NCBI RefSeq assembly: GCF_900176205.1
Contig: NZ_LT859959.1
Location: forward strand, 3,679,001 to 3,743,000
Direction: 5' to 3'
Length of the DNA: 64,000 nucleotides
Source of the DNA: Bradyrhizobium sp. ORS 285
Lineage (GTDB): Bacteria; Pseudomonadota; Alphaproteobacteria; Rhizobiales; Xanthobacteraceae
This document shows, piece by piece, positions 1 to 64,000 of this stretch (the first letter of the stretch is position 1; each line of letters opens with the position of its first letter). A program made the position numbers and the translations under genes. A model generated the notes under the pieces. That model worked only from the letters and a program-made list of their open reading frames with translations, was not told the origin of the DNA and searched no databases.

Positions 1-63
1 GCGGGTCTTGGCCTTGCCCGATTGCATCGCGTTCTTGGCCGGCTTGAAAATGCGTGCGGTCAT
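1..63 (-). CDS. NADH dehydrogenase accessory subunit, NDUFS4-like (ETC complex I), N-terminal fragment
   Basis: Only the first 21 codons lie in the window; the gene runs off the left edge. The visible N-terminus reads MTARIFKPAKNAMQSGKAKT, which I recognise as the start of the alphaproteobacterial ETC complex I subunit family related to mitochondrial NDUFS4 (18-kDa/AQDQ subunit). Members are about 100 residues and are thought to stabilise the electron-input module of NADH:ubiquinone oxidoreductase at the inner membrane. The divergent opgC-like gene begins 225 bp away, so this gap holds both promoters. The identification rests on a short fragment. Confidence 0.72.
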   Translation of the reverse strand, partial: MTARIFKPAKNAMQSGKAKTR

Positions 64-288
64 GGCTGGAAGAGCCTCTCGGAGCAGCGGTTCGTCATGC
101 GTTTGGCGGAAACGGCCGGGATGGGGTACACGAATCCTTCAGCACGGAACGGTGATTCCCATCCTGGACGTGACCGTTTATCGTGCTCGTATAGTCATTC
201 TGCCGTCCCGTGACAATCTCGCTCGACTGCTACCGCGCCTCCCTGCTCCCCGAACGTTTTCCATTCAAAACAGTGCGTTGAAGCGGCC

Positions 289-1431
289 ATGAAAATCAAT
301 GCCACGCTGCCCGAGAGGGGGCGCGACCTTCGGCTCGACCTGTTTCGCGGGATTGCCAACTGGGCGATCTTCCTCGACCACATCCCCGACAATGTGGTGA
401 ACTGGATTACCACCCGCAATTACGGCTTCAGCGACGCCGCCGACCTGTTCGTCTTCATCTCCGGCTATACGGCCTCGTTCGTCTATGCCCGCATGATGAT
501 CGACCGCGGCTTCATCGTCGGCGCCACCCGGCTGTTCAAGCGGGTGTGGCAGCTCTACGTCGCCCACATCGTGCTGTTCGTCATTTACATTGTGGCCATC
601 AGCTATCTCGCCACGCGCTTCGGCGTCTCCGAGATCATCGACGAGTTCAACGTGGCCGGCCTCGTCGACCATGCCAGCGATACCCTGGCGCAGGGCCTGA
701 TCCTGAAGTTCAAGCCGGTCAATCTCGACGTGCTGCCGCTCTATATCGTGCTGATGGGCTTCTTCCCGCCGGTGCTGTGGATGATGCTGCGCCAGCCCGA
801 CGTGACGATGATCGCCTCCATCGTGCTGTGGCTGGTCGCGCGGCAGATGGGCTGGAATTTCGCCGCCTATCCGGCGGGCACCTGGTACTTCAATCCGTAT
901 TGCTGGCAGGTGCTGTTCGTATTCGGCTCATGGTGCGCGCTCGGCGGCGCCCGCCGCTCGATGGGCATCATCATGGCCCCGGCGACACTCTATTTTTGCG
1001 TCGCTTACCTGCTGCTCGCGCTGGTCATGACCATGGCCGGCCGCTTCCCCGATCTCGGGGCGATGTTTCCGCACTGGCTCTATTCGGCCTTCAACCCGAA
1101 CGACAAGACCAATCTCGCCCCCTATCGTTTCCTGCATTTCGTGGTGATCGTGATCATGGTGATCCGCTTCGTGCCGAAGGAATGGCCGGGGCTGGAGTGG
1201 AAGGGGTTCGATCCGCTGGTGGTCTGCGGCCAGCAATCGCTGGCCGTGTTCTGCGTCGGCGTCTTCCTGTCCTTCATCGGTCATTTCACGCTGATGCTGA
1301 GCTCAGGCTCGCTGCTCGCCCAGATCCTGGTCAGCGCCGCCGGCATCGCGATCATGACGACGGTCGCCTATTACATCTCCTGGTCGAAGCGGCAGGACAA
1401 GCCGTTGCCGAAGCCGCCTGCTCCGAAATAG
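289..1431 (+). CDS. opgC: OpgC-family membrane acyltransferase
   Basis: 380-residue polytopic inner-membrane protein. The N-terminus, with RDLRLDLFRGIANWAIFLDH and then DAADLFVFISGYTASFVYAR, is the hallmark of the OpgC domain, in which an early RLDLFRG arginine/aspartate and a following histidine sit in the first membrane segment. About ten hydrophobic segments follow. In Bradyrhizobium and other proteobacteria OpgC proteins transfer succinyl or other acyl groups to osmoregulated periplasmic glucans. No glucan-synthesis genes lie next to it. The start at 289 gives the full conserved N-terminus, although no strong ribosome site is visible. The acyl group and acceptor cannot be told from sequence. 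Confidence 0.85.
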   Translation: MKINATLPERGRDLRLDLFRGIANWAIFLDHIPDNVVNWITTRNYGFSDAADLFVFISGYTASFVYARMMIDRGFIVGATRLFKRVWQLYVAHIVLFVIYIVAISYLATRFGVSEIIDEFNVAGLVDHASDTLAQGLILKFKPVNLDVLPLYIVLMGFFPPVLWMMLRQPDVTMIASIVLWLVARQMGWNFAAYPAGTWYFNPYCWQVLFVFGSWCALGGARRSMGIIMAPATLYFCVAYLLLALVMTMAGRFPDLGAMFPHWLYSAFNPNDKTNLAPYRFLHFVVIVIMVIRFVPKEWPGLEWKGFDPLVVCGQQSLAVFCVGVFLSFIGHFTLMLSSGSLLAQILVSAAGIAIMTTVAYYISWSKRQDKPLPKPPAPK

Positions 1432-1607
1432 CGGACGCAGACAAGCCGCGTTCGCGACGGCGCATCGGTTGACCTGCATCAAGGGGCCCGGTTTCGGGCT
1501 CGCTAAGGTCCGCAGCACAAGAGAGGCCGCTTGCCGCGGCGCGCGCTCTCCACGAGCGCGCCAGCCGCCACGGCGATTGCTGACAATTTGCTGACGAGGA
1601 CCAGATC

Positions 1608-2012
1608 ATGCCGACCCATTTCCATGCCGTCGTGTGGCTCGATCACAGCGGGGCCAAGCTGTTTCACATCGGCCTCACCGGCGCCGACGAACTGACACTG
1701 CATCCGCAGCTGCAGACCAAGCATCTGCATCACAAGGCCAACTCGATCGGCAGCGGCCACGCGGCGCCGGACAAGCATTTCCTCGAGGAGATCGCGCACG
1801 CGCTCAACGATGCCGGCGAGATCCTGATCATCGGCCCGGCCAGCGCCAAGACCGAGCTTGCCAAGTACCTGCACGAGAAGCATCCCGCCGTCGGCAAGCG
1901 CATCGTGGCCGTCGAGGCCGCCGATCATCCGACCGATCGCCAGATCGTCGCCTACGCCAAGCAGCACTTCAAGATGGCGCCGCCGCGCGTGATGACGGGC
2001 ACCGCGGGCTGA
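1608..2012 (+). CDS. Small eRF1-domain-3-like protein ('translational machinery protein' family)
   Basis: 134 residues, monocistronic, with GAGGA eight bases before the ATG. The body (HFHAVVWLDHSGAKLFHIG near the N-terminus, ILIIGPASAKTELAKYL near residue 85) resembles the single-domain relatives of archaeal/eukaryotic release factor 1 domain 3 (L7Ae/L30e-like fold), which rhizobial annotation calls translational machinery protein. The GPASAKTEL segment matches the typical GpgxaK element of the family. A role in ribosome-related stress is only inferred from the family. No operon partner is visible; two GC-rich hairpins follow at 2036-2053 and 2076-2096. Confidence 0.7.
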   Translation: MPTHFHAVVWLDHSGAKLFHIGLTGADELTLHPQLQTKHLHHKANSIGSGHAAPDKHFLEEIAHALNDAGEILIIGPASAKTELAKYLHEKHPAVGKRIVAVEAADHPTDRQIVAYAKQHFKMAPPRVMTGTAG

Positions 2013-2075
2013 GCATCGCCGCAACTGATGACAAGACCCGGCCGGTGCCGGGTCGATTGGACACTCGCCTTCACG

Positions 2076-2096
2076 CCGGCCGCCGATCGCGGCCGG
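2076..2096 (+). terminator. GC-rich hairpin after the eRF1-like gene
   Basis: Perfect 8-bp arms CCGGCCGC / GCGGCCGG around CGATC, followed by a modestly T-rich GGTTGCTTTG. A second 7-bp hairpin (ACCCGGC / GCCGGGT) lies just before it at 2036-2053. They probably end transcription of the upstream gene, but the T tract is weak. Confidence 0.4.
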
Positions 2097-2701
2097 GGTT
2101 GCTTTGACCAGCCATCTGAACGCGGCTGACACGATGCTCAAGGAGCGCGTCGGCACCCGCGCGATTGATTTGATTTAGCGCAAAGACGCGAAATCTCGAT
2201 TGCGATGATGTGACGGCTGGCGGATGTTCCTTCCCCGGATTCACCCGCACCACTTCGGATGCTCCCGGGTCTTGCCGCTGCGGGAGCATCCGAACTTTTT
2301 CGTCGACCGCGCCGGCATGGACGGCCCATGCTGAGCATTCGGCACAGGCTTGCTGGTCGACAACATCCGATTCATTGAAGCTGCCGCAGCCTCGGTCTCG
2401 CAATGGCCGATGCCTGCCGAGCGCGCCCGCCAATGCTCGCGGAGGTCATTCCTTGTCCTGACGGCAGCGAGACCGAAGCCATCGAAGCCATCATCGCGCT
2501 TCTGAGAATCGGCACGCTATCGGCCTGAACTCGCCACATCAAAGGCGGCACGTCGTCGGCATCGCGGCGGGCTCGCGGCCCTTCGCCGAGATCGCCAGCC
2601 CAACTCCGTCTTCGTCGGCTTGTTACCAAATATTGCCATTCATTTCGCCTTGTGTCCGCGACGCGCTAGGTGTCGGGGTATGGAAGGTGCGGCTGACTGT
2701 G
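2097..2701. other. Intergenic stretch with no convincing gene
   Basis: About 600 bases without a well-supported gene. A 41-codon reading frame at 2403-2528 (+) ends in an amphipathic-looking EAIEAIIALLRIGTLSA, but it has no ribosome site and may be a decayed remnant. The region's codon positions show no consistent bias in any frame. The promoter of the acyltransferase gene should lie near its right end. Confidence 0.4.
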
Positions 2702-4723
2702 ATGCGTTTGTCATTCCGCCCCGACGTGGACTATCTGCGCGCCATCGCAGTCTTCTCGGTCATCGGATTCCACTACGACGTCCCCGGCTTTGGCGGCGGC
2801 TTCGTCGGGGTCGACATCTTCTTCGTCATTTCCGGCTTCCTGATCTCCCGACTGATCTGGGCCGACATCCGCATCGATTCATTCTCGTTCGTGAATTTCT
2901 ACGAGCGGCGCGCCAGACGACTCTTGCCGGCGCTCTACGTGGTTCTGCTCGCGACCGGCATCTGCGCGTGGCATCTCGCGCCGCCCCATGACTACCGGGC
3001 GTTCTTCGAGAGCGCCGTCGCCACGCTGCTGTTCGGATCGAACATCTACTTCTGGTCCCAAGCCGGCTATTTCGACCTGCCGGGGATCAGCAAAGTCCTG
3101 CTTCACACCTGGTCGCTGTCGGTCGAAGAGCAGTTCTACTTCGTCTTTCCGCTGGCGACGTGGTTGTGGAGCAAGTGCTTTCGGGATCCTTCGTCACGCT
3201 GGTCGCTGCTGCTCGTCGTCGGCGGCGCCGTGGGGCTCTGCGTCCTCGACGAGCTCATGATCAAGCAGCAGGCGCAGGCGGCGTTCTATCTTTCACCGCT
3301 GCGGGCCTGGGAGTTTCTCATCGGCGGGGTCGTCTATCTCGCTGAACGCTGGTCGCCCTCGGACTTCAGGATCCGCTGTGCCTTCGCGTTGGCCGGCTTG
3401 GCGGCGATGCTGCTGCCCGTCGCCCTGTTCAGCCCGGAAACGCGCTTCCCCGGCGTGCATGCCCTGGTCCCATGTCTGGGCGCCGCGCTCTTCATCTTCG
3501 CGTTCAACGGAGAGGGATCGCGGCCGCCTTTACCAGCAGAAGCCGCCGGTCTTTTCTTCGGCAAGATCTCCTACTCGCTCTACCTTTGGCACTGGCCCGT
3601 GTTCGTGCTCGGAACGGCGGCGCTGCCGCGCGACTGGGCGACGGGACCGGCAGCGAGCGGCCTGTTCTTGTTGTGCTCAATCGTCCTCGCTTGCGTGACT
3701 TATCGCCTGGTCGAAGCTCCCGCCCGCGCGACAGTCATGTGGAGGGAGTTGCGCATCACCAGCCTGATCGCGGTGGCCTCGTCGCTCCTGATCGCGATCG
3801 CTTCGGTTGGGATCATCGGCAACGGCTATCCAAATCGCTATCCGCAGGCGCAGCAGCGGATGCTGAGATACGATTCCGCGGCGCTCGTCCCCTACTACCG
3901 CCAGCACGTCTGCTTCCTCGATCGGCAAGAGCCGATCTCGGTCTATCGGAGCTCGGAATGCCTGGCATTCGCCGCCGACAGGAAGAACGTGCTGATCGTC
4001 GGTGACAGCACCGCGGCTCACTATATCCCCGCCCTCCAGGATTATTTCGCAGCTACCCACTATGAGCTGCTTCAGCTGAACTCTGCGGGCTGCGCGCCGC
4101 TCCTCGGATTGCACCAGGACGGATCGAGCAATTGTAACGAGGTCACCGCACGGATCGGCGAGCTCATCCGCAGCCGCAGGCTTTCGGCGATCATCATCTC
4201 AGCGCATTGGCGCGCCTACCTGCACGGGCAATTGCCGCCGTCGGCTGCGACCGCCAGCGAACGAGCCGATTATACCACGCCTGCACTCGACGCCTATCTC
4301 AGCGCGACCCTGGCGACGGCGAACGACGCAGATCTGCCCGTCCTGCTATTTGGTCCCTCGATCGAATTTCCCGTACCGCTCGCCAGCAGCCTGGTCAGCC
4401 GGGACCTGACTCACTTCCCGCCCGACAAATCGTTCGTTGCGCTCGATGCGAGCTTCGCCGCCGATGACCATCTGAGGCAGCTGTCGCGCCGCTATGAGAA
4501 CGTCAGATTCATCTCGGTGCTGCGGGCCGCCTGCCCGAACCGGATTTGCCCGCTGACAGCGAACACGGATACGCCGATCGTATGGGACACGCTGCACCTC
4601 ACGCCGGAGGGGTCGCACTACGTCATCGAGCGGCTGAAACCACAACTCGACGGCTTTTTCCGCAGCGATGAAGAAGCGCCGTCCTCCCTTGGACCAAGGG
4701 CCGCGGCTGGTGTCCCCCAATGA
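2702..4723 (+). CDS. Acyltransferase-3 / SGNH two-domain protein (OafA/YrhL type)
   Basis: 673 residues from the ATG at 2702; an in-frame start 69 bases upstream exists, but RPDVDYLRAIAVFSVIGFH is the conserved beginning of the family. Residues about 1-345 form the acyltransferase-3 membrane domain with the early R-x10-H (H of IGFHYD) and LHTWSLSVEEQFYFVFP, a highly conserved element. The periplasmic C-terminal half is an SGNH hydrolase-like domain with VLIVGDSTAAHY (Gly-Asp-Ser) and DTLHLTPEGSHYV (Asp-x-x-His). Such proteins O-acetylate surface polysaccharides, LPS O-antigen or peptidoglycan-linked sugars at the inner membrane. Nothing nearby identifies the acceptor. It stands alone, followed by tRNA-Pro on the other strand. 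Confidence 0.88.
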   Translation: MRLSFRPDVDYLRAIAVFSVIGFHYDVPGFGGGFVGVDIFFVISGFLISRLIWADIRIDSFSFVNFYERRARRLLPALYVVLLATGICAWHLAPPHDYRAFFESAVATLLFGSNIYFWSQAGYFDLPGISKVLLHTWSLSVEEQFYFVFPLATWLWSKCFRDPSSRWSLLLVVGGAVGLCVLDELMIKQQAQAAFYLSPLRAWEFLIGGVVYLAERWSPSDFRIRCAFALAGLAAMLLPVALFSPETRFPGVHALVPCLGAALFIFAFNGEGSRPPLPAEAAGLFFGKISYSLYLWHWPVFVLGTAALPRDWATGPAASGLFLLCSIVLACVTYRLVEAPARATVMWRELRITSLIAVASSLLIAIASVGIIGNGYPNRYPQAQQRMLRYDSAALVPYYRQHVCFLDRQEPISVYRSSECLAFAADRKNVLIVGDSTAAHYIPALQDYFAATHYELLQLNSAGCAPLLGLHQDGSSNCNEVTARIGELIRSRRLSAIIISAHWRAYLHGQLPPSAATASERADYTTPALDAYLSATLATANDADLPVLLFGPSIEFPVPLASSLVSRDLTHFPPDKSFVALDASFAADDHLRQLSRRYENVRFISVLRAACPNRICPLTANTDTPIVWDTLHLTPEGSHYVIERLKPQLDGFFRSDEEAPSSLGPRAAAGVPQ

Positions 4724-4823
4724 TCTCCAGTCCTGATCGCGTGCCAGGGCGACGCCGGCGAGCAATATCAGAGCCGCCCGTCAGAATTGCGTGGCAAAAA
4801 CGTAGGAGATTCAACGGTCGAGA

Positions 4824-4900
4824 TGGTCGGGGCAGCTGGATTCGAACCAACGACCTGCAGTACCCAAAACTGCCGCGCTACCAGGCTGCGCTATACCCCG
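4824..4900 (-). tRNA. tRNA-Pro (anticodon UGG)
   Basis: Reading the minus strand gives a 77-base cloverleaf with acceptor 5' CGGGGTA pairing to TGCCCCG, discriminator A and an encoded CCA. The anticodon stem GCAGT/ACTGC encloses the loop TTTGGGT, giving anticodon TGG. The T arm contains the standard GGTTCGAATCC. Single tRNA gene, convergent with the upstream acyltransferase gene. Confidence 0.96.
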
Positions 4901-5035
4901 ATGTCCTCGAAGGACCACTGTTGTGGAGTGACCACGTCACTACACGGTCGCGACGCCCGCAGCAAGCCGCAGGCGCGGCTCATGAGCCATCGTCCGAAAA
5001 AGCTCAATCCCAAGAACGACATCCCAAAAACCGAC

Positions 5036-5056
5036 AAAGCCCCGGATCCCGGGGCT
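5036..5056 (-). terminator. Intrinsic terminator of the cold-shock gene
   Basis: On the minus strand AGCCCCGG-GATCC-type stem pairs with CCGGGGCT and is followed by TT and, further on, a T-rich GTCGGTTTTTGG. It sits 26 bases after the stop codon of the double cold-shock protein gene. Confidence 0.75.
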
Positions 5057-5081
5057 CTGCGAAAGCGATCGAAGCGTCCGC

Positions 5082-5735
5082 TCAGTGCGAGGATAGCGCC
5101 GGCGATCCCGCCTCGGGGTGGATCTCAGCGGCCATCATCCCCTTGGAGCCCGGCCCATAGCGGACCAGAACCCACTGGCCCGGACGCAGCTCGGTCATGC
5201 CGAAGCGGCGCAGGGTCTCCATGTGGACGAAGATATCCGGGCTCCCCTCGCCGCAGGTGACGAAGCCGAAACCGCGCAAACGGTTGAACCACTTGACCTG
5301 GGCCCGCTCCAATCCACTGGTCGGTGTCACCGTCACATGGGTGCGCGGCGGCAGCATCTGCGCCGGATGGATCGCCGTCGACTCGTCCATCGAGACGATG
5401 CGGAAGGCCTGATAGCCCTTGGCACGCTGGACGCACTCGACGACCAGACGGGCACCCTCATAGGCCGTCTGATATCCGTCTCGCCTGAGCACCGTGACGT
5501 GCAGCAGCACATCCGGCCAACCATTGTCGGGAACGATGAAGCCGTATCCCTTCGACGCGTCGAACCATTTGATGACGCCGCTGATTTCGACGAGGTTCTC
5601 GCCGAGACCAGCCAATGCATCGATCGCCTGATCGCGCGCTATACCGCTCTGATAGTCAGCCCCGAGCCGGTTTGGTGTAGCTACACCAGCAACCGGTACT
5701 CCAAGCTTCTTGGACTCAAATCCGTCCGACCCCAT
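5082..5735 (-). CDS. Double cold-shock-domain protein
   Basis: 217 residues from the ATG at 5735, which has GAGG nine bases upstream; a GTG at 5771 in the same frame is less likely. Two cold-shock domains are visible: ISGVIKWFDASKGYGFIVPD (about residues 50-115) and AQVKWFNRLRGFGFVTCGE (about 140-205). Both keep the RNP1-type aromatic motif (KGYGFI and RGFGFV) and RNP2-like segments (DVLLHV and DIFVHM). The family binds single-stranded RNA/DNA and acts in cold or stationary-phase adaptation; two-domain versions are typical of alphaproteobacteria. It has its own terminator and stands alone. Confidence 0.92.
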   Translation of the reverse strand: MGSDGFESKKLGVPVAGVATPNRLGADYQSGIARDQAIDALAGLGENLVEISGVIKWFDASKGYGFIVPDNGWPDVLLHVTVLRRDGYQTAYEGARLVVECVQRAKGYQAFRIVSMDESTAIHPAQMLPPRTHVTVTPTSGLERAQVKWFNRLRGFGFVTCGEGSPDIFVHMETLRRFGMTELRPGQWVLVRYGPGSKGMMAAEIHPEAGSPALSSH

Positions 5736-5931
5736 AACCCCGGACCTCACAGATGAATTGTGAGCCGCCACCCCTGCAACGGCGTCTGCGCGTGCTCATC
5801 ACTTATACCCAAGACGATTCACGCGAATCTCTCGAATCAAAGATAACATTCCCTCGTGCCGCGCATAGACAAAAATCGGATTCAGTGAGGCATATGAACA
5901 GACTTGCCGACAAAAATGCATCAATTTCCGT

Positions 5932-6693
5932 TCAATTACGGACGAACGAACCGAGCACTTCGCCGATGTCGTGATGGATGACGAGGTCGGCAACGTCGTC
6001 CTGATCGGTCGGTTCCCGGTTGATGATCACCAGTCGTGCATCCGCCTGCTTTGCCATCAATGGAAAGCCCGCCGCCGGCCATACAACCAGCGATGAGCCG
6101 ATGGCGAGAAACAGATCGCAATGCTGCGCAAGCTCGGTCGCGCGCTGCATCTCATTCTCCGGCATCGCCTGGCCGAACGAGACCGTCGCCGCCTTCACCG
6201 GCTCGGCGCATGCCGGACAATCCGGCGCGGCGCCGTCGGCGATGAACCGCTGCTGCACCCAATCCAGCTCATAGCGCTGCCCACATCCGATGCAGCGTGC
6301 ATAGGTGGTGTTGCCATGCAGCTCGATGACGTGATCCCCCGCGAAGCCTGAGTCCTGGTGCAGGTTGTCGATGTTCTGGGTGATGACCGCGGGAATCTTT
6401 CCCGCCCTGTAGAGCGCGGCAAGCGCGCGGTGACCGCGGCCCGGTCGCGCCGCGGCAAAGGTGTCCTGCATCGCGAAGCGCCGGCGCCACGCCTCGTCGC
6501 GCGCGTCCTGGCTGGCGACGAATTCCTCGAAATGGATCGGCCGGTTACGCGTCCACAGCCCTCCCGGGGAGCGGAAATCGGGAATGCCGGCTTCCGTCGA
6601 AATCCCGGCCCCGGTAAATGGCACGATCACGCGTGCAGCGGCGATCATGTCGCCTAGCCGGTTCACGCCGTCCTGCAGATCGGATGCAATCAT
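5932..6693 (-). CDS. cobB: SIR2-family NAD-dependent protein deacylase
   Basis: 253 residues from the ATG at 6693 (GGGAG upstream); an ATG at 6720 adds nine non-conserved residues. Sirtuin motifs are complete: GAGISTEAGIPDFRSPGGLW for NAD binding, TQNIDNLHQDSG, the catalytic His in VIELHGN, four zinc cysteines (CIGC and CPAC), and GSSLVVWPAAGFP near the C-terminus. Such enzymes remove acetyl or other acyl groups from lysines using NAD, for example reactivating acetyl-CoA synthetase. Class III-type Tyr/Arg selectivity residues are not obvious. It stands alone and ends 196 bases from the start of the cold-shock gene. Confidence 0.93.
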   Translation of the reverse strand: MIASDLQDGVNRLGDMIAAARVIVPFTGAGISTEAGIPDFRSPGGLWTRNRPIHFEEFVASQDARDEAWRRRFAMQDTFAAARPGRGHRALAALYRAGKIPAVITQNIDNLHQDSGFAGDHVIELHGNTTYARCIGCGQRYELDWVQQRFIADGAAPDCPACAEPVKAATVSFGQAMPENEMQRATELAQHCDLFLAIGSSLVVWPAAGFPLMAKQADARLVIINREPTDQDDVADLVIHHDIGEVLGSFVRN

Positions 6694-7037
6694 CAGCGGC
6701 GGCTCCCGCGCGTCACACATCGGATCATTCGCTTCCCCTCATACCATGTCATGGCGCGCCGCTGGCGGTACTGAGTCAATCCTGCATCAGTTGGAACCAT
6801 GCGCTTCGCGCTGCAAGCGAGACGAGTCCCTGCCGAGCGTCTCTACCGCCAGACAGAACAGATGTGTGCCTTGCCGCCGCACCACTCAGCAAAACCCGTG
6901 CATCATATCGTCCGGGCCACGTCCCTCCGCAATCACGCCTCAATCGGGCATCCACATCGCGCCAGCGATTCGCCAGGAAGTTTGTCACGCGTCTCATGGC
7001 TGGACTCGCCGGATAGCGACCGGAGCAGAGAGGATCC
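6694..7037. other. Intergenic stretch, no gene seen
   Basis: About 340 bases between the sirtuin start and a small ORF. Several open frames cross it on both strands, but none has family similarity or a ribosome site that I can recognise. It should carry the sirtuin promoter. Confidence 0.35.
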
Positions 7038-7202
7038 GTGGGACAGAACCAGACGCAGGACGATCGGCGCACTCAGGAGCGTGCCGAGATCACGGCCAGG
7101 ATTGCACAATTCAAGTCCACCCAGGACAGGTTCGCGCGCGAGCGCGAGCAGTTCGCGCGGGAGGCTTGGCGGAAGGCCAAGCGCGGCGAAGCCGCGGAAT
7201 AG
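7038..7202 (+). CDS. Small charged helical protein, unknown function
   Basis: 54 residues from a GTG with AGAGGA upstream. The sequence is strongly charged and probably one long helix (repeating R/E/Q with alanine, for example DRFAREREQFAREAWRKAKR). An intrinsic terminator follows at 7228-7254, which supports a real transcription unit. I do not recognise a named family; similar short Arg/Glu-rich proteins are common in Bradyrhizobium genomes. Confidence 0.6.
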   Translation: MGQNQTQDDRRTQERAEITARIAQFKSTQDRFAREREQFAREAWRKAKRGEAAE

Positions 7203-7227
7203 AGACGTATTCCGCAACACGAAGAAA

Positions 7228-7254
7228 AGCCCGGAGGCACGTTGCCGTCCGGGC
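7228..7254. terminator. Intrinsic terminator between convergent small genes
   Basis: AGCCCGGA and TCCGGGCT form an 8-bp stem with a 12-base GC-containing loop, flanked by AAGAAA on the left and CTTCTTCTTTG on the right. The layout suits both the small gene to the left and the glycine/tyrosine-rich gene converging from the right. Confidence 0.8.
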
Positions 7255-7279
7255 TCTTCTTCTTTGGTTTGGCGCGCGC

Positions 7280-7564
7280 TTACCAGTGGTGACGCCAGTA
7301 GTGGTGGCTGTGATAGTAGGGTCCGCCATAATAGGCATACGGTCCCGGCCCATACGCGTATCGCGGACCGTAGTCGTAATAGCCGTAGCTCGGGCCATAG
7401 TAGTAGGGATGCGAGGACGCGATGGCGCCAGCCGTCAGTGCTCCAGCGGCGAGGCCGAATGCCAGTCCCGGTCCGAGGCCGCGCGCCTCAGCCGGCGCAG
7501 GGACGGCCAGCGCGGTGGCGGCAATCGCGCCTGCGGCGGTCAGAACAGCCAAAGTCTTTCTCAT
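7280..7564 (-). CDS. Secreted Tyr/Gly/His-rich small protein
   Basis: 94 residues from the ATG at 7564, which has GGAGG nine bases upstream. Residues 1-28 form a Sec signal peptide (MRKTLAVLTAAGAIAATALA, cleavage probably after AEA). The mature part has a short hydrophobic glycine/alanine segment and then a low-complexity tail of Tyr, Gly, Pro and His ending in HSHHYWRHHW. This architecture is common in rhizobial cell-envelope small proteins of unknown function; the histidines might bind metal, which is only a guess. It shares a bidirectional terminator with the convergent small gene. Confidence 0.75.
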   Translation of the reverse strand: MRKTLAVLTAAGAIAATALAVPAPAEARGLGPGLAFGLAAGALTAGAIASSHPYYYGPSYGYYDYGPRYAYGPGPYAYYGGPYYHSHHYWRHHW

Positions 7565-7699
7565 GGTCAATATCCTCCAAATTCCGATGCGTCCAAACAA
7601 CGCAGACGCCGGCGAATTGGTTGCAGGCAGAGGCTCGACCAAGACGAGCGGAACCGCGGGTAGCTGAGGACGTTCACTCACGTTCAACGTGGATCGGTC

Positions 7700-7849
7700 A
7701 TGGCATCCTGGCTGGAACTTCTGTTCAACATCATCGGCTATGGCGGCTTCGTGCTGGTCGCCTCGCGTCACCACGGAGCGGAGACATCCGTCACGGGACT
7801 GGACGTGCACAGCAGCGAGACGGGACAGGCGGATCCGGATCGACTGTGA
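7700..7849 (+). CDS. 49-residue protein with short hydrophobic N-terminus
   Basis: ATG at 7700 with GGATC upstream. The N-terminal MASWLELLFNIIGYGGFVLV is hydrophobic and could be one membrane segment, and the C-terminal half is polar (SSETGQADPDRL). No family is recognised. The frame ends only 7 bases before the phased array of CCACAG motifs described separately. Support is limited to composition and a plausible membrane segment. Confidence 0.5.
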   Translation: MASWLELLFNIIGYGGFVLVASRHHGAETSVTGLDVHSSETGQADPDRL

Positions 7850-7855
7850 GGCCTC

Positions 7856-7898
7856 TTCCCCACAGGCTCTCCACAGTTCATCCGCAGCATATCCACAG
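7856..7898 (+). promoter_or_regulatory. Four DnaA-box-like 9-mers spaced exactly 11 bp
   Basis: TTCCCCACA (7856), CTCTCCACA (7867), TCATCCGCA (7878) and ATATCCACA (7889) each match the DnaA-box consensus TTATCCACA at seven or eight of nine positions. Their starts are 11 bp apart, so all four face the same side of the helix. The DnaA interpretation is inference; another regulator that binds CCRCAG repeats is equally possible. Confidence 0.4.
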
Positions 7899-8255
7899 AC
7901 CGTCCCGTTCGATCTGAAGCTCAGAGATCAATAGCTTGCTGCGCAATATGACCTGGTTGTCCTAGGGGGCCCGTCTGAGACGATCGGCTTGGGATGCCGT
8001 GTCTCGACGGCCTGCCCGCGCTCCGGGCCTGCCTGCGCCTCCCAGCGGCTCACCCAGCCGTTCTCGCGCGGGCCTTGAACCTTTTCACTGGGAGCCAAGA
8101 CACATCAGTACTGGGGATTTCAGGGCCCAGTGTTCGAGGGTGGCGCCACGCGACGAAGATATTCCGTCGCGCTGGCGCTGCTGTCGTTTCCGGCCCTCTC
8201 GCACAGCGGCCGCGATAGCGGCTTCAGGGCCACAACACACCAACATGCCGCAACG
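7899..8255. other. Intergenic stretch, no gene seen
   Basis: About 360 bases between the phased CCACAG array and the terminator of the HU gene. GC-rich, with several short palindromes (for example around 8010-8060) but no frame that I would call a gene. Confidence 0.4.
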
Positions 8256-8282
8256 AAAAAGGCCCCCTTTGCAGGGGGCCTC
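8256..8282 (-). terminator. Intrinsic terminator of the HU gene
   Basis: On the minus strand AGGCCCCCTGCAAAGGGGGC closes a 9-10 bp stem and continues into CCTTTTTCG. It lies 30 bases after the HU stop codon. Very strong stem and clear T tract. Confidence 0.93.
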
Positions 8283-8311
8283 TGGTCGCCATCACGACTG
8301 ACGAAGTCTGA

Positions 8312-8614
8312 TCAGGCGACCGCGTCCTTGGCGGCCTTGACCGGGCGAGCGCGCACGATCTTGCGGGCCGGCTTGGCCTTGAACATCATCTCTTCGCCGG
8401 TGAAGGGGTTGGTGCCCTTGCGCGCCTTGACGGCCGGCTTCTTGACGACGACGAACTTGGCGAAGCCCGGCACCAGGAACACGCCGTTCTTCTTCAGCTC
8501 CTTGTGGCCGACGTCGGTGAGCGTCTCCATGACGTTCTTGACGTCACGCTTGGACAGCTCGGTGGTGGTCGCGATCTTCTCGATCAGTTGCGACTTGGAC
8601 AGTTGGGTAGCCAT
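8312..8614 (-). CDS. hup: HU-family histone-like DNA-binding protein
   Basis: 100 residues, with GGAGAT six bases before the ATG. The whole HU/IHF fold is present: SKSQLIEKIATTTELSKRDV at the N-terminal helices and GFAKFVVVKKPAVKARKGTNPFTGEE, in which the DNA-binding beta arm normally reads R-x-G-x-NP. The C-terminus carries a short alanine/lysine extension (ARPVKAAKDAVA), longer than the 90 residues of E. coli HU and typical of alphaproteobacteria. It compacts and bends the nucleoid DNA. It is monocistronic with a strong terminator, and its leader contains a tandem 15-base repeat. Confidence 0.95.
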   Translation of the reverse strand: MATQLSKSQLIEKIATTTELSKRDVKNVMETLTDVGHKELKKNGVFLVPGFAKFVVVKKPAVKARKGTNPFTGEEMMFKAKPARKIVRARPVKAAKDAVA

Positions 8615-8625
8615 CGTATCTCCTT

Positions 8626-8655
8626 GTGATTGGTACCGATGTGATTGGCACTGAT
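8626..8655. repeat. Tandem 15-base duplication in the HU leader
   Basis: TGTGATTGGTACCGA is followed directly by TGTGATTGGCACTGA, 13 of 15 positions identical. The first copy is immediately upstream of the HU ribosome-binding site on the minus strand, so the duplication lies in the mRNA leader. Confidence 0.8.
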
Positions 8656-9194
8656 GAATGACGTGACGACTGCGCGGCTATCAGCGCATTGCTGCGCAGA
8701 CTGGTCGGGGTTTTCTGGCTGCATTGCACAGCCGGGACTTCAGTCGTCTGGTGGTGTAGCACCCCGCGATTTTCGGGATTCTCCTGCATTTCAAGGGGCC
8801 CCGAAGCACCCACAGCGGCGCCAAAATTCCAACGGAGCGCGGAGAAGTCAAGCTGCGATGCCGATCGAACGGAGCATGCGATTCATTTTCCCCTATATTT
8901 CCAGGCATTTTCGATGCTGCTGCGTGATTTTGGTCGCACATCACCTGCAAAAAGCGCTGAAAAACCCGTATACGCCCGCATGGCGCGCGTTCGCTCGCGC
9001 TCCGAATCACCGCTGAAAACAGCGATTCGCAGCCTTCCGACCCGACCGCAGCCTCATCGCGCGCCCCACAATTCCGCGCGAGCCGGCATTGCTGAAGGCC
9101 GCGGCGTGATGCGCAAACAAGGCGATTGCTGCTATGGATCGGCATCCGCAGGCGGCCGTTGAACAACCGCTTCAAGCTCAGGGAGACCAGGACG
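8656..9194. other. Upstream region of HU, no gene seen
   Basis: About 540 bases between the HU leader and the glyoxalase-fold gene. It is more AT-rich around 8880-8970 (ATTCATTTTCCCCTATATTT), which suits a promoter for HU. A short inverted repeat, GAATC...GCTG-AAAA-CAGC-GATTC, sits at about 9002-9026. Frames that cross it look like chance. Confidence 0.4.
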
Positions 9195-9647
9195 ATGCGT
9201 TATCTCCACACCATGCTGCGCGTGCGCAATCTCGACGTCGCGCTGAAATTCTATTCCGATGCGCTCGGCCTCAAGGAGGTCCGCCGGATCGACAACGACA
9301 AGGGCCGATTCACCCTGGTGTTTCTCTGCGCACCCGAAGATGAACACCTGCTGAAGAGCCTGCCCTCGACGCGCGGCGCACCGCTGGTCGAGCTGACCTA
9401 CAATTGGGACGAGGAAAAATACGGCGAGGATCGCTTCTTCGGCCACCTCGCCTATGAGGTCGACGACATCTACGCCACCTGCGATCGCCTGATGAAGCTC
9501 GGCGTCACCATCAATCGGCCGCCGCGCGACGGCAACATGGCGTTCGTCCGCTCGCCCGACCTGCACTCGATCGAGCTGCTGCAGAAGGGCGAGCCGAAGG
9601 CGCCGGCCGAGCCTTGGCTGTCGATGCCGAACACCGGCCACTGGTAG
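9195..9647 (+). CDS. Glyoxalase/VOC-fold protein, lactoylglutathione lyase-like
   Basis: 150 residues; the ATG at 9195 is preceded by AGGGAGACC. The N-terminal MRYLHTMLRVRNLDVALKFY, then LGLKEVRR, and a second half with FGHLAYEVDDIYATCDRL and FVRSPDLHSIELLQKG follow the two beta-alpha-beta-beta-beta modules of GloA. Metal ligands can be placed at His5, Glu (VELTYNW), His (GHLAYEV) and Glu (IELLQ). The enzyme isomerises the methylglyoxal-glutathione hemithioacetal to lactoylglutathione. A short hydrophobic protein and an intrinsic terminator follow on the same strand. Substrate is inferred from family only. Confidence 0.85.
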   Translation: MRYLHTMLRVRNLDVALKFYSDALGLKEVRRIDNDKGRFTLVFLCAPEDEHLLKSLPSTRGAPLVELTYNWDEEKYGEDRFFGHLAYEVDDIYATCDRLMKLGVTINRPPRDGNMAFVRSPDLHSIELLQKGEPKAPAEPWLSMPNTGHW

Positions 9648-9739
9648 ACACCTCGCAATCGTCCGCACACAGGTCCGGAACATCAAGGCCACCCTCGCGT
9701 TGTCGCCCCGATTGACGGAGAGGACATGAGGAGGCCGAG

Positions 9740-9820
9740 ATGGGTCGAGGAATCTTGCTGTGGTTGTTGGGCGTGCCGATCCCGGTGATCATTCTGCTGT
9801 GGCTGTTCTTCGGCCGCTGA
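9740..9820 (+). CDS. 26-residue single-span membrane microprotein
   Basis: ATG with GAGGAGG eight bases upstream, encoding MGRGILLWLLGVPIPVIILL and a short WLFFGR end. It is one hydrophobic membrane helix capped by arginines. The strong ribosome site and the intrinsic terminator 46 bases downstream support expression. Similar tiny hydrophobic proteins recur in alphaproteobacteria and have no known function. Confidence 0.65.
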   Translation: MGRGILLWLLGVPIPVIILLWLFFGR

Positions 9821-9866
9821 TCGCCGGGAACGACTGAGAGACTGATCGCGCGACGCGTTCAACCGA

Positions 9867-9893
9867 AAAGCCCCGCCAAAAGCGGGGCTTTTT
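9867..9893 (+). terminator. Intrinsic terminator
   Basis: AAAAGCCCCGC-CAAAA-GCGGGGCTTTTT, a perfect GC-rich stem with a five-base T tract, directly after the microprotein gene and before the glutathione transferase gene. Confidence 0.95.
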
Positions 9894-9940
9894 GCGTGAG
9901 ATGCGCTATGACGATCAGCGGAAAAACACAGGAGCCGCAC

Positions 9941-10581
9941 GTGCCCACCGCGAAGCAATTGACGATCTGGGGCCGCATCAATTCGGTCAACGTGCAGAAG
10001 GTGCTGTGGTGTCTTGCCGAGCTCGATCTCGGCTACGAGCGCATCGATGCCGGCATGCAGTTCGGCCGCAACAACGAGGCCGACTATCTCGCGATGAACC
10101 CCAACGGCCGCATCCCGACGCTGGTCGACGGCGACTTCGTGCTGTGGGAGAGCAATGCGATCATGCGCTATCTCTGCCTGGCCTATGGCCGTGACACCCT
10201 GCTCTACCCTGCGCAGCCGCGGCACCGCGCCGCGATCGAGCGCTGGCTCGACTGGACGCTGTCGACGGTGCAGCCGACCGAGCGCCCACTGTTCTGGGGC
10301 CTGGTGCGCACCCCGCCCGAAGAGCGCGACATGATCGCACTGCAGAAGGCCGCCGACGACGCCGCGACGATGTGGCGCGTCCTCGACGCGCACCTGGCCA
10401 CCGCAGCCATGTCGAAGCGGAGAGCTTCACGCTGGCAGACCTCGCGCTCGGCGCCTACGCGCGGCGCTGGTTCGGAGTCGAAGGCGTCGAGAAGCCGGAG
10501 CTGCCGAACCTGACCCGCTGGTACGAACGCATCGCGCAGCGGCCGGCCTTCATCCGCCACATCGCGCCGCCGCTGTCGTAA
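9941..10581 (+). pseudogene. Glutathione S-transferase with an apparent one-base frameshift
   Basis: The thioredoxin-fold half (KQLTIWGRINSVNVQKVLWC, NPNGRIPTLVDGDFVLWESN) and the first helices read in one frame up to about base 10408. The rest of the C-terminal domain (VEAESFTLADLALGAYARRW and then LPNLTRWYERIAQRPAF) continues in another frame from base 10411 to the stop at 10581. Loss of one base near 10409-10410 explains it. The reconstructed protein would be about 213 residues, normal for the family. The GTG at 9941 has AGGAG seven bases upstream; an ATG at 9908 is possible. Either the gene is broken in this strain or the sequence has an error here. Confidence 0.8.
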
Positions 10582-10586
10582 GGGCG

Positions 10587-10841
10587 TCAGCGCCCGACGG
10601 ACGTGCCTGTCTCGAGGCGCAGCGCCCCGCCGACCTTCACGCAGGTGTCCGTGCCTTCGATGCGGACGAAGATCGCGCCGTAGGAGGCACAGGGATTTCG
10701 ATTGACGACAGCGGGCCGAGACAGCGGCTTGCCGCCACCCGCGGCGTTCGACGTCAGGAGCGATGTCCCCGGCGAACCGGCAGATGCGGGCAGCGCAACC
10801 GCGAGCCACGCGATGATGCCAAGACTGAAAGACCTGCACAT
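10587..10841 (-). CDS. Small exported protein with a porin-like motif
   Basis: 84 residues from the ATG at 10841. Residues 1-22 are a Sec signal peptide (MCRSFSLGIIAWLAVALPAS, cleavage near SAG). The mature part contains CASYGAIFVRIEGTDTC followed by VKVGGALRLETG. This closely resembles the N-terminal segment of alphaproteobacterial general porins (porin_2 family), where two cysteines flank a YG-x-GF-x-x-x-x-GTDTC element and a KIGG-x-VR strand follows. The rest of the barrel is absent, so it is either a diverged stand-alone mini-protein or a porin remnant. It overlaps nothing and lies between the GST and a PilZ gene. Confidence 0.6.
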   Translation of the reverse strand: MCRSFSLGIIAWLAVALPASAGSPGTSLLTSNAAGGGKPLSRPAVVNRNPCASYGAIFVRIEGTDTCVKVGGALRLETGTSVGR

Positions 10842-10887
10842 ACCAGCTTGATAGCGCGTCAGCGGCGCGGACGCGATGGCCGATGCG

Positions 10888-11145
10888 CTACTTGCCGATG
10901 AACTTGACGCCGACCGAGGCGCCGCGGCGCCACACCACCTGGCACAGCCGGCCGGTGCGCGCATCCCGGGCGAAGGCGAGCCGTATCGTGGCCGGCAGCG
11001 CCGCCGCATCCTCCAGGGTCAGCTTGGCGCCGGCGCTGGAGATGTCCTGGACGAGGCAATGGCGCACCGCGAATCCGCCCTCCAGCGTGATCCACGCCGG
11101 CTGCCTCATCGACTTGCGGGCTTCCCGCTTCTTGGGTGCGGCCAT
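10888..11145 (-). CDS. PilZ-domain protein
   Basis: 85 residues, starting at the second of two adjacent ATGs (GGAG seven bases upstream). The single domain has R-x3-R near the N-terminus (REARKSMRQPAW), then HCLVQDISSAGAKL, which corresponds to the D/N-x-S-x-x-G motif, and ends with VVWRRGASVGVKFI. PilZ domains bind cyclic di-GMP through the arginines and the DxSxxG motif and control motility or polysaccharide. The arginine motif is weaker than the RxxxR consensus, so nucleotide binding is not certain. The gene is alone on its strand. Confidence 0.85.
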   Translation of the reverse strand: MAAPKKREARKSMRQPAWITLEGGFAVRHCLVQDISSAGAKLTLEDAAALPATIRLAFARDARTGRLCQVVWRRGASVGVKFIGK

Positions 11146-11379
11146 CATCCTGCTCCTGCTCGCCCGCTGCAGTACGGCAAGGACCCTAATGGACGGTTGA
11201 TTGGATCAACCACGTCGATGACGGTCGTGGTATTCGAATGGGTGAGAATCGACGCCAGTGGCGGTCCCTGGCGGAAGCGGTTTTCGGCTGTGGGCTTCCC
11301 CCGGCAAGCCTCCGCTCAAGGCTCGGCTGGGATTGATCTCGCTCCCAAGTTGCGTTCCTATTTGACCATGGAGGACGCT

Positions 11380-11667
11380 ATGCGGTTTGGTTTGATCGTT
11401 GTTTTGATGCTGTTTGTCAGCGGCTGCATGACCGACAATGGTGGGAACAGCCTGGTTCAGTCGACAGTCTTTGCGCAGCCTGCAGTGGTTTATCACACAG
11501 GCGATAATCTGGAGGTCTCCTATTACAATGGCGGACTCCAGCAGTCGTATAATGAACGAAACGCGATGGAGCTCTTGAAGAAGGAATGTGGAGGCGCGTT
11601 TCGCATCGTGGGCCGATCGAACGCGCCAAGCGGCGATGCGTATGTCGATGCCGTCTGCGTGCGCTGA
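11380..11667 (+). CDS. Small outer-membrane-type lipoprotein
   Basis: 95 residues from the ATG at 11380, with GGAGG six bases upstream. The N-terminus MRFGLIVVLMLFVSGC is a lipoprotein signal peptide with lipobox V-S-G-C. The mature domain (NLEVSYYNGGLQQSYNERNA and further on KKECGGAFRIVGRS) has a secondary-structure pattern seen in short envelope lipoproteins of rhizobia; the function is unknown. No operon partner, with tRNA-Glu convergent downstream. Confidence 0.75.
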   Translation: MRFGLIVVLMLFVSGCMTDNGGNSLVQSTVFAQPAVVYHTGDNLEVSYYNGGLQQSYNERNAMELLKKECGGAFRIVGRSNAPSGDAYVDAVCVR

Positions 11668-11836
11668 CGCGTTTGGCTCTTGGCAATTGACAGTTTAGGA
11701 CCGGCCAAAACCCCCGCGAGCCGCAGGCGCCTCGCCCGACCTTCGAAAAATGCTTTGGCCAGCGTGATGCCGTTCTGATCGGCGACGCTCAAGCGCCGCC
11801 GAAACGACCAATAAAATCAAGGGGAAAAGGTGCCAA

Positions 11837-11911
11837 TGGCGCTCCCTAGCGGAATCGAACCGCTCTCTCCACCGTGAAAGGGTGGCGTCCTAACCGATAG
11901 ACGAAGGGAGC
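11837..11911 (-). tRNA. tRNA-Glu (anticodon UUC)
   Basis: On the minus strand a 75-base cloverleaf with acceptor GCTCCCT/AGGGAGC, discriminator G and an encoded CCA. The anticodon stem CCACC/GGTGG holds loop CTTTCAC, giving anticodon TTC. The T arm has GGTTCGATTCC. Standard glutamate identity features (short variable arm, TTCGTCTA in the D arm) are present. Confidence 0.96.
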
Positions 11912-12129
11912 ACGACGTACGATGTCACGGAGACACAGGGTCCCGGCGCCATCGCCGTTTGCGCGCTCAAGGAAAAACCGTCTGCAAAACAACAGCTTGT
12001 GGCCGCGATTTGCGAGGTCGGCTGAACCGCCGGAGGTGATTCCGTGCCGCGCGCGGCGAACGTATAGAGGCGTTTGATCGCCCGGGCAAGCCGCCAATGG
12101 ACGTCTTTACCGGCCCGGTCGCGCCATGC

Positions 12130-12462
12130 TCAACGCGCCGCAAACAACGGCGAGATCCCGTCGGTGTCGATATAGACCACGCCCTCCTCGACCCTGACCG
12201 GATATTCGGCCAGCGCGCTCTCCGGGGGGTGCAGCGGCTCGCCCGTCAGCGCATCCCACGTCCAATTGTGCACGGGACAGCTCAGCACCCGGCCGTCGAA
12301 GCCGGCCTCCTCCATCGGCGCCGCCGTATGCGGGCAGACGCCCTGGAACGCCTTCAGCTCCCCATTATCGGGCCAGGCGAGAATGATGAGCTGGGCGTCG
12401 GCGATGACCAGGCGCATGCCGCCTTCGTCGATCGTATCGGCCTTGCAGACGCGGGTGAACAT
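12130..12462 (-). CDS. Rieske [2Fe-2S] ferredoxin
   Basis: 110 residues from the ATG at 12462. The cluster-binding boxes are VCPHTAAPMEEA and LSCPVHNWTWD, giving C-x-H ... C-x-x-H, with the 16-residue spacing typical of soluble Rieske ferredoxins of oxygenase systems (TmoC/BphF type). It would pass electrons in the cytoplasm to a partner oxidase or oxygenase. No oxygenase or reductase gene is adjacent. The gene is divergent from an unknown 250-residue protein across a 207-bp region with a perfect dyad, so the two may act together. Confidence 0.88.
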   Translation of the reverse strand: MFTRVCKADTIDEGGMRLVIADAQLIILAWPDNGELKAFQGVCPHTAAPMEEAGFDGRVLSCPVHNWTWDALTGEPLHPPESALAEYPVRVEEGVVYIDTDGISPLFAAR

Positions 12463-12611
12463 GCGCGGTCCCTCTCCGTCGTTTGTTGCGGTGATCGCAA
12501 GCGATGGCCGGAGCAAGACTCGTTCCGACTGCGCCTCGTCCCCACGAGCACAGCAAGACGATGGCACCCTTCTTGCTGCCTTCCTGTCGAGATCTCGCTG
12601 GACGCGCCGTC

Positions 12612-12629
12612 CTGTCGCAAACGCGACAG
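12612..12629. promoter_or_regulatory. 18-bp dyad TGTCG-N6-CGACA between divergent genes
   Basis: CTGTCGC-AAAC-GCGACAG has perfect 7-bp arms. Its inner form TGTCG-N6-CGACA has the half-site spacing of the CRP/FNR superfamily, and the same half-sites are known for CooA. It lies 40 bp upstream of the ATG of the 250-residue protein. Which factor binds is not known. Confidence 0.5.
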
Positions 12630-12669
12630 AGCGACGTCGCAGCAGCGGACAGCGGCGGCGGAGTGCGAC

Positions 12670-13422
12670 ATGACCGACATGACGGAGCTGAGGACACGCA
12701 AGGAGCCGCTCAACCTCGCCATCGTCCATGTCGATCCCGACGCCTTCATCGCCCATCTGATGGGCTGGCTCGAGATCACCGCCTTCATCAAGGCGCAGCG
12801 CAGCGGCGAGGCCACTGTGCCCGCGGACGGCAAGACACCGGCTCTATCGCCCGCGCAGCTCAAGAATGGCGGCGTGCACGAGGTCGGCAACGATGCGCTG
12901 TTTGCGTTCGCGATGACGGCGGCGCTGAAGGGCGACAAAGCCGCGGTCGACAAGGTCGAGACCGCCCTGCTCGATCAGATGGGCCCAGATTTTCCGGGCT
13001 CGTTCGCGCTGTGGCACTTCCGCACCACGATCGACGCGCCGACCACGCTCGATGATTTCGTCGGCCAGGCCGGCAAGAAAATGCTGGCGGGCGACCTGCC
13101 GCCCCCGCCGCTGCGGGCCAAGGAATATTGGAGCGCGGGCCTGCGCTTCTTCGAGAAGGCGCGCAAATCCAACTTCGTCCACGAGATCATGTATCCGCTG
13201 GCCAAATGGACGCGCGCACGCTGGACTGAGACCGCCGAGAAGGGCGTCGCCTTCCTGCATCACATCGAGGACAACGTCCCGGTGCTGCGCGAGGTGCTGG
13301 AGGAGCCGCGCAACGACCAGGCGTTCATTGCCAACACCCTGCTGAAGCTCGCGCCGGCCGTCGACATGGAGCTGAATGAGGAATACCAGGGCTTCCTGCG
13401 CTCGCTCGCGCGCCGCAACTGA
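12670..13422 (+). CDS. Conserved-looking 250-residue protein of unknown function
   Basis: Soluble, acidic/basic mixed protein with no signal peptide or membrane segment. The N-terminal third (LNLAIVHVDPDAFIAHLMGW, then AFIKAQRSGEATVP) and the helical C-terminal part (FFEKARKSNFVHEIMYPLAK, FLHHIEDNVPVLREVLEEP) give no domain that I recognise. Several histidines and acidic residues in the C-terminal helices could bind a metal, but no motif is clear. It is divergent from a Rieske ferredoxin and preceded by an 18-bp dyad. An intrinsic terminator follows at 13453-13481. The first of two close ATGs (12670 and 12679) was taken. Confidence 0.75.
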   Translation: MTDMTELRTRKEPLNLAIVHVDPDAFIAHLMGWLEITAFIKAQRSGEATVPADGKTPALSPAQLKNGGVHEVGNDALFAFAMTAALKGDKAAVDKVETALLDQMGPDFPGSFALWHFRTTIDAPTTLDDFVGQAGKKMLAGDLPPPPLRAKEYWSAGLRFFEKARKSNFVHEIMYPLAKWTRARWTETAEKGVAFLHHIEDNVPVLREVLEEPRNDQAFIANTLLKLAPAVDMELNEEYQGFLRSLARRN

Positions 13423-13452
13423 GCGCCGCCTGAGCCTAACGGCCGACGCAAA

Positions 13453-13481
13453 AAGGCCGGCGGGCGTTACGCCGCCGGCCT
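13453..13481. terminator. Intrinsic terminator
   Basis: AAGGCCGGCGG-GCGTTACG-CCGCCGGCCT with flanking AAAAA on the left and TCTTG on the right. It follows the 250-residue protein gene by about 30 bases and could act in both directions. Confidence 0.82.
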
Positions 13482-13696
13482 CTTGTCGCGACTGCCGGCT
13501 CCGGCCGTCCGGTTCCGTCGCACTCCTGGGGGAGTATGCGAACAGGGTCTCGCGGCCTGGTTAATGATGATTTAACGCGAGATGAGCAAACCGAGGCGAC
13601 GGACAAAACTGCACGTCTGGCGAGCACCGCACGCAATCAGGGTTACCCGCTCGCTCATCGGCTGGTCGGGATTTGAGACCCGGGCAACGCCAGCCA

Positions 13697-13912
13697 TCAA
13701 CTCAAAATCAATGCGCGCTTCTTCTCGCGGCGCAGCGCACGCTCCTGGCAGCCCGACAGCCGGACGAACTCCTGCGGATGGATATCGTAGCCCTGACAGC
13801 CGAAGGCGCTCTGCTGCGACATCGGCGTCTGCGCCGGACCGTCCGGCCGATCGCTCCTGGCTCCGGCCAACGAAGCCCGGCCCGGCTCGAGCCCTGTATT
13901 CAACGCGGTCAT
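13697..13912 (-). CDS. Possible small protein, 71 residues
   Basis: ATG at 13912 with GGAG six bases upstream. The product has no signal peptide; its second half (FGCQGYDIHPQEFVRLSGCQ, then a basic end RALRREKKRALILS) carries two cysteines 19 residues apart. Composition is less typical of coding DNA here, and overlapping frames exist on the other strand, so this may be chance. The remaining part of the 600-base region between the terminator at 13453 and the hemerythrin gene shows nothing I can name. Confidence 0.3.
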   Translation of the reverse strand: MTALNTGLEPGRASLAGARSDRPDGPAQTPMSQQSAFGCQGYDIHPQEFVRLSGCQERALRREKKRALILS

Positions 13913-14029
13913 AGCCAACTCCGTGAAAGAGTGCCTGCCCCCAACGATCGGGAACTATAGCCCCCTGGATTTCCTGTGCAATTGAGACAAAGCGTCCGTG
14001 AGGCCAAGTGTCCCTCAGCTCGGTGTCCC

Positions 14030-14608
14030 TCAGCTCGCAGCAGCGCGCGCCTGCTCCGCCTCCTGCTCCCAGCGCAGGATGGTCCGCTCGAGGTTGTGGA
14101 ATTTTTCCGCGACGTCGCCGTCGAACAGCGGGTCCTTGCGGTCGGACATGCGGGCGTCGATGTCGGCCCAATCCTCCGGCTGCAGGGCGCGCAAGGCTGC
14201 CGGAAACAGCAGCGTCTCCTCCTTGCGCAGATGCTCGCGCTGGCTGTCGATGAACTCGAGGACGGCGGCGTGGAAGCTCTCGCGCAGGATCTCCTGGTCG
14301 GACAGCACGGCGTTGACGGCATCGGCAAAGCCGCGCAGCCGCTGTGCCTCGGTCTCGTGCTCGTCGTCGACATCGCCATAGGTGGCGGCCGCCGCCGGAT
14401 CGCGCGCGCGCAACTTGCCGAAGATCATCTCCTCCTTGGGATGATGGCAGCGCTGCGGATAGTCCTCGAAATAGGCGATGATGCTCTGAAGGATGTCGTA
14501 GTCCGGCCGCCGATTATGATCGAACAGCTCCAACTCGTGCTCGAGCACCGAAAGAAGCTTCTCGAGGTTCTGGTGCTCCTGCAGCAGCGCTTCGATGATC
14601 TTTGCCAT
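14030..14608 (-). CDS. Hemerythrin HHE-domain protein
   Basis: 192 residues from the ATG at 14608 (AGAGGC upstream). The diiron ligands fit the pattern: LLQEHQNLEKLL (His near residue 11), YPQRCHHPKEEMIFG (H-x3-E), then DDEHETEAQRL, and FIDSQREHLRKEETLLFPAA (H-x4-E). This is the long Hr-lke subtype common in soil proteobacteria, sensing or storing oxygen or protecting iron-sulfur and NO-sensitive targets. It stands alone beside hemA. Confidence 0.9.
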   Translation of the reverse strand: MAKIIEALLQEHQNLEKLLSVLEHELELFDHNRRPDYDILQSIIAYFEDYPQRCHHPKEEMIFGKLRARDPAAAATYGDVDDEHETEAQRLRGFADAVNAVLSDQEILRESFHAAVLEFIDSQREHLRKEETLLFPAALRALQPEDWADIDARMSDRKDPLFDGDVAEKFHNLERTILRWEQEAEQARAAAS

Positions 14609-14764
14609 GGCTGCCTCTTTGCGCCGGGCCGGGTTCTGCCGAGCCGGCATGCTCCCCTGATCGCAAAAGACTACGCCCGCGCGGGCGCGGGCGGCATTGC
14701 GGCAGATCAAACTGACAGGGTCATCTGACAGGCCAGGAGAACAATCGACAGGACAGCCGGCGGC

Positions 14765-15994
14765 CTACTCCGCCGCCAGGGCCTGCGGGGCTCGCACCAG
14801 GCCGAGCCGGTCCCAGACATCGACCAACGCCTCGGCCAGCGCATCGATCAGGCCGTCGTCGTGGTACGGCGACGGGGTGATGCGCAGCCGCTCGAGGCCG
14901 CGCGGCACCGTCGGGTAGTTGATCGGCTGGATGTAGATGCCATGCTCGGCCAGCAGCAGGTCGGATGCCGTCTTGCACTTCTCGGGATCGCCGACATGCA
15001 CCGGCACGATGTGGGTGTCCGACGGCATCACCGGCAGGCCGGAGGCATTCAGCACGGCCTTGAGACGGGCGGCGCGGTCCTGGTGGCGGTCGCGCTCCCA
15101 TTGCGAGGTCTTCAGATGACGGATCGCGGCGGTCGCGGCGGCGCAGACCGGCGGCGGCAGCGCAGTCGTGAAGATGAAGCCCGGCGCATAGGACCGGACG
15201 GCGTCGATCAGGTTGGCGTTGGCGGCGATGTAGCCGCCGAGGCAGCCGAATGCCTTGGCGAGCGTGCCTTCGAGGATGTCGATACGGGCCATCGCCCCGT
15301 CGCGCTCGGCGATGCCGCCGCCGCGCGGGCCATACATGCCGACGGCATGGACCTCGTCCACGTAAGTCAGCGCGCCATAGCGCTCGGCGAGATCGCAGAT
15401 CCGATGCAAGGGGGCGACATCGCCGTCCATCGAATACAGGCTCTCGCAGACGATCAGCTTCGGCCGGTCCGGATCGGCGGCGCGCAGCAGCTCTTCCAGA
15501 TGGGCGAGATCATTGTGCCGCCAGATCTGCCGTTCAGCGCCCGACTTGCGGACGCCCTCGATCATCGAATTGTGGTTCAGCGCATCCGACAGCAGCAGGC
15601 AGTTCGGCAGCAGCTTTGCGATGGTCGAGATGCCCGTCTCGTTGGAGACGTAGCCGGAGGTGAACACCAGCGCGGCTTCCTTACCGTGGAGATCGGCGAG
15701 CTCGCGCTCCAGCTCGATCAGCGGATGGTTGGTGCCGGCAATGTTGCGGGTGCCGCCGGCGCCGGTCCCCATGCGCGCGGCAACGTCGACCATGGCGCCG
15801 ATCACCTTGGGGTGCTGGCCCATGCCGAGATAATCGTTGGAGCACCAGATCACGACATCCTTCGGCCCCTCCGGCGAATGCCAGATCGCCCGCGGAAAGC
15901 GGCCGGCGAGACGTTCGAGATCGGCGAACACGCGGTAGCGGCTTTCCCTGTGCAGCTGGTCAAGGGCGCGGTCGAAATAGCTGTCGTAGTTCAT
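14765..15994 (-). CDS. hemA: 5-aminolevulinate synthase
   Basis: 409 residues, the same length as the well-studied Bradyrhizobium enzyme. It condenses glycine and succinyl-CoA to 5-aminolevulinate, the first step of heme (and, in photosynthetic strains, bacteriochlorophyll) synthesis by the C4 route. Visible landmarks: [20 protein letters not shown] at the start, [15 protein letters not shown], the glycine-rich [31 protein letters not shown] with the PLP-binding aspartate, and [15 protein letters not shown] with the Schiff-base lysine. A FixK/FNR-type box lies 107 bp upstream of the start codon, which fits the known oxygen control of rhizobial hemA. A Cds1-like PLP enzyme is upstream on the same strand. 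Confidence 0.97.
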
Positions 15995-16100
15995 CACCTG
16001 ATCCGTCCTTCCCCTGCCCGGCGGCCCGACGCCAGCGTTCCAGCGCCCCTTTAAAGGTCTGTTTCGGCTCGGACAAAAGCCCAGTTCGGCCGGGCGATCG

Positions 16101-16114
16101 TTGATCCAGATCAG
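16101..16114 (-). promoter_or_regulatory. FixK/FNR-type box upstream of hemA
   Basis: TTGATCCAGATCAG matches the anaerobox TTGAT-N4-ATCAA at nine of the ten defined positions. Its centre is about 113 bp before the hemA ATG, so a class-II promoter would give a leader of roughly 70 bases. It overlaps the stop codon of the upstream Cds1-like gene. Rhizobial hemA genes are known to be induced by FixK at low oxygen. Confidence 0.7.
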
Positions 16115-17259
16115 GGATGGGGAGGATTGCCGGCGTCGGGAATGTCGAGCGCGAGCGGCGCGCCGGTGTCGAGGAAGGCCGACAGCGCCGCCTCGACCGG
16201 CGCGGGATCGAGCCCGCGTCCCGCCAGCCATTGCGGCTCGTAATAGGTCTGGCGGTAGCGCTCGCCGGAATCACAGATCAGCGTGACCAGCGAGCCGGTC
16301 TGCCCCTGCTGCCGCATCTCCGCCGCGAGCCGGCACAGCGCCAGGAAGTTCGTCCCGGTCGAGCCGCCGACCGGCCGGCGCAGCTTGCGCGTCAGCACGT
16401 TCATCGCCGCGATCGAGGCGGCATCCGGCACCTTCATCATGCGGTCGACCACGCCCGGTACGAAGGACGGCTCGCAACGGGGGCGGCCGACGCCCTCGAT
16501 CAACGACGGCTTCTCGCAGGTCCTGGCGCAATCGCCGCTGCAGAACGCATCGAAGAAGGCGGAATGCTCGACATCGGCAACGCAGAGCCGTGTCGGGAAG
16601 CGGCGGTAGCGCAGATATCGCCCCATCGTCGCCGACGTGCCGCCGGTGCCGGCCCCCATCACGATCCATTCCGGCAGCGGGCAGCGCTCGCCCTGCAGCT
16701 GGTTGAAGATCGACTCGGCGATGTTGTTGTTGCCGCGCCAGTCGGTCGCGCGCTCGGCGAAGGTGAACTGGTCCATGTAGTGGCCACCGAGCCGGGCCGC
16801 GAGCGCCGCCGCTTCGGCATAGAGGAAGCGGCCGTCGTCGATCAGGTGGCAATTGCCGCCGTAATGCGTGATCGCCGCGATCTTCTCCGCCGAGGTCGTA
16901 CGCGGCATGACCGCATAGAACGGCACGCCGATCATCTGCGCGAAATAGGCCTCAGACACCGCCGTCGACCCCGACGACGCCTCGACCACCGGCGTGCCCT
17001 CGCGGATGTGGCCGTTGCACAGCGCATAGAGGAACAGCGAGCGCGCCAGGCGATGCTTCAGGCTGCCGGTTGGATGCGTCGACTCGTCCTTGAGATAGAT
17101 ATCGATGCCGGCGAGCGCCGGAACGATGAGGCGGATGAGGTGCGTGTCGGCGGTCCGGCACTGGTCCGCCTCGATGGCGGCGACGGCGTCGTCGACCCAG
17201 CCGCGGCGATAGCGTGGCAGGCAGGGCTCGGCAGGGCGAAACGGACTCGGCTGGTTCAT
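16111..17259 (-). CDS. PLP-dependent cysteine synthase-fold enzyme, Cds1-like (probable L-cysteine desulfhydrase)
   Basis: 382 residues. The fold type II core is plain: [20 protein letters not shown] contains the Schiff-base lysine (SLKHR), [15 protein letters not shown] is the substrate loop, [17 protein letters not shown] binds the phosphate. The [15 protein letters not shown] signature and the C-terminal length match the Cds1-type cysteine desulfhydrase group rather than CysK or CBS, which use S-K-N-R-P. It would release sulfide and pyruvate from cysteine. It is 116 bases upstream of hemA on the same strand; the FixK-type box overlaps its end, so hemA seems to have its own promoter. The start at 17259 gives the conserved beginning. 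Confidence 0.78.
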
Positions 17260-17541
17260 GCGGGCATACCGATCATGATCCCCTGGCCGCATCAAGCCCG
17301 CTCTCGGGCTGGCCTGGCGCATGCTGAACGGGCGGTAGCTGCCGCGCGCCGCGTGTCCGTTGCCCCCGATGCGGGCATTGCGCCGCATTCGCACCTACGT
17401 CGAGGCAAGGAAATTTGAATCTCGGCGAGATTGGCCAAACAATTGCACACTTTCAGGGCGAACTAAGGCGCTGCATTGCCATAGACTGGATCTCGTCGAG
17501 GGTTGCATGACGGGCCGTAAGGCCTGCATACGAGGGGCACA

Positions 17542-17775
17542 ATGAAAGTTTTTCCGCTTGTCGTCATTGCGTGCGCAGTCAGTCAGGCCGCCTTTGCCGA
17601 GGGTCTGGAGTGCCGGCGCGTCGCCGATCCCACGCCGCGGCTGAGCTGCGTCGAGACACCGACCACCGCCCAGGCCCCGGCCCCGTCTCGGACCGATGCG
17701 TGGACCCCGGAGCCGCGTCGGGAGACGCCGGCGCGTGACGGCAATCAGGCTGCGGGCGGATCCCGGATCCGCTGA
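17542..17775 (+). CDS. Small secreted proline-rich protein
   Basis: 77 residues with GAGGGG six bases before the ATG. A clear Sec signal peptide (MKVFPLVVIACAVSQAAFA) is followed by a short domain with one cysteine pair (LECRRVADPTPRLSCVE) and a disordered tail rich in Pro, Thr and Arg. The C-x(n)-C-V-E pattern is common in short rhizobial periplasmic proteins with no assigned function. The 280 bases before it hold its promoter and that of the divergent PLP enzyme. Confidence 0.7.
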   Translation: MKVFPLVVIACAVSQAAFAEGLECRRVADPTPRLSCVETPTTAQAPAPSRTDAWTPEPRRETPARDGNQAAGGSRIR

Positions 17776-17948
17776 CCGGGTACCCCTGCGGCCGAAAGCG
17801 GCAGCAGGGCATCTCGGTGATCCCATGCCTTGATGATCGGCCGTTTTTACCGACATGTGGATTCTGCCCCGCGGCTCCCGATCTCGCCGTGATGCCGCGC
17901 GGGAGGTGAAGGGCTGGATCCTCCAGCGGCACGAGACGATTGGAGACC

Positions 17949-18977
17949 ATGGCCTACCTGCCGTCGCAAATGAACCTGCTCGAAGCGCTCGCCACCGTGG
18001 TCGGAACCGCGGCGATTGCGCCTGCGTTGCTGATCCTGTGGCTGGTGGTTGCGGCGGGCGATAATTCCGGACCTCCTCTGAAGATCTGGACCGCGTTCCT
18101 GCTCGGCGCCGCCAGCGTGCTGCTACTCGGCATTGTCCGGATCCCGTTCCAGAACGTCGGATTGACCATCGAGAACCCCTGGATCGCGCAGGCCGTCCGG
18201 GCGCTGTTCAACGTCGCTCTGCCTGAGGAAATCGCCAAGGTCGCCGTGATCGCCGCGCTGTGGTCGCGGCGCCGGCAGGTCGGCAATGCCATGGACACGG
18301 TGTTCTATGGCGCGGCGGTCGGGCTCGGCTTCGCCGCGTACGAGAACCTCGCCTACCTCGTCCAGCATGCCGAAATGTGGCGCTCGCTCGCCATCCTGCG
18401 CAGCGTGCTCACCGTGCCGTTCCACGGCGCGCTCGGCATCATCGCCGGCGCCTATCTCGCAATCGCCCGGACCTCGACCGCGCTCGGCGCCAACCGACAC
18501 AATCGCGAGGGGGCGCGGATGTCGAGCTGGGCCCTGGTGCTGGCCGCTCCGGTGATGCTGCATGCGGCATTCGACTATCCGCTGCTGCTGCTGCAGCGCG
18601 CCTCCAATCTGGATCCGACCTCTCGGCTCTGGCTCGGCGCGGTCAGCGTCCTGATCGGCTTCTCCTCGATCGGGCTCGCGATCCGGCTGGTGCGCCGCGT
18701 GGCGCATCACCACACGCCGCGGACCGAGGTGGCAAAGGCTCGGCTGAGCCAGCTGCGGCGGATGTGGGCACTGCTGCTGCTCGGCGGTGCCGCCGGCTTC
18801 ATCGGCCTCGGCTTCGTGCTGACCTCGATCCGGCACTGGCTGCTCAATCCCGACCGTAACATCGCCAGCGTCCTGGTGCCCCTGGGCCTTACGGCGATCC
18901 TGCTCGGCGTCGCCCTGCTGATTGTCACAACGACGATCTATATCTTCGGCCGCAATCGGATGCGGACCACCGCCTAG
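17949..18977 (+). CDS. PrsW-family intramembrane metalloprotease
   Basis: About 342 residues with eight or so hydrophobic segments. The PrsW catalytic motifs are in order: LPEEIAKVAVIAAL (E-E-x-x-K), LGFAAYENLAYLV (F-x-x-x-E-N), VPFHGALGIIAG (H) and MLHAAFDYPLLLL (H-x-x-x-D). The family cleaves membrane substrates such as anti-sigma factors, relying on glutamate and histidine ligands of zinc. No sigma/anti-sigma pair is next to it, so its substrate is unknown. The ATG at 17949 has GGAG only three bases away; a TTG at 17940 is an alternative start. Confidence 0.85.
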   Translation: MAYLPSQMNLLEALATVVGTAAIAPALLILWLVVAAGDNSGPPLKIWTAFLLGAASVLLLGIVRIPFQNVGLTIENPWIAQAVRALFNVALPEEIAKVAVIAALWSRRRQVGNAMDTVFYGAAVGLGFAAYENLAYLVQHAEMWRSLAILRSVLTVPFHGALGIIAGAYLAIARTSTALGANRHNREGARMSSWALVLAAPVMLHAAFDYPLLLLQRASNLDPTSRLWLGAVSVLIGFSSIGLAIRLVRRVAHHHTPRTEVAKARLSQLRRMWALLLLGGAAGFIGLGFVLTSIRHWLLNPDRNIASVLVPLGLTAILLGVALLIVTTTIYIFGRNRMRTTA

Positions 18978-19103
18978 GCGCCCGCCGCAGGGCTCGATTG
19001 CAACGAAACGCGCCTGGCGCGCTTGTTCCGGCCGCCGTTCCTCGCCATCTTGACGGGCGGCGGTTACGGCGTCCAGCGCGTGGCCTTGCCCGGAGTGATG
19101 AGC

Positions 19104-19691
19104 ATGACCCTTCCCCAGGATACGATCCCGCCGGAGCTCGAGCGCATGAGGTCGCAGATGGGCGCGGCCGTCCGCGCACATTGGAAGGCGGTCCTGATCG
19201 AGGGCATCCTGCTCGCCGTGCTCGGCCTGCTCGCCATGGTCCTCACGCCGCTGGCCAGCCTGGCGGTCACGATCTTCCTCGGCTGGATGTTCCTGATCTC
19301 GGGCATCGCAGGGCTCGCACTCACCTTCTGGGCGCGTGGCATGCCGGGCTTCTGGTGGTCGTTGCTCTCGGCCCTGCTCGCCATCATCGCCGGCTTCATT
19401 CTCGTGGCGCAGCCCGTCCAGGGCACGGTGACGCTAACGATCGTGATCGGCGTCTATTTCCTCGCCGAAGGCGTCGCCACGATCATGTATGCGCTTGAGC
19501 ACCGGCGCGAACTGTCCGGCCGCTGGTCGTGGCTCGCGATCTCCGGCGTCGTCGACATTGCCATTGCCGGCATCATCATTTCCGGCCTGCCGGGCACGGC
19601 GCTGTGGGCGATCGGCCTGCTCGTCGGCATCAACCTGTTGTTCGGCGGTCTGTCGATGATCGGCATGGCGCTGGCGGCCCGAAACGCCTGA
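19104..19691 (+). CDS. HdeD-family (DUF308) membrane protein
   Basis: 195 residues from the ATG at 19104, which has GGAG eight bases upstream; an ATG at 19098 is too close to it. Six hydrophobic segments arranged as three hairpins, with FLGWMFLISGIAGLALTFWA and IGVYFLAEGVATIMYALEHR typical of the HdeD repeat. E. coli HdeD helps acid resistance at high cell density; the role here is inferred only from the family. It is 126 bases after the PrsW gene and could share its transcript. Confidence 0.85.
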   Translation: MTLPQDTIPPELERMRSQMGAAVRAHWKAVLIEGILLAVLGLLAMVLTPLASLAVTIFLGWMFLISGIAGLALTFWARGMPGFWWSLLSALLAIIAGFILVAQPVQGTVTLTIVIGVYFLAEGVATIMYALEHRRELSGRWSWLAISGVVDIAIAGIIISGLPGTALWAIGLLVGINLLFGGLSMIGMALAARNA

Positions 19692-19714
19692 CGACCCGAG
19701 TTTCAACTTTTGGG

Positions 19715-19743
19715 ATGACAAGCGGCGCCGCGGCCGCTATAGG
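19715..19743 (+). promoter_or_regulatory. Sigma-70-like promoter of the aroG leader
   Basis: ATGACA (19715-19720) and TATAGG (19738-19743) are separated by exactly 17 bases. The first base of the leader ATG lies 7 bases after the -10 hexamer, so transcription is predicted to start at or next to the start codon, giving a leaderless leader ORF. Confidence 0.55.
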
Positions 19744-19749
19744 ACGTTC

Positions 19750-19830
19750 ATGATCAACGCCGCCACCAGCTATTATTGGTACTTTACCTACGACAGCTCG
19801 CTGGCGGCGGGAGGATCGCGCTCAATCTGA
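19750..19830 (+). CDS. aroG leader peptide rich in aromatic residues
   Basis: 26 codons: MINAATSYYWYFTYDSSLAA followed by GGSRSI. Residues 8-14 are Tyr-Tyr-Trp-Tyr-Phe-Thr-Tyr, covering all three aromatic amino acids in one run. It directly precedes a GC-rich intrinsic terminator and then the DAHP synthase gene, whose product feeds all three aromatic pathways. The peptide is the sensor of a transcription attenuator: a ribosome short of charged Tyr, Trp or Phe tRNA would stall on codons 8-14. The start codon is at the predicted transcription start, so translation is probably leaderless, with AGGA just upstream of it as an alternative. Confidence 0.88.
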   Translation: MINAATSYYWYFTYDSSLAAGGSRSI

Positions 19831-19880
19831 CACATTGCAGCAAGATATCCGAACAAGCCGCCAGACCTGGCGGCTTTTTT
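19759..19880 (+). promoter_or_regulatory. Four-segment attenuator of aroG
   Basis: Segment 1 GCCGCCA (19759-19765, codons 4-6 of the leader), segment 2 CTGGCGGC (19801-19808, codons 18-20), segment 3 GCCGCCAG (19857-19864) and segment 4 TGGCGGCT (19868-19875) alternate as complements. Pairing 1:2 leaves 3:4 free to form the terminator; pairing 2:3 over 8 bp blocks it. A ribosome paused at codons 8-10 would cover segment 1 and leave segment 2 free, giving antitermination. The geometry is that of trp-type attenuators. Confidence 0.85.
19856..19880 (+). terminator. Attenuator terminator (segments 3:4) before aroG
   Basis: AGCCGCCA-GACC-TGGCGGCT followed by five T's. Perfect 8-bp stem, 40 bases before the GTG of aroG. 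Confidence 0.93.
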
Positions 19881-19920
19881 GTGCCGGCAGGTGCCCATCG
19901 AAAGACTTCAGGAGCCCGCC

Positions 19921-21006
19921 GTGCTGAGCACCACAGACGATCTTCGTATCAAGGAAATCAAGGAATTGAGCCTGCCTGTGGAGGTGATGGGCGAGATTCC
20001 GCGCACCCTCACCGCCACCCGCGTGGTCATGGCCGCGCGCAACGCGATCCACGCCATCCTGACCGGCAGCGATGACCGCCTGCTGGTCATCGTCGGCCCC
20101 TGCTCCATCCATGATCCCGAAGCCGCGCTCGACTACGCCAGCCGCCTCGCCGCCCTTCGCGAGCGCCTCAGTGACCGGCTGGAGATCGTGATGCGGGTCT
20201 ATTTCGAGAAGCCGCGCACCACCGTCGGCTGGAAGGGCCTGATCAACGATCCCGACCTCGACAACTCGTTCGACATTAACAAGGGCCTGCGGCTGGCGCG
20301 CAACGTGCTGTCGGCGGTCAACAATCTCGGCCTGCCCGCGGCTACCGAATTCCTCGACATGACGACGCCGCAATACATCGCCGATCTCGTCGCCTGGGCC
20401 GCAATCGGCGCGCGCACGACCGAAAGCCAGATCCATCGCGAGCTCGCCTCCGGACTATCCTGCCCGGTCGGCTTCAAGAACGGCACCGACGGCAACATCC
20501 GCATCGCGACCGATGCGGTGAAGTCGGCCGCGCATCCGCATCATTTCATGGCGGTGACCAAAGGCGGCCGCTCGGGCATCGCGGCGACCACCGGCAACGA
20601 GGACTGCCACATCATCCTGCGCGGCGGCGCTGGCCCGAACTACGACGCCGCCCATGTCGAGCAGGCCTCCGCCGAGCTGGTCAAGTCCGGCCTGCCGGCG
20701 CGGCTCATGATCGACACCAGCCACGCCAATTCCAGCAAGAAGCCGGAAAACCAGCCGCTCGTGGCCGCCGACATCGCCGGCCAGCTCGCGAACGGCGAGC
20801 AGCGCATCATGGGCGTGATGATCGAGAGCCATCTGGTCGCCGGCCGCCAGGACGTCAAGCCGGGCGTGCCGCTGACCTACGGCCAGAGCATCACCGATGG
20901 CTGCATCGGCTGGGACACGACGGTGGAGGTTCTCGAGCAGTTGGCCGACGCCGTCACGGCACGGCGCGAGAAGCGCGGCGACTCGCTGCGCGAGCGCTCG
21001 GCCTAA
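19921..21006 (+). CDS. aroG: 3-deoxy-7-phosphoheptulonate (DAHP) synthase, class I AroG type
   Basis: 361 residues from a GTG with AGGAG seven bases upstream. It condenses phosphoenolpyruvate and erythrose 4-phosphate, the first step of the shikimate pathway. Signature segments: LLVIVGPCSIHDPEAALDYA (GPCSIH), EIVMRVYFEKPRTTVGWKG, ATEFLDMTTPQYIADLVAWA, IGARTTESQIHRELASGLSC, GFKNGTDGN and MIDTSHANSSKKPENQP. This is the same subgroup as E. coli AroF/AroG/AroH. Expression is evidently set by the leader peptide and attenuator immediately upstream. Which aromatic amino acid gives allosteric feedback cannot be read with certainty. Confidence 0.96.
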   Translation: MLSTTDDLRIKEIKELSLPVEVMGEIPRTLTATRVVMAARNAIHAILTGSDDRLLVIVGPCSIHDPEAALDYASRLAALRERLSDRLEIVMRVYFEKPRTTVGWKGLINDPDLDNSFDINKGLRLARNVLSAVNNLGLPAATEFLDMTTPQYIADLVAWAAIGARTTESQIHRELASGLSCPVGFKNGTDGNIRIATDAVKSAAHPHHFMAVTKGGRSGIAATTGNEDCHIILRGGAGPNYDAAHVEQASAELVKSGLPARLMIDTSHANSSKKPENQPLVAADIAGQLANGEQRIMGVMIESHLVAGRQDVKPGVPLTYGQSITDGCIGWDTTVEVLEQLADAVTARREKRGDSLRERSA

Positions 21007-21058
21007 GGCATCGCGGATCAATCGAGCGGCGCGCCTCGCGCGCGCCGCAGCCGAACGT

Positions 21059-21310
21059 TCAGCAGCCGCGGCAGATGCTCTTGATCTTGCGATCGAGCTC
21101 GCGGTCTTCCTTGCTCATATTGCTCATCGAGCTCTCGTCGGCCTGCTCGGCCTTCGGCAGGTCGCTCGGCCGTGGCTGGCGGCGCTTCTTGGCGCCCTGC
21201 GTCGTCGAGTCACTGCTCATGCCGCCGCTCTGCGCCAGCACGGCGCCGTCGGCCACCAGGATCAGGAGCCCCATCGCGATCGCAAATGTCTTCATCGCAG
21301 GTGTCTTCAT
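21059..21310 (-). CDS. Small secreted protein, unknown
   Basis: 83 residues; GGAGG is seven bases before the ATG. Residues 1-26 form a Sec signal peptide (MKTFAIAMGLLILVADGAVL from the internal Met, cleavage at LAQ). The mature chain is hydrophilic and probably disordered, with a basic patch (AKKRRQPRPSDLPKAEQ) and a C-terminal helix ending in CRGC. No family recognised. It is convergent with aroG and 36 bases downstream of the epmB start, so it may have its own promoter. Confidence 0.65.
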   Translation of the reverse strand: MKTPAMKTFAIAMGLLILVADGAVLAQSGGMSSDSTTQGAKKRRQPRPSDLPKAEQADESSMSNMSKEDRELDRKIKSICRGC

Positions 21311-21346
21311 GTTGCTCCTCCGTGTCAGCGGAATCAGCCGATCACT

Positions 21347-22441
21347 TCATTCCCCAGCGGGCGGATAGAGGTGCGCCTCGCCGCAATAGTCAACCACACG
21401 ATAGCGCGTTTGCAGAGCGGCAGCATGATCCTGCGCAACAAAATCCTCGGCAGTGATGTATTGCGGCCCGACCGGCGCCTTGCCGTAGCCGCCGGGAATG
21501 TCGAGCACGTAGTCCGGCTGGCACAGGCCGGACACCCGCCCGCGCAGCGTCCGAATCAGCGCCTGTCCTTCCGCAAGCGTCGTGCGCAGATGCGCCGTGC
21601 CCGGCGCGAGGTCGCCATGGTGCAGGTAATACGGCTTGATGCGGGTCTCGACGAAGGCGCGCATCAGGGCCTCCAGCGTCGCCGCATCGTCGTTGACGCC
21701 GCGCAGCAGCACCGACTGGCTGACCAGAGGAATCCCTGAGTCGATCAGCCGCGCACAGGCGGCGCGCACCTCCGCACTCAGCTCGCGCGGATGATTGGCA
21801 TGCAGCGCGACCCAGGTCGCGGCTCCCTGCACCTTCAGCGCATCCACCAGCGAAGGCGTGATGCGCTGGGGATCGGCGACGGGCAGCCGCGTGTGGATGC
21901 GGATGATCTTCACATGATCGATCGCGGCGAGATCGGCCATGATCTCCTTGAGCCGCCGCGGCGACAGCATCAGCGGATCGCCGCCGGTGAGGATGACCTC
22001 CCAGATCTCGGCATGCGACTTGATGTAGTCGAGCGCGCCGCGGTAGGCGTCCTCCGACAGCGCATTGTCCTTGCCGGGCCCGACCATCTCGCGACGAAAG
22101 CAGAAGCGGCAATACACCGCGCAGACATGCACGAGCTTGAGCAGCACGCGATCGGGATAACGGTGCACGATGCCCGGCACCGGCGCATGCGCATCGTCGC
22201 CGATGGGGTCGCCGCGCTCGCCGGGCGCAGCTACGAGTTCATCCGCCGACGGCACGAACTGGCGCGCGATCGGATCATTCGGATCGTCGCTGTCGATCAG
22301 GTCGGCGAGATGCGTCGTCACGGCCACGGCATAGCGCTGCGCCACCCGGTCCAGCGCCTCCTGCTCTGATGGCGCAGCCAAGCCCTGCGCCACCAGATCG
22401 GCCGCGCTGCGCAAGGTCGTGGGCCGTTCGATCCGGTTCAT
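21347..22441 (-). CDS. epmB: EF-P lysine 2,3-aminomutase-type radical SAM enzyme
   Basis: 364 residues. The radical-SAM cluster motif is VCAVYCRFCFRREMVG (C-x3-C-x2-C), followed by GGDPLMLSPRRLKEIM, the conserved GGDPL of lysine aminomutases, and PLVSQSVLLRGVND and KPYYLHHGDLAPGTAHLRT. EpmB converts (S)-lysine to (R)-beta-lysine, used by EpmA to modify EF-P. The start codon overlaps the epmA stop (ATGA), so the two are translationally coupled. The divergent efp gene is 1.2 kb away, so the whole modification system is present in one place. Confidence 0.9.
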   Translation of the reverse strand: MNRIERPTTLRSAADLVAQGLAAPSEQEALDRVAQRYAVAVTTHLADLIDSDDPNDPIARQFVPSADELVAAPGERGDPIGDDAHAPVPGIVHRYPDRVLLKLVHVCAVYCRFCFRREMVGPGKDNALSEDAYRGALDYIKSHAEIWEVILTGGDPLMLSPRRLKEIMADLAAIDHVKIIRIHTRLPVADPQRITPSLVDALKVQGAATWVALHANHPRELSAEVRAACARLIDSGIPLVSQSVLLRGVNDDAATLEALMRAFVETRIKPYYLHHGDLAPGTAHLRTTLAEGQALIRTLRGRVSGLCQPDYVLDIPGGYGKAPVGPQYITAEDFVAQDHAAALQTRYRVVDYCGEAHLYPPAGE

Positions 22442-23493
22442 CGCCGCTCACCTGCCGGCGGCGTCCACACCACCTGATCGATCCTGACCGCGCCGGCCGC
22501 CAGCATCACCAGCCGCTCGAAGCCGAGCGCGACGCCGCTCGCCTGCGGCATCTGAGCCACGGCGGCGAGGAAATCCTCGTCGAGCGGATAGCGCTCGCCA
22601 TAGCGCCGCTGCTTCTCCGCCATCTCCTGCTCGAACCGCCGGCGCTGCTCGGCGGCATCGGTGAGTTCGCCAAAGCCGTTGGCGAGCTCGACGCCGCAGG
22701 CATAGACCTCGAACCGCTCGGCGACCCGGAGCTCGCCGGCCTTGGCGCGCGCCAGCGCGGCTTCCGGCGACGGATATTCATACAGCACGGTGACCCGTCC
22801 GTTGCCGAGCTGCGGCTCGACATGCTCGACCAGGACCTTGCTGAACAGGTCCGACCAGGTGTCGTCCTCGCTGATCCGGATCTTGCCAGCGGCCGCAGCC
22901 GCCAGCGCATCGCGGTCGCCCATGCGATCGCGGATTGTGGCCAAGAGGTCAATGCCCGCGTAGCGCGCGAACGCGCCCGCCACCGTCAGCAGCTCAGGCT
23001 CGGCGTAGGGATCGGCAGTGCGGCCGCGGAAGCCGAACTGCCGGATTCCGGTGGCCTGGGCCGCATGGGCAATGACCACGACGGTATCGGCCATGATCGC
23101 ATCGTAAGGCGCCTCCGCCCGGTACCATTCCAGCATGGTGAATTCCGGCAGATGCAGGTCGCCGCGCTCACGGTCGCGGAAGACACGGGCGAACTCGAAA
23201 ATGCGGCTCTCCCCGGCCGCCAGCAGCTTCTTGCAGGCGAATTCCGGCGAGGTTCTCAGATACCGCCGATGCCGGGTTCCGTCCGCCGCGGTCAGCTCGG
23301 TCGCCGGCGCGTGCAGATGGGTCTCGTTGCCCGGCGACACCTGCAGGACGCCGGTTTCGACCTCGGTAAAACCCTGCTCCTCGAACCAGGCGCGCAGGGC
23401 GCGCGTGATGGCGGCCCTGGCTTGCAGAAACGCCCTGACATCGGCGTGCCGCTGCGGCGACCACCAGGGTGACGGGGATGGCTCCTGGGGCAT
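22438..23493 (-). CDS. epmA: EF-P lysyl-lysine ligase (GenX/PoxA type)
   Basis: 351 residues from the ATG at 23493. It is a truncated class II lysyl-tRNA-synthetase paralogue lacking the anticodon-binding domain. Motif 1 region [20 protein letters not shown], motif 2 [20 protein letters not shown], and motif 3 [18 protein letters not shown] are visible. EpmA attaches beta-lysine to the conserved lysine of EF-P. It overlaps epmB by four bases, reads away from efp, and the 126-bp gap between epmA and efp should carry both promoters. Confidence 0.92.
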
Positions 23494-23619
23494 CACGGGA
23501 TCGCCAAAAGGCTGGCAACCCCGGACAAAATCAGTATGTTGCCGGCCGAAACCGCATCCCGCGTCCCGCGGCGCCCAGGCCATGCCCGGCGCCCTCCCCT
23601 CAGTGTCAGGAAAACAGCT

Positions 23620-24186
23620 TTGAAAGTCATCGCCAGCTCTATTCGCAAGGGTAACGTCATTGAGCAAGATGGAAAGCTCTATGTCGTCGTGACCGCCGAG
23701 AACATCCATCCCGGCAAGGGCACCCCGGTCAGCCAGATCGAAATGCGCCGAATCAGCGACGGCGTGAAGATCTCCGAGCGCTTCAAGACCACCGACCAGG
23801 TCGAGAAGGCGACGATCGAGGAGCGCAACTTCACCTTCCTGTACGAGGATGCTGACGGCTTCCACTTCATGAACCCGGAGACCTATGACCAGGTCCAGGT
23901 GCCGAAGGACGTGGTCGGCAATCAGGCCGCCTATCTGCAGGAGAACATGACCGTCAAGCTGTCGATGCACGACGTGGTGCCGGTGGCGATCACCCTGCCG
24001 CAGCGCGTCACGCTCGAGGTCGTCGAGACCGAGCCGGTCACCAAGGGCCAGACCGCGTCGTCGTCCTACAAGCCGGCCGTGCTCTCCAACGGCGTGCGCA
24101 CCGGCGTGCCGGCGCACATCACCGTGGGCACCCGGATTGTGGTCATGACCGAGGACGGCTCCTATTGCGAGCGCGCCAAGGACTGA
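23620..24186 (+). CDS. efp: Elongation factor P
   Basis: 188 residues, exactly the usual EF-P length, from a TTG with AGGA upstream. The KOW-like N-domain starts [20 protein letters not shown], and the modified lysine is Lys33 in the loop [12 protein letters not shown]. Two OB domains follow, ending in [22 protein letters not shown] rescues ribosomes stalled at polyproline. The clustered epmA/epmB indicate that Lys33 receives beta-lysine. The use of TTG as start is the only oddity. Confidence 0.97.
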
Positions 24187-24237
24187 CGCATGATGCTGGC
24201 GACGATGGCATGATCTGACGCCGGGGGGCGCAGGGGA

Positions 24238-25890
24238 TTGGGGGCAAGGATCACCTTTATCACCGCGGCCCTGGCGGCGGTGATCGCGCTGGCGGCGACC
24301 TCCTGGGCGCGCGCGGCAGACTCCCTCGCGACGCCCGCCATCTCCCTTCAGCGCGCCGACTGGCGTGCTGCGCTGGACCAGCTTCGGTCCGAGCTCAATG
24401 CGGCCCCCGACGTCGCCGCCGATTTCGCACTGTCAGCGCGGCGGCGAAGCGTCGCCGGCAATGACCCGCGCCGGCGGCCCGCGCTGCTGCAGCTCAACGG
24501 CGTGACCTCGACCATCTTCACGGGGATCGGACGCAGTCCGGTCCCCGTCTTGCTGCCGTTCGACACGGCTGCCTATCTCGGGGCACGCCGCCGCGGCGCG
24601 GTCGACCCGCAGACCCTGCCGCGCTACCAGGCCGACTTCCAGACCGACCTGTTCGATGCCGGTCCCTCCGGCTACGACGCGGTGTTCTCGCTCGCCCCCG
24701 AGGTGACCTCCGGCCTGCCCTCGCGCATCTTCGCCAAGCCGGTCGAGGTCCAGATCACGGGATCGAGCATCACCTACGACATCGCCGATCCCGCCGGCGG
24801 CAAGGGCGATCCGGTCAAGGCGCTGTCAGCACAATATCCCGATCTCCGCCGCTTCATCCGCGAGGGCTATGTCCGCTACGCCTTCACCCGCTTCGGCGTG
24901 CCCTATGTGGTGTCGATCCAATGCCTCGACAGCGCGCCGCGGCCGAAGCGCCTCGCCTGCCGTGAGGCTTACCCGATCGCCGAGCGCTTCCTCAGGGCGT
25001 TGCGCGTCGCCGGCGGCCAGCCGGCACGCAGCGCACCGGAGATCGCCCAGCTTGCCGCCGAGCAGCCATCGACGCTCGACGCCGATTTCAGCTACCGTCC
25101 GCCGGGCGATATCGTCGCCAATTCAGGCGCGCGCGGCCAGAGCGGGCGTGCTGATCGCATCGTCTACTCGCAGATCCGCTTTCCCGTCGACGCGCCGGCC
25201 TATGTCCATTCGCAGTCGTTCGGCCGCCGCCGCGCCAGCGACAAGCTCGACCAGCCTCGAAGCCAACAGCCCTGGAGCCAGTATCCCTGGCGCGACAGCT
25301 TCTGCGAGGCGCGCGATTTCAATGTCGGGCAATGCGCCAGCGGCTTCGGTCATCAGGGCCAGGACATCCGGCCGGGCATCTGCCCGGTGCGTCGCGAGGG
25401 ACCCGATGGCTGCGATCCGTGGCGGCAACGCGTGCTGGCGGTGCGCGACGGCGTCGTCATCCGCTCGACCAGGCAGCAGGCCGTCACCATTCAGGTCAAC
25501 AGCGGCACCGAGCACATCCGCTTCCGCTATATGCACATGAACCCGACCGCGATGGACAATGACGGCCTGCTCAACGGCCGCAGCCTTCGCGCAGGCGAGC
25601 CGATCGGCGTGGTATCGAACTATCTCGACCATCCCAACGGCACCACGCGGCATGTGCATTTCGACATTCAGTTGTTCACCCGCGACGGCTGGATCTGGGT
25701 CAATCCCTACATGACGCTGATCGCCGCATATGAGCGCCTGATCGGCGGCCGCGGTCGCGAGATCGGCGCAGACCCGGAGATGGCCGCCTCGCCATCTCCC
25801 GTCACCACCGGAACGATCAAAGCGCCGGCGCAAGCCGTCTCGCCGCTCGGCCCCTCCGCCGACGCCGCCGTGGGGCGTGACCGGAACTGA
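24238..25890 (+). CDS. Periplasmic M23 (LytM) zinc peptidase
   Basis: 550 residues from a TTG; a Sec signal peptide (FITAALAAVIALAATSWARA) ends near residue 27. The C-terminal M23 domain (about residues 350-500) has FGHQGQDIRP (H-x3-D), HIRFRYMHMNP and RHVHFDIQLF (H-x-H), the three zinc-binding elements. The N-terminal 330 residues are a conserved region of unknown role (AALLQLNGV... region with FDTAAYLGARRRGA). It would cut peptidoglycan cross-links or regulate amidases. A small membrane protein follows 69 bases later, perhaps in one operon. Confidence 0.87.
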   Translation: MGARITFITAALAAVIALAATSWARAADSLATPAISLQRADWRAALDQLRSELNAAPDVAADFALSARRRSVAGNDPRRRPALLQLNGVTSTIFTGIGRSPVPVLLPFDTAAYLGARRRGAVDPQTLPRYQADFQTDLFDAGPSGYDAVFSLAPEVTSGLPSRIFAKPVEVQITGSSITYDIADPAGGKGDPVKALSAQYPDLRRFIREGYVRYAFTRFGVPYVVSIQCLDSAPRPKRLACREAYPIAERFLRALRVAGGQPARSAPEIAQLAAEQPSTLDADFSYRPPGDIVANSGARGQSGRADRIVYSQIRFPVDAPAYVHSQSFGRRRASDKLDQPRSQQPWSQYPWRDSFCEARDFNVGQCASGFGHQGQDIRPGICPVRREGPDGCDPWRQRVLAVRDGVVIRSTRQQAVTIQVNSGTEHIRFRYMHMNPTAMDNDGLLNGRSLRAGEPIGVVSNYLDHPNGTTRHVHFDIQLFTRDGWIWVNPYMTLIAAYERLIGGRGREIGADPEMAASPSPVTTGTIKAPAQAVSPLGPSADAAVGRDRN

Positions 25891-25959
25891 TCGCGCCGCG
25901 GCGCCCGCGCCGGAACCGACCTCCCCGGCTGCGGGTTGATGGGCGAAGGAGGATGTCGG

Positions 25960-26223
25960 ATGACGGCAGTCACATCGCATCACAGAATGGGACCTGCGCT
26001 GGTGTCGGCAGCGATCGCGCTCGTCTGCGTCGGCGCGCTCATCATGCTCGTGCGCGATCGCTGGCATCCGCCGGAGATCAAATCCGCCGACGCGGCCCGT
26101 CACTCGATGACCGGCCAGGTCGCCCGCGCCGCCGGCGCCCACGTGATGCCGACGGATCCCAGTCTCGCCGTGGAGCCGAAGCCCGAAGGCCCCAAGCGCG
26201 CGCAGCCGGCAAATCCGTTTTGA
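25960..26223 (+). CDS. Small single-span membrane protein
   Basis: 87 residues; GGAGG nine bases before the ATG. One transmembrane helix (ALVSAAIALVCVGALIMLV, about residues 12-31) is followed by a hydrophilic, proline-rich periplasmic or cytoplasmic tail ending in KRAQPANPF. It follows the M23 peptidase gene on the same strand and may be co-transcribed. Function unknown. Confidence 0.6.
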   Translation: MTAVTSHHRMGPALVSAAIALVCVGALIMLVRDRWHPPEIKSADAARHSMTGQVARAAGAHVMPTDPSLAVEPKPEGPKRAQPANPF

Positions 26224-26316
26224 ACAAGCGCGAGCTGATGAGTGCGAGCTGATGGCAGGCGGTGCCTGCTTCAATGCGAGCCATCGATACAACTCTCGCA
26301 CCATCGCCGCTGTCCT

Positions 26317-26344
26317 CCCTCTCCCCGTTCTTACGGGGAGAGGG
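26317..26344. repeat. REP-like palindrome
   Basis: CCCTCTCCCCGTTCTTACGG followed by GGAGAGGG, an imperfect palindrome, continuing into GTCGGGGTGAGGGGC. This kind of intergenic palindrome is very common in Bradyrhizobium genomes. It is in the 300-base gap between two small genes, which otherwise holds nothing I can name. Confidence 0.7.
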
Positions 26345-26523
26345 TCGGGGTGAGGGGCAGCTACACGGGTAGGAGTGGCCGTTGAGACTGTATCAGGCTT
26401 ACCTATCAATGCCCATCGACCTGTCTCCACGAGCGAAGCTCGTCGAGCCGAGCATCCACCTTCACTCTTCGAGCCACCGCGGACAAGAGCCGGGCTACGC
26501 TAACAGGACTCACGACTCCGCGC

Positions 26524-26706
26524 TCACGCCGACCACTTGTCCTCCTCGCGCCGGTGCTCCTCGGCATTGAGACGCTCGGCGATCTCATGCGCCATCGCCT
26601 CGTCCTTGGTCCTGGCGATCGGCTTGCCGTCCTTGCGCCGCACGCGATCCTCATCGGCTTCGAGAGGGAAATCGTCCGGCTTCAGCGGCTCGTCGGGCTC
26701 GGTCAT
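26524..26706 (-). CDS. Small acidic/basic helical protein, unknown
   Basis: 60 residues from the ATG at 26706, which has GAGGAGG six bases upstream; an upstream ATG at 26730 has no such site. The sequence MTEPDEPLKPDDFPLEADED then a lysine/arginine/glutamate-rich helix (AMAHEIAERLNAEEHRREED) is typical of a short conserved rhizobial protein of unknown function. It is convergent with nothing and stands 57 bases after the decarboxylase stop codon on the same strand, so it could be co-transcribed. Confidence 0.65.
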   Translation of the reverse strand: MTEPDEPLKPDDFPLEADEDRVRRKDGKPIARTKDEAMAHEIAERLNAEEHRREEDKWSA

Positions 26707-26763
26707 CTGCGCCTCCTCGTTTGTAGGCACAACTCGTGCGACTTCGCCGCGGTTCCACCGACG

Positions 26764-27234
26764 TCAGCTGGCAGCGCGCGCCGGCCGCTCCGCCGGTGTC
26801 CAGCGGAAGGCGACGCCGTAGCGGTTCCAGAGATTGATGACGCCGATCGCCGATGTCAGGAACACCAGCTCCGTCTCGGAGAATTCCGCGCGCGCCAGCG
26901 CATAGACCTCGTCGCCGACGCCACCATCCAGCTTCGTCAGCGCCTCGGTGAACGCCAGCGCCGCACGCTCGCGCGCGGAGAATTGCGGCGCCTCGCGCCA
27001 GACCACGACGAGGTTGAGCTTGTCGGCGGACACGCCGAGCTTCTCCGCCAGCAGCACATGATGCTGCACGCAGAACGCACAGCCGTTGATCTGCGACGCG
27101 CGGATCTTGACCAGCTCGAGCAGCTGCTTGTCGAGGCCGGCCTTGGCCGCCTGCTGGCTGACCGCAAGGATGGCGTCATACAGCCCCGGCGCCTGCCGCC
27201 TGAAATCCGCATACTCGCTGCGCGCATGTGACAT
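26764..27234 (-). CDS. Carboxymuconolactone decarboxylase/AhpD-family protein
   Basis: 156 residues. The AhpD-type motif is NGCAFCVQHHVLLAEKLGV (C-x2-C-x3-H), which gives peroxidase/disulfide activity to AhpD-like proteins rather than the decarboxylase reaction of true CMD. Helical throughout, no signal peptide. It is divergent from a MarR regulator with two 18-bp palindromes in between, so it is probably repressed by it and induced by oxidants or aromatic compounds. The exact substrate is unknown. Confidence 0.88.
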   Translation of the reverse strand: MSHARSEYADFRRQAPGLYDAILAVSQQAAKAGLDKQLLELVKIRASQINGCAFCVQHHVLLAEKLGVSADKLNLVVVWREAPQFSARERAALAFTEALTKLDGGVGDEVYALARAEFSETELVFLTSAIGVINLWNRYGVAFRWTPAERPARAAS

Positions 27235-27249
27235 GGTTCATCTCTCATG

Positions 27250-27267
27250 TTATCTGTTCTCTGATAA
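27250..27267. promoter_or_regulatory. MarR-type operator, box 1
   Basis: TTATCTGTTCTCTGATAA, an 18-bp imperfect palindrome with perfect TTATC...GATAA ends. It differs from box 2 at only three central positions and lies 16 bp from the decarboxylase start. Confidence 0.72.
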
Positions 27268-27268
27268 C

Positions 27269-27286
27269 TTATCAGAGCTCTGATAA
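27269..27286. promoter_or_regulatory. MarR-type operator, box 2
   Basis: TTATCAGAGCTCTGATAA is a perfect 18-bp palindrome. It starts 19 bp after box 1 and ends one base before the ATG of the marR-type gene. Confidence 0.78.
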
Positions 27287-27287
27287 T

Positions 27288-27815
27288 ATGCGCAAGACAC
27301 GGACATCTTCACCTTCGCGCGCGCAGCGGCAAACGCGGGCGGCGCGCACCGGTCAGCCCGCGCGCCCGCCCGCCCCCGGCGAGGGCAAGCGCGGCGAGGA
27401 CGGCCATCTCGCTTATCTCTTGCGCCAGGCGCAGGCCGCGGCGCGGCTATCGCTCGAGCGCGCACTCGTCTCGACCGGCCTCACACATCCGCAATTCGTG
27501 GTGCTGACGATGCTGAAGGCCTATCCCGGCCTGTCCGGCGCCGACTGCGCCCGCGTCGCGCTGCTGACGCCGCAGACCGTCAACGTCATCATCGGCAATC
27601 TGGAACGTGACGGCGCCATCGCGCGCTCGCCGCATCCAGTGCATGGCCGCGTGCTGCAATGGACGCTCACCCGCCGCGGCCTCGCCTTGCTCGCCAAGGC
27701 GCGACGCCACGCGTCGGCGCTGGAACGCCGGCTCGCGCGCGGTGTCAGCCGGCGCGAGCTCGCGACCATCCGCCGGTGGCTGGCGCGGATCGCGACCGAG
27801 TTCCATCCGGATTGA
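27288..27815 (+). CDS. MarR-family transcriptional regulator
   Basis: 175 residues from the ATG at 27288. The N-terminal 40 residues are basic and probably disordered. The winged helix follows: LTHPQFVVLTMLKAYPGLSG, then DCARVALLTPQTVNVIIGNL (recognition helix) and the wing region ARSPHPVHGRVLQWTLTRRG. No Shine-Dalgarno is visible because the operator abuts the start codon; leaderless translation is possible. It is divergent from an AhpD-like gene and most likely represses both. A regulatory cysteine is present in the segment GADCARV, which may allow redox sensing; that is inference. Confidence 0.88.
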   Translation: MRKTRTSSPSRAQRQTRAARTGQPARPPAPGEGKRGEDGHLAYLLRQAQAAARLSLERALVSTGLTHPQFVVLTMLKAYPGLSGADCARVALLTPQTVNVIIGNLERDGAIARSPHPVHGRVLQWTLTRRGLALLAKARRHASALERRLARGVSRRELATIRRWLARIATEFHPD

Positions 27816-27857
27816 GCCCCCTGCCGCCGGCCCGCACCAGCGGCTACACTGGCGGCC

Positions 27858-29078
27858 ATGACCCAGCCCGATTCCCCGACCCGCCGCACCCTGCTCCGCT
27901 CCGGCCTCGGCGCCGCCGCGCTGCTCATCCCCGCGCTGCCCGCCGCGGCCGCGCCGGCCGAGTTCGACACCTGGCGCGACGGATTCCGCACCCGGGCGCT
28001 GGCCAAGGGCATCTCGCAGGCGACCTGGATACGCGTCATGTCCAGGCTCGAGCCCGACATGTCCGTGTTCAAGGAGATGCGCAACCAGCCGGAGTTCAAG
28101 GAGCAGCTCTGGCAGTACATCAACCGCCGCGTCTCCGACTGGCGCGTCATCAACGGCAAGATCGCGCTCCAGAAGAACGAGGCACTGTTTGGGCGCATCG
28201 AAAAGGATTTCGGCGTCGAGCGCGGCACCTTGCTGGCGCTGTGGGGCGTCGAGTCGGCCTACGGCGATCCGCTGGTGCAGCAGAACCACATGCGCCCGGT
28301 GTTTCCCGCGCTCGCCGCGCTCGCCTGGAACGAGCCGCGCCGCAAGGCCTATTGGGAGACCGAGCTCACCAACGCGCTGAAAATCGTCGACCGCGGCTGG
28401 AGTACGCCGGAGGAGATGCGCGGCTCCTGGGCCGGCGCGATGGGCCACACCCAATGGATGCCCGAGGTGTGGCTCAATGTCGGGTTCGACTATGACGGCG
28501 ACGGCAAGATCAACCCGTTCGGCCGGCCCGACGACGCGCTCGGCTCGACCGCGCGCTATCTCGTCAACCGCGGCAAATATCATCGCGGCGAACATTGGGG
28601 CTGGGAGGTCCGCGCGCCCGGCAATATCGGCGGCAGCAAGACCTACGCAGCCTGGCAGGCCGCCGGCGTCACCCGCGCCGACGGCGAGCCCTTCCCGCAG
28701 CCGAACGCGTCAGCGCAGCTCTGGATCCCTGTGGAAGGCGGTCCCGCCTTCCTGCTGGGTCCGAACTTCTATTCGGTGAAGTCATACAATCCGGCGATGA
28801 GCTACGCGCTCGCGATCTGCCATCTCGGCGACCGCATCCTGGGCGCCCCGCCGTTCCTACAGCCCTTCCCTGGCTCCGAGCGCGCGCTCACGCTCGCCGA
28901 AGTCCAGGAGATGCAGAAGCGCCTGACCGCGGCCGGCTTCGACACCGGCGGCACCGACGGCCGCGTCGGCAACGACACGATGAAGGCGATCCGCGATTTC
29001 CAGGCGAAGGCCGGCATCACACCTGCCGATGGCTATGGCGGGCTGAAGGTGCTGGCGAAGCTGCGGCAGGGTGGTTGA
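27858..29078 (+). CDS. Lytic murein transglycosylase (MltB/GH103 type) with peptidoglycan-binding domain
   Basis: 406 residues. The N-terminus TRRTLLRSGLGAAALLIPAL looks like a twin-arginine signal. The catalytic domain has LLALWGVESAYGDPLVQQNH, with the catalytic glutamate in GVES-YG, and GSWAGAMGHTQWMPEVW typical of GH103. A C-terminal PG_binding_1 domain (ALTLAEVQEMQKRLTAAGFD, then GNDTMKAIRDFQAKAG) occupies about residues 345-400. It cleaves peptidoglycan glycan strands to 1,6-anhydromuramyl products in the periplasm. It follows the MarR gene by 42 bases, but is unrelated to it. Confidence 0.92.
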   Translation: MTQPDSPTRRTLLRSGLGAAALLIPALPAAAAPAEFDTWRDGFRTRALAKGISQATWIRVMSRLEPDMSVFKEMRNQPEFKEQLWQYINRRVSDWRVINGKIALQKNEALFGRIEKDFGVERGTLLALWGVESAYGDPLVQQNHMRPVFPALAALAWNEPRRKAYWETELTNALKIVDRGWSTPEEMRGSWAGAMGHTQWMPEVWLNVGFDYDGDGKINPFGRPDDALGSTARYLVNRGKYHRGEHWGWEVRAPGNIGGSKTYAAWQAAGVTRADGEPFPQPNASAQLWIPVEGGPAFLLGPNFYSVKSYNPAMSYALAICHLGDRILGAPPFLQPFPGSERALTLAEVQEMQKRLTAAGFDTGGTDGRVGNDTMKAIRDFQAKAGITPADGYGGLKVLAKLRQGG

Positions 29079-29091
29079 TAGTTCGAGATTC

Positions 29092-29229
29092 GTAGGGTGG
29101 GTAAAGGCGCTGCCGTACTGTCTCGTCGTTCGAGATCGCCATGGCGCCGTGCCCACCATCTCACCGCTGAGCACGCCGCCCGACGGTGGGCACGCTGCCA
29201 CCTTCGGCGGCCGCTTTGCCCACCCTACT
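29092..29229. repeat. Intergenic inverted-repeat element (GTAGGGTGGG type)
   Basis: GTAGGGTGGGTAAAG at 29092-29106 is inverted as CTTTGCCCACCCTAC at 29214-29228, with nested complementary GTGGGCACG/CGTGCCCAC copies inside. The arms bear the typical sequence of a dispersed Bradyrhizobium intergenic repeat. It separates a transglycosylase from a convergent NYN gene. Confidence 0.7.
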
Positions 29230-29245
29230 GATACGCCCTGCTCAA

Positions 29246-30031
29246 TCAGGCCTTCGCCGCGGCATCGCGGTGTCCCCTCGGCGCCTTCGGCTTCGGCTGA
29301 GAACCCTCCGCCGTCTTGACGCGGATGCGCATCGAGCCGCCCTTCGCCTGCTCGCCGATCTCGAAGGCTCCGCTCTTGCGGACGAGATCGCTGAGCTTGC
29401 GGCAGCCATAGGTGCGCGGATCGAAATCGGAGACCAGGTTGGTGAGCTGGGTACCGACCACGCCGAGCTCCACCCAGCCGTCTTCGCTCTCGATCTGGCC
29501 GATCACCTTTTCGATGATCTCGGTCGCGGCGCGGATCGGCATCAACGACCTCGCGGCCGGCGCGGCATCCTTGCTGCTCGAAGCGCCGCCGCGCAAATTC
29601 TCGGTGTAGATGAACCGGCGGCAGGCCTGCCGAAAACTCTCGGGCGTCTTCTGCTCACCGAAGCCGAACACGTCGATGCCCTGCTCGCGGATGCGCGCGG
29701 CGAGCCGGGTGAAGTCGCTGTCGGACGACACCAGGCAGAAGCCGTCGAAGCGGCCGCTGTGCAGCAGGTCCATCGCGTCGATCACCAGCGTGATGTCGGA
29801 GGCGTTCTTGCCGCTGGTGTAGGCGAACTGCTGCTGCGGCACGATGGCGTAGCGCGCCAGCGTATCCGCCCACGGCCTGGAGCGCGGACTGGAGAAGTCA
29901 CCATAGATCCGGCGCACGCTGGCCTCGCCGATCTTGGCGATCTCCTCGAACAGCCCGTCGACGATCTTGGCCGAGGCATTGTCGGCGTCGATGAGAACGG
30001 CAAGTCGCGGCGAGCGGGCTTCGGATGGCAT
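29246..30031 (-). CDS. NYN-domain/OST-HTH (LOTUS) protein
   Basis: 261 residues from the ATG at 30031. The N-terminal PIN-like NYN nuclease fold has LAVLIDADNASAKIVDGLFE (acidic site D-x-D-N), NASDITLVIDAMDLLHSG and CLVSSDSDFTRLAARIRE (S-D-x-D-F). Residues about 165-235 form an OST-HTH/LOTUS domain (IIEKVIGQIESEDGWVELG, then YGCRKLSDLVRKSGAFEI). The basic C-terminus may bind nucleic acid. NYN proteins are RNases or tRNA/rRNA processing factors and LOTUS domains bind RNA, so an RNA-metabolism role is likely. It stands alone. Confidence 0.9.
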   Translation of the reverse strand: MPSEARSPRLAVLIDADNASAKIVDGLFEEIAKIGEASVRRIYGDFSSPRSRPWADTLARYAIVPQQQFAYTSGKNASDITLVIDAMDLLHSGRFDGFCLVSSDSDFTRLAARIREQGIDVFGFGEQKTPESFRQACRRFIYTENLRGGASSSKDAAPAARSLMPIRAATEIIEKVIGQIESEDGWVELGVVGTQLTNLVSDFDPRTYGCRKLSDLVRKSGAFEIGEQAKGGSMRIRVKTAEGSQPKPKAPRGHRDAAAKA

Positions 30032-30280
30032 TGAATATCCTTCGAACTGACTTCGGTCTGGTTCCCTTATACCCTGCAGTGAAGGATGCAGTCCGACAAA
30101 CATCACAGCAAGAGCCGTGAATTGGCAGGATTCGGGGCGCCACCGGCTGAGCGCGGCCGCCCGCTCACCATTTGTGTACGAATAAATCCCGGGTTCCCAC
30201 GGGTTTGGCGCGGCCGCTTTCACCTTCCTTTAATTTGCGATGCACAACGATGGCGCGATCGATCGACCGGGTGCTCGCCC

Positions 30281-30679
30281 ATGATGAGAGAAGGTACCTA
30301 CTCCGCCTGGTTCAAGACCCCGAAGGGCCAGGGGACCGGCATCGTGCAACTGATCGCGGGCCAGGTCTGCGGCGGCGACGGCGTGCTGACCTATAGCGGC
30401 AGCTACGAGGCTCAGGGCGATCGGTTCACGGCCATCATCAGGACCAAACGGCACGCCCCGGGACAGCCTTCGCTGTTCGGTCCCGACGAGCTGACGCTGT
30501 GCCTGGAAGGCTGCTGCCGCACGATTCCCGTCACCTGCTCCGGCCGGGCCGCCGAAGCGCCGGACATCCCGTTCGAAGCGTTCCTGCTGTACTCCTCTCC
30601 CGACAACGCGCCTCCGCCGGCTCCCCGCCCGGCGCCAAAATTCAATCCCGAGCATTTGCCGAAGCCGTTCTGGCGCTGA
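30281..30679 (+). CDS. GrlR-family small regulatory protein
   Basis: 132 residues starting at the first of two ATGs. The sequence GTYSAWFKTPKGQGTGIVQL followed by GGDGVLTYSGSYEAQGDRFT matches the GrlR-like beta-sandwich domain found as short proteins throughout Bradyrhizobium, with the typical REAPDIPFEA-like ending (AAEAPDIPFEAFLL). E. coli GrlR represses type III secretion through GrlA, but the soil-bacterial homologues have no known target, and there is no secretion locus nearby. It has several cysteines near its C-terminus (LCLEGCCRTIPVTC). Confidence 0.65.
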   Translation: MMREGTYSAWFKTPKGQGTGIVQLIAGQVCGGDGVLTYSGSYEAQGDRFTAIIRTKRHAPGQPSLFGPDELTLCLEGCCRTIPVTCSGRAAEAPDIPFEAFLLYSSPDNAPPPAPRPAPKFNPEHLPKPFWR

Positions 30680-30720
30680 GGCCCTTCTCGACGTTCGCCT
30701 GGTGCCCGCGCGGGCCGCAC

Positions 30721-31251
30721 TCAAGCAAGCCCTTGCTCCGCCACGATCTGCACAGGCGGAAATGTGACGCAATCGGCAACGTCGAATACGACAGAGAAAG
30801 ACTGGTCGAACGCGCGTGCAAACGCCATCGCGTCGGCTCGGCGTGCATCCGAGATCCGCGTGCCCAGCGTGCAGTGAGGACTCCAGGCACCAGGTCGATA
30901 GTGCTCTCGGCAATGAGCCGGGTCGATGGCTGCCGCGATGGCAGCGTGCCAGCGCGACAATGTCTCGTCGGGTTCAGGCTCTGCCCAGAGGACGAAGCGT
31001 GGATGCGCAAACCACGCAAGGCGGCGGAACTCGATCTTCAACGCTCGACCACCTTCTACCACGTCCCGCATGGCCTGCCACGCGGCCGCTGCGTCGATCT
31101 CCGGAGTGTCGTAGATCGCAAGGGTGAAATGCGGTCGATATCCGAGATCGCGCATGGATGGCACGTCCTCGAACGCTGCGACCTGATCCCACAGATGCTC
31201 GATCTCATCCGCCGAGACGTGATCGGATCTCAGATTGAGCGCGATTGCCAT
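30721..31251 (-). CDS. 2H phosphoesterase (2'-5' RNA ligase superfamily)
   Basis: 176 residues. Both catalytic H-x-T motifs are present and symmetrically placed: YRPHFTLAIYD at about residue 40 and WSPHCTLGTRI at about residue 128. The family includes LigT/ThpR, cyclic phosphodiesterases and tRNA-splicing-related enzymes that act on 2',3'-cyclic phosphates or 2'-5' bonds. The gene lies 10 bases from a serine hydrolase gene on the same strand, so they share a transcript, but no functional link is obvious. Confidence 0.85.
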   Translation of the reverse strand: MAIALNLRSDHVSADEIEHLWDQVAAFEDVPSMRDLGYRPHFTLAIYDTPEIDAAAAWQAMRDVVEGGRALKIEFRRLAWFAHPRFVLWAEPEPDETLSRWHAAIAAAIDPAHCREHYRPGAWSPHCTLGTRISDARRADAMAFARAFDQSFSVVFDVADCVTFPPVQIVAEQGLA

Positions 31252-31261
31252 CGCATGCTCC

Positions 31262-32269
31262 TCACGGCACCGAGGCGCTGATCCTGCTCACGAGATCGAG
31301 AACGCGCTGGGTCCTGACACCGTGCGGGTTGACATCGAGATCCACCAGCTCGACGAGCACCAGACGCTTCGATGGAACGACGACCACCAACTGGCCGCCA
31401 TAGCCATTGGCGAAGAACGCGTTCAGACCTCCATTTGCCTTTGTATACGTCCACCAGAGATAGCCATAGCCGCGTTCCGGCTGCTCGGTGTCCGACAGGC
31501 GCGTGGTCGATTCCGTCACCCACTGCGCCGGGACGATCTGAGTCCCGTTCCAACGTCCGCCGTTGAGATACAGCACGCCGAAACGCGCGAGGTCGCGGGC
31601 GCTCATGTGAAACACATAGGCCGGATGAGAGGACGAGTCCTCCTTCTGGTCATGACCATCCTTCGCCGAGTAATCCTCCATACCCAGCGGCCGCGCGATC
31701 TGCGTCTCGAAATTCTTGAACACGTTGCCGACCGACTGCCGATAGATCGTGCCGAGCGCGTTGAAATCCCAATTGTTGTAGTACCAGAAGCTGCCGGGCG
31801 GATGGCTTCCGCGTGCCGGCCGGAGCTCTTTCATCTGCGGCGTCTCGTAGGCCGCGAGATGATAGATGCCCGACCGCGCCATCAACAATTGGCGAACCGT
31901 CGCGGTCTTCTCGGTTGGCGACAAGGCGTCGGGCCGATCGTCGATCGCACGTTCGGCAAGAGTGCTGTCGAGATTGATCCGGCCCTCCTCCACGGCCATG
32001 CCGTACAGCGCGCTGATCAGGCTCTTGCGCTCGGACCGGATATTCACCTTGGCGGCGATGTCGCCCGACGAGGCAATGATCTCGTCGTCTCTCACCACCA
32101 TGATCGATGTCGGCTTCTGCTCGTCGGCGAACTGCTGGACGTCCCGTGCAATCGCCGCGATCCAAGGCTTGTCGGCGGGGTTGGCCGCCTGCCAGTGCGC
32201 TCCCGGTTCGGCATGGGACCACGATGGAGACAGCAGCAGACCCATGAGCACGGCATATAGACGCAGCAT
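31262..32269 (-). CDS. Periplasmic serine hydrolase, beta-lactamase/esterase fold
   Basis: 335 residues with a Sec signal peptide (MLRLYAVLMGLLLSPSWSHA). The S-x-x-K nucleophile motif sits in NIRSERKSLISALYG, the Y-x-N motif in PGSFWYYNNWDFNALG, and the third-strand element in YGYLWWTYTKANGG. This is the class C beta-lactamase-like fold used by esterases and D-aminopeptidases as well as beta-lactamases; which one is not decidable. It is transcribed with the downstream 2H phosphoesterase gene. Confidence 0.88.
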   Translation of the reverse strand: MLRLYAVLMGLLLSPSWSHAEPGAHWQAANPADKPWIAAIARDVQQFADEQKPTSIMVVRDDEIIASSGDIAAKVNIRSERKSLISALYGMAVEEGRINLDSTLAERAIDDRPDALSPTEKTATVRQLLMARSGIYHLAAYETPQMKELRPARGSHPPGSFWYYNNWDFNALGTIYRQSVGNVFKNFETQIARPLGMEDYSAKDGHDQKEDSSSHPAYVFHMSARDLARFGVLYLNGGRWNGTQIVPAQWVTESTTRLSDTEQPERGYGYLWWTYTKANGGLNAFFANGYGGQLVVVVPSKRLVLVELVDLDVNPHGVRTQRVLDLVSRISASVP

Positions 32270-32733
32270 CGAAGACCCTCATTCCAGTTGGCCGATTCGG
32301 CGCGACCCTAGCGGAGGACCGCACGGTCGAACATGGCGCTTCCCGGCGCCCACGTCGCGTCGACGGCCCCTCGCTGAGGCCGCGCGCCGAGCGTCATGCG
32401 TTCCTGCGATGTCAATCGGATGACGAAAACCGCCGGGAGCGCACAAAAGATTTCGCTTGCTTTTCTTCCGAAAATCGGAAACAATATGCGCGTCCTGTCC
32501 TCATGAGAGGGACGCTTCGCGATCGTCACGAACGTGGAGGATGGGATGCGGTGGCCGCTGATGTGTCGCAGCGTACTCGATGTGCGCGGACGAACGGCAA
32601 TTGGCGGACGCGAAATCGCGTGGTCCTGGCGCCCCGAAGCTGGCGCCAAGCTTTCGGGTGATGATGAGCCCGAAGGCGACGGTGGCTATCAAGCCGGACA
32701 CCGGGGAGATCGCGTATAAGCGTTAAACCCATC
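32270..32733. other. Intergenic stretch, no gene seen
   Basis: About 460 bases upstream of the serine hydrolase. It is locally AT-rich near 32450-32500 (TCCGAAAATCGGA palindrome at about 32466), which should contain its promoter. Frames in it look spurious; the right-hand part resembles the flank of a dispersed repeat. Confidence 0.4.
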
Positions 32734-32837
32734 GCGCAGGGAATGCCGGTTGAAACGGCTTTGCCTGTGGTGACTGCCGCCTGCTTTTTGTTTGCAGGCG
32801 GGCCATGGGTGAGGCCTTCACCCGGCATTCCCTGCGC
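32734..32837. repeat. Intergenic inverted-repeat element with internal hairpin
   Basis: GCGCAGGGAATGCCGG (32734-32749) returns inverted as CCGGCATTCCCTGCGC (32822-32837). The match extends inward for five more bases with one mismatch. Inside is a second stem CGCCTGC/GCAGGCG (32778-32800) around a T-rich loop. The cruciform-like structure and position are typical of dispersed Bradyrhizobium repeats. Confidence 0.75.
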
Positions 32838-32952
32838 CCTCTTTCATCGATGAGGGTCTTGATCAGGCAATCACTCGGGCGCGATGGCGCGGCGGGATGC
32901 AACGTCGCGCGCATTGATGGGAAGCACGATGGGCGCATCATCCTCCGCCGTC

Positions 32953-33072
32953 GTCCCGGTCTCCGAGCCGGGACTCATACCCACAGGGAGAACTGTGAAG
33001 CAGGAGGGCAATGGGCATCTCGCTCTCACAACATCCGCTGCGGCGTATGGGTCCCGGCTCGGAGGCCGGGAA
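32953..33072. repeat. Intergenic inverted-repeat element of a second family
   Basis: The 28-base arm at 32953-32980 (beginning GTCCCGGTCTCCGAGCCGGG) is inverted at 33045-33072 (beginning GTATGGGTCCCGGCTCGGAG) with four mismatches. Each arm itself contains the small palindrome CCCGGCTCGGAGGCCGGG or its variant. It ends 20 bp before the recJ stop codon. Confidence 0.75.
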
Positions 33073-33091
33073 GACACCGTTGATGTTGCCG

Positions 33092-34933
33092 CTACCTGAT
33101 CATCGCCGGACCGTGATCCGGCACGGCGACGTCCAGCACGCGCAGTTGCACGCGCTCGACGCCCTGGTAGCGGTCGACGGTCAGCGTGCCCGCGACATGG
33201 AGGACCTGGCCGCGATGCTGGACGAGCGCGTTGCCGAGCTTCTGGCCGACCGAGCGGAACGCGATGGCGTTCACGGTGGCGCCGTCGCCGGACTTGAAGC
33301 GCAGCTTGAGATGCGCCTGCCCGACCTCGTCGGCATAGACGAGCTGATGCGACGGGAGCGCCACGATCGGCTCCGGATTGCCGCTGCCGAAGGGCCCGGC
33401 GCGATTGAGCGTATTGACCAGCTCCGGCGTCGCTGCGCGCGCGCTGATCGCGCCGTCGATCAGGATCTCGTTGACGTGCCGCGCCTCGGCGACATCGGCG
33501 GCGAGCGCGTTTTCCAGATAGGCGCGAAACTCCGCCAGCCGCTCCTTGCGCAGGGTGACGCCGGCGGCCATCGCATGCCCGCCGCCCTTCATCAGGATGC
33601 CCTGCTCCACCGCATGGCGCACGGCACGGCCGAGATCGACGCCCGGAATCGAGCGGCCCGAGCCGGTGCCGATGCCGCCCGGCTCCAGCGCGATCGCAAA
33701 CGCAGGCCGCGCAAACTTTTCCTTCAGCCGCGACGCCACCAACCCGACCACGCCGGGATGCCAGCCCTCGGACGCGGTCACGATGACCGCACCCTTGTCC
33801 TCCAGCCCAAGCGACGCCAACGCCTCGGCCTCGGCCTGCGCCTCCGCATGCTGCTCGATGACGCGGCGCTCGGTGTTGAGCCGATCGAGCTCGGCCGCGA
33901 TCCGCGCCGCCTCCGACACGTCCGTCTCCAGCAGCAGCCGCACGCCGAGATCGGCGCGACCGATACGGCCGCCGGCATTGATGCGCGGCCCCAGCATGAA
34001 GCCGAGATGCCACGCCTCCGGCGGACCGTTGAGCCGGGCGACATCCATCAGCGCGGTATGGCCGACATGATCGCGTCGGCGCATCGCGATCAGGCCCTTG
34101 GCGACGAAGGCGCGGTTGAGCCCGACCAGCGGCGCCACGTCAGCGACGGTGCCGAGCGCGACGTGGTGCAGCATGCCGAGCAGATCGGGCTCGGGCCGCG
34201 TGCTGCTCCAGAAGCCGCGGCCCCGCAGCTCCCTGTTGACGGCCACCAGCGTCACCAGCGTCAGCCCGACCGCGGCGAGATGGCCGAGGCCGGAGAGATC
34301 GTCGGGCCGGTTCGGGTTCACCAGCGCCTCGACCTCCGGCAGCTCCTCGCCGCATTGATGGTGGTCGATCACCACCACGGCCATGCCGAGCCGCCGCGCC
34401 TCCGCCAGCGGCTCCAGGCTGGTGGTGCCGCAGTCGACCGTCACCAGCAAGGTTGCGCCTTTGTCGGCAAGCCCGCGGATCGCTTCGACGTTCGGCCCAT
34501 AGCCCTCGAAGATGCGGTCGGGAATGTGGATCAGCGGGTCGAGCCCGCAATGCCGCAGGTGCCAGGCGAGCAGCGCCGCCGACGTCGCGCCGTCGACGTC
34601 GTAGTCGCCGAAAATCGCGACCTTCTCACCTTTCACGGCGGCATCCGCGATACGCTGCGCCGCCACCTCCATCTGCGTCACCGTGAACGGGTCCGGCATC
34701 AGCTTGCGGATGGTGGGGTCGAGGAAGTCGTTGACTGCATCGAGGGCGACGTCACGCCCGGCGAGCACCCGCGCCAGCATTTCCGGCAACTGATAGCGCT
34801 GCACGATCGCCAGCGCCCGCGCCGCGCCGCGCGTGTCCAGCCGGTCGCGCCACAGCTTGTTGGTCAGCGACAGCCGCACGCCGAGGAACGCCGGCGGGGC
34901 GCTCAAGGGCAAGGCAAGGGCAGACGGTGCCAT
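33092..34933 (-). CDS. recJ: Single-stranded-DNA-specific exonuclease RecJ
   Basis: 613 residues from the ATG at 34933. The DHH phosphoesterase motifs are complete: VAIFGDYDVDGATSAALLAW (DYDVDG), VTVDCGTTSLEP, VVVIDHHQCGEELPEVEAL (DHH), and the DHHA1 element GGGHAMAAGVTLRKER. An OB-fold follows in the C-terminal 130 residues. RecJ degrades single-stranded DNA 5' to 3' in RecF-pathway and mismatch repair. In many rhizobia it follows glpX directly, but here an MCP-like and a dehalogenase gene stand between them. Confidence 0.96.
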   Translation of the reverse strand: MAPSALALPLSAPPAFLGVRLSLTNKLWRDRLDTRGAARALAIVQRYQLPEMLARVLAGRDVALDAVNDFLDPTIRKLMPDPFTVTQMEVAAQRIADAAVKGEKVAIFGDYDVDGATSAALLAWHLRHCGLDPLIHIPDRIFEGYGPNVEAIRGLADKGATLLVTVDCGTTSLEPLAEARRLGMAVVVIDHHQCGEELPEVEALVNPNRPDDLSGLGHLAAVGLTLVTLVAVNRELRGRGFWSSTRPEPDLLGMLHHVALGTVADVAPLVGLNRAFVAKGLIAMRRRDHVGHTALMDVARLNGPPEAWHLGFMLGPRINAGGRIGRADLGVRLLLETDVSEAARIAAELDRLNTERRVIEQHAEAQAEAEALASLGLEDKGAVIVTASEGWHPGVVGLVASRLKEKFARPAFAIALEPGGIGTGSGRSIPGVDLGRAVRHAVEQGILMKGGGHAMAAGVTLRKERLAEFRAYLENALAADVAEARHVNEILIDGAISARAATPELVNTLNRAGPFGSGNPEPIVALPSHQLVYADEVGQAHLKLRFKSGDGATVNAIAFRSVGQKLGNALVQHRGQVLHVAGTLTVDRYQGVERVQLRVLDVAVPDHGPAMIR

Positions 34934-35241
34934 CAGGCTATGGGCCTCGCATGCGGCATGGCGATTCGAAAACGACGGCGCCGAATCTACAGCAAGTCGG
35001 CGGTCGCGGCAGGCTCCGTCGCAGGAACCCACTGGAATCGCACTGCATCATCGCGGAAATCAGGGCCTCAGAGGGGGTGTTTGATGACATATAGTGCGAC
35101 TTGCCTAAAATTACAGCTGTGTTCAGGATCGTGCATTAAACGCGCGTTAGGCGAACTCCGTGACATTTCAATCAAATTATACCGACTGAATTGCTCGCAG
35201 TCTCCGCATCGGCCGAGACAGCGATGAAATGGAGTTGTTCA
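34934..35241. other. Divergent promoter region between recJ and an MCP-like gene
   Basis: About 310 bases, noticeably AT-rich at 35080-35200 (for example ATTATACCGACTGAATTG). It should hold the promoters of both genes. No small gene or structured RNA is visible. Confidence 0.45.
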
Positions 35242-36327
35242 ATGTTGGCAGCGCCTGAGCTGAAGACCTCCCCCTCGATTGCGCCGTCTCCCACGGCTCC
35301 CCAGGACGAGACCGACGTCTCCGCGCTGATCGCGCGGCTCACCGGCGAGGTCAATCAGATCGCCTGCGAGAAGACCAAGTCGATCCAGCAGATCACCAAT
35401 CAGATGAAGATGCTGGCCCTGAACGCGCTGATCGAAAGCTCCCGGGTGGGCGCGCAGGGCGCGGGCTTCGCAGTCGTCGCGCAGGAGGTGCGCGCGGTCG
35501 GCCAGCAGGTCGAGACCATCGCGCGCGAGCTCGAAGGCCAGCTCACCACCCGCACCGGCAATCTCAAAAGCTCGATCGAGCGCATGACCGAGCGGGCCCG
35601 CGGCGAGCGCATGGTCGATCTCGCGCTCAACGCGATCGAGCTGATCGACCGCAATCTCTATGAGCGGACTTGCGACGTGCGCTGGTGGGCGACCGACTCC
35701 GCTGTCGTCGATTGCGCCGCCACACCGGACGCCGCCCGCGTCGCCCATGTCTCCGAACGGCTCGCGGTGATCCTCTCGGCCTACACGGTCTATCTCGATC
35801 TCTGGCTGTGCGATCCCTCGGGCAAGGTGATCGCGAACGGCCGCGCGGACCGCTTCAACGTGGTGGGCCAGAGCGTCGCCGATACGAAGTGGTTTCGCGA
35901 GGCGCGCGGCCTGCGCTCGGGGGACGACTACGTCGCCGGCGACGTCGAGTGCCAGCCGCTGCTCGGCAACGCCCAGGTCGCGACCTATTGCGCCTCGGTA
36001 CGCGAGAACGGCAACGCCCATGGCAAGCCGCTCGGCGTGCTCGCGATCCATTTCGATTGGGAGGCCCAGGCGCGCGCGATCGTGCAAGGGGTCCGCGTCA
36101 GCGAGAGCGACAAGGCTCGCGCGCTGCTGGTGGATTCCAGCCACCGCGTGATCGCCTCCTCGGACGGACAAGGCATTCTCAGCGAGCGCGTGTCGCTGAA
36201 GCTCGACGGCAAGCGCAGCGGTTTCTATCAGGACGCATCCGGACGCATGGTCGCCTTCCATGCCACGCCCGGCTACGAGACCTACAAGGGCCTCGGCTGG
36301 TACGGCGTGATCGTGTCGGGCGCGTGA
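35242..36327 (+). CDS. Soluble protein with an N-terminal MCP signalling fragment and a C-terminal sensor domain
   Basis: 361 residues from the ATG at 35242 (GGAG seven bases upstream). Residues about 25-110 resemble the chemoreceptor signalling hairpin tip and descending arm: QITNQMKMLALNALIESSRV then GAGFAVVAQEVRAVGQQVET, the consensus being IANQTNLLALNAAIEAARAG...GFAVVAxEVR. The ascending arm and methylation helices are missing. The C-terminal 240 residues look like a double PDC/Cache-type sensor (AYTVYLDLWLCDPSGKVIAN and KARALLVDSSHRVIASSDGQ). There is no transmembrane segment. Normal chemoreceptors put the sensor first, so the order is inverted. Confidence 0.75.
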   Translation: MLAAPELKTSPSIAPSPTAPQDETDVSALIARLTGEVNQIACEKTKSIQQITNQMKMLALNALIESSRVGAQGAGFAVVAQEVRAVGQQVETIARELEGQLTTRTGNLKSSIERMTERARGERMVDLALNAIELIDRNLYERTCDVRWWATDSAVVDCAATPDAARVAHVSERLAVILSAYTVYLDLWLCDPSGKVIANGRADRFNVVGQSVADTKWFREARGLRSGDDYVAGDVECQPLLGNAQVATYCASVRENGNAHGKPLGVLAIHFDWEAQARAIVQGVRVSESDKARALLVDSSHRVIASSDGQGILSERVSLKLDGKRSGFYQDASGRMVAFHATPGYETYKGLGWYGVIVSGA

Positions 36328-36337
36328 GAGCGGAGGG

Positions 36338-37057
36338 TCAGCAGCCGAGCCGGTCGGCGATGCCGTTGAAGTCGGCGGCCACGATGTCCCAGGCCCCGGT
36401 GGCTTCGAAGTCGCGGTTCTGCAGCGGGCCGTATTCGGTGGGCCGGGCAACAAAGGCGGTCTTCAGACCGTAGCGTTGAGCCGCCTCGAGATCATTGTTG
36501 TGCGCGGCGACCATCATGACCTCGCCGGGCGAAAGACATAGGAGACGCGCGGCGCCGAGATAGGTCTCGGGGTCGGGCTTGTAGTGCTCGAACAGCTCGG
36601 CGGAGAGAACGAGGTCCCAGGGAAGCCCTGCGAACTTCGCCATGTTGGTGAGCAGCGCGACATTGCCGTTGGAGAGCGGCGCGATGATGTATTTGGACTT
36701 CAGCCGGGTCAGCCCGGCAACACTGTCGGCCCACGGATGCAGCCGGTGCCAGCCGCGGGTGAGATGATCGAGATCGGCTTCGGTCAGGCCGACGATGCCG
36801 AGCTTGGCGACGAGCGTCTCCAGCGACCGCCGGTGCAGCACGTCGAGAATGACGTAGCCGCGCTCCGGATGCCTGCGGACCTCGTCCATCGAGCCGACAT
36901 AGAGCCCGCGCCAGCTGTCGACCAGCGCGGTCCAGTCGCCCTGGATGCCGCGCGTCTTGGACCAAGCGGTGAAGTCGTTGATCAGGCTGGTGCGCCAGTC
37001 GACGACGGTGCCGAACACGTCGAAGACCAGCGCCTTGACCATCGAGAGATCGGACAT
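36338..37057 (-). CDS. Type II haloacid dehalogenase (HAD superfamily)
   Basis: 239 residues. The nucleophile aspartate is in VKALVFDVFGTVVDWR, with the aromatic FGT element of 2-haloacid dehalogenases; motif II is the Ser in IIAPLSNGNVALL, motif III the Lys of FEHYKPDPETY and motif IV the VMMVAAHNNDLEAAQR segment in which D is preceded by N. The type II enzymes hydrolyse L-2-haloalkanoic acids with inversion. It ends 10 bp after the MCP-like gene ends, converging on it, and starts 15 bp from the glpX stop codon, so it is probably transcribed with glpX. Confidence 0.87.
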   Translation of the reverse strand: MSDLSMVKALVFDVFGTVVDWRTSLINDFTAWSKTRGIQGDWTALVDSWRGLYVGSMDEVRRHPERGYVILDVLHRRSLETLVAKLGIVGLTEADLDHLTRGWHRLHPWADSVAGLTRLKSKYIIAPLSNGNVALLTNMAKFAGLPWDLVLSAELFEHYKPDPETYLGAARLLCLSPGEVMMVAAHNNDLEAAQRYGLKTAFVARPTEYGPLQNRDFEATGAWDIVAADFNGIADRLGC

Positions 37058-37072
37058 CGCGGCGCTCCGCCG

Positions 37073-38074
37073 TCAGTCGAGGTGAAACTTCTCGAGCTGC
37101 CGGTGCTCGGCGCGGATGTAGCGGACGGTGCCGGTGACGGAGCGCATCACGACGGTCTCAGTCTCGATCACGCCGTCCTTGCGGAACTTGACGCCGGAGA
37201 GCAGCGAGCCGGTGGTCACGCCAGTCGCCGCGAACAGGCAGTCGCCGCGCGCCATGTCCTCGATGCCATAGATCATCTTGGGATCGTTGACGCCCATCTT
37301 GGCCGCCCGCTCCCGCTTCTCGTCGGTGTCGAGGATCAGGCGGCACTGCATCTGACCGCCGATGCAGCGCAGCGCCACCGCCGCCAGCACGCCTTCCGGC
37401 GCGCCACCGGTGCCCATATACATGTCGACGCCGGTGTCCTCAGGCGTCGCGGTGTGAATGACGCCGGCAACGTCGCCATCGGTGATCAGGCGGACCGCGG
37501 CGCCGGTCGAGCGCACGCCCTGGATGATGTCGGCATGGCGCGGACGGTCGAGCACCAGCACGGTGATCGCGCCGGGCTCGACGCCCTTGGCCTTGGCGAG
37601 ACGACGGACGTTGTCGGCCGGGCTGGCATCGATGTCGACGACGCCCTTGGCGTAACCCGGACCGACCGCGATCTTCTGCATGTAGACGTCGGGCGCATGC
37701 AGCAAGGTGCCGCCATCGGCCATCGCCATGGTCGCGATCGCGCCGGGCATGTTCTTGGCGCAGAGGGTGGTGCCCTCGAGAGGGTCGACCGCGATATCGA
37801 CCTTCGGGCCGGCGTTGAGGCCGACCTTCTCGCCGATGTAGAGCATCGGGGCCTCGTCGCGCTCGCCCTCGCCGATCACCACGGTGCCTTCGATCGGCAG
37901 CTTGTTGAGCTCGCGGCGCATGGCGTCGACCGCCGCCTGGTCGGCCGGCTTCTCCTGGCCGTGGCCCCGCAGCCTTGCCGCCGACACCGCCGCGCGCTCG
38001 GTCACGCGCACCAGCTCCAGGGTCAGGATGCGCTCGAGCAACAGCTGTTGCGGGACGGAAATCTGCGTCGACAT
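37073..38074 (-). CDS. glpX: Class II fructose-1,6-bisphosphatase GlpX
   Basis: 333 residues with GAGGAG seven bases before the ATG. Metal- and substrate-binding elements: VVIGEGERDEAPMLYIGEKV, DIAVDPLEGTTLCAKN and GGAPEGVLAAVALRCIGGQM. It makes fructose 6-phosphate in gluconeogenesis and, where present, the Calvin cycle. It lies downstream of hom on the same strand after a 204-base gap, the alaC-hom-glpX order seen in many Rhizobiales. Confidence 0.95.
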   Translation of the reverse strand: MSTQISVPQQLLLERILTLELVRVTERAAVSAARLRGHGQEKPADQAAVDAMRRELNKLPIEGTVVIGEGERDEAPMLYIGEKVGLNAGPKVDIAVDPLEGTTLCAKNMPGAIATMAMADGGTLLHAPDVYMQKIAVGPGYAKGVVDIDASPADNVRRLAKAKGVEPGAITVLVLDRPRHADIIQGVRSTGAAVRLITDGDVAGVIHTATPEDTGVDMYMGTGGAPEGVLAAVALRCIGGQMQCRLILDTDEKRERAAKMGVNDPKMIYGIEDMARGDCLFAATGVTTGSLLSGVKFRKDGVIETETVVMRSVTGTVRYIRAEHRQLEKFHLD

Positions 38075-38278
38075 CGGTCAACTCCTCAAGACGTCAAGGC
38101 GGCTCAGCGCCATCAAATTCTACCAGCCGGAGGCCGCCATCGGGGGCGGCTCACGGTGCAGCGGAATGGCCCGGATGGCCGCTCCTCACCGCGCGATTCC
38201 ACCGGTTTGAGCATGAACCTAACCCAAACGCCACGCGTTTGTTTAAGCAGGGACAACCGGTTCCCTGGGCATCCCAGG

Positions 38279-39595
38279 TTAATTCTTCTCGATCCGGATC
38301 ACCTGCGGCTTGCCGCTGATGACCTTGTCGCGCTGCACGGCCTGGAGCGCCTTGTGCACAGCGTCCTCATGCGTCGCGTAGGTGATCAGGATCACCGGCA
38401 CGGGACCGCCCTTGGCGCCCGCCTTCAGCGGCTCGCTGCCAGGGGGATGACGCTGCACGATCGACTCGATCGAGATCTTCTGCTCGGCCAGCCGGGTCGC
38501 GATCGTCGCCGCGGTGCCGGCATGATCGCGCGCCATCAAGCGGATGTAGTAGCCGCCCTCGTGCCGCTCCATCGGCGCCTTCTCGGTCGCCTGCAGCTTC
38601 TCGACCGGACGCCCGAATGGCGCCGAGCGGATGCCGCGCGCGACGTCGGCGATATCGGCCACGACGGCGGACGCGGTGGCCGCGCCCCCTGCTCCCGGCC
38701 CGACCAGGGTGATCGGCGGAATGCCCTCGCCGTCGATCGTGACCGCATTGGTCACGCCCATCACCTGGGCGATCGACGAGGATTTCGGCACCATGGTCGG
38801 ATGCACCCGCTGCTCGATGCCCTTGGCGGTGCGCATCGCGACCCCGAGCAGCTTGACGCGGTAGCCGAGCTCATCGGCGGCCTTGAGATCCTCAGGCGCG
38901 ATCGAGGAGATGCCTTCCACATAGATGGATTTCTCGGCCACCTGGGTGCCGAAGGCGAGGCTCGCCAGGATCGCGAGCTTCTGCGCGGTATCATGGCCAT
39001 GGATGTCGAACGACGGATCGGCTTCGGCATAGCCGAGCCGCTGCGCGTCCTTCAGGCACTCGTCGAACGACAGACCCTCCTGCTCCATGCGGGTCAGGAT
39101 GTAGTTGCAGGTGCCGTTGAGGATGCCATAGACGCGACTGACGCCGGTCCCCGCGAGGCCTTCGCGCAAGGTCTTGATGACCGGAATCGCAGCGCCGACG
39201 GCGGCCTCGAAGTTCAGCGCACCGCCGGACTTCTCGGCAGCCTTGGCGAGCTTCAGGCCGTGCTTGGCGATCAGCGCCTTGTTGGCCGTGACCACCGACT
39301 TGCCGGCCTTCAGAGCGGTGTCGATCGCCGACAGTGCCGGATCGCCGGATCCGCCCATCAGCTCAACGAAGCAGTCGACCTCTGGATCGCTGGCCAGCGC
39401 CAGCGGATCCCTAGCCCATTTGATGCCCGTGAGGTCGACGGCGCGCTTCTTCTTCGAGCGCGCCGTCACGGCAACCACCTTCACAGGACGTCCCGTCCGT
39501 TCGGTGAGCACGCGCCCCTGCTGCTCGATCAGACGAACGACCTCGGCACCCACGGTGCCGAGGCCCGCGATGCCCACTCTCAGGGGTGCGACCAT
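38279..39595 (-). CDS. hom: Homoserine dehydrogenase
   Basis: 438 residues. The N-terminal Rossmann fold starts LRVGIAGLGTVGAEVVRLIE, the catalytic domain has GILNGTCNYILTRMEQEGLS and AYAEADPSFDIHGHDTAQKL-like sequence, and residues about 355-435 form an ACT domain (YYIRLMARDHAGTAATIATR). It reduces aspartate semialdehyde to homoserine for threonine and methionine. The ACT domain is expected to bind threonine. It starts 36 bases after the aminotransferase gene, clearly in one operon. Confidence 0.96.
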   Translation of the reverse strand: MVAPLRVGIAGLGTVGAEVVRLIEQQGRVLTERTGRPVKVVAVTARSKKKRAVDLTGIKWARDPLALASDPEVDCFVELMGGSGDPALSAIDTALKAGKSVVTANKALIAKHGLKLAKAAEKSGGALNFEAAVGAAIPVIKTLREGLAGTGVSRVYGILNGTCNYILTRMEQEGLSFDECLKDAQRLGYAEADPSFDIHGHDTAQKLAILASLAFGTQVAEKSIYVEGISSIAPEDLKAADELGYRVKLLGVAMRTAKGIEQRVHPTMVPKSSSIAQVMGVTNAVTIDGEGIPPITLVGPGAGGAATASAVVADIADVARGIRSAPFGRPVEKLQATEKAPMERHEGGYYIRLMARDHAGTAATIATRLAEQKISIESIVQRHPPGSEPLKAGAKGGPVPVILITYATHEDAVHKALQAVQRDKVISGKPQVIRIEKN

Positions 39596-39631
39596 GGAAT
39601 CAACGAACCTGCAGCAAGGAAACGGGAAGAC

Positions 39632-40852
39632 TCAGCGCCGGTTGGCGAGAGGCACCACGTTGTGCAACGTTTCGATGCCGCTTTCAAGGAAGCGGCGGAC
39701 GCCGCGGGCGGCCTGCCGGATACGCTGCTCGTTCTCGACCATGGCGATGCGGACATAGCCTTCGCCGTGCTCGCCGAAGCCGACACCGGGCGAGACCGCG
39801 ACGCCGCACTTCTCCACCATGAGGGTGGCGAACTGCATGCTGCCGAGGCTCTTGAACTTCTCCGGGAGCGGCGTCCAGGCGAACATCGAAGCCTCCGGCG
39901 ACGGGATCTCCCAGCCGGCCCGGCCGAACGATTCGACCAGCGTATCCCGACGCTTGCGGTAGACGTCGCGCATTTCGCGAATGCAGTCGTCGGGACCGTT
40001 GAGCGCTGCGGTGGCCGCGACTTGCACCGGCGTGAACGCCCCGTAGTCGAGATACGACTTCACCCGCGCCAGCGCCGCGATGATGCGCTCATTGCCGACC
40101 GCAAAGCCCATGCGCCAGCCGGCCATCGAGTAGGTCTTCGACATCGAGGTAAACTCGACCGCGACATCCATCGCGCCCGGCACCTGCAGCACCGACGGGG
40201 GCGGGTTGTTGTCGTCGAAATAGACCTCGGCATAAGCGAGGTCCGACAGGATCAGGATCTCGTGCTTTTTCGCGAATGCGACGAGGTCGCGATAGAAATC
40301 GAGGCTCGCGACATAGGCGGTCGGGTTGCTCGGATAGCAGACGATCAGCGCCAGCGGCTTCGGGATCGAGTGAATGATGGCCCGCTCGGCCGCCTCGAAG
40401 AACTGCGGCGTCGGCTCGGCCGGCACCGAGCGGATGACGCCGCCCGCCATCAGGAAGCCGAAGGCGTGGATCGGATAGCTCGGGTTCGGGCACAGGATCA
40501 CGTCGCCCGGCGCGGTGATCGCCTGCGCGACGTTGGCAAAGCCTTCCTTGGAGCCGAGCGTCGCCACGATCTGGGTGTCGGGATTGAGCTTCACGCCGAA
40601 GCGGCGGTCGTAATAGGCCGCCTGCGCGCGGCGGAGGCCAACGATGCCGCGGGACGCCGAGTAGCGGTCGGTGCGCGGCTTGCCCAAGGTCTCTTTGAGC
40701 TTCTCCAGCACATGCGCCGGCGCCGGCAGGTCCGGATTGCCCATGCCGAGGTCGATGATATCGGCCCCGGCGTTCCGCGCGGCCGCCTTGGCCCGGTTGA
40801 CCTGCTCGAACACGTAAGGCGGCAGACGGCGGATGCGATAGAAATCTTCCAT
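39632..40852 (-). CDS. Class I/II aminotransferase, AlaC-like (often annotated LL-diaminopimelate aminotransferase)
   Basis: 406 residues. The PLP fold type I landmarks are IIDLGMGNPDLPAPAHVLEK, DRYSASRGIVGLRRA, ALIVCYPSNPTAYVASLDFY, ILILSDLAYAEVYFDD and the Schiff-base lysine in SMSKTYSMAGWRMGFAVGN. It resembles E. coli AlaC, a glutamate-pyruvate transaminase, and the conserved Rhizobiales gene found before hom. The substrate may be aspartate, pyruvate or both. It is the first gene of the alaC-hom-(glpX) run. Confidence 0.9.
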   Translation of the reverse strand: MEDFYRIRRLPPYVFEQVNRAKAAARNAGADIIDLGMGNPDLPAPAHVLEKLKETLGKPRTDRYSASRGIVGLRRAQAAYYDRRFGVKLNPDTQIVATLGSKEGFANVAQAITAPGDVILCPNPSYPIHAFGFLMAGGVIRSVPAEPTPQFFEAAERAIIHSIPKPLALIVCYPSNPTAYVASLDFYRDLVAFAKKHEILILSDLAYAEVYFDDNNPPPSVLQVPGAMDVAVEFTSMSKTYSMAGWRMGFAVGNERIIAALARVKSYLDYGAFTPVQVAATAALNGPDDCIREMRDVYRKRRDTLVESFGRAGWEIPSPEASMFAWTPLPEKFKSLGSMQFATLMVEKCGVAVSPGVGFGEHGEGYVRIAMVENEQRIRQAARGVRRFLESGIETLHNVVPLANRR

Positions 40853-41062
40853 GGGTCTCTCGGCTCCGGCAACCGGGGGCGGATTCGCCAGCTCGGCTGG
40901 CGCTGCGACGCCGCAGCCCTGAAACCCGTGCTAGAACATAAGCTTAGCACGGCCATACGGCCTGGCTGGCGGCGACACGCAAGGGTGCGGTTGATTCCGG
41001 TGTTTTATCATGGACGCCGCGCCGCGCCAGACAATTACGTCAGGGGGATCGGGCTGAAGCGC

Positions 41063-41332
41063 TTACCGGTCCCTGGTGCCGGACGCAGCCGAGGCTTGGC
41101 GGTCGCGCGCGGCCGTAAGCTCCTTTTCGATCCTGGCGCGCTCTTCCGGCGAGATCGTCGGCGTTCCGCGATCGCGCGGGACGTCGTTCACGGGGAGATA
41201 GCCGGCGGGCTCCTTCGGGTGCGCGGCGGCGTCGGCGTCGAGGGACGGCATGTCGACGATCGAGCTGGAGCAGCCGGCCAGCGCCAGGCTGCTGCACAGC
41301 ACGACGGCCGCTACCGCGGCACGCGCCCACAT
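41063..41332 (-). CDS. Small lipoprotein, unknown
   Basis: 89 residues from the ATG at 41332. The N-terminus MWARAAVAAVVLCSSLALAG ends in a lipobox A-L-A-G-C. The mature chain has PKEPAGYLPVNDVPRDRGTP and a C-terminal helical, charged part (SPEERARIEKELTAARDRQA). Such short lipoproteins with a P-x-Y-LPV-x-D-x-P motif occur in rhizobia; role unknown. It is divergent from phaC across 274 bases that are relatively AT-rich. Confidence 0.72.
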   Translation of the reverse strand: MWARAAVAAVVLCSSLALAGCSSSIVDMPSLDADAAAHPKEPAGYLPVNDVPRDRGTPTISPEERARIEKELTAARDRQASAASGTRDR

Positions 41333-41606
41333 CCTCTCGCCTTGCCCCGCCGTCCTCACACCAAAGTCCCCACCGACCCAACCAACCCCAAATCGCAGTG
41401 CGGCACATTTTGCCGCAGCACAACCAATTGTCACCCGAAACGTTACACGGTTGAACAGGAATTTCGTCCCGTATGCGAGCGCATTGTGTCTGAAGCGAGC
41501 GTCTTTTTCGCAATGCAACACGCAGAAATCGAATTAACTGCAAACTCGCGGATTGTTGATCTCGCGCGGTGACGAGCGGCTTCCGAAGCGATAGTGTGAT
41601 CAGGCC

Positions 41607-43415
41607 ATGACCGACGTTTCGAACAACACCACCCAATCAACAAAAACATTCGACGCCGAAGCCTTCGCGACGAACATCGCGAGAGCAATGGAGACCAGCG
41701 GCAAGGCGCTCGCGGCGTATCTGAAGCCGCGCGAAACCGGCGAGGTTCAGGACCGGCCGCCGACCGAGCTCGCCGAGGTCGTCAAGTCGTTCACCGCCGT
41801 GGCCGACTACTGGCTGTCCGACAAGGATCGCGCCAGCGACATCCAGACCAAGATCGCCAAGGGCTATCTCGACCTTTGGGGCTCGGCCTCACGGCGGCTG
41901 GCCGGAGAGCAGGCGCCACCGACGATTTCGCCGTCGCCGCGCGACAAGCGTTTTGCCGATCCGGAATGGAAATCGAACCAGTTCTACGACTTCGTCATGC
42001 AGGCCTATCTGCTGACGACGCAGTGGGCGCAGGACCTCGTGCACAATGCCGAGGGCCTCGATCCGCATACGCGCAAGAAGGCCGAGTTTTACGTCAACCA
42101 GATCACCAATGCGCTTGCGCCGTCGAACTTCGTGCTGACCAATCCGGAAGTGCTGCGGCAGACGGTGGCGTCGAGCGGCGACAATCTCGTGCGCGGCATG
42201 CAGATGCTCGCCGAGGACATCGAGGCCGGCAAGGGCACGCTGAAGATCCGCCAGTCCGATCCGGCCAATCTCGAGGTCGGCGTCAACATGGCAACGACGC
42301 CAGGCAAGGTGATCTTCCAGAACGAGATGATGCAGCTGATCCAGTACGCGCCGACGACGGAGAACGTGCTGCGTACGCCGCTCCTGATCGTGCCGCCCTG
42401 GATCAACAAGTTCTACATCCTCGATCTCAGGCCGGAAAAATCCTTCATCAAATGGTGCGTCGATCAGGGCCTCACCGTGTTCGTGATCTCCTGGGTCAAT
42501 CCCGACAAATCGTTGGGGACCAAGACCTGGGAAGACTACATGAAGGAAGGCCCGCTCACCGCGATGGACGTCATCGAGAAGGTGACGGGCGAGATGAAGG
42601 TGCATACGATGGGCTATTGCGTCGGCGGCACCATGCTGGCGACGACCTTGGCTTGGCTCGCGGACAAGCGTCGCCAGCGCGTGACCTCGGCGACGTTCCT
42701 GGCAGCCCAAGTCGACTTCACCCATGCGGGCGATCTCCTGGTGTTCGTCGACGAGACCCAGATCTCGGCGCTCGAGCGCGACATGCAGGCCTCGGGCGTG
42801 CTCGAAGGCAGCAAGATGGCGATGGCCTTCAACATGCTCAGGTCGAACGACCTGATCTGGTCCTATGTCGTGAACAACTACCTCAAGGGCCAGCCGCCGC
42901 AGGCGTTCGACCTGCTGCACTGGAACTCGGACGCGACGCGGATGTCGGCCGCGAACCATTCCTATTACTTGCGCAACTGCTATCTCGAGAACCGGCTGAC
43001 CTCGGGCACGATGGTGCTCGACAACGCCCTGCTCGATCTCTCCAAGGTGAAAGTGCCGGTCTACAACCTCGCCACCCGCGAGGACCATATCGCGCCGGCC
43101 GACTCCGTGCTGTACGGCTCGCAGTTCTTCGGCGGCCCCGTGAAGTATGTGCTGTCGGGCTCCGGCCACATCGCCGGCGTCGTCAATCCGCCCTCGTCCG
43201 GCAAGTACCAGTACTGGACCAACGACCAGATCCGCGACATCTCGCTGAAGGACTGGATGAAGGGCGCCGAGGAGCACAAAGGCTCGTGGTGGCCGGACTG
43301 GCGCGCCTGGTTGAGCGAGCTCGATCCGGAGCAAGTTCCCGCGCGCAGCATCGGCAGCGAGGCCTATCCACCGCTCGAGGATGCGCCGGGCTCCTATGTC
43401 CGCGTCCGCGCATAG
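41607..43415 (+). CDS. phaC: Class I poly(3-hydroxyalkanoate) synthase
   Basis: 602 residues, normal for class I. The PhaC N-domain spans about residues 100-270 ([19 protein letters not shown]). In the alpha/beta-hydrolase core the lipase-like box is [10 protein letters not shown] with the catalytic cysteine near residue 337; the catalytic Asp is in [12 protein letters not shown] and the His in [14 protein letters not shown]. It polymerises (R)-3-hydroxybutyryl-CoA at granule surfaces. The gene is divergent from a small lipoprotein gene; no phasin or phaAB genes are in the window. A MAPEG protein follows 72 bases later. Confidence 0.97.
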
Positions 43416-43487
43416 CGTGATCAACCGCGATTGACTATAACCGCTCCGTCCCGCCGGGACGGGACGGAATCAGTTGAGGGGATCTCG

Positions 43488-43886
43488 ATGACGCGCGAAC
43501 TGTTCTGGCTGACGCTGACGGTCATTCTGACCGGCCTGCTGTGGGTTCCCTACATCCTGAACCGCTGCCAGGTCCGCGGCCTCACCGGCGCCATGGCCAA
43601 CCCCTCCCGCAACGACAAGCCCCACTCGGCCTGGGCGAACCGGCTGATGTTCGCCCACGACAACGCCGTCGAGAACCTCGTCATTTTCGCGCCGCTGGTG
43701 CTGATCCTCAATTCGATCGACTACTCGACCAAATGGACCGTGCTGGCCTGCGCCGTCTATTTCTGGTCGCGCGTCGCCCACGTCATCGTCTATGCGATCG
43801 GCCTGCCCGTGTTCCGGACGCTCGCCTTCGTCGTCGGCTTCGTCGCGCAGGCGGTGCTGGCACTGGCGATCTTCGGCTGGCTGTAA
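43488..43886 (+). CDS. MAPEG-family membrane protein
   Basis: 132 residues from the ATG at 43488 (GAGGGG upstream). Four transmembrane helices; the MAPEG signature is visible as NRLMFAHDNAVENLVIFAPL (the R-x-x-x-x-H/N-x-x-E-N-x-P pattern). The family includes membrane glutathione S-transferases and related enzymes. In bacteria the substrate is usually unknown. It follows phaC on the same strand; the next gene is convergent. Confidence 0.87.
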   Translation: MTRELFWLTLTVILTGLLWVPYILNRCQVRGLTGAMANPSRNDKPHSAWANRLMFAHDNAVENLVIFAPLVLILNSIDYSTKWTVLACAVYFWSRVAHVIVYAIGLPVFRTLAFVVGFVAQAVLALAIFGWL

Positions 43887-43893
43887 GCCGGCT

Positions 43894-44922
43894 TTAAGGC
43901 AGATTGTCCCGCAGGAAGATGTCGATGCGGATGCGCTCCTGATCGGGGCTGATCGGCTCGCCCGAGCAATGCGCAAGCAAGACGCGCGCTGCCGAGCGCG
44001 CCTCGTGGCCCGGATCCTGGTTGATGATGGCGTCCAGCGTGCCGCGGACCAGGAAGCGCCGGGTGTGCTGGGTCAGCTCATGCGTGATCCACACCACCTC
44101 GCGCGCCCGCCCCGACGCCTCCAGCGCATCGGCAATGCCACGGTTGCCGGCGCCGCAGCAATAGATGCCGCGGAGGTCGGCGTGGCGGGCGAGCAGCTCC
44201 GCCGTCAGCTCCCGCGTGCGCTCGCTGTCGTCGCGGCCCTCGAGCACCGGTAGCGCCCGCAGGTTCGGATACTCGCTCGACAGGATCTGGTTGAAGCCGA
44301 ACTGCCGCTCGGCATGATCGCGCAGCGACAGTGAGCCGGCGATGACCGCGACGGTCCCCTCCTGGCCGCCGAGATAGCGCCCCATCAGGGTGGCCGCGGT
44401 TCGTCCCGCCGCGGGATTGTCGATGCCGACGTAGTGCAGGCGGCGCGAGCTCGGCGCGTCCGACACCAGCGTCACGACAGCAACGCCACGCGCGGTGAGC
44501 TCGTCAATGGCGGCACGGACTCGCGGATGGTCAAGCGCAATCACTGCGACGCCGTGATAGGCCGGCGACAGCGTCTCCAGCGCACTCGCCAGCACGTCGG
44601 GATCGAACACGTCGACATGGAGAATGTCGATGAAGCCGCGCTGGCCGGCCAGCCAGTCGGCAGTCTGTCGGACCTGCTCGGACAGATGGGTCATGAAACT
44701 GTTGCCGCCGGTCGGCAGCACGAAGGCGAAGCGGAAGCTCTGGCCGCGCGCGAGCCGCGCGGCGGCGATATCGGCGCGGTAGCCGAGCTTCGCCACCGCG
44801 GCCTCGACGCGCGCCACCGTCTTCGCCCGCACACCCTCGCGCCGATTGATGACGCGGTCGACAGTTGCGAGCGAAACGCCGGCCGTCCGCGCGACGTCTT
44901 CGAGCGTGGCGCGGACTGGCAT
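43894..44922 (-). CDS. LacI-family regulator of a thu-like sugar operon
   Basis: 342 residues from the ATG at 44922; an ATG at 44958 would overlap the preceding gene. The helix-turn-helix is RATLEDVARTAGVSLATVDR, followed by the hinge (VNRREGVR region) and a periplasmic-binding-protein-like sensor domain (RFAFVLPTGGNSFMTHLSEQ, VAVIAGSLSLRDHAERQFGF). It is the last gene of the run binding protein-permease-permease-oxidoreductase-ThuA, so it most likely controls that operon in response to its sugar. Candidate operators lie upstream of the binding-protein gene. Confidence 0.88.
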   Translation of the reverse strand: MPVRATLEDVARTAGVSLATVDRVINRREGVRAKTVARVEAAVAKLGYRADIAAARLARGQSFRFAFVLPTGGNSFMTHLSEQVRQTADWLAGQRGFIDILHVDVFDPDVLASALETLSPAYHGVAVIALDHPRVRAAIDELTARGVAVVTLVSDAPSSRRLHYVGIDNPAAGRTAATLMGRYLGGQEGTVAVIAGSLSLRDHAERQFGFNQILSSEYPNLRALPVLEGRDDSERTRELTAELLARHADLRGIYCCGAGNRGIADALEASGRAREVVWITHELTQHTRRFLVRGTLDAIINQDPGHEARSAARVLLAHCSGEPISPDQERIRIDIFLRDNLP

Positions 44923-44939
44923 TGGCGTTGCGTCAGGAG

Positions 44940-45584
44940 TCACTCGCGGGCCGCCCATAGCATGCCACGCGTCATGAGCGTGCGGATTTCCGGCACGTCG
45001 AGTTCATAGGCGCGGTGACCCAGCGAAGAATAGAATACCCTGCCCTCGCCGTACCGCTTCTTCCAGACCACGGGCATCACGACACCCTCGATCCAGGGAG
45101 CGTGCTCGCCGCTGAACGTCGTGGTCGCCAACACCTCGTTGGCCGGGTCGACATGCATGTAATACTGCTCGGACCGATGCTCGAAACTCTTCAGTCCCTT
45201 CATGATGGGATCGTCCGGCCTGGTCAAGTCGACCCGGTAGTCAATGATATTGCCGGGATGCGCGACCCATTGCCCGCCGCACATGAACTGGTAGTCCACC
45301 GAATCGCGGAAGGCATCGCCCATGCCGCCGTGATGGCCGGCGAGACCGACGCCGCTGCGCACCGCCACGCAAAGGTTGAGCGCCTCAGCTTTCTCGATCT
45401 TCGACATCGTATAGATCGGGATGATCAGCGAGAGATCGTGGATCGCGGGATCCGCAAACGCGGCCGTCGTGGTCTCGATTCGGACGTCGAAGCCTTCGGC
45501 CTTGAGCCAGCCCCGGATCATCGAGGCACAGAGATCGGGATCGTGTCCCGGCCAGCCGCCCCATACAATCATTGCCTTGCGCAT
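44940..45584 (-). CDS. ThuA-like trehalose-utilization domain protein
   Basis: 214 residues from the ATG at 45584. The glutamine-amidotransferase-like ThuA fold shows as KAMIVWGGWPGHDPDLCASM at the start, VRSGVGLAGHHGGMGDAFRD and PVVWKKRYGEGRVFYSSLGH near the end. ThuA of Sinorhizobium works with the oxidoreductase ThuB in trehalose, maltitol or related disaccharide breakdown through 3-keto intermediates. Here it follows a Gfo/Idh/MocA gene by 10 bases, the same pairing, so a ketosugar route is likely. Confidence 0.9.
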   Translation of the reverse strand: MRKAMIVWGGWPGHDPDLCASMIRGWLKAEGFDVRIETTTAAFADPAIHDLSLIIPIYTMSKIEKAEALNLCVAVRSGVGLAGHHGGMGDAFRDSVDYQFMCGGQWVAHPGNIIDYRVDLTRPDDPIMKGLKSFEHRSEQYYMHVDPANEVLATTTFSGEHAPWIEGVVMPVVWKKRYGEGRVFYSSLGHRAYELDVPEIRTLMTRGMLWAARE

Positions 45585-45594
45585 GTCTCTGTCC

Positions 45595-46692
45595 TCAGTC
45601 GATCTGTCCGGTGTCGCGTCCCGCCGGCAGCATCGCCGGCCGCTCGACGCGGCTTTCAATTTTGACGCGGCGGCCTTCGTTGGCGGAGGTCTGGAATGCC
45701 TCCATCACCTCCAGCACGTGAAAGGCCAGCGCGCCGCTGGCGCGATGCGGCCGGTCGTTCAGGATCGCGGTGGCCATATCGGCGACGCCGATCGAGCGGA
45801 ATTCGCCATCGACATGCCCGTGCGTCAGCTGCATCGTCTCCCAGTCGCCGCCGGTCTTGGCGACCTGCACCTCGCCGCCGAACCGGTTGGGGTCCGGCAC
45901 CAGCATGCTGCCCTGGTCGCCATAGATCTCGATCGGCGCATGCCGATGCTTCGGGACATCGAAGCTCATCGTCACCGATACCACCGCCCCGCTCTCGAAC
46001 TCGAGCGTGCCGGAGACATGCGTCGCGACCTCCACCGGGATCAGCGTGCCGTTCATCGGCTGGCTGGTGACGAGACGCTCCGCCCGCGGACGCGCGGTCG
46101 ACCCCATCACACTCGCGACGGGACCGAGCAGCTGCACGAGATCGGTGATGTAGTACGGCCCCATGTCGAGCATCGGGCCGCCGCCGCGTAGGTAGTAGAA
46201 GCCCGGCGCCGGATGCCAGCGCTCATGTCCCGGACAGCCGAAGAAGACGCTGCCGGCGACCGGCGTGCCGATTGCGCCGTCGTCGATCAGCTTGCGCGCC
46301 GTCTGGTGCCCGCCGCCGAGAAACGTGTCCGGCGCGCAGCCGACGCGCAAATTCTTCTGCGCGGCCAGCTCCATCACCTTGCGCGCTTCGGCGACATCGA
46401 TGCCAAGCGGCTTCTCCGAATGAACGTGCTTGCCCGCATTCAGCACCGCGAGACTCACGTCGGTATGCGCCAGCGGCACGGTGAGATTGATGACGATTTC
46501 GATGTCGTCGCGCTTGAGCAGTTGGTCGACCCGCATGCCCGGCAGGCCGAAGGCGGCGCCCTGGCGCTCGGCCGCCTCGCTGCGCATGTCCGCGAGCGCC
46601 TTGATGTCGAGGACCGGGAACCGCTGCGCCGCCTTCAGATAAGCGGTACTGATGTTGCCGCATCCGATGATGCCGATGCCGACGCGTCTCAT
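45595..46692 (-). CDS. Gfo/Idh/MocA-family oxidoreductase, ThuB-like
   Basis: 365 residues with GGAG eight bases before the ATG. The NAD(P)-binding GIGIIGCGNISTAYLKAAQR and the family's EKPLGIDVAEARKVMELAAQ element (His-Ser-Glu-Lys-Pro) are clear; the C-terminal beta-sheet domain has GGPMLDMGPYYITDLVQLLG with the conserved D-x-G-x-H/Y pattern. Such enzymes oxidise sugars at C3 in the thu system. The gene sits between the second permease and thuA in one operon. Confidence 0.9.
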   Translation of the reverse strand: MRRVGIGIIGCGNISTAYLKAAQRFPVLDIKALADMRSEAAERQGAAFGLPGMRVDQLLKRDDIEIVINLTVPLAHTDVSLAVLNAGKHVHSEKPLGIDVAEARKVMELAAQKNLRVGCAPDTFLGGGHQTARKLIDDGAIGTPVAGSVFFGCPGHERWHPAPGFYYLRGGGPMLDMGPYYITDLVQLLGPVASVMGSTARPRAERLVTSQPMNGTLIPVEVATHVSGTLEFESGAVVSVTMSFDVPKHRHAPIEIYGDQGSMLVPDPNRFGGEVQVAKTGGDWETMQLTHGHVDGEFRSIGVADMATAILNDRPHRASGALAFHVLEVMEAFQTSANEGRRVKIESRVERPAMLPAGRDTGQID

Positions 46693-46714
46693 TGCATTCT
46701 CCGTGAGGTCTGTT

Positions 46715-47563
46715 TCATCCCTTGACCGCGCCCGATGTCAGGCCGGCCACGATGTGCTTCTGCGCCAGGAGGAACAGGATGATGGTGGGCAGAATGGTCA
46801 GGGTGATGAAGGCGAGGATCAGGTGCCACTCGGACGAGTATTCGCCCTGATAGACCATGATGCCGAGCGGCCAGGGATACAGCGCATCGGTGTTGAGCAT
46901 CACCAGCGGCAGCAGATAGGCGTTCCAGCTGTTGACAAAAGTGATGGTGCCGACCGTCGCCAGGATCGGCCGCGACAGCGGCAAGGTCACGTAGCGGAAG
47001 AATTTGACATAGCTGCAGCCATCGACCAGCGCGGCTTCGAGCAGCTCGTAGGGGATGTCCTTGAAGAACCGGCGCAGCAGCAGCACGCTCATCGCCAGAC
47101 TGAAGGCGACCTGCGGCAGCGCCACGCCGAAATAGGTATCCAGCAGACCGAGATCACGCACCTTGATGAACAGCGGCAGCACGGCAGTCGCTGCCGGGAA
47201 CAGCAGGCCGAGCGTCAGATAGCTCAGCAGCATCGAGCTGCCGAAGAACCGGACGTGAGCGAAGGTGAACGCCGCCATCGACGCGACGATCAGGGTCAGG
47301 ATCACCGTGAGCGTGGAGATGATCAGCGAGTTGCGCAGCAGCTGCCAATAGCGGCCGGAGAACAGGATGTCGGCATAGTTCTGCCACTCCCAGTGTTGCG
47401 GCAGGCCGAACGGATTGACGCGCAATTCGCCTAGAGATTTGAAGCCGCCGAAGAACGTCGCGAGCAGCGGCACCAGCACGAAGATGGCGACGAGTGTCAG
47501 GAACGCCGCCTTGAACAGCACGGCCGGATCGAACGGCTCTCGGGTGGTCTCTGCCCTATTCAT
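46715..47563 (-). CDS. Sugar ABC transporter permease, MalG/CUT1 type
   Basis: 282 residues with six membrane segments. The EAA loop that contacts the ATPase is present: LLEAALVDGCSYVKFFRYVT then LPLSRPIL. The C-terminal end (LFLLAQKHIVAGLTSGAVKG) is the standard CUT1 ending. It overlaps the upstream permease gene by eight bases. With the binding protein and the second permease it forms an importer of a di- or oligosaccharide. Confidence 0.93.
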   Translation of the reverse strand: MNRAETTREPFDPAVLFKAAFLTLVAIFVLVPLLATFFGGFKSLGELRVNPFGLPQHWEWQNYADILFSGRYWQLLRNSLIISTLTVILTLIVASMAAFTFAHVRFFGSSMLLSYLTLGLLFPAATAVLPLFIKVRDLGLLDTYFGVALPQVAFSLAMSVLLLRRFFKDIPYELLEAALVDGCSYVKFFRYVTLPLSRPILATVGTITFVNSWNAYLLPLVMLNTDALYPWPLGIMVYQGEYSSEWHLILAFITLTILPTIILFLLAQKHIVAGLTSGAVKG

Positions 47564-48497
47564 CGCGCATGAACCATCGCTTGTAGGTGAAGGCAAAGGT
47601 CACGCAGATCACGAACAGGATGACGCCGATGGCGCTGCCGTAACCGACGCGCATGCGCGAGATGCCGTTGTTGTAGAGGAAGCTCACCATCGTGTTCGAG
47701 GAGTCCGCTGGCCCGCCGCGCGTCAGCGGCATCACCAGGTCGAACAGTTGCAGCGAGCCGATGATGGCGAAGAAGACGGAGAGCCGAATGGTCGGGTAGA
47801 GCAACGGGATGACGACATGGCGCAGGCTCTGCGTCCGCGTTGCGCCGTCGATCCGGGCGGCCTCGATCAGGCTCTTGTCGATGCTCTGAAGGGCTGCGAT
47901 GAACAGCATCATGTGGAAGCCGAAATACTTCCAGACGATCACGATCAGAACGGCCAGCATCGCCGTGTCGGTCGAGGCAAGGAGATGCGGCGGCTCGGCG
48001 CCGAAGCTGCGCCAGATCGAGGCGACGAGGCCGTAGTCGCCGTCATAGACGAAGCTGAAGATCAGCCCGGTCGCGATCTCCGCGAGAATGTAGGGCATGA
48101 AGAACAGCATGCGCAGCGCCACCGCGCCGCGGAACCGCTCCGCGAGCATCAGGGCCAGCGTCAGCGCCAGCGGGAGCTGCACGCACAGCGAGACCGCGAT
48201 GATCAGGCCGTTGTTGCGCAGCGCGAGCCAGAACGCGCGCGTCTCCAGCACGAAGCGGTAGTTGTCGAAGCCGATCCAGTTGGTCGGCCTGCCGAACCCG
48301 TTCCAGTTGAAGCCGGAATACCAGGCGGCCTCGCCGATCGGCAGCACCACGAACAGCGTGAACAGCAGCAGCGCCGGCGGCAGGAACAGGATGATGACCG
48401 TGAAACGGCCATCCCAGCTGGGGCCGCGGCTGGCGTGCGCGGCCACCGGCGGCCGCGCGACCTGCAGCGACGACGTACTCGCGATCGGACGCGCCAC
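47556..48497 (-). CDS. Sugar ABC transporter permease, MalF/CUT1 type
   Basis: 313 residues with six membrane segments starting VIILFLPPALLLFTLFVVLP. The EAA loop is SLIEAARIDGATRTQSLRHV followed by VIPLLYPT. It starts 2 bases after the binding-protein stop and overlaps the second permease gene by eight bases, so all are translationally close. Confidence 0.93.
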   Translation of the reverse strand: MARPIASTSSLQVARPPVAAHASRGPSWDGRFTVIILFLPPALLLFTLFVVLPIGEAAWYSGFNWNGFGRPTNWIGFDNYRFVLETRAFWLALRNNGLIIAVSLCVQLPLALTLALMLAERFRGAVALRMLFFMPYILAEIATGLIFSFVYDGDYGLVASIWRSFGAEPPHLLASTDTAMLAVLIVIVWKYFGFHMMLFIAALQSIDKSLIEAARIDGATRTQSLRHVVIPLLYPTIRLSVFFAIIGSLQLFDLVMPLTRGGPADSSNTMVSFLYNNGISRMRVGYGSAIGVILFVICVTFAFTYKRWFMRDE

Positions 48498-48498
48498 G

Positions 48499-49758
48499 TC
48501 AGTTGCCCTGCTTGCGCGCCGCTTCGATCGCCTTCGCCGCGTCCTGCGGGCTCATGCTGCCGCCGGCGATCTCCGAGCTGACGTCATTGACGACGCGGCC
48601 GACCGACGGTCCGAGACTCTGATCGTAGAAGTTCTGGTGATAGTTCGACTTCGCCAGATTGGCCGCGATCTGCTTCATGAAGGCGTTGGTGAGGCCGGAA
48701 TCGGCGCCCTGCACCACCGGAATGATGAAGTTGCCGGCCGCAAGCCGTGTCTGCACGTCCTTGGAGATGAAGTATTTCAGGAAGTCCGTCGCTTCCTTCG
48801 GCGAGCCTTTGGTGACGAGCCAGCCGGTGATGCCGCCGAGCGTATCGGTCGGTGCACCCTTGCCGCCGGCAACCGTCGGGAAATCGAACCAGCAGATCTT
48901 GTCCTCGCTCAAGCCCACCTTATCGGCCGCGAGCGCGCGCTGAAGATTGTAGACCGAGCTGATCGCCAGCGTCATCGCGGCCTTGCCGTCGCCGAAATAG
49001 CCAACTGCCTGCGGGTTCTTGAAGCCGAGGAAGCCGTTCTGGAACGGCTGGAGATCGACCAGTTGCTTGAACAGCTCTCCGGACTTCACAAAGGTGTCGG
49101 CGGCAAAGCCGCCATTCTCGCCGCGCAGTGCCGCCTCGAACGCTGTCTTACCGCCGAGGCGGACCGCGAGATGCGTCCAGTAGAAGTGCAGCGGCCATTT
49201 GTCGGCACCGCCAACCACGATCGGGGTCACGCCCGCAGCCTTCAGGTTCTTCACGGCTCCCAGCAGATCGTCCCAAGTTTTGATCGCGGCGGGATCGACC
49301 TTGGCCTTGGCCATCAGCTCCCTGTTACAGACGAAGCCGACCTGCGAGAGCGAGATCGGCAGCCCGTACACGTGGCCATTGTCGGTGAAGGCGGCGAGCG
49401 CGGCCGGGGTGATGCTGTCGCTATAGCCCTTCACCTGATCGCTGATGTCCTCCAGCACGCCGGCCTCGATCTGCGCCTTCAGCACGCCGCCGGCCCAGCT
49501 ATAGATGATGTTCGGCCGATCTTTCGATTGCAGGATCGTCGGCAGCTTCGCCTTGTAGGCCTCGTTCTCGAGGAACTGCATCTCGATCTTGGTGCCCGGA
49601 TGCGACGCCTCGTAGGCGCGCGCCACCTCCTCCCATATCTTCACCTGAGCCGGATTGACCTCGATGTGCAGCCATTTGACGGTGGTCTCGGCGACAGCGG
49701 CAGTGCCTGCAACCAGACATGCGACAGCCGTGAGTGCCAGCTTCGCGAGCAGTCTCAT
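48499..49758 (-). CDS. Sugar ABC transporter periplasmic binding protein (CUT1)
   Basis: 419 residues from the ATG at 49758 with GGGAGG seven bases upstream. A Sec signal peptide (LAKLALTAVACLVAGTAAVA) is followed by the binding-protein fold: TTVKWLHIEVNPAQVKIWEE, YAEASHPGTKIEMQF-like segment, GLPISLSQVGFVCNRELMAK. First gene of a six-gene operon ending in the LacI regulator. Possible operators TTGAGG-N9-CCTCAA and CCTCA-N5-TGAGG overlap at 49785-49814, 27-56 bases upstream. The operon lacks a gene for the ATPase. Confidence 0.92.
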   Translation of the reverse strand: MRLLAKLALTAVACLVAGTAAVAETTVKWLHIEVNPAQVKIWEEVARAYEASHPGTKIEMQFLENEAYKAKLPTILQSKDRPNIIYSWAGGVLKAQIEAGVLEDISDQVKGYSDSITPAALAAFTDNGHVYGLPISLSQVGFVCNRELMAKAKVDPAAIKTWDDLLGAVKNLKAAGVTPIVVGGADKWPLHFYWTHLAVRLGGKTAFEAALRGENGGFAADTFVKSGELFKQLVDLQPFQNGFLGFKNPQAVGYFGDGKAAMTLAISSVYNLQRALAADKVGLSEDKICWFDFPTVAGGKGAPTDTLGGITGWLVTKGSPKEATDFLKYFISKDVQTRLAAGNFIIPVVQGADSGLTNAFMKQIAANLAKSNYHQNFYDQSLGPSVGRVVNDVSSEIAGGSMSPQDAAKAIEAARKQGN

Positions 49759-49784
49759 CAGAATCCTCCCAACCGTTTTCTTTG

Positions 49785-49814
49785 TTGAGGTAATCCTGTC
49801 CTCAATTCCTGAGG
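49785..49814. promoter_or_regulatory. Overlapping dyads upstream of the sugar operon (candidate LacI-type operator)
   Basis: TTGAGG (49785-49790) pairs with CCTCAA (49800-49805), and CCTCA pairs again with TGAGG (49810-49814), so the CCTCA element is shared by two dyads. A further CCTCACTGAG lies about 30 bp upstream. They lie just before the first gene of an operon that contains its own LacI regulator. Confidence 0.4.
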
Positions 49815-50043
49815 TGCGCAACTAAAATTCTGACCTGACCACCTCACTGAGAAAGACATTTGCAAGCGCAGCAGAATTGCTGCGGCGCACGAACGCTCTC
49901 GCGAATCACTCCGATCTCGCAAGCAGCATTCGGTGCAATGACAACAAGTCTGATGGCGGCAGATCGCGCGGACCCACGCGATGGCGTCCAGCTGCAGCGC
50001 GAGCCAGCGCCCGACTCGCTCAGCGAGCCGGAGCAGTCGACAC

Positions 50044-51171
50044 TCAGCCGTCGAGGGCGTCGATCAGCGTCTCATCCACCAGAGCACGCAGACTGAAATC
50101 GTCCTTCAGCCGCGTGCGTCCGTACCAATCGAGCAAGGTGACCTCCTTGCCGAGATAGCGCTGCATCGCCAGGCCGAACAACGGATGATCCTTGTTGGCG
50201 ATCGCGAAGCTTTTGCGATCAAGATCACGGTCGCGCTGATAGATGGCCTCGATCTCATCCAGGAAACCGGCGAGCATGCCCTTCAACCGCGCCTCGACCT
50301 CATCTACCGCGGCCAGATCAATACCAGCTTCTGCCAAATGGCCCTTGACGTCATCGAGCTCTTCGTTGAGCGCGAGCCAGGCGATATCGCGCTCGCGCAG
50401 GAACGAGAGGCTGCGATGGATGCGCAGGTACCAGGGGCACTTGACCTTGACCATGTCGCCACTGGCGAACTGGATGACATAGCCTTCCCTGCCCTCCATC
50501 TCGGTGAGCGAGTCGATGGCGGCCGAAAGCGACAGCCCGTCGAACCGATGCACCAGCGGAACGCGATAGCTGGCGATGAGGTCATGGACGGAGTGACCGC
50601 CATCGAGCATCACATATTGGCCGGTGACGTTGTCGCGCACATGCAGCAGGCGCAGCTCGGGCTGCTCCTGCGCAACGACGATCCGCGCATCAGGGTGCGT
50701 GAGCTCGAAGATCGCCGTCATGCCACCGCTCGCGACCTCCTTGGCGAAGGCGCTGATGCGGGCATGCGCCGGCTGGTCCATGAGCTGCGTCGCCAGACGG
50801 ACGACGTCGGAGTTGAATGACTTCTTCGACCGCCACTTCAACTGATCATCGACCCAGGCGGTCGCGACCATGCTGCCGTCGAGCTTGTCGTAGATCGCGA
50901 CGATATCGTCGCGCGACAGCAGCCGGTCCGGGGCCAGCCATTCCTTTTCGCCGACATTGAAGAACTTGTGCAGCGGCCGCGACACGATGTGGCCGGCGCG
51001 ATCGAACGCGATGCCGCGGCACTCCAGCGCCTCCGGGGAATCGAAGGTCTTGGAGTCCATGAACAGATAACAGCCGAGCGTGATGCCGTTGGGCTGGGAG
51101 AGGAAACGGATCTCCTTCTTCCCGGCGACCGCGGGCTCGACATCGGAAATATGCCGGATGGTCTTGAACAT
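50044..51171 (-). CDS. T4 RNA ligase 1-like (Rnl1-type) RNA ligase
   Basis: 375 residues, close to T4 Rnl1 (374). The nucleotidyltransferase motifs appear in order: motif I VAIYDKLDGSMVATAWVDD (K-x-D-G-S, the lysine that takes AMP), an upstream ECRGIAFDRAGHIVSRPLHK with PLHKFFNVGE, motif III-like TAIFELTHPDARIVV, motif IV EGREGYVIQFASGDMVK and motif V KVKCPWYLRIH. ELTHPDARIVV and the K-x-DGS / EGYVIQF pair are the marks of the Rnl1 (PF09511-type) family rather than Rnl2. Rnl1 enzymes seal broken tRNA anticodon loops. No polynucleotide kinase/phosphatase or anticodon nuclease is adjacent. It is 45 bases after ilvA on the same strand. Confidence 0.82.
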   Translation of the reverse strand: MFKTIRHISDVEPAVAGKKEIRFLSQPNGITLGCYLFMDSKTFDSPEALECRGIAFDRAGHIVSRPLHKFFNVGEKEWLAPDRLLSRDDIVAIYDKLDGSMVATAWVDDQLKWRSKKSFNSDVVRLATQLMDQPAHARISAFAKEVASGGMTAIFELTHPDARIVVAQEQPELRLLHVRDNVTGQYVMLDGGHSVHDLIASYRVPLVHRFDGLSLSAAIDSLTEMEGREGYVIQFASGDMVKVKCPWYLRIHRSLSFLRERDIAWLALNEELDDVKGHLAEAGIDLAAVDEVEARLKGMLAGFLDEIEAIYQRDRDLDRKSFAIANKDHPLFGLAMQRYLGKEVTLLDWYGRTRLKDDFSLRALVDETLIDALDG

Positions 51172-51215
51172 CTCTGACGTTCCACACTCAGTTTCAATCG
51201 GACGCGAAGCTCGTT

Positions 51216-52442
51216 CTACGTGCAGCGAGCTTTGAAATTGGCCGCCGTCAGCTTTGCCATCACATCATTAAGATGGGCCTGATCGCGCGTCTCGATCACC
51301 AGTTCCAGCAGGGTTGCCTTGGCCGGCAGGTCCGAGAACGTGCGCTGATGCGACACCTCGATGATGTTGGCGCCGGCGTCTGCGAGCAGGGTCGAGACGG
51401 CGGCGAGCTGTCCCGGGCGGTCGACGATGTCGATCGACAGCTGCGTCAGACGACCCTCGCGCGCGAGCTCGCGGGTCAGCACCGAGGCAATGAGGCGGGT
51501 GTCGATGTTGCCGCCGCTCAGCACCAGACCGACATTGCGCCCGGCAAACTGAGCGGGATGCGCGAGCACCGCGGCCAGCCCGACGGCGCCGGCACCTTCG
51601 ACGACCGTCTTCTCGATCGAGATCAAGGTGGCCAGCGCCCGCTCGATCTGCGGTTCGGTCACGAGCAGGATGTCGTCGACCAGGTGGCGGATGATCTCGG
51701 TGGTGATCCGGCCCGGCGACTTCACCGCGATGCCCTCGGCCAGCGTATCGCCGCGCATCGGCAGGCCGCTGCTGTTGATCGCGTTGAACATCGACGGATA
51801 AAGCTCGGCCTGCACGCCGACGATGCGCAGGCCCGGTTTGATCGCGCGCGCCGCCACGGCCATGCCCGAGATCAGCCCGCCGCCGCCGATCGGCACGACC
51901 AGCGTGTCGAGCTCGGGGACGACAGCCAGCATCTCCAGCGCGACCGTGCCCTGCCCCGCGATGATCAGCGGATCGTCGTAGGGGTGAATCATGGTCATGC
52001 CGTGAGCTGCGCCGTGCTCCCTGGCGAAGGCGCCCGCCTCCTCCAACGTGGCACCGGATATGACGACCTCGGCGCCGTGCCGCTTGGTGTTCTCGATCTT
52101 CACCATCGGCGTGCCCACGGGCATCACGATGGTCGCGGGGATGCCGAGGCGGCGCGCATTGTAGGCGACGCCCTGCGCATGGTTGCCGGCCGACATCGCG
52201 ATGACGCCACGCTCTCTCTGCTGAGCCGACAGCGCATTGAGCCGGTTCAGCGCGCCGCGCTCCTTGAACGAGGAGGTGAACTGCAGGTTCTCGAATTTGA
52301 GCCAGATGTTGCAGCCGCAGATCTCGCCGAGCGTCCGGCTCTGGTTGCAGGCGGTCGCAAGCACGGCGCCGCCGATGGTGTCCACGGCGGCGCGGACATC
52401 GTTCACGGTGACGGGCAGCGCGTTCAGGTCAGAGGCGGTCAT
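51216..52442 (-). CDS. ilvA: Threonine ammonia-lyase with ACT domain
   Basis: 408 residues. PLP-binding lysine in LQFTSSFKERGALNRLNALS, phosphate-binding glycines in IGGGGLISGMAVAARAIKPG, and SAGNHAQGVAYNARRLGIPA. The C-terminal ACT domain (about residues 330-405) starts LTQLSIDIVDRPGQLAAVST and ends in AHLNDVMAKLTAANFKARCT. It deaminates threonine to 2-oxobutyrate for isoleucine synthesis. The single short ACT domain resembles the catabolic/short forms. It follows argC after 112 bases, perhaps in one long transcript, and the RNA ligase gene follows it. Confidence 0.94.
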   Translation of the reverse strand: MTASDLNALPVTVNDVRAAVDTIGGAVLATACNQSRTLGEICGCNIWLKFENLQFTSSFKERGALNRLNALSAQQRERGVIAMSAGNHAQGVAYNARRLGIPATIVMPVGTPMVKIENTKRHGAEVVISGATLEEAGAFAREHGAAHGMTMIHPYDDPLIIAGQGTVALEMLAVVPELDTLVVPIGGGGLISGMAVAARAIKPGLRIVGVQAELYPSMFNAINSSGLPMRGDTLAEGIAVKSPGRITTEIIRHLVDDILLVTEPQIERALATLISIEKTVVEGAGAVGLAAVLAHPAQFAGRNVGLVLSGGNIDTRLIASVLTRELAREGRLTQLSIDIVDRPGQLAAVSTLLADAGANIIEVSHQRTFSDLPAKATLLELVIETRDQAHLNDVMAKLTAANFKARCT

Positions 52443-52554
52443 GGATCAGCCCAGCTTTGCGTGCGACGGTGCACGGCGAGGCCGACGGGTGGTCGGTCTC
52501 GCAAGATGTCGTTGCGTATCACGCCGGCCGCTCGCGCGGCCGGGTCGATCGATC

Positions 52555-53544
52555 TCAGCCGAGATCGGGGAGCCCGAGCATCAGCCGCATGTTCTGCACG
52601 GCTGCGCCCGAGGCGCCCTTGCCGAGATTGTCGAGCCGCGCCACCAGAACGGCCTGATGATGCCTGTCGCTGGCGAATACGTGCAGCTCGAGCTGATTGG
52701 TCTCGTTGAGCGCCTCGGGCTCGAGCTTGCCGCTCTTGGCAGCCGCCCCGTCGAGCGGCATGACCGAGACGTATTTGCTGTCAGCATAATGCTTCGCCAA
52801 CGCCGCGTGCAGGTCTGAACCCGCGGGCTTGCCAGGAAGCGTGTCGAGTTGCAGCGGCACCGAGACCAGCATGCCCTGCCGGTAGTTTCCGACCGAGGGA
52901 ATGAAGATCGGCCGCCGCGTCAGCCGCGAATATAGCTGCAGCTCCGGCAGGTGCTTGTGCTCCAAGCCGAGACCATAAAGCTCGAAATGCGGCGCCGTGC
53001 CGGCCTCGTAGGCCGCGATCATGGTCTTGCCGCCTCCGGAATAGCCGCTGACGGCGTTCACCGTGATGGGATAGTCCTGCGGCAGCAGGCCGGCATCGAC
53101 GAGCGGCCGCAGCAGCGCGATGCCACCGGTCGGATAGCAGCCGGGATTGGAAACCTTGCGCGCATTGCGGATCTTGTCGGCCTGGTCGGCGGCGAGCTCG
53201 GGAAAGCCATAGGCCCAGTCCGGCGCGACCCGATAGGCGGTCGACGCGTCCAGCACCTTCGGTGCCGATGAGCCCATGCCGTCGATCAACGCGACCGTCT
53301 CCTTCGCGGCATCATCGGGCAGACAGAGGATCACGAGATCGACCTCGGCCATCAGCGCCCGCTTGGCGGCGGGATCCTTCCGCTTGTCCTCGGCAATCGC
53401 CTTCACGACGATGTCGTTCTGATGCGCGAGCCGCTCGGCAATGCCAAGTCCTGTCGTGCCCGAGCCGCCGTCGACGAACACGGAGCGGGTCGCGGTGCCG
53501 GTGGCAGTGTGAGCTTTCGGCGGATTGCTATCGATCACGGACAT
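52555..53544 (-). CDS. argC: N-acetyl-gamma-glutamyl-phosphate reductase (type 2)
   Basis: 329 residues from the ATG at 53544, with AGGAG seven bases upstream. The NADP-binding loop is SVFVDGGSGTTGLGIAERLA, and the catalytic cysteine is in KVSNPGCYPTGGIALLRPLV, with GYSGGGKTMIAAYEAG after it. The GSGTTG-type loop and length mark the short type 2 AGPR. It makes N-acetylglutamate semialdehyde for arginine. The upstream PaiB gene ends 10 bases before it, so they are one operon behind the small leader-like ORF at 54300-54377. Confidence 0.95.
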   Translation of the reverse strand: MSVIDSNPPKAHTATGTATRSVFVDGGSGTTGLGIAERLAHQNDIVVKAIAEDKRKDPAAKRALMAEVDLVILCLPDDAAKETVALIDGMGSSAPKVLDASTAYRVAPDWAYGFPELAADQADKIRNARKVSNPGCYPTGGIALLRPLVDAGLLPQDYPITVNAVSGYSGGGKTMIAAYEAGTAPHFELYGLGLEHKHLPELQLYSRLTRRPIFIPSVGNYRQGMLVSVPLQLDTLPGKPAGSDLHAALAKHYADSKYVSVMPLDGAAAKSGKLEPEALNETNQLELHVFASDRHHQAVLVARLDNLGKGASGAAVQNMRLMLGLPDLG

Positions 53545-53554
53545 GACACGCTCC

Positions 53555-54205
53555 TTAGGTCTGGGGTTCACCGGCAAAGGCCTGGGGCCGCGCCTGCCGC
53601 ATGAGAGAGGAAATCTGTTGCGAGCCGATGTCGGGCTGCTCACCGAGCCTTGTTGCAACGGCTGCGTAGTCGGCCTCGGACTTGTGCTGGTTGAGCTTGA
53701 AGCTGCCCTCGACCGCGTCGATCGTCATCACGATGCCGACGATCGCCTTGCGCATCGCCTCCAGCCGGCCCGCGGTCATCTTGTCGGAGGTCCAGGGCTT
53801 TTTCGGCAGCAGCCGCTGCTCGAACTTGGCGCTGAGCGTGTCGGCCTGCGCCGCAAGCTCCGCGTCCGACAACAGCCGCGCCGTGCCGGTCAGATGGACA
53901 GCCTGATAGAGCCAGGTCGGCACCTGGTCCGGAGAGACGTACCAGTCAGCCGAGACATAGGCATCAGCGCCATTGACGGCGAGCAGCCACGGCGTCGCGC
54001 CGTCGGCGAGCTTCGCCAGGGGATTGTTGCGGGCGACGTGAAAGAACGCCTGCGGCGTGCCGTCGTTCAGCGCCCCCAGGTGAAACGGCAGCGGTGACGC
54101 GATCGGCTTGCTGCCGTCCCATGCGCAGACCGTGCCGAAGCCGCGCGCATCCGCAAAGCCGAGGCTTGCGGCGCGGTCTGGCTTGAAGGGCGGTGGCGTG
54201 TACAT
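53555..54205 (-). CDS. paiB: PaiB-type FMN-binding protein
   Basis: 216 residues. Family landmarks are MYTPPPFKPDRAASLGFADA at the start, ASPLPFHLGALNDGTPQAFF, VARNNPLAKLADGATPWLLA and the C-terminal KMTAGRLEAMRKAIVGIVMT followed by KLNQHKSEADYAAV, typical of PaiB. Bacillus PaiB is a negative regulator of protease and sporulation genes, but structures show an FMN-binding split barrel. The enzyme role is unknown. The gene is 10 bases upstream of argC and 94 bases downstream of a leader-like ORF with its own promoter. Confidence 0.88.
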   Translation of the reverse strand: MYTPPPFKPDRAASLGFADARGFGTVCAWDGSKPIASPLPFHLGALNDGTPQAFFHVARNNPLAKLADGATPWLLAVNGADAYVSADWYVSPDQVPTWLYQAVHLTGTARLLSDAELAAQADTLSAKFEQRLLPKKPWTSDKMTAGRLEAMRKAIVGIVMTIDAVEGSFKLNQHKSEADYAAVATRLGEQPDIGSQQISSLMRQARPQAFAGEPQT

Positions 54206-54262
54206 CGGTCACTCCTGCTGGACGAAGGAGCCGCCTGATCGATCACGCTGCAAGGGGAAGAA

Positions 54263-54289
54263 TTGCCGCGGGATCGGGTCCGGCGGCAA
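54263..54289 (-). terminator. Terminator-like hairpin between leader ORF and paiB
   Basis: On the minus strand TTGCCGC and GCGGCAA form a perfect 7-bp stem around a 13-base loop, followed by TTCTTCCCC. It lies 10 bases after the leader stop codon and 57 bases before the paiB start. The T tract is short, so termination would be partial. Confidence 0.4.
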
Positions 54290-54299
54290 GGGGGATGAT

Positions 54300-54377
54300 C
54301 TAGACGCAGACCATCGCCCGTACCGCGGGGGTACGACGGCGCATGGCGGCGATGAAAATGGTCGCGGCGTTGATCAT
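54300..54377 (-). CDS. Candidate 25-residue leader peptide before paiB-argC
   Basis: MINAATIFIAAMRRRTPAVR followed by AMVCV. It shares its first six residues with the aroG leader peptide in this window and, like it, sits just behind a sigma-70-like promoter. Three consecutive arginine codons (CGC CGT CGT) and a fourth arginine stand before the hairpin at 54263-54289, and the downstream operon contains argC. An attenuator role is plausible but not proven, because no alternative antiterminator pairing is as clear as for aroG. It could also be a chance frame. Confidence 0.4.
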   Translation of the reverse strand: MINAATIFIAAMRRRTPAVRAMVCV

Positions 54378-54386
54378 GGGCGCAGG

Positions 54387-54415
54387 GCTATAAGGCCGCG
54401 GGGTTCCTGCGTCAA
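54387..54415 (-). promoter_or_regulatory. Sigma-70-like promoter before the paiB-argC leader ORF
   Basis: On the minus strand TTGACG and TATAGC are separated by exactly 17 bases. The ATG of the leader-like ORF is 9 bases after the -10, giving a very short or no 5' leader. Confidence 0.55.
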
Positions 54416-54439
54416 GGTCGCAACTCGCCGAGGCCAGCG

Positions 54440-54970
54440 TCAGACGGCGCGCCAGAGCCATTCCATGATGCGGCCGATGATGTCACCGAACAGCAGCAGC
54501 ACCGCCGACCACACCAGCGCCGAGACGAAATTGGCGATCTGGAACATCATGTAGGGCATCTCGAAGATGCCGGCCGCCAGCGGTACCGAGGCGCGCAGCG
54601 GCCCGAAGAACCGGCCGATGAAGATGCTCGGCACGCCCCAGTCGCGCACGAACGCCTCGCCGCGCGGCAGCAGTTCCGGATAGCGCGACAGCGGCCACAT
54701 CTGGGCGACGCGGTCCTTGTAGCGGTAGCCGAACCAGTAGGAGACCCAGTCGCCGAGCGCGGCGCCAATGCCGCCGGCCAGCCACACCGGCCAGAAGCTG
54801 ATGCCGGTGGCGCCGATCAGGGCGCCGATCGCCACCAGAGCGCCCCAGGCCGGAATCAGCAGCGAGATGAAGGCCAGGGACTCGCCAAAGGCCAGCAGCA
54901 GGACGACGGGAGCAGCCCAGGCCTGATGGTCGCGCACGAAATCGGCAACCGCGCGGCCAAAATCTTCCAT
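54440..54970 (-). CDS. DedA-family membrane protein
   Basis: 176 residues with about five hydrophobic segments. DedA motifs: ISLLIPAWGALVAIGALIGA early on with a conserved glutamate before it (AFGESLAFISLL), the F-x-G-R loop in IFIGRFFGPLRASVPLAAGI and a G-x-x-x-G helix (GGIGAALGDWVSYWFGYRYK). DedA proteins are proposed lipid scramblases/flippases (undecaprenyl phosphate recycling) and support membrane potential. It lies divergent from parE and 25 bp upstream of the paiB leader promoter. Confidence 0.92.
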   Translation of the reverse strand: MEDFGRAVADFVRDHQAWAAPVVLLLAFGESLAFISLLIPAWGALVAIGALIGATGISFWPVWLAGGIGAALGDWVSYWFGYRYKDRVAQMWPLSRYPELLPRGEAFVRDWGVPSIFIGRFFGPLRASVPLAAGIFEMPYMMFQIANFVSALVWSAVLLLFGDIIGRIMEWLWRAV

Positions 54971-55242
54971 CTGCTCGACGCCTTTCCTGCGACCCGGCTG
55001 TAAGTGCTTGAAGCCCTTCGCGGTTCCCTGCCGCCGACTGGTACGCCACGGAGCGGGGCAACTTCAAGTCACAACAACCGGCTGCGGCGCGTGAACAAGC
55101 GGGAGCGGAATGATCAAATGCTGCCGTTTGCTGCAGTTCCGCTTCAAGGCGGTGTTTCCAGGATCATTGTCTTATGCCGGTCCATGGCATAGTCAGGCGC
55201 AACGATTCGTTCCATATCGCGCAAGCGCAACATCAAGATTCC

Positions 55243-57318
55243 ATGGGTAAGCCGTTGAAATCAGCTGCAAAAGCCAAGGCCAAGGGCGTCGCCGACCCGC
55301 TGGCGGCGTTCGCCGCCAAGGGCAAGGCCCCGACCAAGCCCCAGGCCAAGCCAGCCGCCCGCGCGGGCGGCTCCGAGGGCGAGTACACCGCCCGCGACAT
55401 CGAGGTGCTCGAAGGCCTGGAGCCGGTGCGGCGCCGCCCCGGCATGTATATCGGCGGCACCGACGAGAAGGCGCTGCACCATCTGTTCGCCGAGGTCATC
55501 GACAACTCGATGGACGAGGCGCTGGCCGGCCACGCCACCTTCATCGAGGTCGAGCTCGACGCCGAGGGCTTCCTGACCGTCACTGACAACGGCCGCGGCA
55601 TTCCGATCGACCCGCATCCGAAGTTCCCGAAGAAGTCGGCGCTCGAAATCATCATGTGCACCTTGCACGCCGGCGGCAAGTTCGACTCCAAGGTCTACGA
55701 GACCTCGGGCGGCCTGCACGGCGTCGGCATCTCGGTGGTGAACGCGCTGTCGACGCGGCTCGAGGTCGAGGTCGCGCGCAACCAGAAGCTCTACCGCATG
55801 ATCTTCGAGCGCGGCCATCCCAAGGGCAAGCTCGAGGAGGTCGGCAAGGCCCCCAACCGCCGCGGCACCAGGGTGCGCTTCCAGCCGGATCCGACCATCT
55901 TCGGGGCCAAGGCCACCTTCAAGCCGCAGCGCCTGTTCAAGATGGCGCGCTCCAAGGCCTATCTGTTCGGCGGCGTCGAGATCCGCTGGAAGTGCGATCC
56001 GTCGCTGCTCAAGGGCATCGAGGACGTCCAGCCCGAGGCGACCTTCCATTTCCCCGGCGGCCTGAAGGACTATCTCGCGGCGGCGATTCACGCCGACACG
56101 CTGGTCCATCCGGACATCTTCGCCGGCAAGTCCGGCCGCACCGGAGGCCATGGCGGCTGCGAATGGGCGGTCGCCTGGACGGCCGATGCCGACGGCTTCT
56201 TGTCGTCCTACTGCAACACGATTCCGACGCCGGACGGCGGCACGCACGAATCCGGCATCCGCAGCGCCCTGCTCCGCGGCCTCAAGGATCACGCCGAGCG
56301 TGTCGGCCAGGGCAAGCGCTCGGCCAACATCACCTCCGAGGACATCATGGCGGGCGCTGCCATCATGCTCTCGGTGTTCGTGCGCGAGCCGGAATTCCAG
56401 GGCCAGACCAAGGACCGTCTGGCCACCGCCGAAGCGCAGCGTATCGTCGAGCAGGCGGTCAAGGATCCGTTCGATCACTGGCTGTCGGGCAATCCGGTGC
56501 AGGCGAACAGGCTGCTCGACTTCGTCGTCGAGCGCGCCGAGGAGCGCATCCGCCGCCGCCAGGAGAAGGAAACGGCGCGCAAGACCGCGACCAAGAAGCT
56601 GCGCCTGCCCGGCAAGCTCGCCGACTGCACCGACGCGGGCACCGAAGGCTCCGAGCTGTTCATCGTCGAGGGCGATTCGGCCGGCGGCAGCGCCAAGCAG
56701 GCGCGCGACCGCAAGAAGCAGGCGGTGCTGCCGCTGCGCGGCAAGATCCTCAACGTCGCCTCGGCCGGCAAGGACAAGCTGACCGCCAACGCCCAGCTCG
56801 CCGATCTGGTGATGGCGATCGGCGCCGGCACTGGCACGTCGTATCGCGAAGAGGATCTGCGCTACCAGCGCATCATCATCATGACCGACGCCGACGTCGA
56901 CGGCGCCCATATCGCTTCGCTCTTGATCACCTTCTTCTATCGGCAGATGCCGCGGCTGATCGACGAGGGCCATCTGTACCTCGCCGTGCCGCCGCTCTAC
57001 CGGCTGACGCATGGCAGCAAGACGTTCTACGCCCGCGACGACGCCCATCGCGACGAGCTGCTGAAGCGCGAGTTCAACGCCAACGCCAAGGTCGAGATCG
57101 GCCGCTTCAAAGGCCTCGGCGAGATGATGCCGGCGCAGCTCAAGGAGACCACGATGGATCCGGCCAAGCGGACGATGCTCCGGGTCGTCCTGCTCGCCGA
57201 CGATCGCGACGGCACGGCCGACTCGGTCGAGCGGCTGATGGGGACCAAGGCGGAGGCGCGCTTCGCGTTCATTTCGGAAAAGGCCGAATTCGCCAGCGAC
57301 GAACTGCTCGACGTCTAG
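55243..57318 (+). CDS. parE: DNA topoisomerase IV subunit B
   Basis: 691 residues from the ATG at 55243. After about 45 residues of basic, alanine/lysine-rich extension comes the GHKL ATPase (VLEGLEPVRRRPGMYIGGTD, FAEVIDNSMDEALAGHATFI, TVTDNGRGIPIDPHPK, SGGLHGVGISVVNALS). The Toprim domain has LFIVEGDSAGGSAKQARDRK and IIMTDADVDGAHIASLLITF, and the C-terminal GLGEMMPAQLKETTMDP is standard. Lack of the extra domain of E. coli GyrB and the sequence of the QK-loop region point to ParE rather than GyrB. Works with ParC, not in the window. Confidence 0.95.
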   Translation: MGKPLKSAAKAKAKGVADPLAAFAAKGKAPTKPQAKPAARAGGSEGEYTARDIEVLEGLEPVRRRPGMYIGGTDEKALHHLFAEVIDNSMDEALAGHATFIEVELDAEGFLTVTDNGRGIPIDPHPKFPKKSALEIIMCTLHAGGKFDSKVYETSGGLHGVGISVVNALSTRLEVEVARNQKLYRMIFERGHPKGKLEEVGKAPNRRGTRVRFQPDPTIFGAKATFKPQRLFKMARSKAYLFGGVEIRWKCDPSLLKGIEDVQPEATFHFPGGLKDYLAAAIHADTLVHPDIFAGKSGRTGGHGGCEWAVAWTADADGFLSSYCNTIPTPDGGTHESGIRSALLRGLKDHAERVGQGKRSANITSEDIMAGAAIMLSVFVREPEFQGQTKDRLATAEAQRIVEQAVKDPFDHWLSGNPVQANRLLDFVVERAEERIRRRQEKETARKTATKKLRLPGKLADCTDAGTEGSELFIVEGDSAGGSAKQARDRKKQAVLPLRGKILNVASAGKDKLTANAQLADLVMAIGAGTGTSYREEDLRYQRIIIMTDADVDGAHIASLLITFFYRQMPRLIDEGHLYLAVPPLYRLTHGSKTFYARDDAHRDELLKREFNANAKVEIGRFKGLGEMMPAQLKETTMDPAKRTMLRVVLLADDRDGTADSVERLMGTKAEARFAFISEKAEFASDELLDV

Positions 57319-57558
57319 CTTTTGACCCGAATTCGCGCCCCAATTGCAGGTTCCATGCGCTCGCGTGGGCCTGCTTTTGTTTTTGATCAACAAAGGCTTA
57401 CGGAAATGATGGCGGTCCCGCACCGCACTTTCCCCCCTACTGTGGTCAACCGGCAACAGCTTTTGGGCACCAATCGGCTATAGTTCAGGCACATCAGGCG
57501 AGTGAATCGCCGCCACCTTCCGGTCTTTGCGACCCGCCGATCTCTTGGGGAATTGAAT

Positions 57559-58341
57559 ATGAAAAAGCTTTTGCTTGCAGCGACCGCGGTGATGGCCCTG
57601 ACCGGTGCGGCTTCGGCTGCTGATCTGGCCGCCCGCCCCTACGCCAAGGCCCCGATGATGGCGCCGGTGGCTCCGAGCTGGACCGGCTTCTACATCTTCG
57701 GTGGTGCTGGCGGCGGCCTCTGGAATGCCGACAGCAACGTCAACACGGTTGGTGGCCTCGCGATCACGCGCGATCAGCGCCTCGGTGGCAACGGCTGGTT
57801 CGGCACGGTTGGCGCCGGTTACGACTGGCAGTTCAATAGCTCGTGGCTGGCCGGCGTGTTCGCCGACGGTCAGTTCGGTGACATCCGTGGTTCGCTGACG
57901 GATCCGAACTTCGCCCTCGAAGGACGCGAAAAGCTCCGCACCAGCTACGCGGCCGGTGTCCGCGTCGGCTACCTCGTCGCTCCGAACGTTCTCTCTTACG
58001 TCAACGGCGGCTACACCGGCTCGGAGTGGTCGGGTGCTGGTCTGTCGACCCTGGCTGCGGGCGGTGGCGCTGTCGTTGCGAACACGCCTTCGTTCCATCG
58101 CGACGGCTGGTTCATCGGCGGCGGCGTCGAGAACAACCTGAACATCTTCGGCATCACCGCGCCGGGCTGGTTCATGAAGACCGAATATCGCTCGGCCTAT
58201 TACGGCCGTGTCACTCTCCCGGAGACGGCGGTCGGCGCTGCTGCCCCGTTCCAGACCGTGACCTTCAAGCCGTGGGTGCAGACCATCAGCACCTCGCTGG
58301 TCTATCGCTTCAACTGGACCGGCCCGGTCGCCAAGTACTGA
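57559..58341 (+). CDS. Outer-membrane beta-barrel protein, Omp25/RopB-like
   Basis: 260 residues from the ATG at 57559 with GGGGAA upstream. Signal peptide MKKLLLAATAVMALTGAASA, then the typical ADLAARPYAKAPMMAPV linker and WTGFYIFGGAGGGLWNADSN, an eight-stranded barrel of glycine/aromatic alternation ending with the C-terminal aromatic strand QTISTSLVYRFNWTGPVAKY. These are abundant outer-membrane proteins of rhizobia. Monocistronic, with a strong intrinsic terminator at 58379-58403. Codon use is unusually C-ending and regular, as in highly expressed genes. Confidence 0.92.
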   Translation: MKKLLLAATAVMALTGAASAADLAARPYAKAPMMAPVAPSWTGFYIFGGAGGGLWNADSNVNTVGGLAITRDQRLGGNGWFGTVGAGYDWQFNSSWLAGVFADGQFGDIRGSLTDPNFALEGREKLRTSYAAGVRVGYLVAPNVLSYVNGGYTGSEWSGAGLSTLAAGGGAVVANTPSFHRDGWFIGGGVENNLNIFGITAPGWFMKTEYRSAYYGRVTLPETAVGAAAPFQTVTFKPWVQTISTSLVYRFNWTGPVAKY

Positions 58342-58378
58342 GCGGTCCCCGCTCTGGTCAGATCGAACTCTCTACGAA

Positions 58379-58403
58379 AGCCCCGGTCACTCCGGGGCTT
58401 TTT
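58379..58403 (+). terminator. Intrinsic terminator of the outer-membrane protein gene
   Basis: AGCCCCGG-TCACT-CCGGGGCT followed by four T's, with an AAA before. It lies 37 bases after the stop codon. Confidence 0.95.
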
Positions 58404-58533
58404 GTTGTGGCCCGCGACCCGCTGGCCATTCGTCGCGTCCACCGCTAGCTTCCGCTTCATAAAACTTCACAAAAAAGGCGGCAGCGGCGTCTCCCATGCG
58501 GTCACGCCAGTCGACGAGGGAGAGCAAACGGCC

Positions 58534-58719
58534 ATGCGGAGATTCCTGATGATCGGCGGCCTGCTTCTGCTCGCCGTCGGCCTGTTCTGGGTTGGTCAAG
58601 GCACCGGCGTGGTGGCCTGGCCCCGGACGAGCTTCATGATCAACCAGCTGCAATGGGCCGGCTATGGCGTCGGCATGGGCGCGCTGGGCCTGGTGATGCT
58701 CTGGCAGGGTACCTGCTGA
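58534..58719 (+). CDS. Small two-span membrane protein
   Basis: 61 residues; AGGGAG is upstream of the ATG. Two hydrophobic segments (MIGGLLLLAVGLFWVGQGTG and GYGVGMGALGLVMLW) are joined by a short loop with a tryptophan-proline-arginine motif (VAWPRTSFMIN). The arrangement is typical of small conserved rhizobial membrane proteins. An SDR gene starts 29 bases later on the same strand and may be co-transcribed. Function unknown. Confidence 0.68.
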   Translation: MRRFLMIGGLLLLAVGLFWVGQGTGVVAWPRTSFMINQLQWAGYGVGMGALGLVMLWQGTC

Positions 58720-58748
58720 CCTCTTTTGCAAATTGTTGGAGACGATAA

Positions 58749-59516
58749 ATGGCGGGCCGTTTCGACCTGAGGGGCAAAGTTGCGATCGTGACCGGAGGCA
58801 ATGGCGGAATCGGCCTGGGCATGGCCCGCGGCCTCGCCGATTCGGGCGCTGACATCGCCGTGGTCGGCCGCAACGAGGCCAAGTCGCAGGCGGCAGTGGC
58901 CGATCTCGCGGCCCGCGGCGTCCGCGCCATCGCGGTCGCGGCCGACGTCAGCAACAAGGACGCTGTCGCTGCGATGGTCGATCGCGTCGTGGGCAGCCTC
59001 GGCCGAATCGACATCCTCATCAACAATGCCGGCATGAGCATCCGCAAGCCGCCACACGTGCTCGAGCTGGACGAATGGCGCGAGGTGATCGACACCAATC
59101 TCACCAGCGCCTTCCTGTGCTCGAAGGCCGCCTACCCGGCTCTCAAGGCCAATGGCGGCGGCAAGATCATCAATATCGGCTCGATGCTGTCGATCTTCGG
59201 CGCCGGCTTCGCGCCGGCCTATGCCGCCAGCAAAGGCGGCATCGTGCAGTACACGCGCGCCTGCGCCTGTGCCTGGGCGCCCGACAACATCCAGGTCAAT
59301 GCGATTCTGCCGGGCTGGATCGACACCGACCTGACGCGTGCCGCCCGCCAGCAGATCGACGGGCTCCACGACCGGGTGCTGGCGCGCACGCCGGCCGCGC
59401 GCTGGGGCGACATCGACGATTTCGCCGGCATCGCAACCTTCCTGAGCTCGCCCGCCTCGGACTTCGTTACCGGCACCGCGATTCCCGTCGACGGCGGCTA
59501 TTCGATCATGGCCTGA
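58749..59516 (+). CDS. Short-chain dehydrogenase/reductase
   Basis: 255 residues with GGAG eight bases before the ATG. Cofactor loop VTGGNGGIGLGMARGLADSG (TGxxxGIG), acidic/neutral adenine pocket around VVGRNEAK, NNAG in ILINNAGMSI, catalytic serine in NIGSMLSIFG and Y-x-x-x-K in AYAASKGGIV. Ends with FVTGTAIPVDGGYSIM, the classical SDR tail. NAD/NADP preference cannot be fixed; substrate may be a sugar acid or hydroxyacid. It follows a small membrane-protein gene. Confidence 0.93.
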   Translation: MAGRFDLRGKVAIVTGGNGGIGLGMARGLADSGADIAVVGRNEAKSQAAVADLAARGVRAIAVAADVSNKDAVAAMVDRVVGSLGRIDILINNAGMSIRKPPHVLELDEWREVIDTNLTSAFLCSKAAYPALKANGGGKIINIGSMLSIFGAGFAPAYAASKGGIVQYTRACACAWAPDNIQVNAILPGWIDTDLTRAARQQIDGLHDRVLARTPAARWGDIDDFAGIATFLSSPASDFVTGTAIPVDGGYSIMA

Positions 59517-59527
59517 CAGCCCTCGCC

Positions 59528-61021
59528 TCAGCGACGGAAGCTCTTGATCTCCGATACGCTGCCGTCGCGATAGGTCAGCTCGACCGAGACGAACTTCGTC
59601 GCCGGCGGCAGCTTGAGATAGGGCGTGGCGTTGGAGGGAATCGCGATGGGATCGCGCATGTCGCAGCCGGGCATGTTCAGCACCTTGTCCGGCACGGATG
59701 TGTCGATGCCGATGCGCACCTCACGAATCGCGCAGCGATACGACATCAGATGCGTGTAGTAGACGAGCAGCCCGTTGAACTCGCGGAACGACAGCCAGCT
59801 GGTCGCGGTCATGTCGAGGATCTTGCGCTGGTCGCGCACCAGCGCGGCCTCCGGCTCGAACCTGATCGGAAACGGCCCCTGCATCTCACCTGATGCATCG
59901 ACATAACGCACCTGGATCGTACCGGCCGGCGCGTCGGCCGGCAGTTGGATCGAGGGATTCGGCATGCGCTTGCGCGTGCGCGGGTCGAGCACGTCCATGA
60001 AGCCGGTCTCGCGGAATTCGCCCGTCTCGCCCAGGCGCCAGGAGATGCCGAGCGTCGGATCGGCGATCGAGAACGTGACCGTCCAGCCGCCATTGTGGCG
60101 CGAGAACATCGCAATCGGCGCGTTCAGAATCTCGTTGGCCGGCGGAATCTTCGGCGCAGAGACCGGCGGCAGCGCGGCGAGCTTCTGCTGCGGCTCAGCG
60201 GGCTTCTCCGCGGCAGGTGCTTTCGTCATCCCGTTCAGGAAGACGTCATCCACCATCTGGTCGAAATACACCGGGATCTGCTTGTGACGCACGGTCTCGG
60301 CGAGTTCGCTCACTGCGCGCCGGGTGCGCTGCGCGACCTGCACCAGGTTCACACCCGGCTGCGTCAGCTCCTTGGCGAAGGTGCGCGTGAACACCGAGTT
60401 TGGATTGGTATCATCATTTGAAAGCCGGTCGAGCGCGGTCTGCCGCGGCCCGGCCGAGAACACCGAGAACACGCCTTCGGGCAGCTGCGTCAACGGCGCC
60501 AGTCCACCGCCGCCGGCGACCGCGCGCGTGCCCGAACGCTCGAACGGATTGTTGCGGCAGGCGTCGAACACCAGGATCGATGTCCGCGCCTTCTTGTTCT
60601 GCAGCCGCTCGATGATGCGGTCCGCGAGAATCGAGGCGTCGCGCACCAGCTCTTCCTGTCCTTCGGTCGCAGCCGGCACGTCGGTCGGCAGCAGGAAGTT
60701 CTGGCCGGCGATCTCGAAGCCGTGGCCGGCGTAGAAGAAGAACGCGGTATCGCCGGGCTCGACGGCATTGTCGAAGGCGAGCAGCGTCTGGCTGAACTGC
60801 TGGCGGTTCAGATTTTCAGCAACCATCACGTTGAAGCCGAGCTGCTTCAACGTATCGCCCATCGTGCGCGCGTCGTTGACCGCCTTCTGCAGCTTCGGAA
60901 CGTAGCGGTAGTCGTTGTTGCCGACGACGAGCGCGACGCGCTTCTCGGCATGGGCCGCCGGCGCCAGAACCATGCCCAGCACCACCAGCCCGCACGCCAG
61001 CCACGTTCGCATCGATCTCAT
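59528..61021 (-). CDS. Secreted caspase-fold (C14, metacaspase-like) protein
   Basis: 497 residues from the ATG at 61021; a Sec signal peptide (TWLACGLVVLGMVLAPAAHA) ends near residue 25. The p20-like domain has the catalytic histidine in AFFFYAGHGFEIAGQNF and the cysteine in SILVFDACRNNPFERS, with the loop KALVVGNNDYRY at the start. The C-terminal 230 residues are a separate region (TVTFSIADPTLGISWRLGET) with no recognised fold, possibly carbohydrate- or protein-binding. Bacterial caspase-fold proteins cut after Arg/Lys. Export to the periplasm is unusual for cell-death type metacaspases. It is convergent with the SDR. Confidence 0.88.
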   Translation of the reverse strand: MRSMRTWLACGLVVLGMVLAPAAHAEKRVALVVGNNDYRYVPKLQKAVNDARTMGDTLKQLGFNVMVAENLNRQQFSQTLLAFDNAVEPGDTAFFFYAGHGFEIAGQNFLLPTDVPAATEGQEELVRDASILADRIIERLQNKKARTSILVFDACRNNPFERSGTRAVAGGGGLAPLTQLPEGVFSVFSAGPRQTALDRLSNDDTNPNSVFTRTFAKELTQPGVNLVQVAQRTRRAVSELAETVRHKQIPVYFDQMVDDVFLNGMTKAPAAEKPAEPQQKLAALPPVSAPKIPPANEILNAPIAMFSRHNGGWTVTFSIADPTLGISWRLGETGEFRETGFMDVLDPRTRKRMPNPSIQLPADAPAGTIQVRYVDASGEMQGPFPIRFEPEAALVRDQRKILDMTATSWLSFREFNGLLVYYTHLMSYRCAIREVRIGIDTSVPDKVLNMPGCDMRDPIAIPSNATPYLKLPPATKFVSVELTYRDGSVSEIKSFRR

Positions 61022-61514
61022 CGTCTGTCCCTGCCCCCGGTCGCGTGAGGTCACCGCTTCGATAGTCGGTCACATGATCCGGCCGGTTCACGCGATCGGT
61101 CACCAGCCCCGCAGGGCTCTACGCCATGATGCCGAACACACGCCGCAATTCCGTCGACAATTCGACGAGACCGCTCATTCGACGCCCAGGCGCGGCCTTT
61201 GGAGACCACGAAATACGACGCGCTGACGACGGTTTGCCCGCAAATAATGCAAAAACATTAAGCTTTTTCGGTACTTCGCTGCCCGCTTCCATTGACTTTG
61301 CCGATTTCGCCCCTATCTTCCGCAGCAGCGCGGCACGGATAGGATCCGATTCCCTCAGGAATTCGCCGCCGGTCAGCGTAAGTCAGACACCCCCAGCTTC
61401 GTTAGAGCATGCCGTTTCGGGGTTGAACGCGACCACAGCCTTTTACCCCTCGATTCCTAACGGCGGCGTCGAATAGAGGCCCCGTCGCCTGTTGGCGCGT
61501 GACATAGAGGCTCG
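61022..61514. other. Divergent promoter region between the caspase and helicase genes
   Basis: About 490 bases. No reliable gene; frames that cross it are mixed. The last 150 bases before the helicase could be a long mRNA leader, as in cold-induced DEAD-box genes. No clear hairpin or Y-box is visible. Confidence 0.4.
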
Positions 61515-62972
61515 ATGTCTTTTTCCAATCTCGGCTTGTCCGACAAGGTGTTGGCTGCAGTAGCGGCAACCGGATACACCACCCCGACTCCCATTCAGGA
61601 ACAGGCGATTCCCCACGTGCTGTCGCGCCGCGACGTGCTCGGCATCGCCCAGACCGGTACCGGCAAGACTGCCGCCTTCGTCCTGCCGATGCTCACCATC
61701 CTCGAAAAGGGCCGCGCCCGCGCACGAATGCCGCGCACCCTGATCCTGGAGCCGACCCGTGAGCTCGCGGCCCAGGTCAAGGAGAATTTCGATCGCTACG
61801 GCGTCGGACAGAAGCTCAATGTCGCCCTGCTGATTGGCGGCGTCTCGTTCGGCGACCAGGACGCCAAGCTGACCCGGGGCGTCGACGTCCTGATCGCAAC
61901 GCCGGGCCGCCTGCTCGACCACACCGAACGCGGCGGCCTGCTGCTGACCGGTGTCGAGCTCCTGGTCATCGACGAAGCCGACCGCATGCTCGACATGGGC
62001 TTCATTCCGGACATCGAGCGCATCTGCAAGCTCGTCCCCTTCACCCGACAGACGCTGTTCTTCACCGCGACCATGCCGCCGGAAATCCGGCGCATCACCG
62101 ACGCCTTCCTGCACAATCCGCAGAAGGTCGAAGTCTCCAAGCCGGCCACGACCGCGATCACTGTTACCCAATTGCAGGTGCCGTCGGGACGCGAGGCCCA
62201 TCAGAAGCGCGACGTGCTACGCCGTCTGCTGCGCGAGGCCAAGGACCTCAAGAACGCGATCATCTTCTGCAACCGCAAGCGCGATGTCGCCATCGTGCAT
62301 AAGTCGCTGCAGAAGCATGGCTTCAGCGTTGGCGCGCTGCACGGCGATATGGACCAGTCGGCGCGCACGGCCGCGCTCGACCAGTTCCGCAAGGGCGAGC
62401 TGCCGTTGCTCGTGGCCTCCGATGTCGCGGCCCGCGGTCTCGACATTCCCGAAGTGAGCCACGTCTTCAACTTCGACGTGCCGCATCATTCCGACGACTA
62501 CGTTCACCGCATCGGCCGCACCGGTCGTGCCGGACGTACGGGAACGGCGATCTCGATCGTCGCTCCGGCCGATCAGAAATCAGTCACCGCGATCGAGAAG
62601 CTGATCGGGCAGAGCATTCCCACCATCGAAGGCAACTACGAGGTGCAGGAGTCCTCGCACGATGACGAGCAGCGGGAGCGCCGTCCGCGCGATGCCTCTC
62701 GCCGCAGCCGGAGCAAAACGTCGCGAGAACGCGAGCCGCGTGAGCGTGAGCCCCGTGAACGGGAACCGCGCGAGCGTGAGCCGCGTCCGGTCGCGGCATC
62801 GCCACGTCCGGCAGCGTCAGCACCTTCGCGGCCTGCGCGTAGCGAGCAGCCACGTCATGAGCAGCCGCGCAACGAGTCGCGTCGGCCGCGGCGTGACCAC
62901 GACAACGAGCCGGCCGATCATTCGCACCTGCCCGCTTTCCTGCTGCGCCCCGTCCGCGCGCCGTTGCCCTGA
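61515..62972 (+). CDS. rhlE: DEAD-box RNA helicase, RhlE-type
   Basis: 485 residues. All core motifs are visible: Q motif TPTPIQEQAIPHVL, motif I AQTGTGKTAAFVLP, motif Ia PTRELAAQV, GGV, motif II VIDEADRMLDMGFIPDIE (DEAD), motif III TAT, motif V ARGLDIPEVSHV and motif VI HRIGRTGRAGRTG. The C-terminal 120 residues are basic and low in complexity, with four REREP units and further Arg/Pro/Ser sequence, as in many RhlE proteins, where the tail binds RNA. It unwinds RNA in ribosome assembly or mRNA decay. A long upstream region may regulate it at low temperature. Confidence 0.94.
   Translation: MSFSNLGLSDKVLAAVAATGYTTPTPIQEQAIPHVLSRRDVLGIAQTGTGKTAAFVLPMLTILEKGRARARMPRTLILEPTRELAAQVKENFDRYGVGQKLNVALLIGGVSFGDQDAKLTRGVDVLIATPGRLLDHTERGGLLLTGVELLVIDEADRMLDMGFIPDIERICKLVPFTRQTLFFTATMPPEIRRITDAFLHNPQKVEVSKPATTAITVTQLQVPSGREAHQKRDVLRRLLREAKDLKNAIIFCNRKRDVAIVHKSLQKHGFSVGALHGDMDQSARTAALDQFRKGELPLLVASDVAARGLDIPEVSHVFNFDVPHHSDDYVHRIGRTGRAGRTGTAISIVAPADQKSVTAIEKLIGQSIPTIEGNYEVQESSHDDEQRERRPRDASRRSRSKTSREREPREREPREREPREREPRPVAASPRPAASAPSRPARSEQPRHEQPRNESRRPRRDHDNEPADHSHLPAFLLRPVRAPLP
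62722..62786 (+). repeat. 15-base units coding for REREP in the helicase tail
   Basis: Four in-frame copies of a 15-base unit coding Arg-Glu-Arg-Glu-Pro, imperfect at third positions. They encode a charged, probably disordered extension and are a likely place for copy-number change between strains. Confidence 0.8.
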
Positions 62973-63308
62973 TCGAGTGAGGGTTCCGAGCTATCAGTTG
63001 GCTTGGAACTCTGCTCTCTCGGCTCTTGAACTTCACATAAGTTAAGCGCGTTGATCGCACTCCTCAGCGATGGTGCATCGTTGATGCGAAGCGAGATGTC
63101 CTGCGACGAAGCGGGGACGCAGTGCTCGCGAAACGGCACGCTTATGTAGCTCATTGCACATATACGCGACCGCCATGTTGTAAGCGTTGCTTGACGCTTC
63201 TCCGTGACTCTACGGCCGTATTTACCCCTGGTTCACACACGTCCTTTAGCTTGGCCGGCATTAATTATTTCATTGTTGTGACGGCGACGCGGGCGATTGG
63301 GAGAACCT
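62973..63308. other. Intergenic stretch before the GGDEF gene
   Basis: About 335 bases, more AT-rich than the surroundings near 63230-63290 (CATTAATTATTTCATTGTTG). It should hold the promoter of the GGDEF gene. No gene is seen. Confidence 0.45.
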
Positions 63309-64000
63309 GTGGTGGTCAATGCGCTTGACGAACACGAACGCACGCTGGCCTACGCCGAGGTCGCGCTCAGCCAGATCAAAACGCTGCGCCACCTGGCCAA
63401 CCCGCGCAACTACGAGATCTGGTACGTCTATGCGACGGGCTACAACGCGCCGCTGAACGAGGTGATCAACGAGACGCTGTCGCGCAACGGCAAGCTGTCG
63501 CAATCCGAGCTCGACCAGCTCTACGAATCCTACCTCACGCATCTCAAGACATCGGACCGCATCGACAAGGTCGGCGCCCGCGTCGTCGGCGAGATCGACG
63601 ACCTCATGGGCATGCTCACGGATGCTCTCGGCCGGACGGCGAGCTATGATGCGAGCCTCGCCGGCGCCGATCGCATGCTTGCATCGGCCACCAGCCGCGA
63701 GCAGCTCGTCGACATCATCGAGGCGCTCGCGCATTCGACCAAGCAGATGCGCGAGACCAACCAGGTGCTCGAGGAGCGCCTGTCGCTATCCAAGGACGAG
63801 ATCAGCGGGCTGCAGCAGAGTCTGGAGGCAATCCGCGCCGAGAGCCTCACCGATCCGCTCACTGGCCTCGGCAACCGCAAATATTTCGATCGCATGATCG
63901 AGACCACGGTGCAGACGGGGCTCGCCACCAGTCAGCCGCTCTCGCTGCTGATGTTCGACATCGATCATTTCAAGTCGTTCAACGACTCCTATGGCCACCT
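63309..64000 (+). CDS. GGDEF-domain protein (diguanylate cyclase), truncated by the window end
   Basis: Starts at one of two adjacent GTG codons (GGGAG five to eight bases upstream) and continues past the end of the window. The N-terminal 130 residues are helical: LAYAEVALSQIKTLRHLANP then NYEIWYVYATGYNAPLNEVI, with LVDIIEALAHSTKQMRETNQ as a coiled coil. The cyclase domain begins at SLTDPLTGLGNRKYFDRMIE and reaches MFDIDHFKSFNDSYGHL, so the metal-binding aspartate is seen but the GGDEF signature itself lies beyond the edge. It would make cyclic di-GMP. Cytoplasmic, no membrane segment. A match to the alphaproteobacterial DgcB-like group is likely. Confidence 0.9.
   Translation, partial: MVVNALDEHERTLAYAEVALSQIKTLRHLANPRNYEIWYVYATGYNAPLNEVINETLSRNGKLSQSELDQLYESYLTHLKTSDRIDKVGARVVGEIDDLMGMLTDALGRTASYDASLAGADRMLASATSREQLVDIIEALAHSTKQMRETNQVLEERLSLSKDEISGLQQSLEAIRAESLTDPLTGLGNRKYFDRMIETTVQTGLATSQPLSLLMFDIDHFKSFNDSYGH

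Follow-up and report, generated by a model that had tools for sequence, protein, structure and literature searches.

The leader region of the DAHP synthase gene

The stretch of 64,000 nucleotides from Bradyrhizobium sp. ORS 285 analysed here (in the following 'the window') contains a gene for a type I-alpha DAHP synthase, i.e. the entry enzyme of the shikimate pathway, the genes for which in E. coli are a textbook case of repression by TyrR and TrpR combined with feedback inhibition. The gene product passes the aroFGH model TIGR00034 (531.1 bits against a cut-off of 173.2) and just misses the AroG equivalog NF006723 (566.4 against 568); the name aroG is therefore approximate. A second type I copy was not found in the genome, and no leader was seen in the approximately 400 nt upstream of the match to the genome's type II DAHP synthase. 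The locus comprises the following features, with the evidence for each given in brackets:

19715..19720, + strand: -35-like ATGACA of the putative leader promoter (motif kept across Bradyrhizobium loci)
19738..19743, + strand: -10-like TATAGG of the same promoter (sequence and spacing)
19750..19830, + strand: leader open reading frame, 26 codons plus TGA, MINAATSYYWYFTYDSSLAAGGSRSI, with its ATG at 19750 and its TGA at 19828-19830 (sequence; similar leaders in relatives)
19759..19765, + strand: segment 1, GCCGCCA, candidate protector arm, lineage-limited (sequence and shuffle test)
19771..19791, + strand: sensor codons 8-14, Tyr-Tyr-Trp-Tyr-Phe-Thr-Tyr (sequence and relatives)
19801..19808, + strand: segment 2, CTGGCGGC, 5′ arm of the antiterminator within the leader frame (pairing conservation)
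19855..19876, + strand: intrinsic terminator hairpin (terminator scan and pairing conservation)
19857..19864, + strand: segment 3, GCCGCCAG, common to antiterminator and terminator (terminator scan and pairing conservation)
19867..19874, + strand: segment 4, CTGGCGGC, 3′ arm of the terminator (terminator scan and pairing conservation)
19875..19880, + strand: T tract, where the attenuated transcript is predicted to end (sequence)
19910-19914, + strand: Shine-Dalgarno sequence AGGAG of the DAHP synthase gene (sequence)
19921..21006, + strand: type I-alpha DAHP synthase (aroG-like), GTG start, the gene predicted to be controlled (TIGR00034, 531.1 bits; PF00793, E 6.5e-96)

Direct reading of the sequence confirmed the arrangement described in the original prediction, i.e. 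a 26-codon leader (...SYYWYFTY...) with aromatic residues at codons 8-12 and 14, then the alternating arms (GCCGCCA / CTGGCGGC / GCCGCCAG / CTGGCGGC) with a T6 tract, whose end lies 40 nt before the GTG start. The attenuator-like anatomy ahead of the DAHP synthase gene is thus confirmed as real, with two hallmarks of the class, namely a terminator between leader and gene and an antiterminator that uses the 5′ arm of this terminator. A promoter pattern of the form TGACA-N16..19-TATN-N7..12-ATG is present at all 62 Bradyrhizobium loci examined (TGACA-N16..19-TAT arose in five of 3100 shuffles), and because of the spacing between the promoter boxes and the ATG we infer that the leader transcript starts approximately at this codon, i.e. 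is leaderless. Translational control by sequestration of the Shine-Dalgarno sequence was rejected because AGGAG at 19910 lies outside of the hairpins.

The hairpin at 19855-19876 was the sole find in a terminator scan of positions 19300-20100 (0.4 expected from shuffles, sd 0.6), and the fold of 19750-19885 reaches -51.6 kcal/mol (z -3.86; one of 200 shuffles equally good). A purpose-made detector found 38 terminator-like hairpins in the window (16 on the + and 22 on the - strand), and just one, again that at 19855-19876, has an aromatic open reading frame (12-60 codons with at least four Phe, Tyr or Trp in eight codons) within the preceding 200 nt. As a genome-wide marker, the string YWYF was rejected as unspecific, since its two forward and zero reverse matches compare with two and one for the reversed pattern; the string alone is not rare, and the weight rests on the combination of features and its conservation.

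Distribution and conservation of the element

A covariance-model match to the element was found in all 185 sampled Bradyrhizobium genomes that have the gene (weakest E 1.3e-14), and among the ten sampled genomes of the genus without the gene, eight had no match and two had weak ones (E 1.5e-4 and 4.6e-4). In the phylum sample, 35 of 299 genomes had a match of at least 42 bits. Weaker matches in this sample, with genes named by eye from translations, were pheM-pheS (L285, L286), pheL-pheA (L287, L288), a Phe leader with a pheA-like gene behind it (L289), trpL (L291) and a site before a leuA-like gene without an aromatic leader (L290); for L292, no leader was visible in the translations.

An automatic test for an aromatic leader plus terminator was passed by 183 of 229 upstream regions, with L038 (49 nt of upstream sequence) and L111 (type II enzyme) left out. 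This is not an unbiased prevalence, since sampling was partly by hand and only the best-matching copy per genome was examined: a set of 60 regions consists of all 17 non-genus matches of the family list, nine matches by which the order list becomes complete and 34 regions hand-picked from the phylum list, one or few per family. The test also passes a few doubtful regions (e.g. L219, with a wrongly assigned terminator) and misses some likely ones (e.g. L220). Similar units precede the gene at most sampled loci of Rhizobiales, Burkholderiales and Xanthomonadales, i.e. the element extends beyond the rhizobia. No family of Rfam 15 matched the element at the gathering score. Phe_leader (RF01859), with a gathering score of 55, had no match at this score in the window and, among five loci searched, reached 24.0 bits on L010 and 23.7 bits on L040. 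Our literature search found no report of a DAHP synthase attenuator for this proteobacterial group.

An alignment of 76 nonredundant leaders from the 183 positive regions supports the attenuator reading: aromatic codons as well as segments 2, 3 and 4 are kept in relatives, with compensatory changes in these segments. In the terminator (3:4), 95.9% of alignment cells are standard-paired and 53 are double-changed, versus a shuffle mean of 11.9; for the antiterminator (2:3) the values are 83.5% and 24 versus 7.6, with the reservation that shuffling aligned relatives overstates the significance of such counts. The core of the antiterminator is nearly invariant, while its edge pairs are often broken (columns 120, 121 and 127 in 20/73, 23/76 and 46/76 leaders). 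When 2:3 is judged solely by its duplex energy, no more than 37 of 76 leaders outdo 95 of 100 shuffles (median rank 6), a weak test because the region is GC-rich. Of the four-segment design of the original prediction, segments 2-4 are conserved. The 1:2 complementarity is strong in the window, which is among the best in this respect (0/100 shuffles as good); segment 1 is, however, no conserved part of the family, as it stands out from shuffles (at most 5/100) in just 13 of 76 leaders, and column-wise conservation of its pairs was not seen in the alignment.

The core of segment 2, GGCGG, lies in leader frames 2, 1 and 0 in 63, 9 and 4 of the 76 leaders, respectively, i.e. it is the RNA rather than the peptide that is conserved here. 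This bears on the idea that the leader RNA or peptide also acts in trans, as reported for rnTrpL and peTrpL of S. meliloti, and that this partly drives conservation. The layout does resemble that of the leaderless rhizobial trpL as described in PMC7298713, and a small mRNA without a 5′ leader is what the spacing of the promoter implies; yet with a peptide that differs between families outside of the aromatic run and a segment 2 read in three frames, conservation tracks the cis structure, which renders such an additional role improbable. A general sensor of translation or Rho, similar to the uORF-based attenuation described for rhizobia at the DUF1127 gene of S. meliloti (PMC12218461) and not specific for amino acids, is less probable still, given the strong intrinsic terminator with its T tract, the antiterminator and the near-constant aromatic codons in the genus. 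Finally, common as terminator-like hairpins are in the window, a chance reading frame upstream of a constitutive terminator is barely credible and already contradicted by conservation, i.e. the unfailing co-occurrence with the gene in the sampled genomes of the genus, the compensatory changes and the codon bias described below.

The predicted switch and its amino acid specificity

The anatomy of the locus, its conservation, the compensatory changes, the RNA-level constraint on segment 2, the wobble-codon bias and the agreement of the window fold all fit the region 19715-19920 being, in all likelihood, a ribosome-mediated transcription attenuator, which very probably switches on the DAHP synthase gene when aromatic amino acids run low. 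Transcription would begin at or beside the leader ATG. With Tyr-, Trp- and Phe-tRNA charged, the ribosome translating the leader would traverse codons 8-14, cover segment 2 and move on, with segment 3 then free to pair with segment 4 and RNA polymerase halting at 19875-19880. With charged aromatic tRNA being scarce, it would stall at codons 8-14, hiding segment 1 and leaving segment 2 exposed; pairing of segments 2 and 3 would then preclude the terminator, and the DAHP synthase gene would be transcribed. For this response, it may be enough that any of the three amino acids, on its own, runs short.

When the ribosome is represented as a mask in a fold model of the window, the probability of 2:3 pairing is 0.99 with the ribosome at codons 8-11, 0.87 at Phe12 and 0.67 at Tyr14, and 0.00 with the ribosome anywhere from codon 17 through the stop codon or absent altogether, i.e. 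the model predicts antitermination upon stalling at codons 8-14 and termination upon passage. The relatives agree with this predicted switch only in part. In the equilibrium model, stalled antiterminator pairing is at least 0.5 in 70 of 76 leaders (below 0.5 in six), and falls to half of its stalled value or less in 36 leaders at the stop codon and in 30 without a ribosome; leaders not released at equilibrium would need timing, with the ribosome sitting on segment 2 as segments 3 and 4 emerge. The positive controls in a comparable model, namely four leaders of the pheM and pheL type, gave 0.79-0.97 when stalled and 0.03-0.08 at the stop, and a trpL control went from 0.85 to only 0.58. Even after shuffling of tail and spacer, mean stalled pairing remained at 0.48, against 0.76.

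A short reading frame with repeated end-product codons upstream of a biosynthetic gene, which is typical of such attenuators, is conserved in the relatives, and its codons suggest what may be sensed. Trp at codon 10 and Phe at codon 12 occur in all 51 equal-length Bradyrhizobium leaders, and joint sensing of Tyr, Trp and Phe, as originally proposed, is plausible in this genus. Across the wider set it is no rule, because 19 of the 76 leaders have Phe and Tyr only and because aroF of C. glutamicum, with its Phe-Tyr-Phe leader, reportedly responds to limitation for Phe but not for Tyr (PMC11802643). The same attenuator could also sense a single amino acid, with one codon class (Phe TTT or Tyr) being decisive and the others mere passengers. 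In favour of this are, besides the case of C. glutamicum, the presence of Phe and Tyr in 76 of 76 leaders and of Trp in only 57, and a wobble bias that is strongest in Phe codons (in the 60 of the 76 loci that have a full gene, TTT:TTC counts are 140:38 for the leader windows, as against 49:330 for the genes themselves; Fisher p 4e-53). However, in the window model antitermination is high wherever the ribosome stalls between codons 8 and 11, be it at Tyr or at Trp, and none of the 51 equal-length Bradyrhizobium leaders lacks Trp10, and we consider a single-amino-acid sensor unlikely, if still worth weighing.

A second leader copy and known systems

Unexpectedly, ten Bradyrhizobium genomes carry a second copy of the leader, placed ahead of a DUF1127 gene that is rich in arginine. 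ORS 285 is one of them, with the copy approximately 200 kb upstream of the window. The second copy looks like a duplicate of the aroG leader, with which it shares the promoter boxes, the start, the hairpin segments and the terminator. The nine sensor codons of the aroG leader, Ser-(Tyr/Phe)-(Tyr/Phe)-Trp-Tyr-Phe-(Ser/Thr)-Tyr-Asp, correspond to His-Arg-Phe-Gly-Arg-(Trp/Phe/Ile)-Thr-His-Arg in nine of the genomes and to a mixed Arg-Arg-Phe-Trp-His-Phe-Thr-His-Arg in the tenth. Evolution may thus have rewritten the sensor cassette and respecified an aromatic switch to arginine/histidine supply, a possibility that we hold with some doubt: Phe9 is retained in 10/10 copies and an aromatic residue at codon 12 in 8/10, and one antiterminator pair is lost in 5/10, all of which speaks against it. 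If true, the second copy would represent a natural respecification of an amino acid switch. Other weak matches considered as second copies were rejected, as the terminator search found no fitting hairpin in G234 (41.0 bits), G152 and G162, and an unrelated leader was found in G155. In S. meliloti, a DUF1127 gene is described as also being preceded by a short uORF, which has a Shine-Dalgarno sequence and C-rich codons and is presumed to act in a Rho-dependent manner (PMC12218461); the Bradyrhizobium copy differs from this description in that its terminator is intrinsic and its leader is a recoded one of the aroG type.

Our data suggest that many proteobacteria beyond E. coli may read the supply of aromatic aminoacyl-tRNAs at DAHP synthase via one conserved leader. 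Natural variants, i.e. leaders with or without Trp codons, segment 2 in three frames and the recoded duplicate, may reveal which codons set the response.

DAHP synthase attenuators as such are already known or proposed in Corynebacterium, Acholeplasma and Vibrio. In C. glutamicum aroR-aroF, an aromatic leader peptide likewise precedes a DAHP synthase gene, with ribosome stalling said to govern the operon (PMC4046766, PMC11802643); compared by description only, this actinobacterial leader has Phe-Tyr-Phe only, whereas the leader in the window contains all three aromatic residues. The uORFC-13-1 motif before aroF (24 examples) similarly combines a uORF containing at least one Phe codon with a terminator, but is described from Acholeplasma and environmental sequences only, and the part of the report available to us mentions no Tyr/Trp run (PMC8632094). 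Attenuation has also been suspected where gammaproteobacteria encode type I-alpha DAHP synthases: table 7 of PMC1173090, taken from Merino's website, lists putative attenuators ahead of aroA-I-alpha(Y)-tyrA in Vibrio, and aroF of E. coli and Shewanella is a further case (PMC2659441); an element of the window type was not found in the best-matching copy per genome at the five named Enterobacterales and two Vibrionaceae loci examined.

The Enterobacterales leaders pheL (of pheA) and pheM (of pheST) likewise combine a short leader, here rich in Phe, with a terminator and an antiterminator, behave alike in the masking model and, like trpL-like leaders, are found weakly by our model R1 (approximately 31-39 bits, with genes named by eye), but sense a single amino acid and precede other genes. 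Within the Rhizobiales, the trpL/rnTrpL leader of trpE(G) is described as a leaderless short reading frame with consecutive Trp codons and an attenuator (PMC7298713, PMC10117765). It is specific for Trp and trpE, and the peptides given in PMC7298713 are, by eye, dissimilar outside of the aromatic codons; what it has in common with the element ahead of the DAHP synthase gene is the short, here predicted, leaderless reading frame, the codons for the product amino acid and the attenuator.

Anatomy of the leader and its gene

The window sequence bears out the anatomy of the original prediction, i.e. a leader, four segments and a T tract in front of a GTG-started gene, with the following elements:

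19750 (ATG) to 19828-19830 (TGA), + strand: leader ORF of 26 codons, MINAATSYYWYFTYDSSLAAGGSRSI
19759-19765, + strand: segment 1, the protector arm
19801-19808, + strand: segment 2, 5' arm of the antiterminator
19857-19864, + strand: segment 3, common to antiterminator (2:3) and terminator (3:4)
19867-19874, + strand: segment 4, 3' arm of the terminator
19875-19880, + strand: T tract
19921 (GTG start), + strand: type I-alpha DAHP synthase gene

The encoded protein is, by profile search, a DAHP synthase of type I-alpha (TIGR00034, 531.1 bits), which narrowly misses the AroG equivalog NF006723 (566.4 versus a cut-off of 568). No other type I copy was found in the genome (7.8 Mb), which also encodes one type II enzyme; no such leader was seen in the approximately 400 nt before the latter. 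Folding of the leader-terminator stretch gives a z of -3.86, and the window has 38 terminator-like hairpins, of which that of the aroG-like gene alone is preceded by an aromatic-rich short ORF. At 21347-24186, the window also holds an elongation factor P gene (+ strand) adjoining lysine-aminomutase-like (radical-SAM) and class II tRNA-synthetase-like genes (- strand), an arrangement like that of the EF-P lysylation set.

Upstream of the leader, TGACA-N16..19-TATN-N7..12-ATG is present in 62 of 62 Bradyrhizobium loci; its first two boxes, TGACA and TAT, occur in 5 of 3100 shuffles. The spacing of these boxes suggests that transcription begins at the leader ATG or close to it, and in this respect the window leader would resemble rhizobial trpL, which is reported to be leaderless (PMC7298713, PMC10117765).

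Conservation of sensor codons and RNA arms

Among 51 Bradyrhizobium leaders of equal length, all have Trp at codon 10 and Phe at codon 12, and 50 have Tyr at codon 11; Tyr or Phe stands at codons 9 and 14 in all and at codon 8 in 46. In a wider alignment of 76 nonredundant leaders (A1, drawn from 183), Phe and Tyr occur in every leader and Trp in 57. Preservation of aromatic codons in relatives, a check proposed with the original prediction, holds for Phe and Tyr, with Trp being optional outside some clades. Across 60 loci, the leader windows encode Phe by 140 TTT and 38 TTC codons, versus 49 and 330 in the genes themselves (Fisher p 4e-53), and Tyr by 75 TAT and 66 TAC codons, versus 112 and 226 (p 6e-5). 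Favouring slow wobble codons in this way would make sense at a stall site; GC avoidance in the loop could also contribute to this bias.

At the level of RNA structure, terminator pairing 3:4 shows 95.9% standard pairs on A1 (slid controls 22-57%) and antiterminator pairing 2:3 shows 83.5% (slid controls 17-68%). Cells changed on both sides number 53 for 3:4 versus a shuffle mean of 11.9 and 24 for 2:3 versus 7.6, and five of the 2:3 pairs carry such two-sided changes (mean of shuffles 2.3; as many in 2 of 500 shuffles), with the caveat that related rows can beat such pair shuffles without any structure. Since the 2:3 core is nearly invariant, covariation depends on the edges of 2:3, where pairs are broken in 46 of 76 rows at column 127, 23 of 76 at column 121 and 20 of 73 at column 120. 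In segment 2, the aligned GGCGG core is read in three different leader frames (63, 9 and 4 of 76); a conserved peptide cannot account for this, and the RNA structure itself appears to be selected. Sequence by sequence, 2:3 duplex energy stands out from shuffles in 37 of 76 leaders. The four-segment scheme holds for arms 2, 3 and 4, and segment 1 is optional in relatives: its complementarity is equalled by 5 or fewer of 100 shuffles in 13 of 76 leaders (median rank 39), being strong in the window (rank 0) and in six Burkholderiales leaders (L019, L021, L028, L034, L035 and L050; ranks 0-5). By eye, a purine-rich GGGAGG/GGAGGAAGG motif 3' of segment 2 (A1 columns 127-132) and TCCGAA/CCCGAA just 5' of segment 3 (columns 190-200) recur in many leaders, and might extend the antiterminator past an internal loop.

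In a masking model, in which 29 nt are hidden under the ribosome and the RNA is folded up to segment 3, the probability of 2:3 pairing in the window is 0.99 with the ribosome at codons 2-11, 0.87 at codon 12, 0.70 at 13 and 0.67 at 14; it then falls to 0.31 at codon 15, 0.09 at 16 and 0.00 from codon 17 to the stop, and is 0.00 without a ribosome. Over the 76 leaders, segment 3 pairs with upstream RNA at a mean of 0.76 with the ribosome stalled at aromatic codons; the mean is 0.13 at whichever later codon gives the least pairing, 0.46 at the stop and 0.51 without a ribosome. Seventy leaders reach 0.5 when stalled, 60 go down to 0.2 or below at a codon further on, and at the stop 36 fall to half or less. 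Shuffling of the tail and spacer lowers the stalled mean to 0.48, and in 71 of 76 leaders the real value lies above that of its own shuffles. Among control leaders, two pheM and two pheL gave 0.79-0.97 on stalling and 0.03-0.08 once the ribosome was at the stop, and one trpL gave 0.85 and 0.58. Together, these values suggest that the window would act as a textbook attenuator, and that about half of its relatives would need kinetic timing, which is absent from the masking model.

Distribution within and beyond the genus

A covariance model (R1) built from the 76 leaders, the window's own among them, scores the latter at 114.9 bits in its own genome, where the next-best match, a second copy aside, has 23.1 bits. 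The aroG-like gene is present in 249 of 265 genus genomes (E 1e-60 or better) and an R1 match in 187 of 195 searched. When the two lists were compared by eye, all eight genomes without a match were also without the gene, two further gene-less genomes had weak matches (E 1.5e-4 and 4.6e-4), and the remaining 185 had both the gene and a match at E 1.3e-14 or better. In 11 genomes with coordinates compared by eye, 38-47 nt separate the end of the match from the matched gene segment downstream of it. One full-length match of 41 bits (G234:C1:5523303-5523454, locus L298) is not at aroG and lacks the usual terminator.

In wider samples, the type I gene is patchy, occurring in 118 of 391 genomes and 4 of 47 genera of a family sample, a pattern that hints at joint transfer of gene and leader. 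An order sample has it in 39 of 297 genomes (11 of 122 genera) and, with the cut-off unchanged, a phylum sample has it in 225 of 398, many of these being other subgroups of the enzyme. Of 229 genes examined, which were selected rather than drawn at random and comprise one copy per genome, 183 have leader and terminator upstream. The range of the element extends well beyond rhizobia: the named loci include Bradyrhizobium, Mesorhizobium, Devosia and Methylosinus, but also Burkholderia, Paraburkholderia, Massilia, Janthinobacterium, Cupriavidus, Xanthomonas, Stenotrophomonas, Dyella, Rhodanobacter and others. Leader and terminator were not found at the named loci examined from Enterobacterales (five), Vibrionaceae (two), Chitinibacteraceae (three), Azoarcus, Thauera, Dechloromonas, Chromobacterium and Methylotenera. 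In a phylogeny of 96 DAHP synthases, of which 75 have the leader and 21 do not, the leader label needs six changes (bootstrap 6-7; shuffled mean 19.2); thus, the leader mostly tracks one part of the family, the base of which has weak support (65/58). Named Bradyrhizobium sequences of this tree fall among those from the window's own genus, which is therefore taken to be Bradyrhizobium. Across 299 phylum genomes, R1 matches 75 at E 1e-3, 35 of these with at least 42 bits. Several weaker full-length matches are other attenuators, and pheM, pheL and trpL-like leaders of other proteobacteria (L285-L289, L291) are weakly recognised and usable as controls.

A recoded second copy and known attenuators

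The boldest part of our findings is a recoded duplicate. Some 200 kb upstream of the window, at G000:C1:3476328-3476482 of the same genome (L233 1501-1655), a full-length 70.2-bit R1 match stands before a DUF1127 gene, with the leader MITVATHRFGRWTHRSSRAAGGSRMI and the same hairpins. Of 26 genus genomes, chosen as close relatives or for several R1 matches, ten have this copy (the own genome, G002, G026, G085, G100, G101, G102, G200, G223 and G232; relatives' loci L281-L284 and L293-L297), and it is absent from the close relative G086. Pfam assigns the gene that follows to DUF1127 in nine genomes (PF06568, 32-41 bits, cut-off 23.3); in G002 it was identified by eye. Relative to each genome's own aroG leader, from which we infer that the copy arose, 178 of 270 sites differ in codons 7-15 versus 35 of 450 in codons 1-6 and 16-24. 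Nine copies share the consensus His-Arg-Phe-Gly-Arg-x-Thr-His-Arg, with synonymous changes at codons 8, 9, 11 and 15; G102, which has a more divergent aroG (87% versus 93% or more in the other nine), has Arg-Arg-Phe-Trp-His-Phe-Thr-His-Arg, which looks like an intermediate.

In the masking model, pairing in the second copies is 0.61-0.99 with the ribosome stalled at codons 8-12, falls to 0.13-0.47 at the stop and ranges from 0.05 to 0.95 in the absence of a ribosome. In segment 2 of five of the ten, CGG or AGG replaces CTG and one pair is lost. We tentatively read the second copy as a respecified attenuator, its sensor codons changed from aromatic towards His/Arg on a retained RNA scaffold. 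Alternatively, it may be a decaying attenuator or a general translation sensor. For a DUF1127 gene of S. meliloti, a different, presumably Rho-type, uORF attenuation is reported (PMC12218461).

Overall, the attenuator interpretation is supported with three corrections, i.e. an optional segment 1, a Trp codon optional outside some clades and a reach beyond rhizobia. Ribosome-mediated attenuation is classical. Among the papers listed by literature searches, mostly titles and abstract openings with few subscription journals, we recognised no description of a leader before the DAHP synthase gene of alphaproteobacteria, betaproteobacteria or xanthomonads, and Rfam 15 has no family at gathering score for the leader in the window or in five loci searched. 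The element is very probably a widespread attenuator of an already known class. Among DAHP synthase genes, attenuation is reported for C. glutamicum aroF, which has a Phe-Tyr-Phe leader (PMC4046766, PMC11802643), proposed for the Acholeplasma enzyme (PMC8632094) and suspected for those of Vibrio, Shewanella and E. coli (PMC1173090, PMC2659441).
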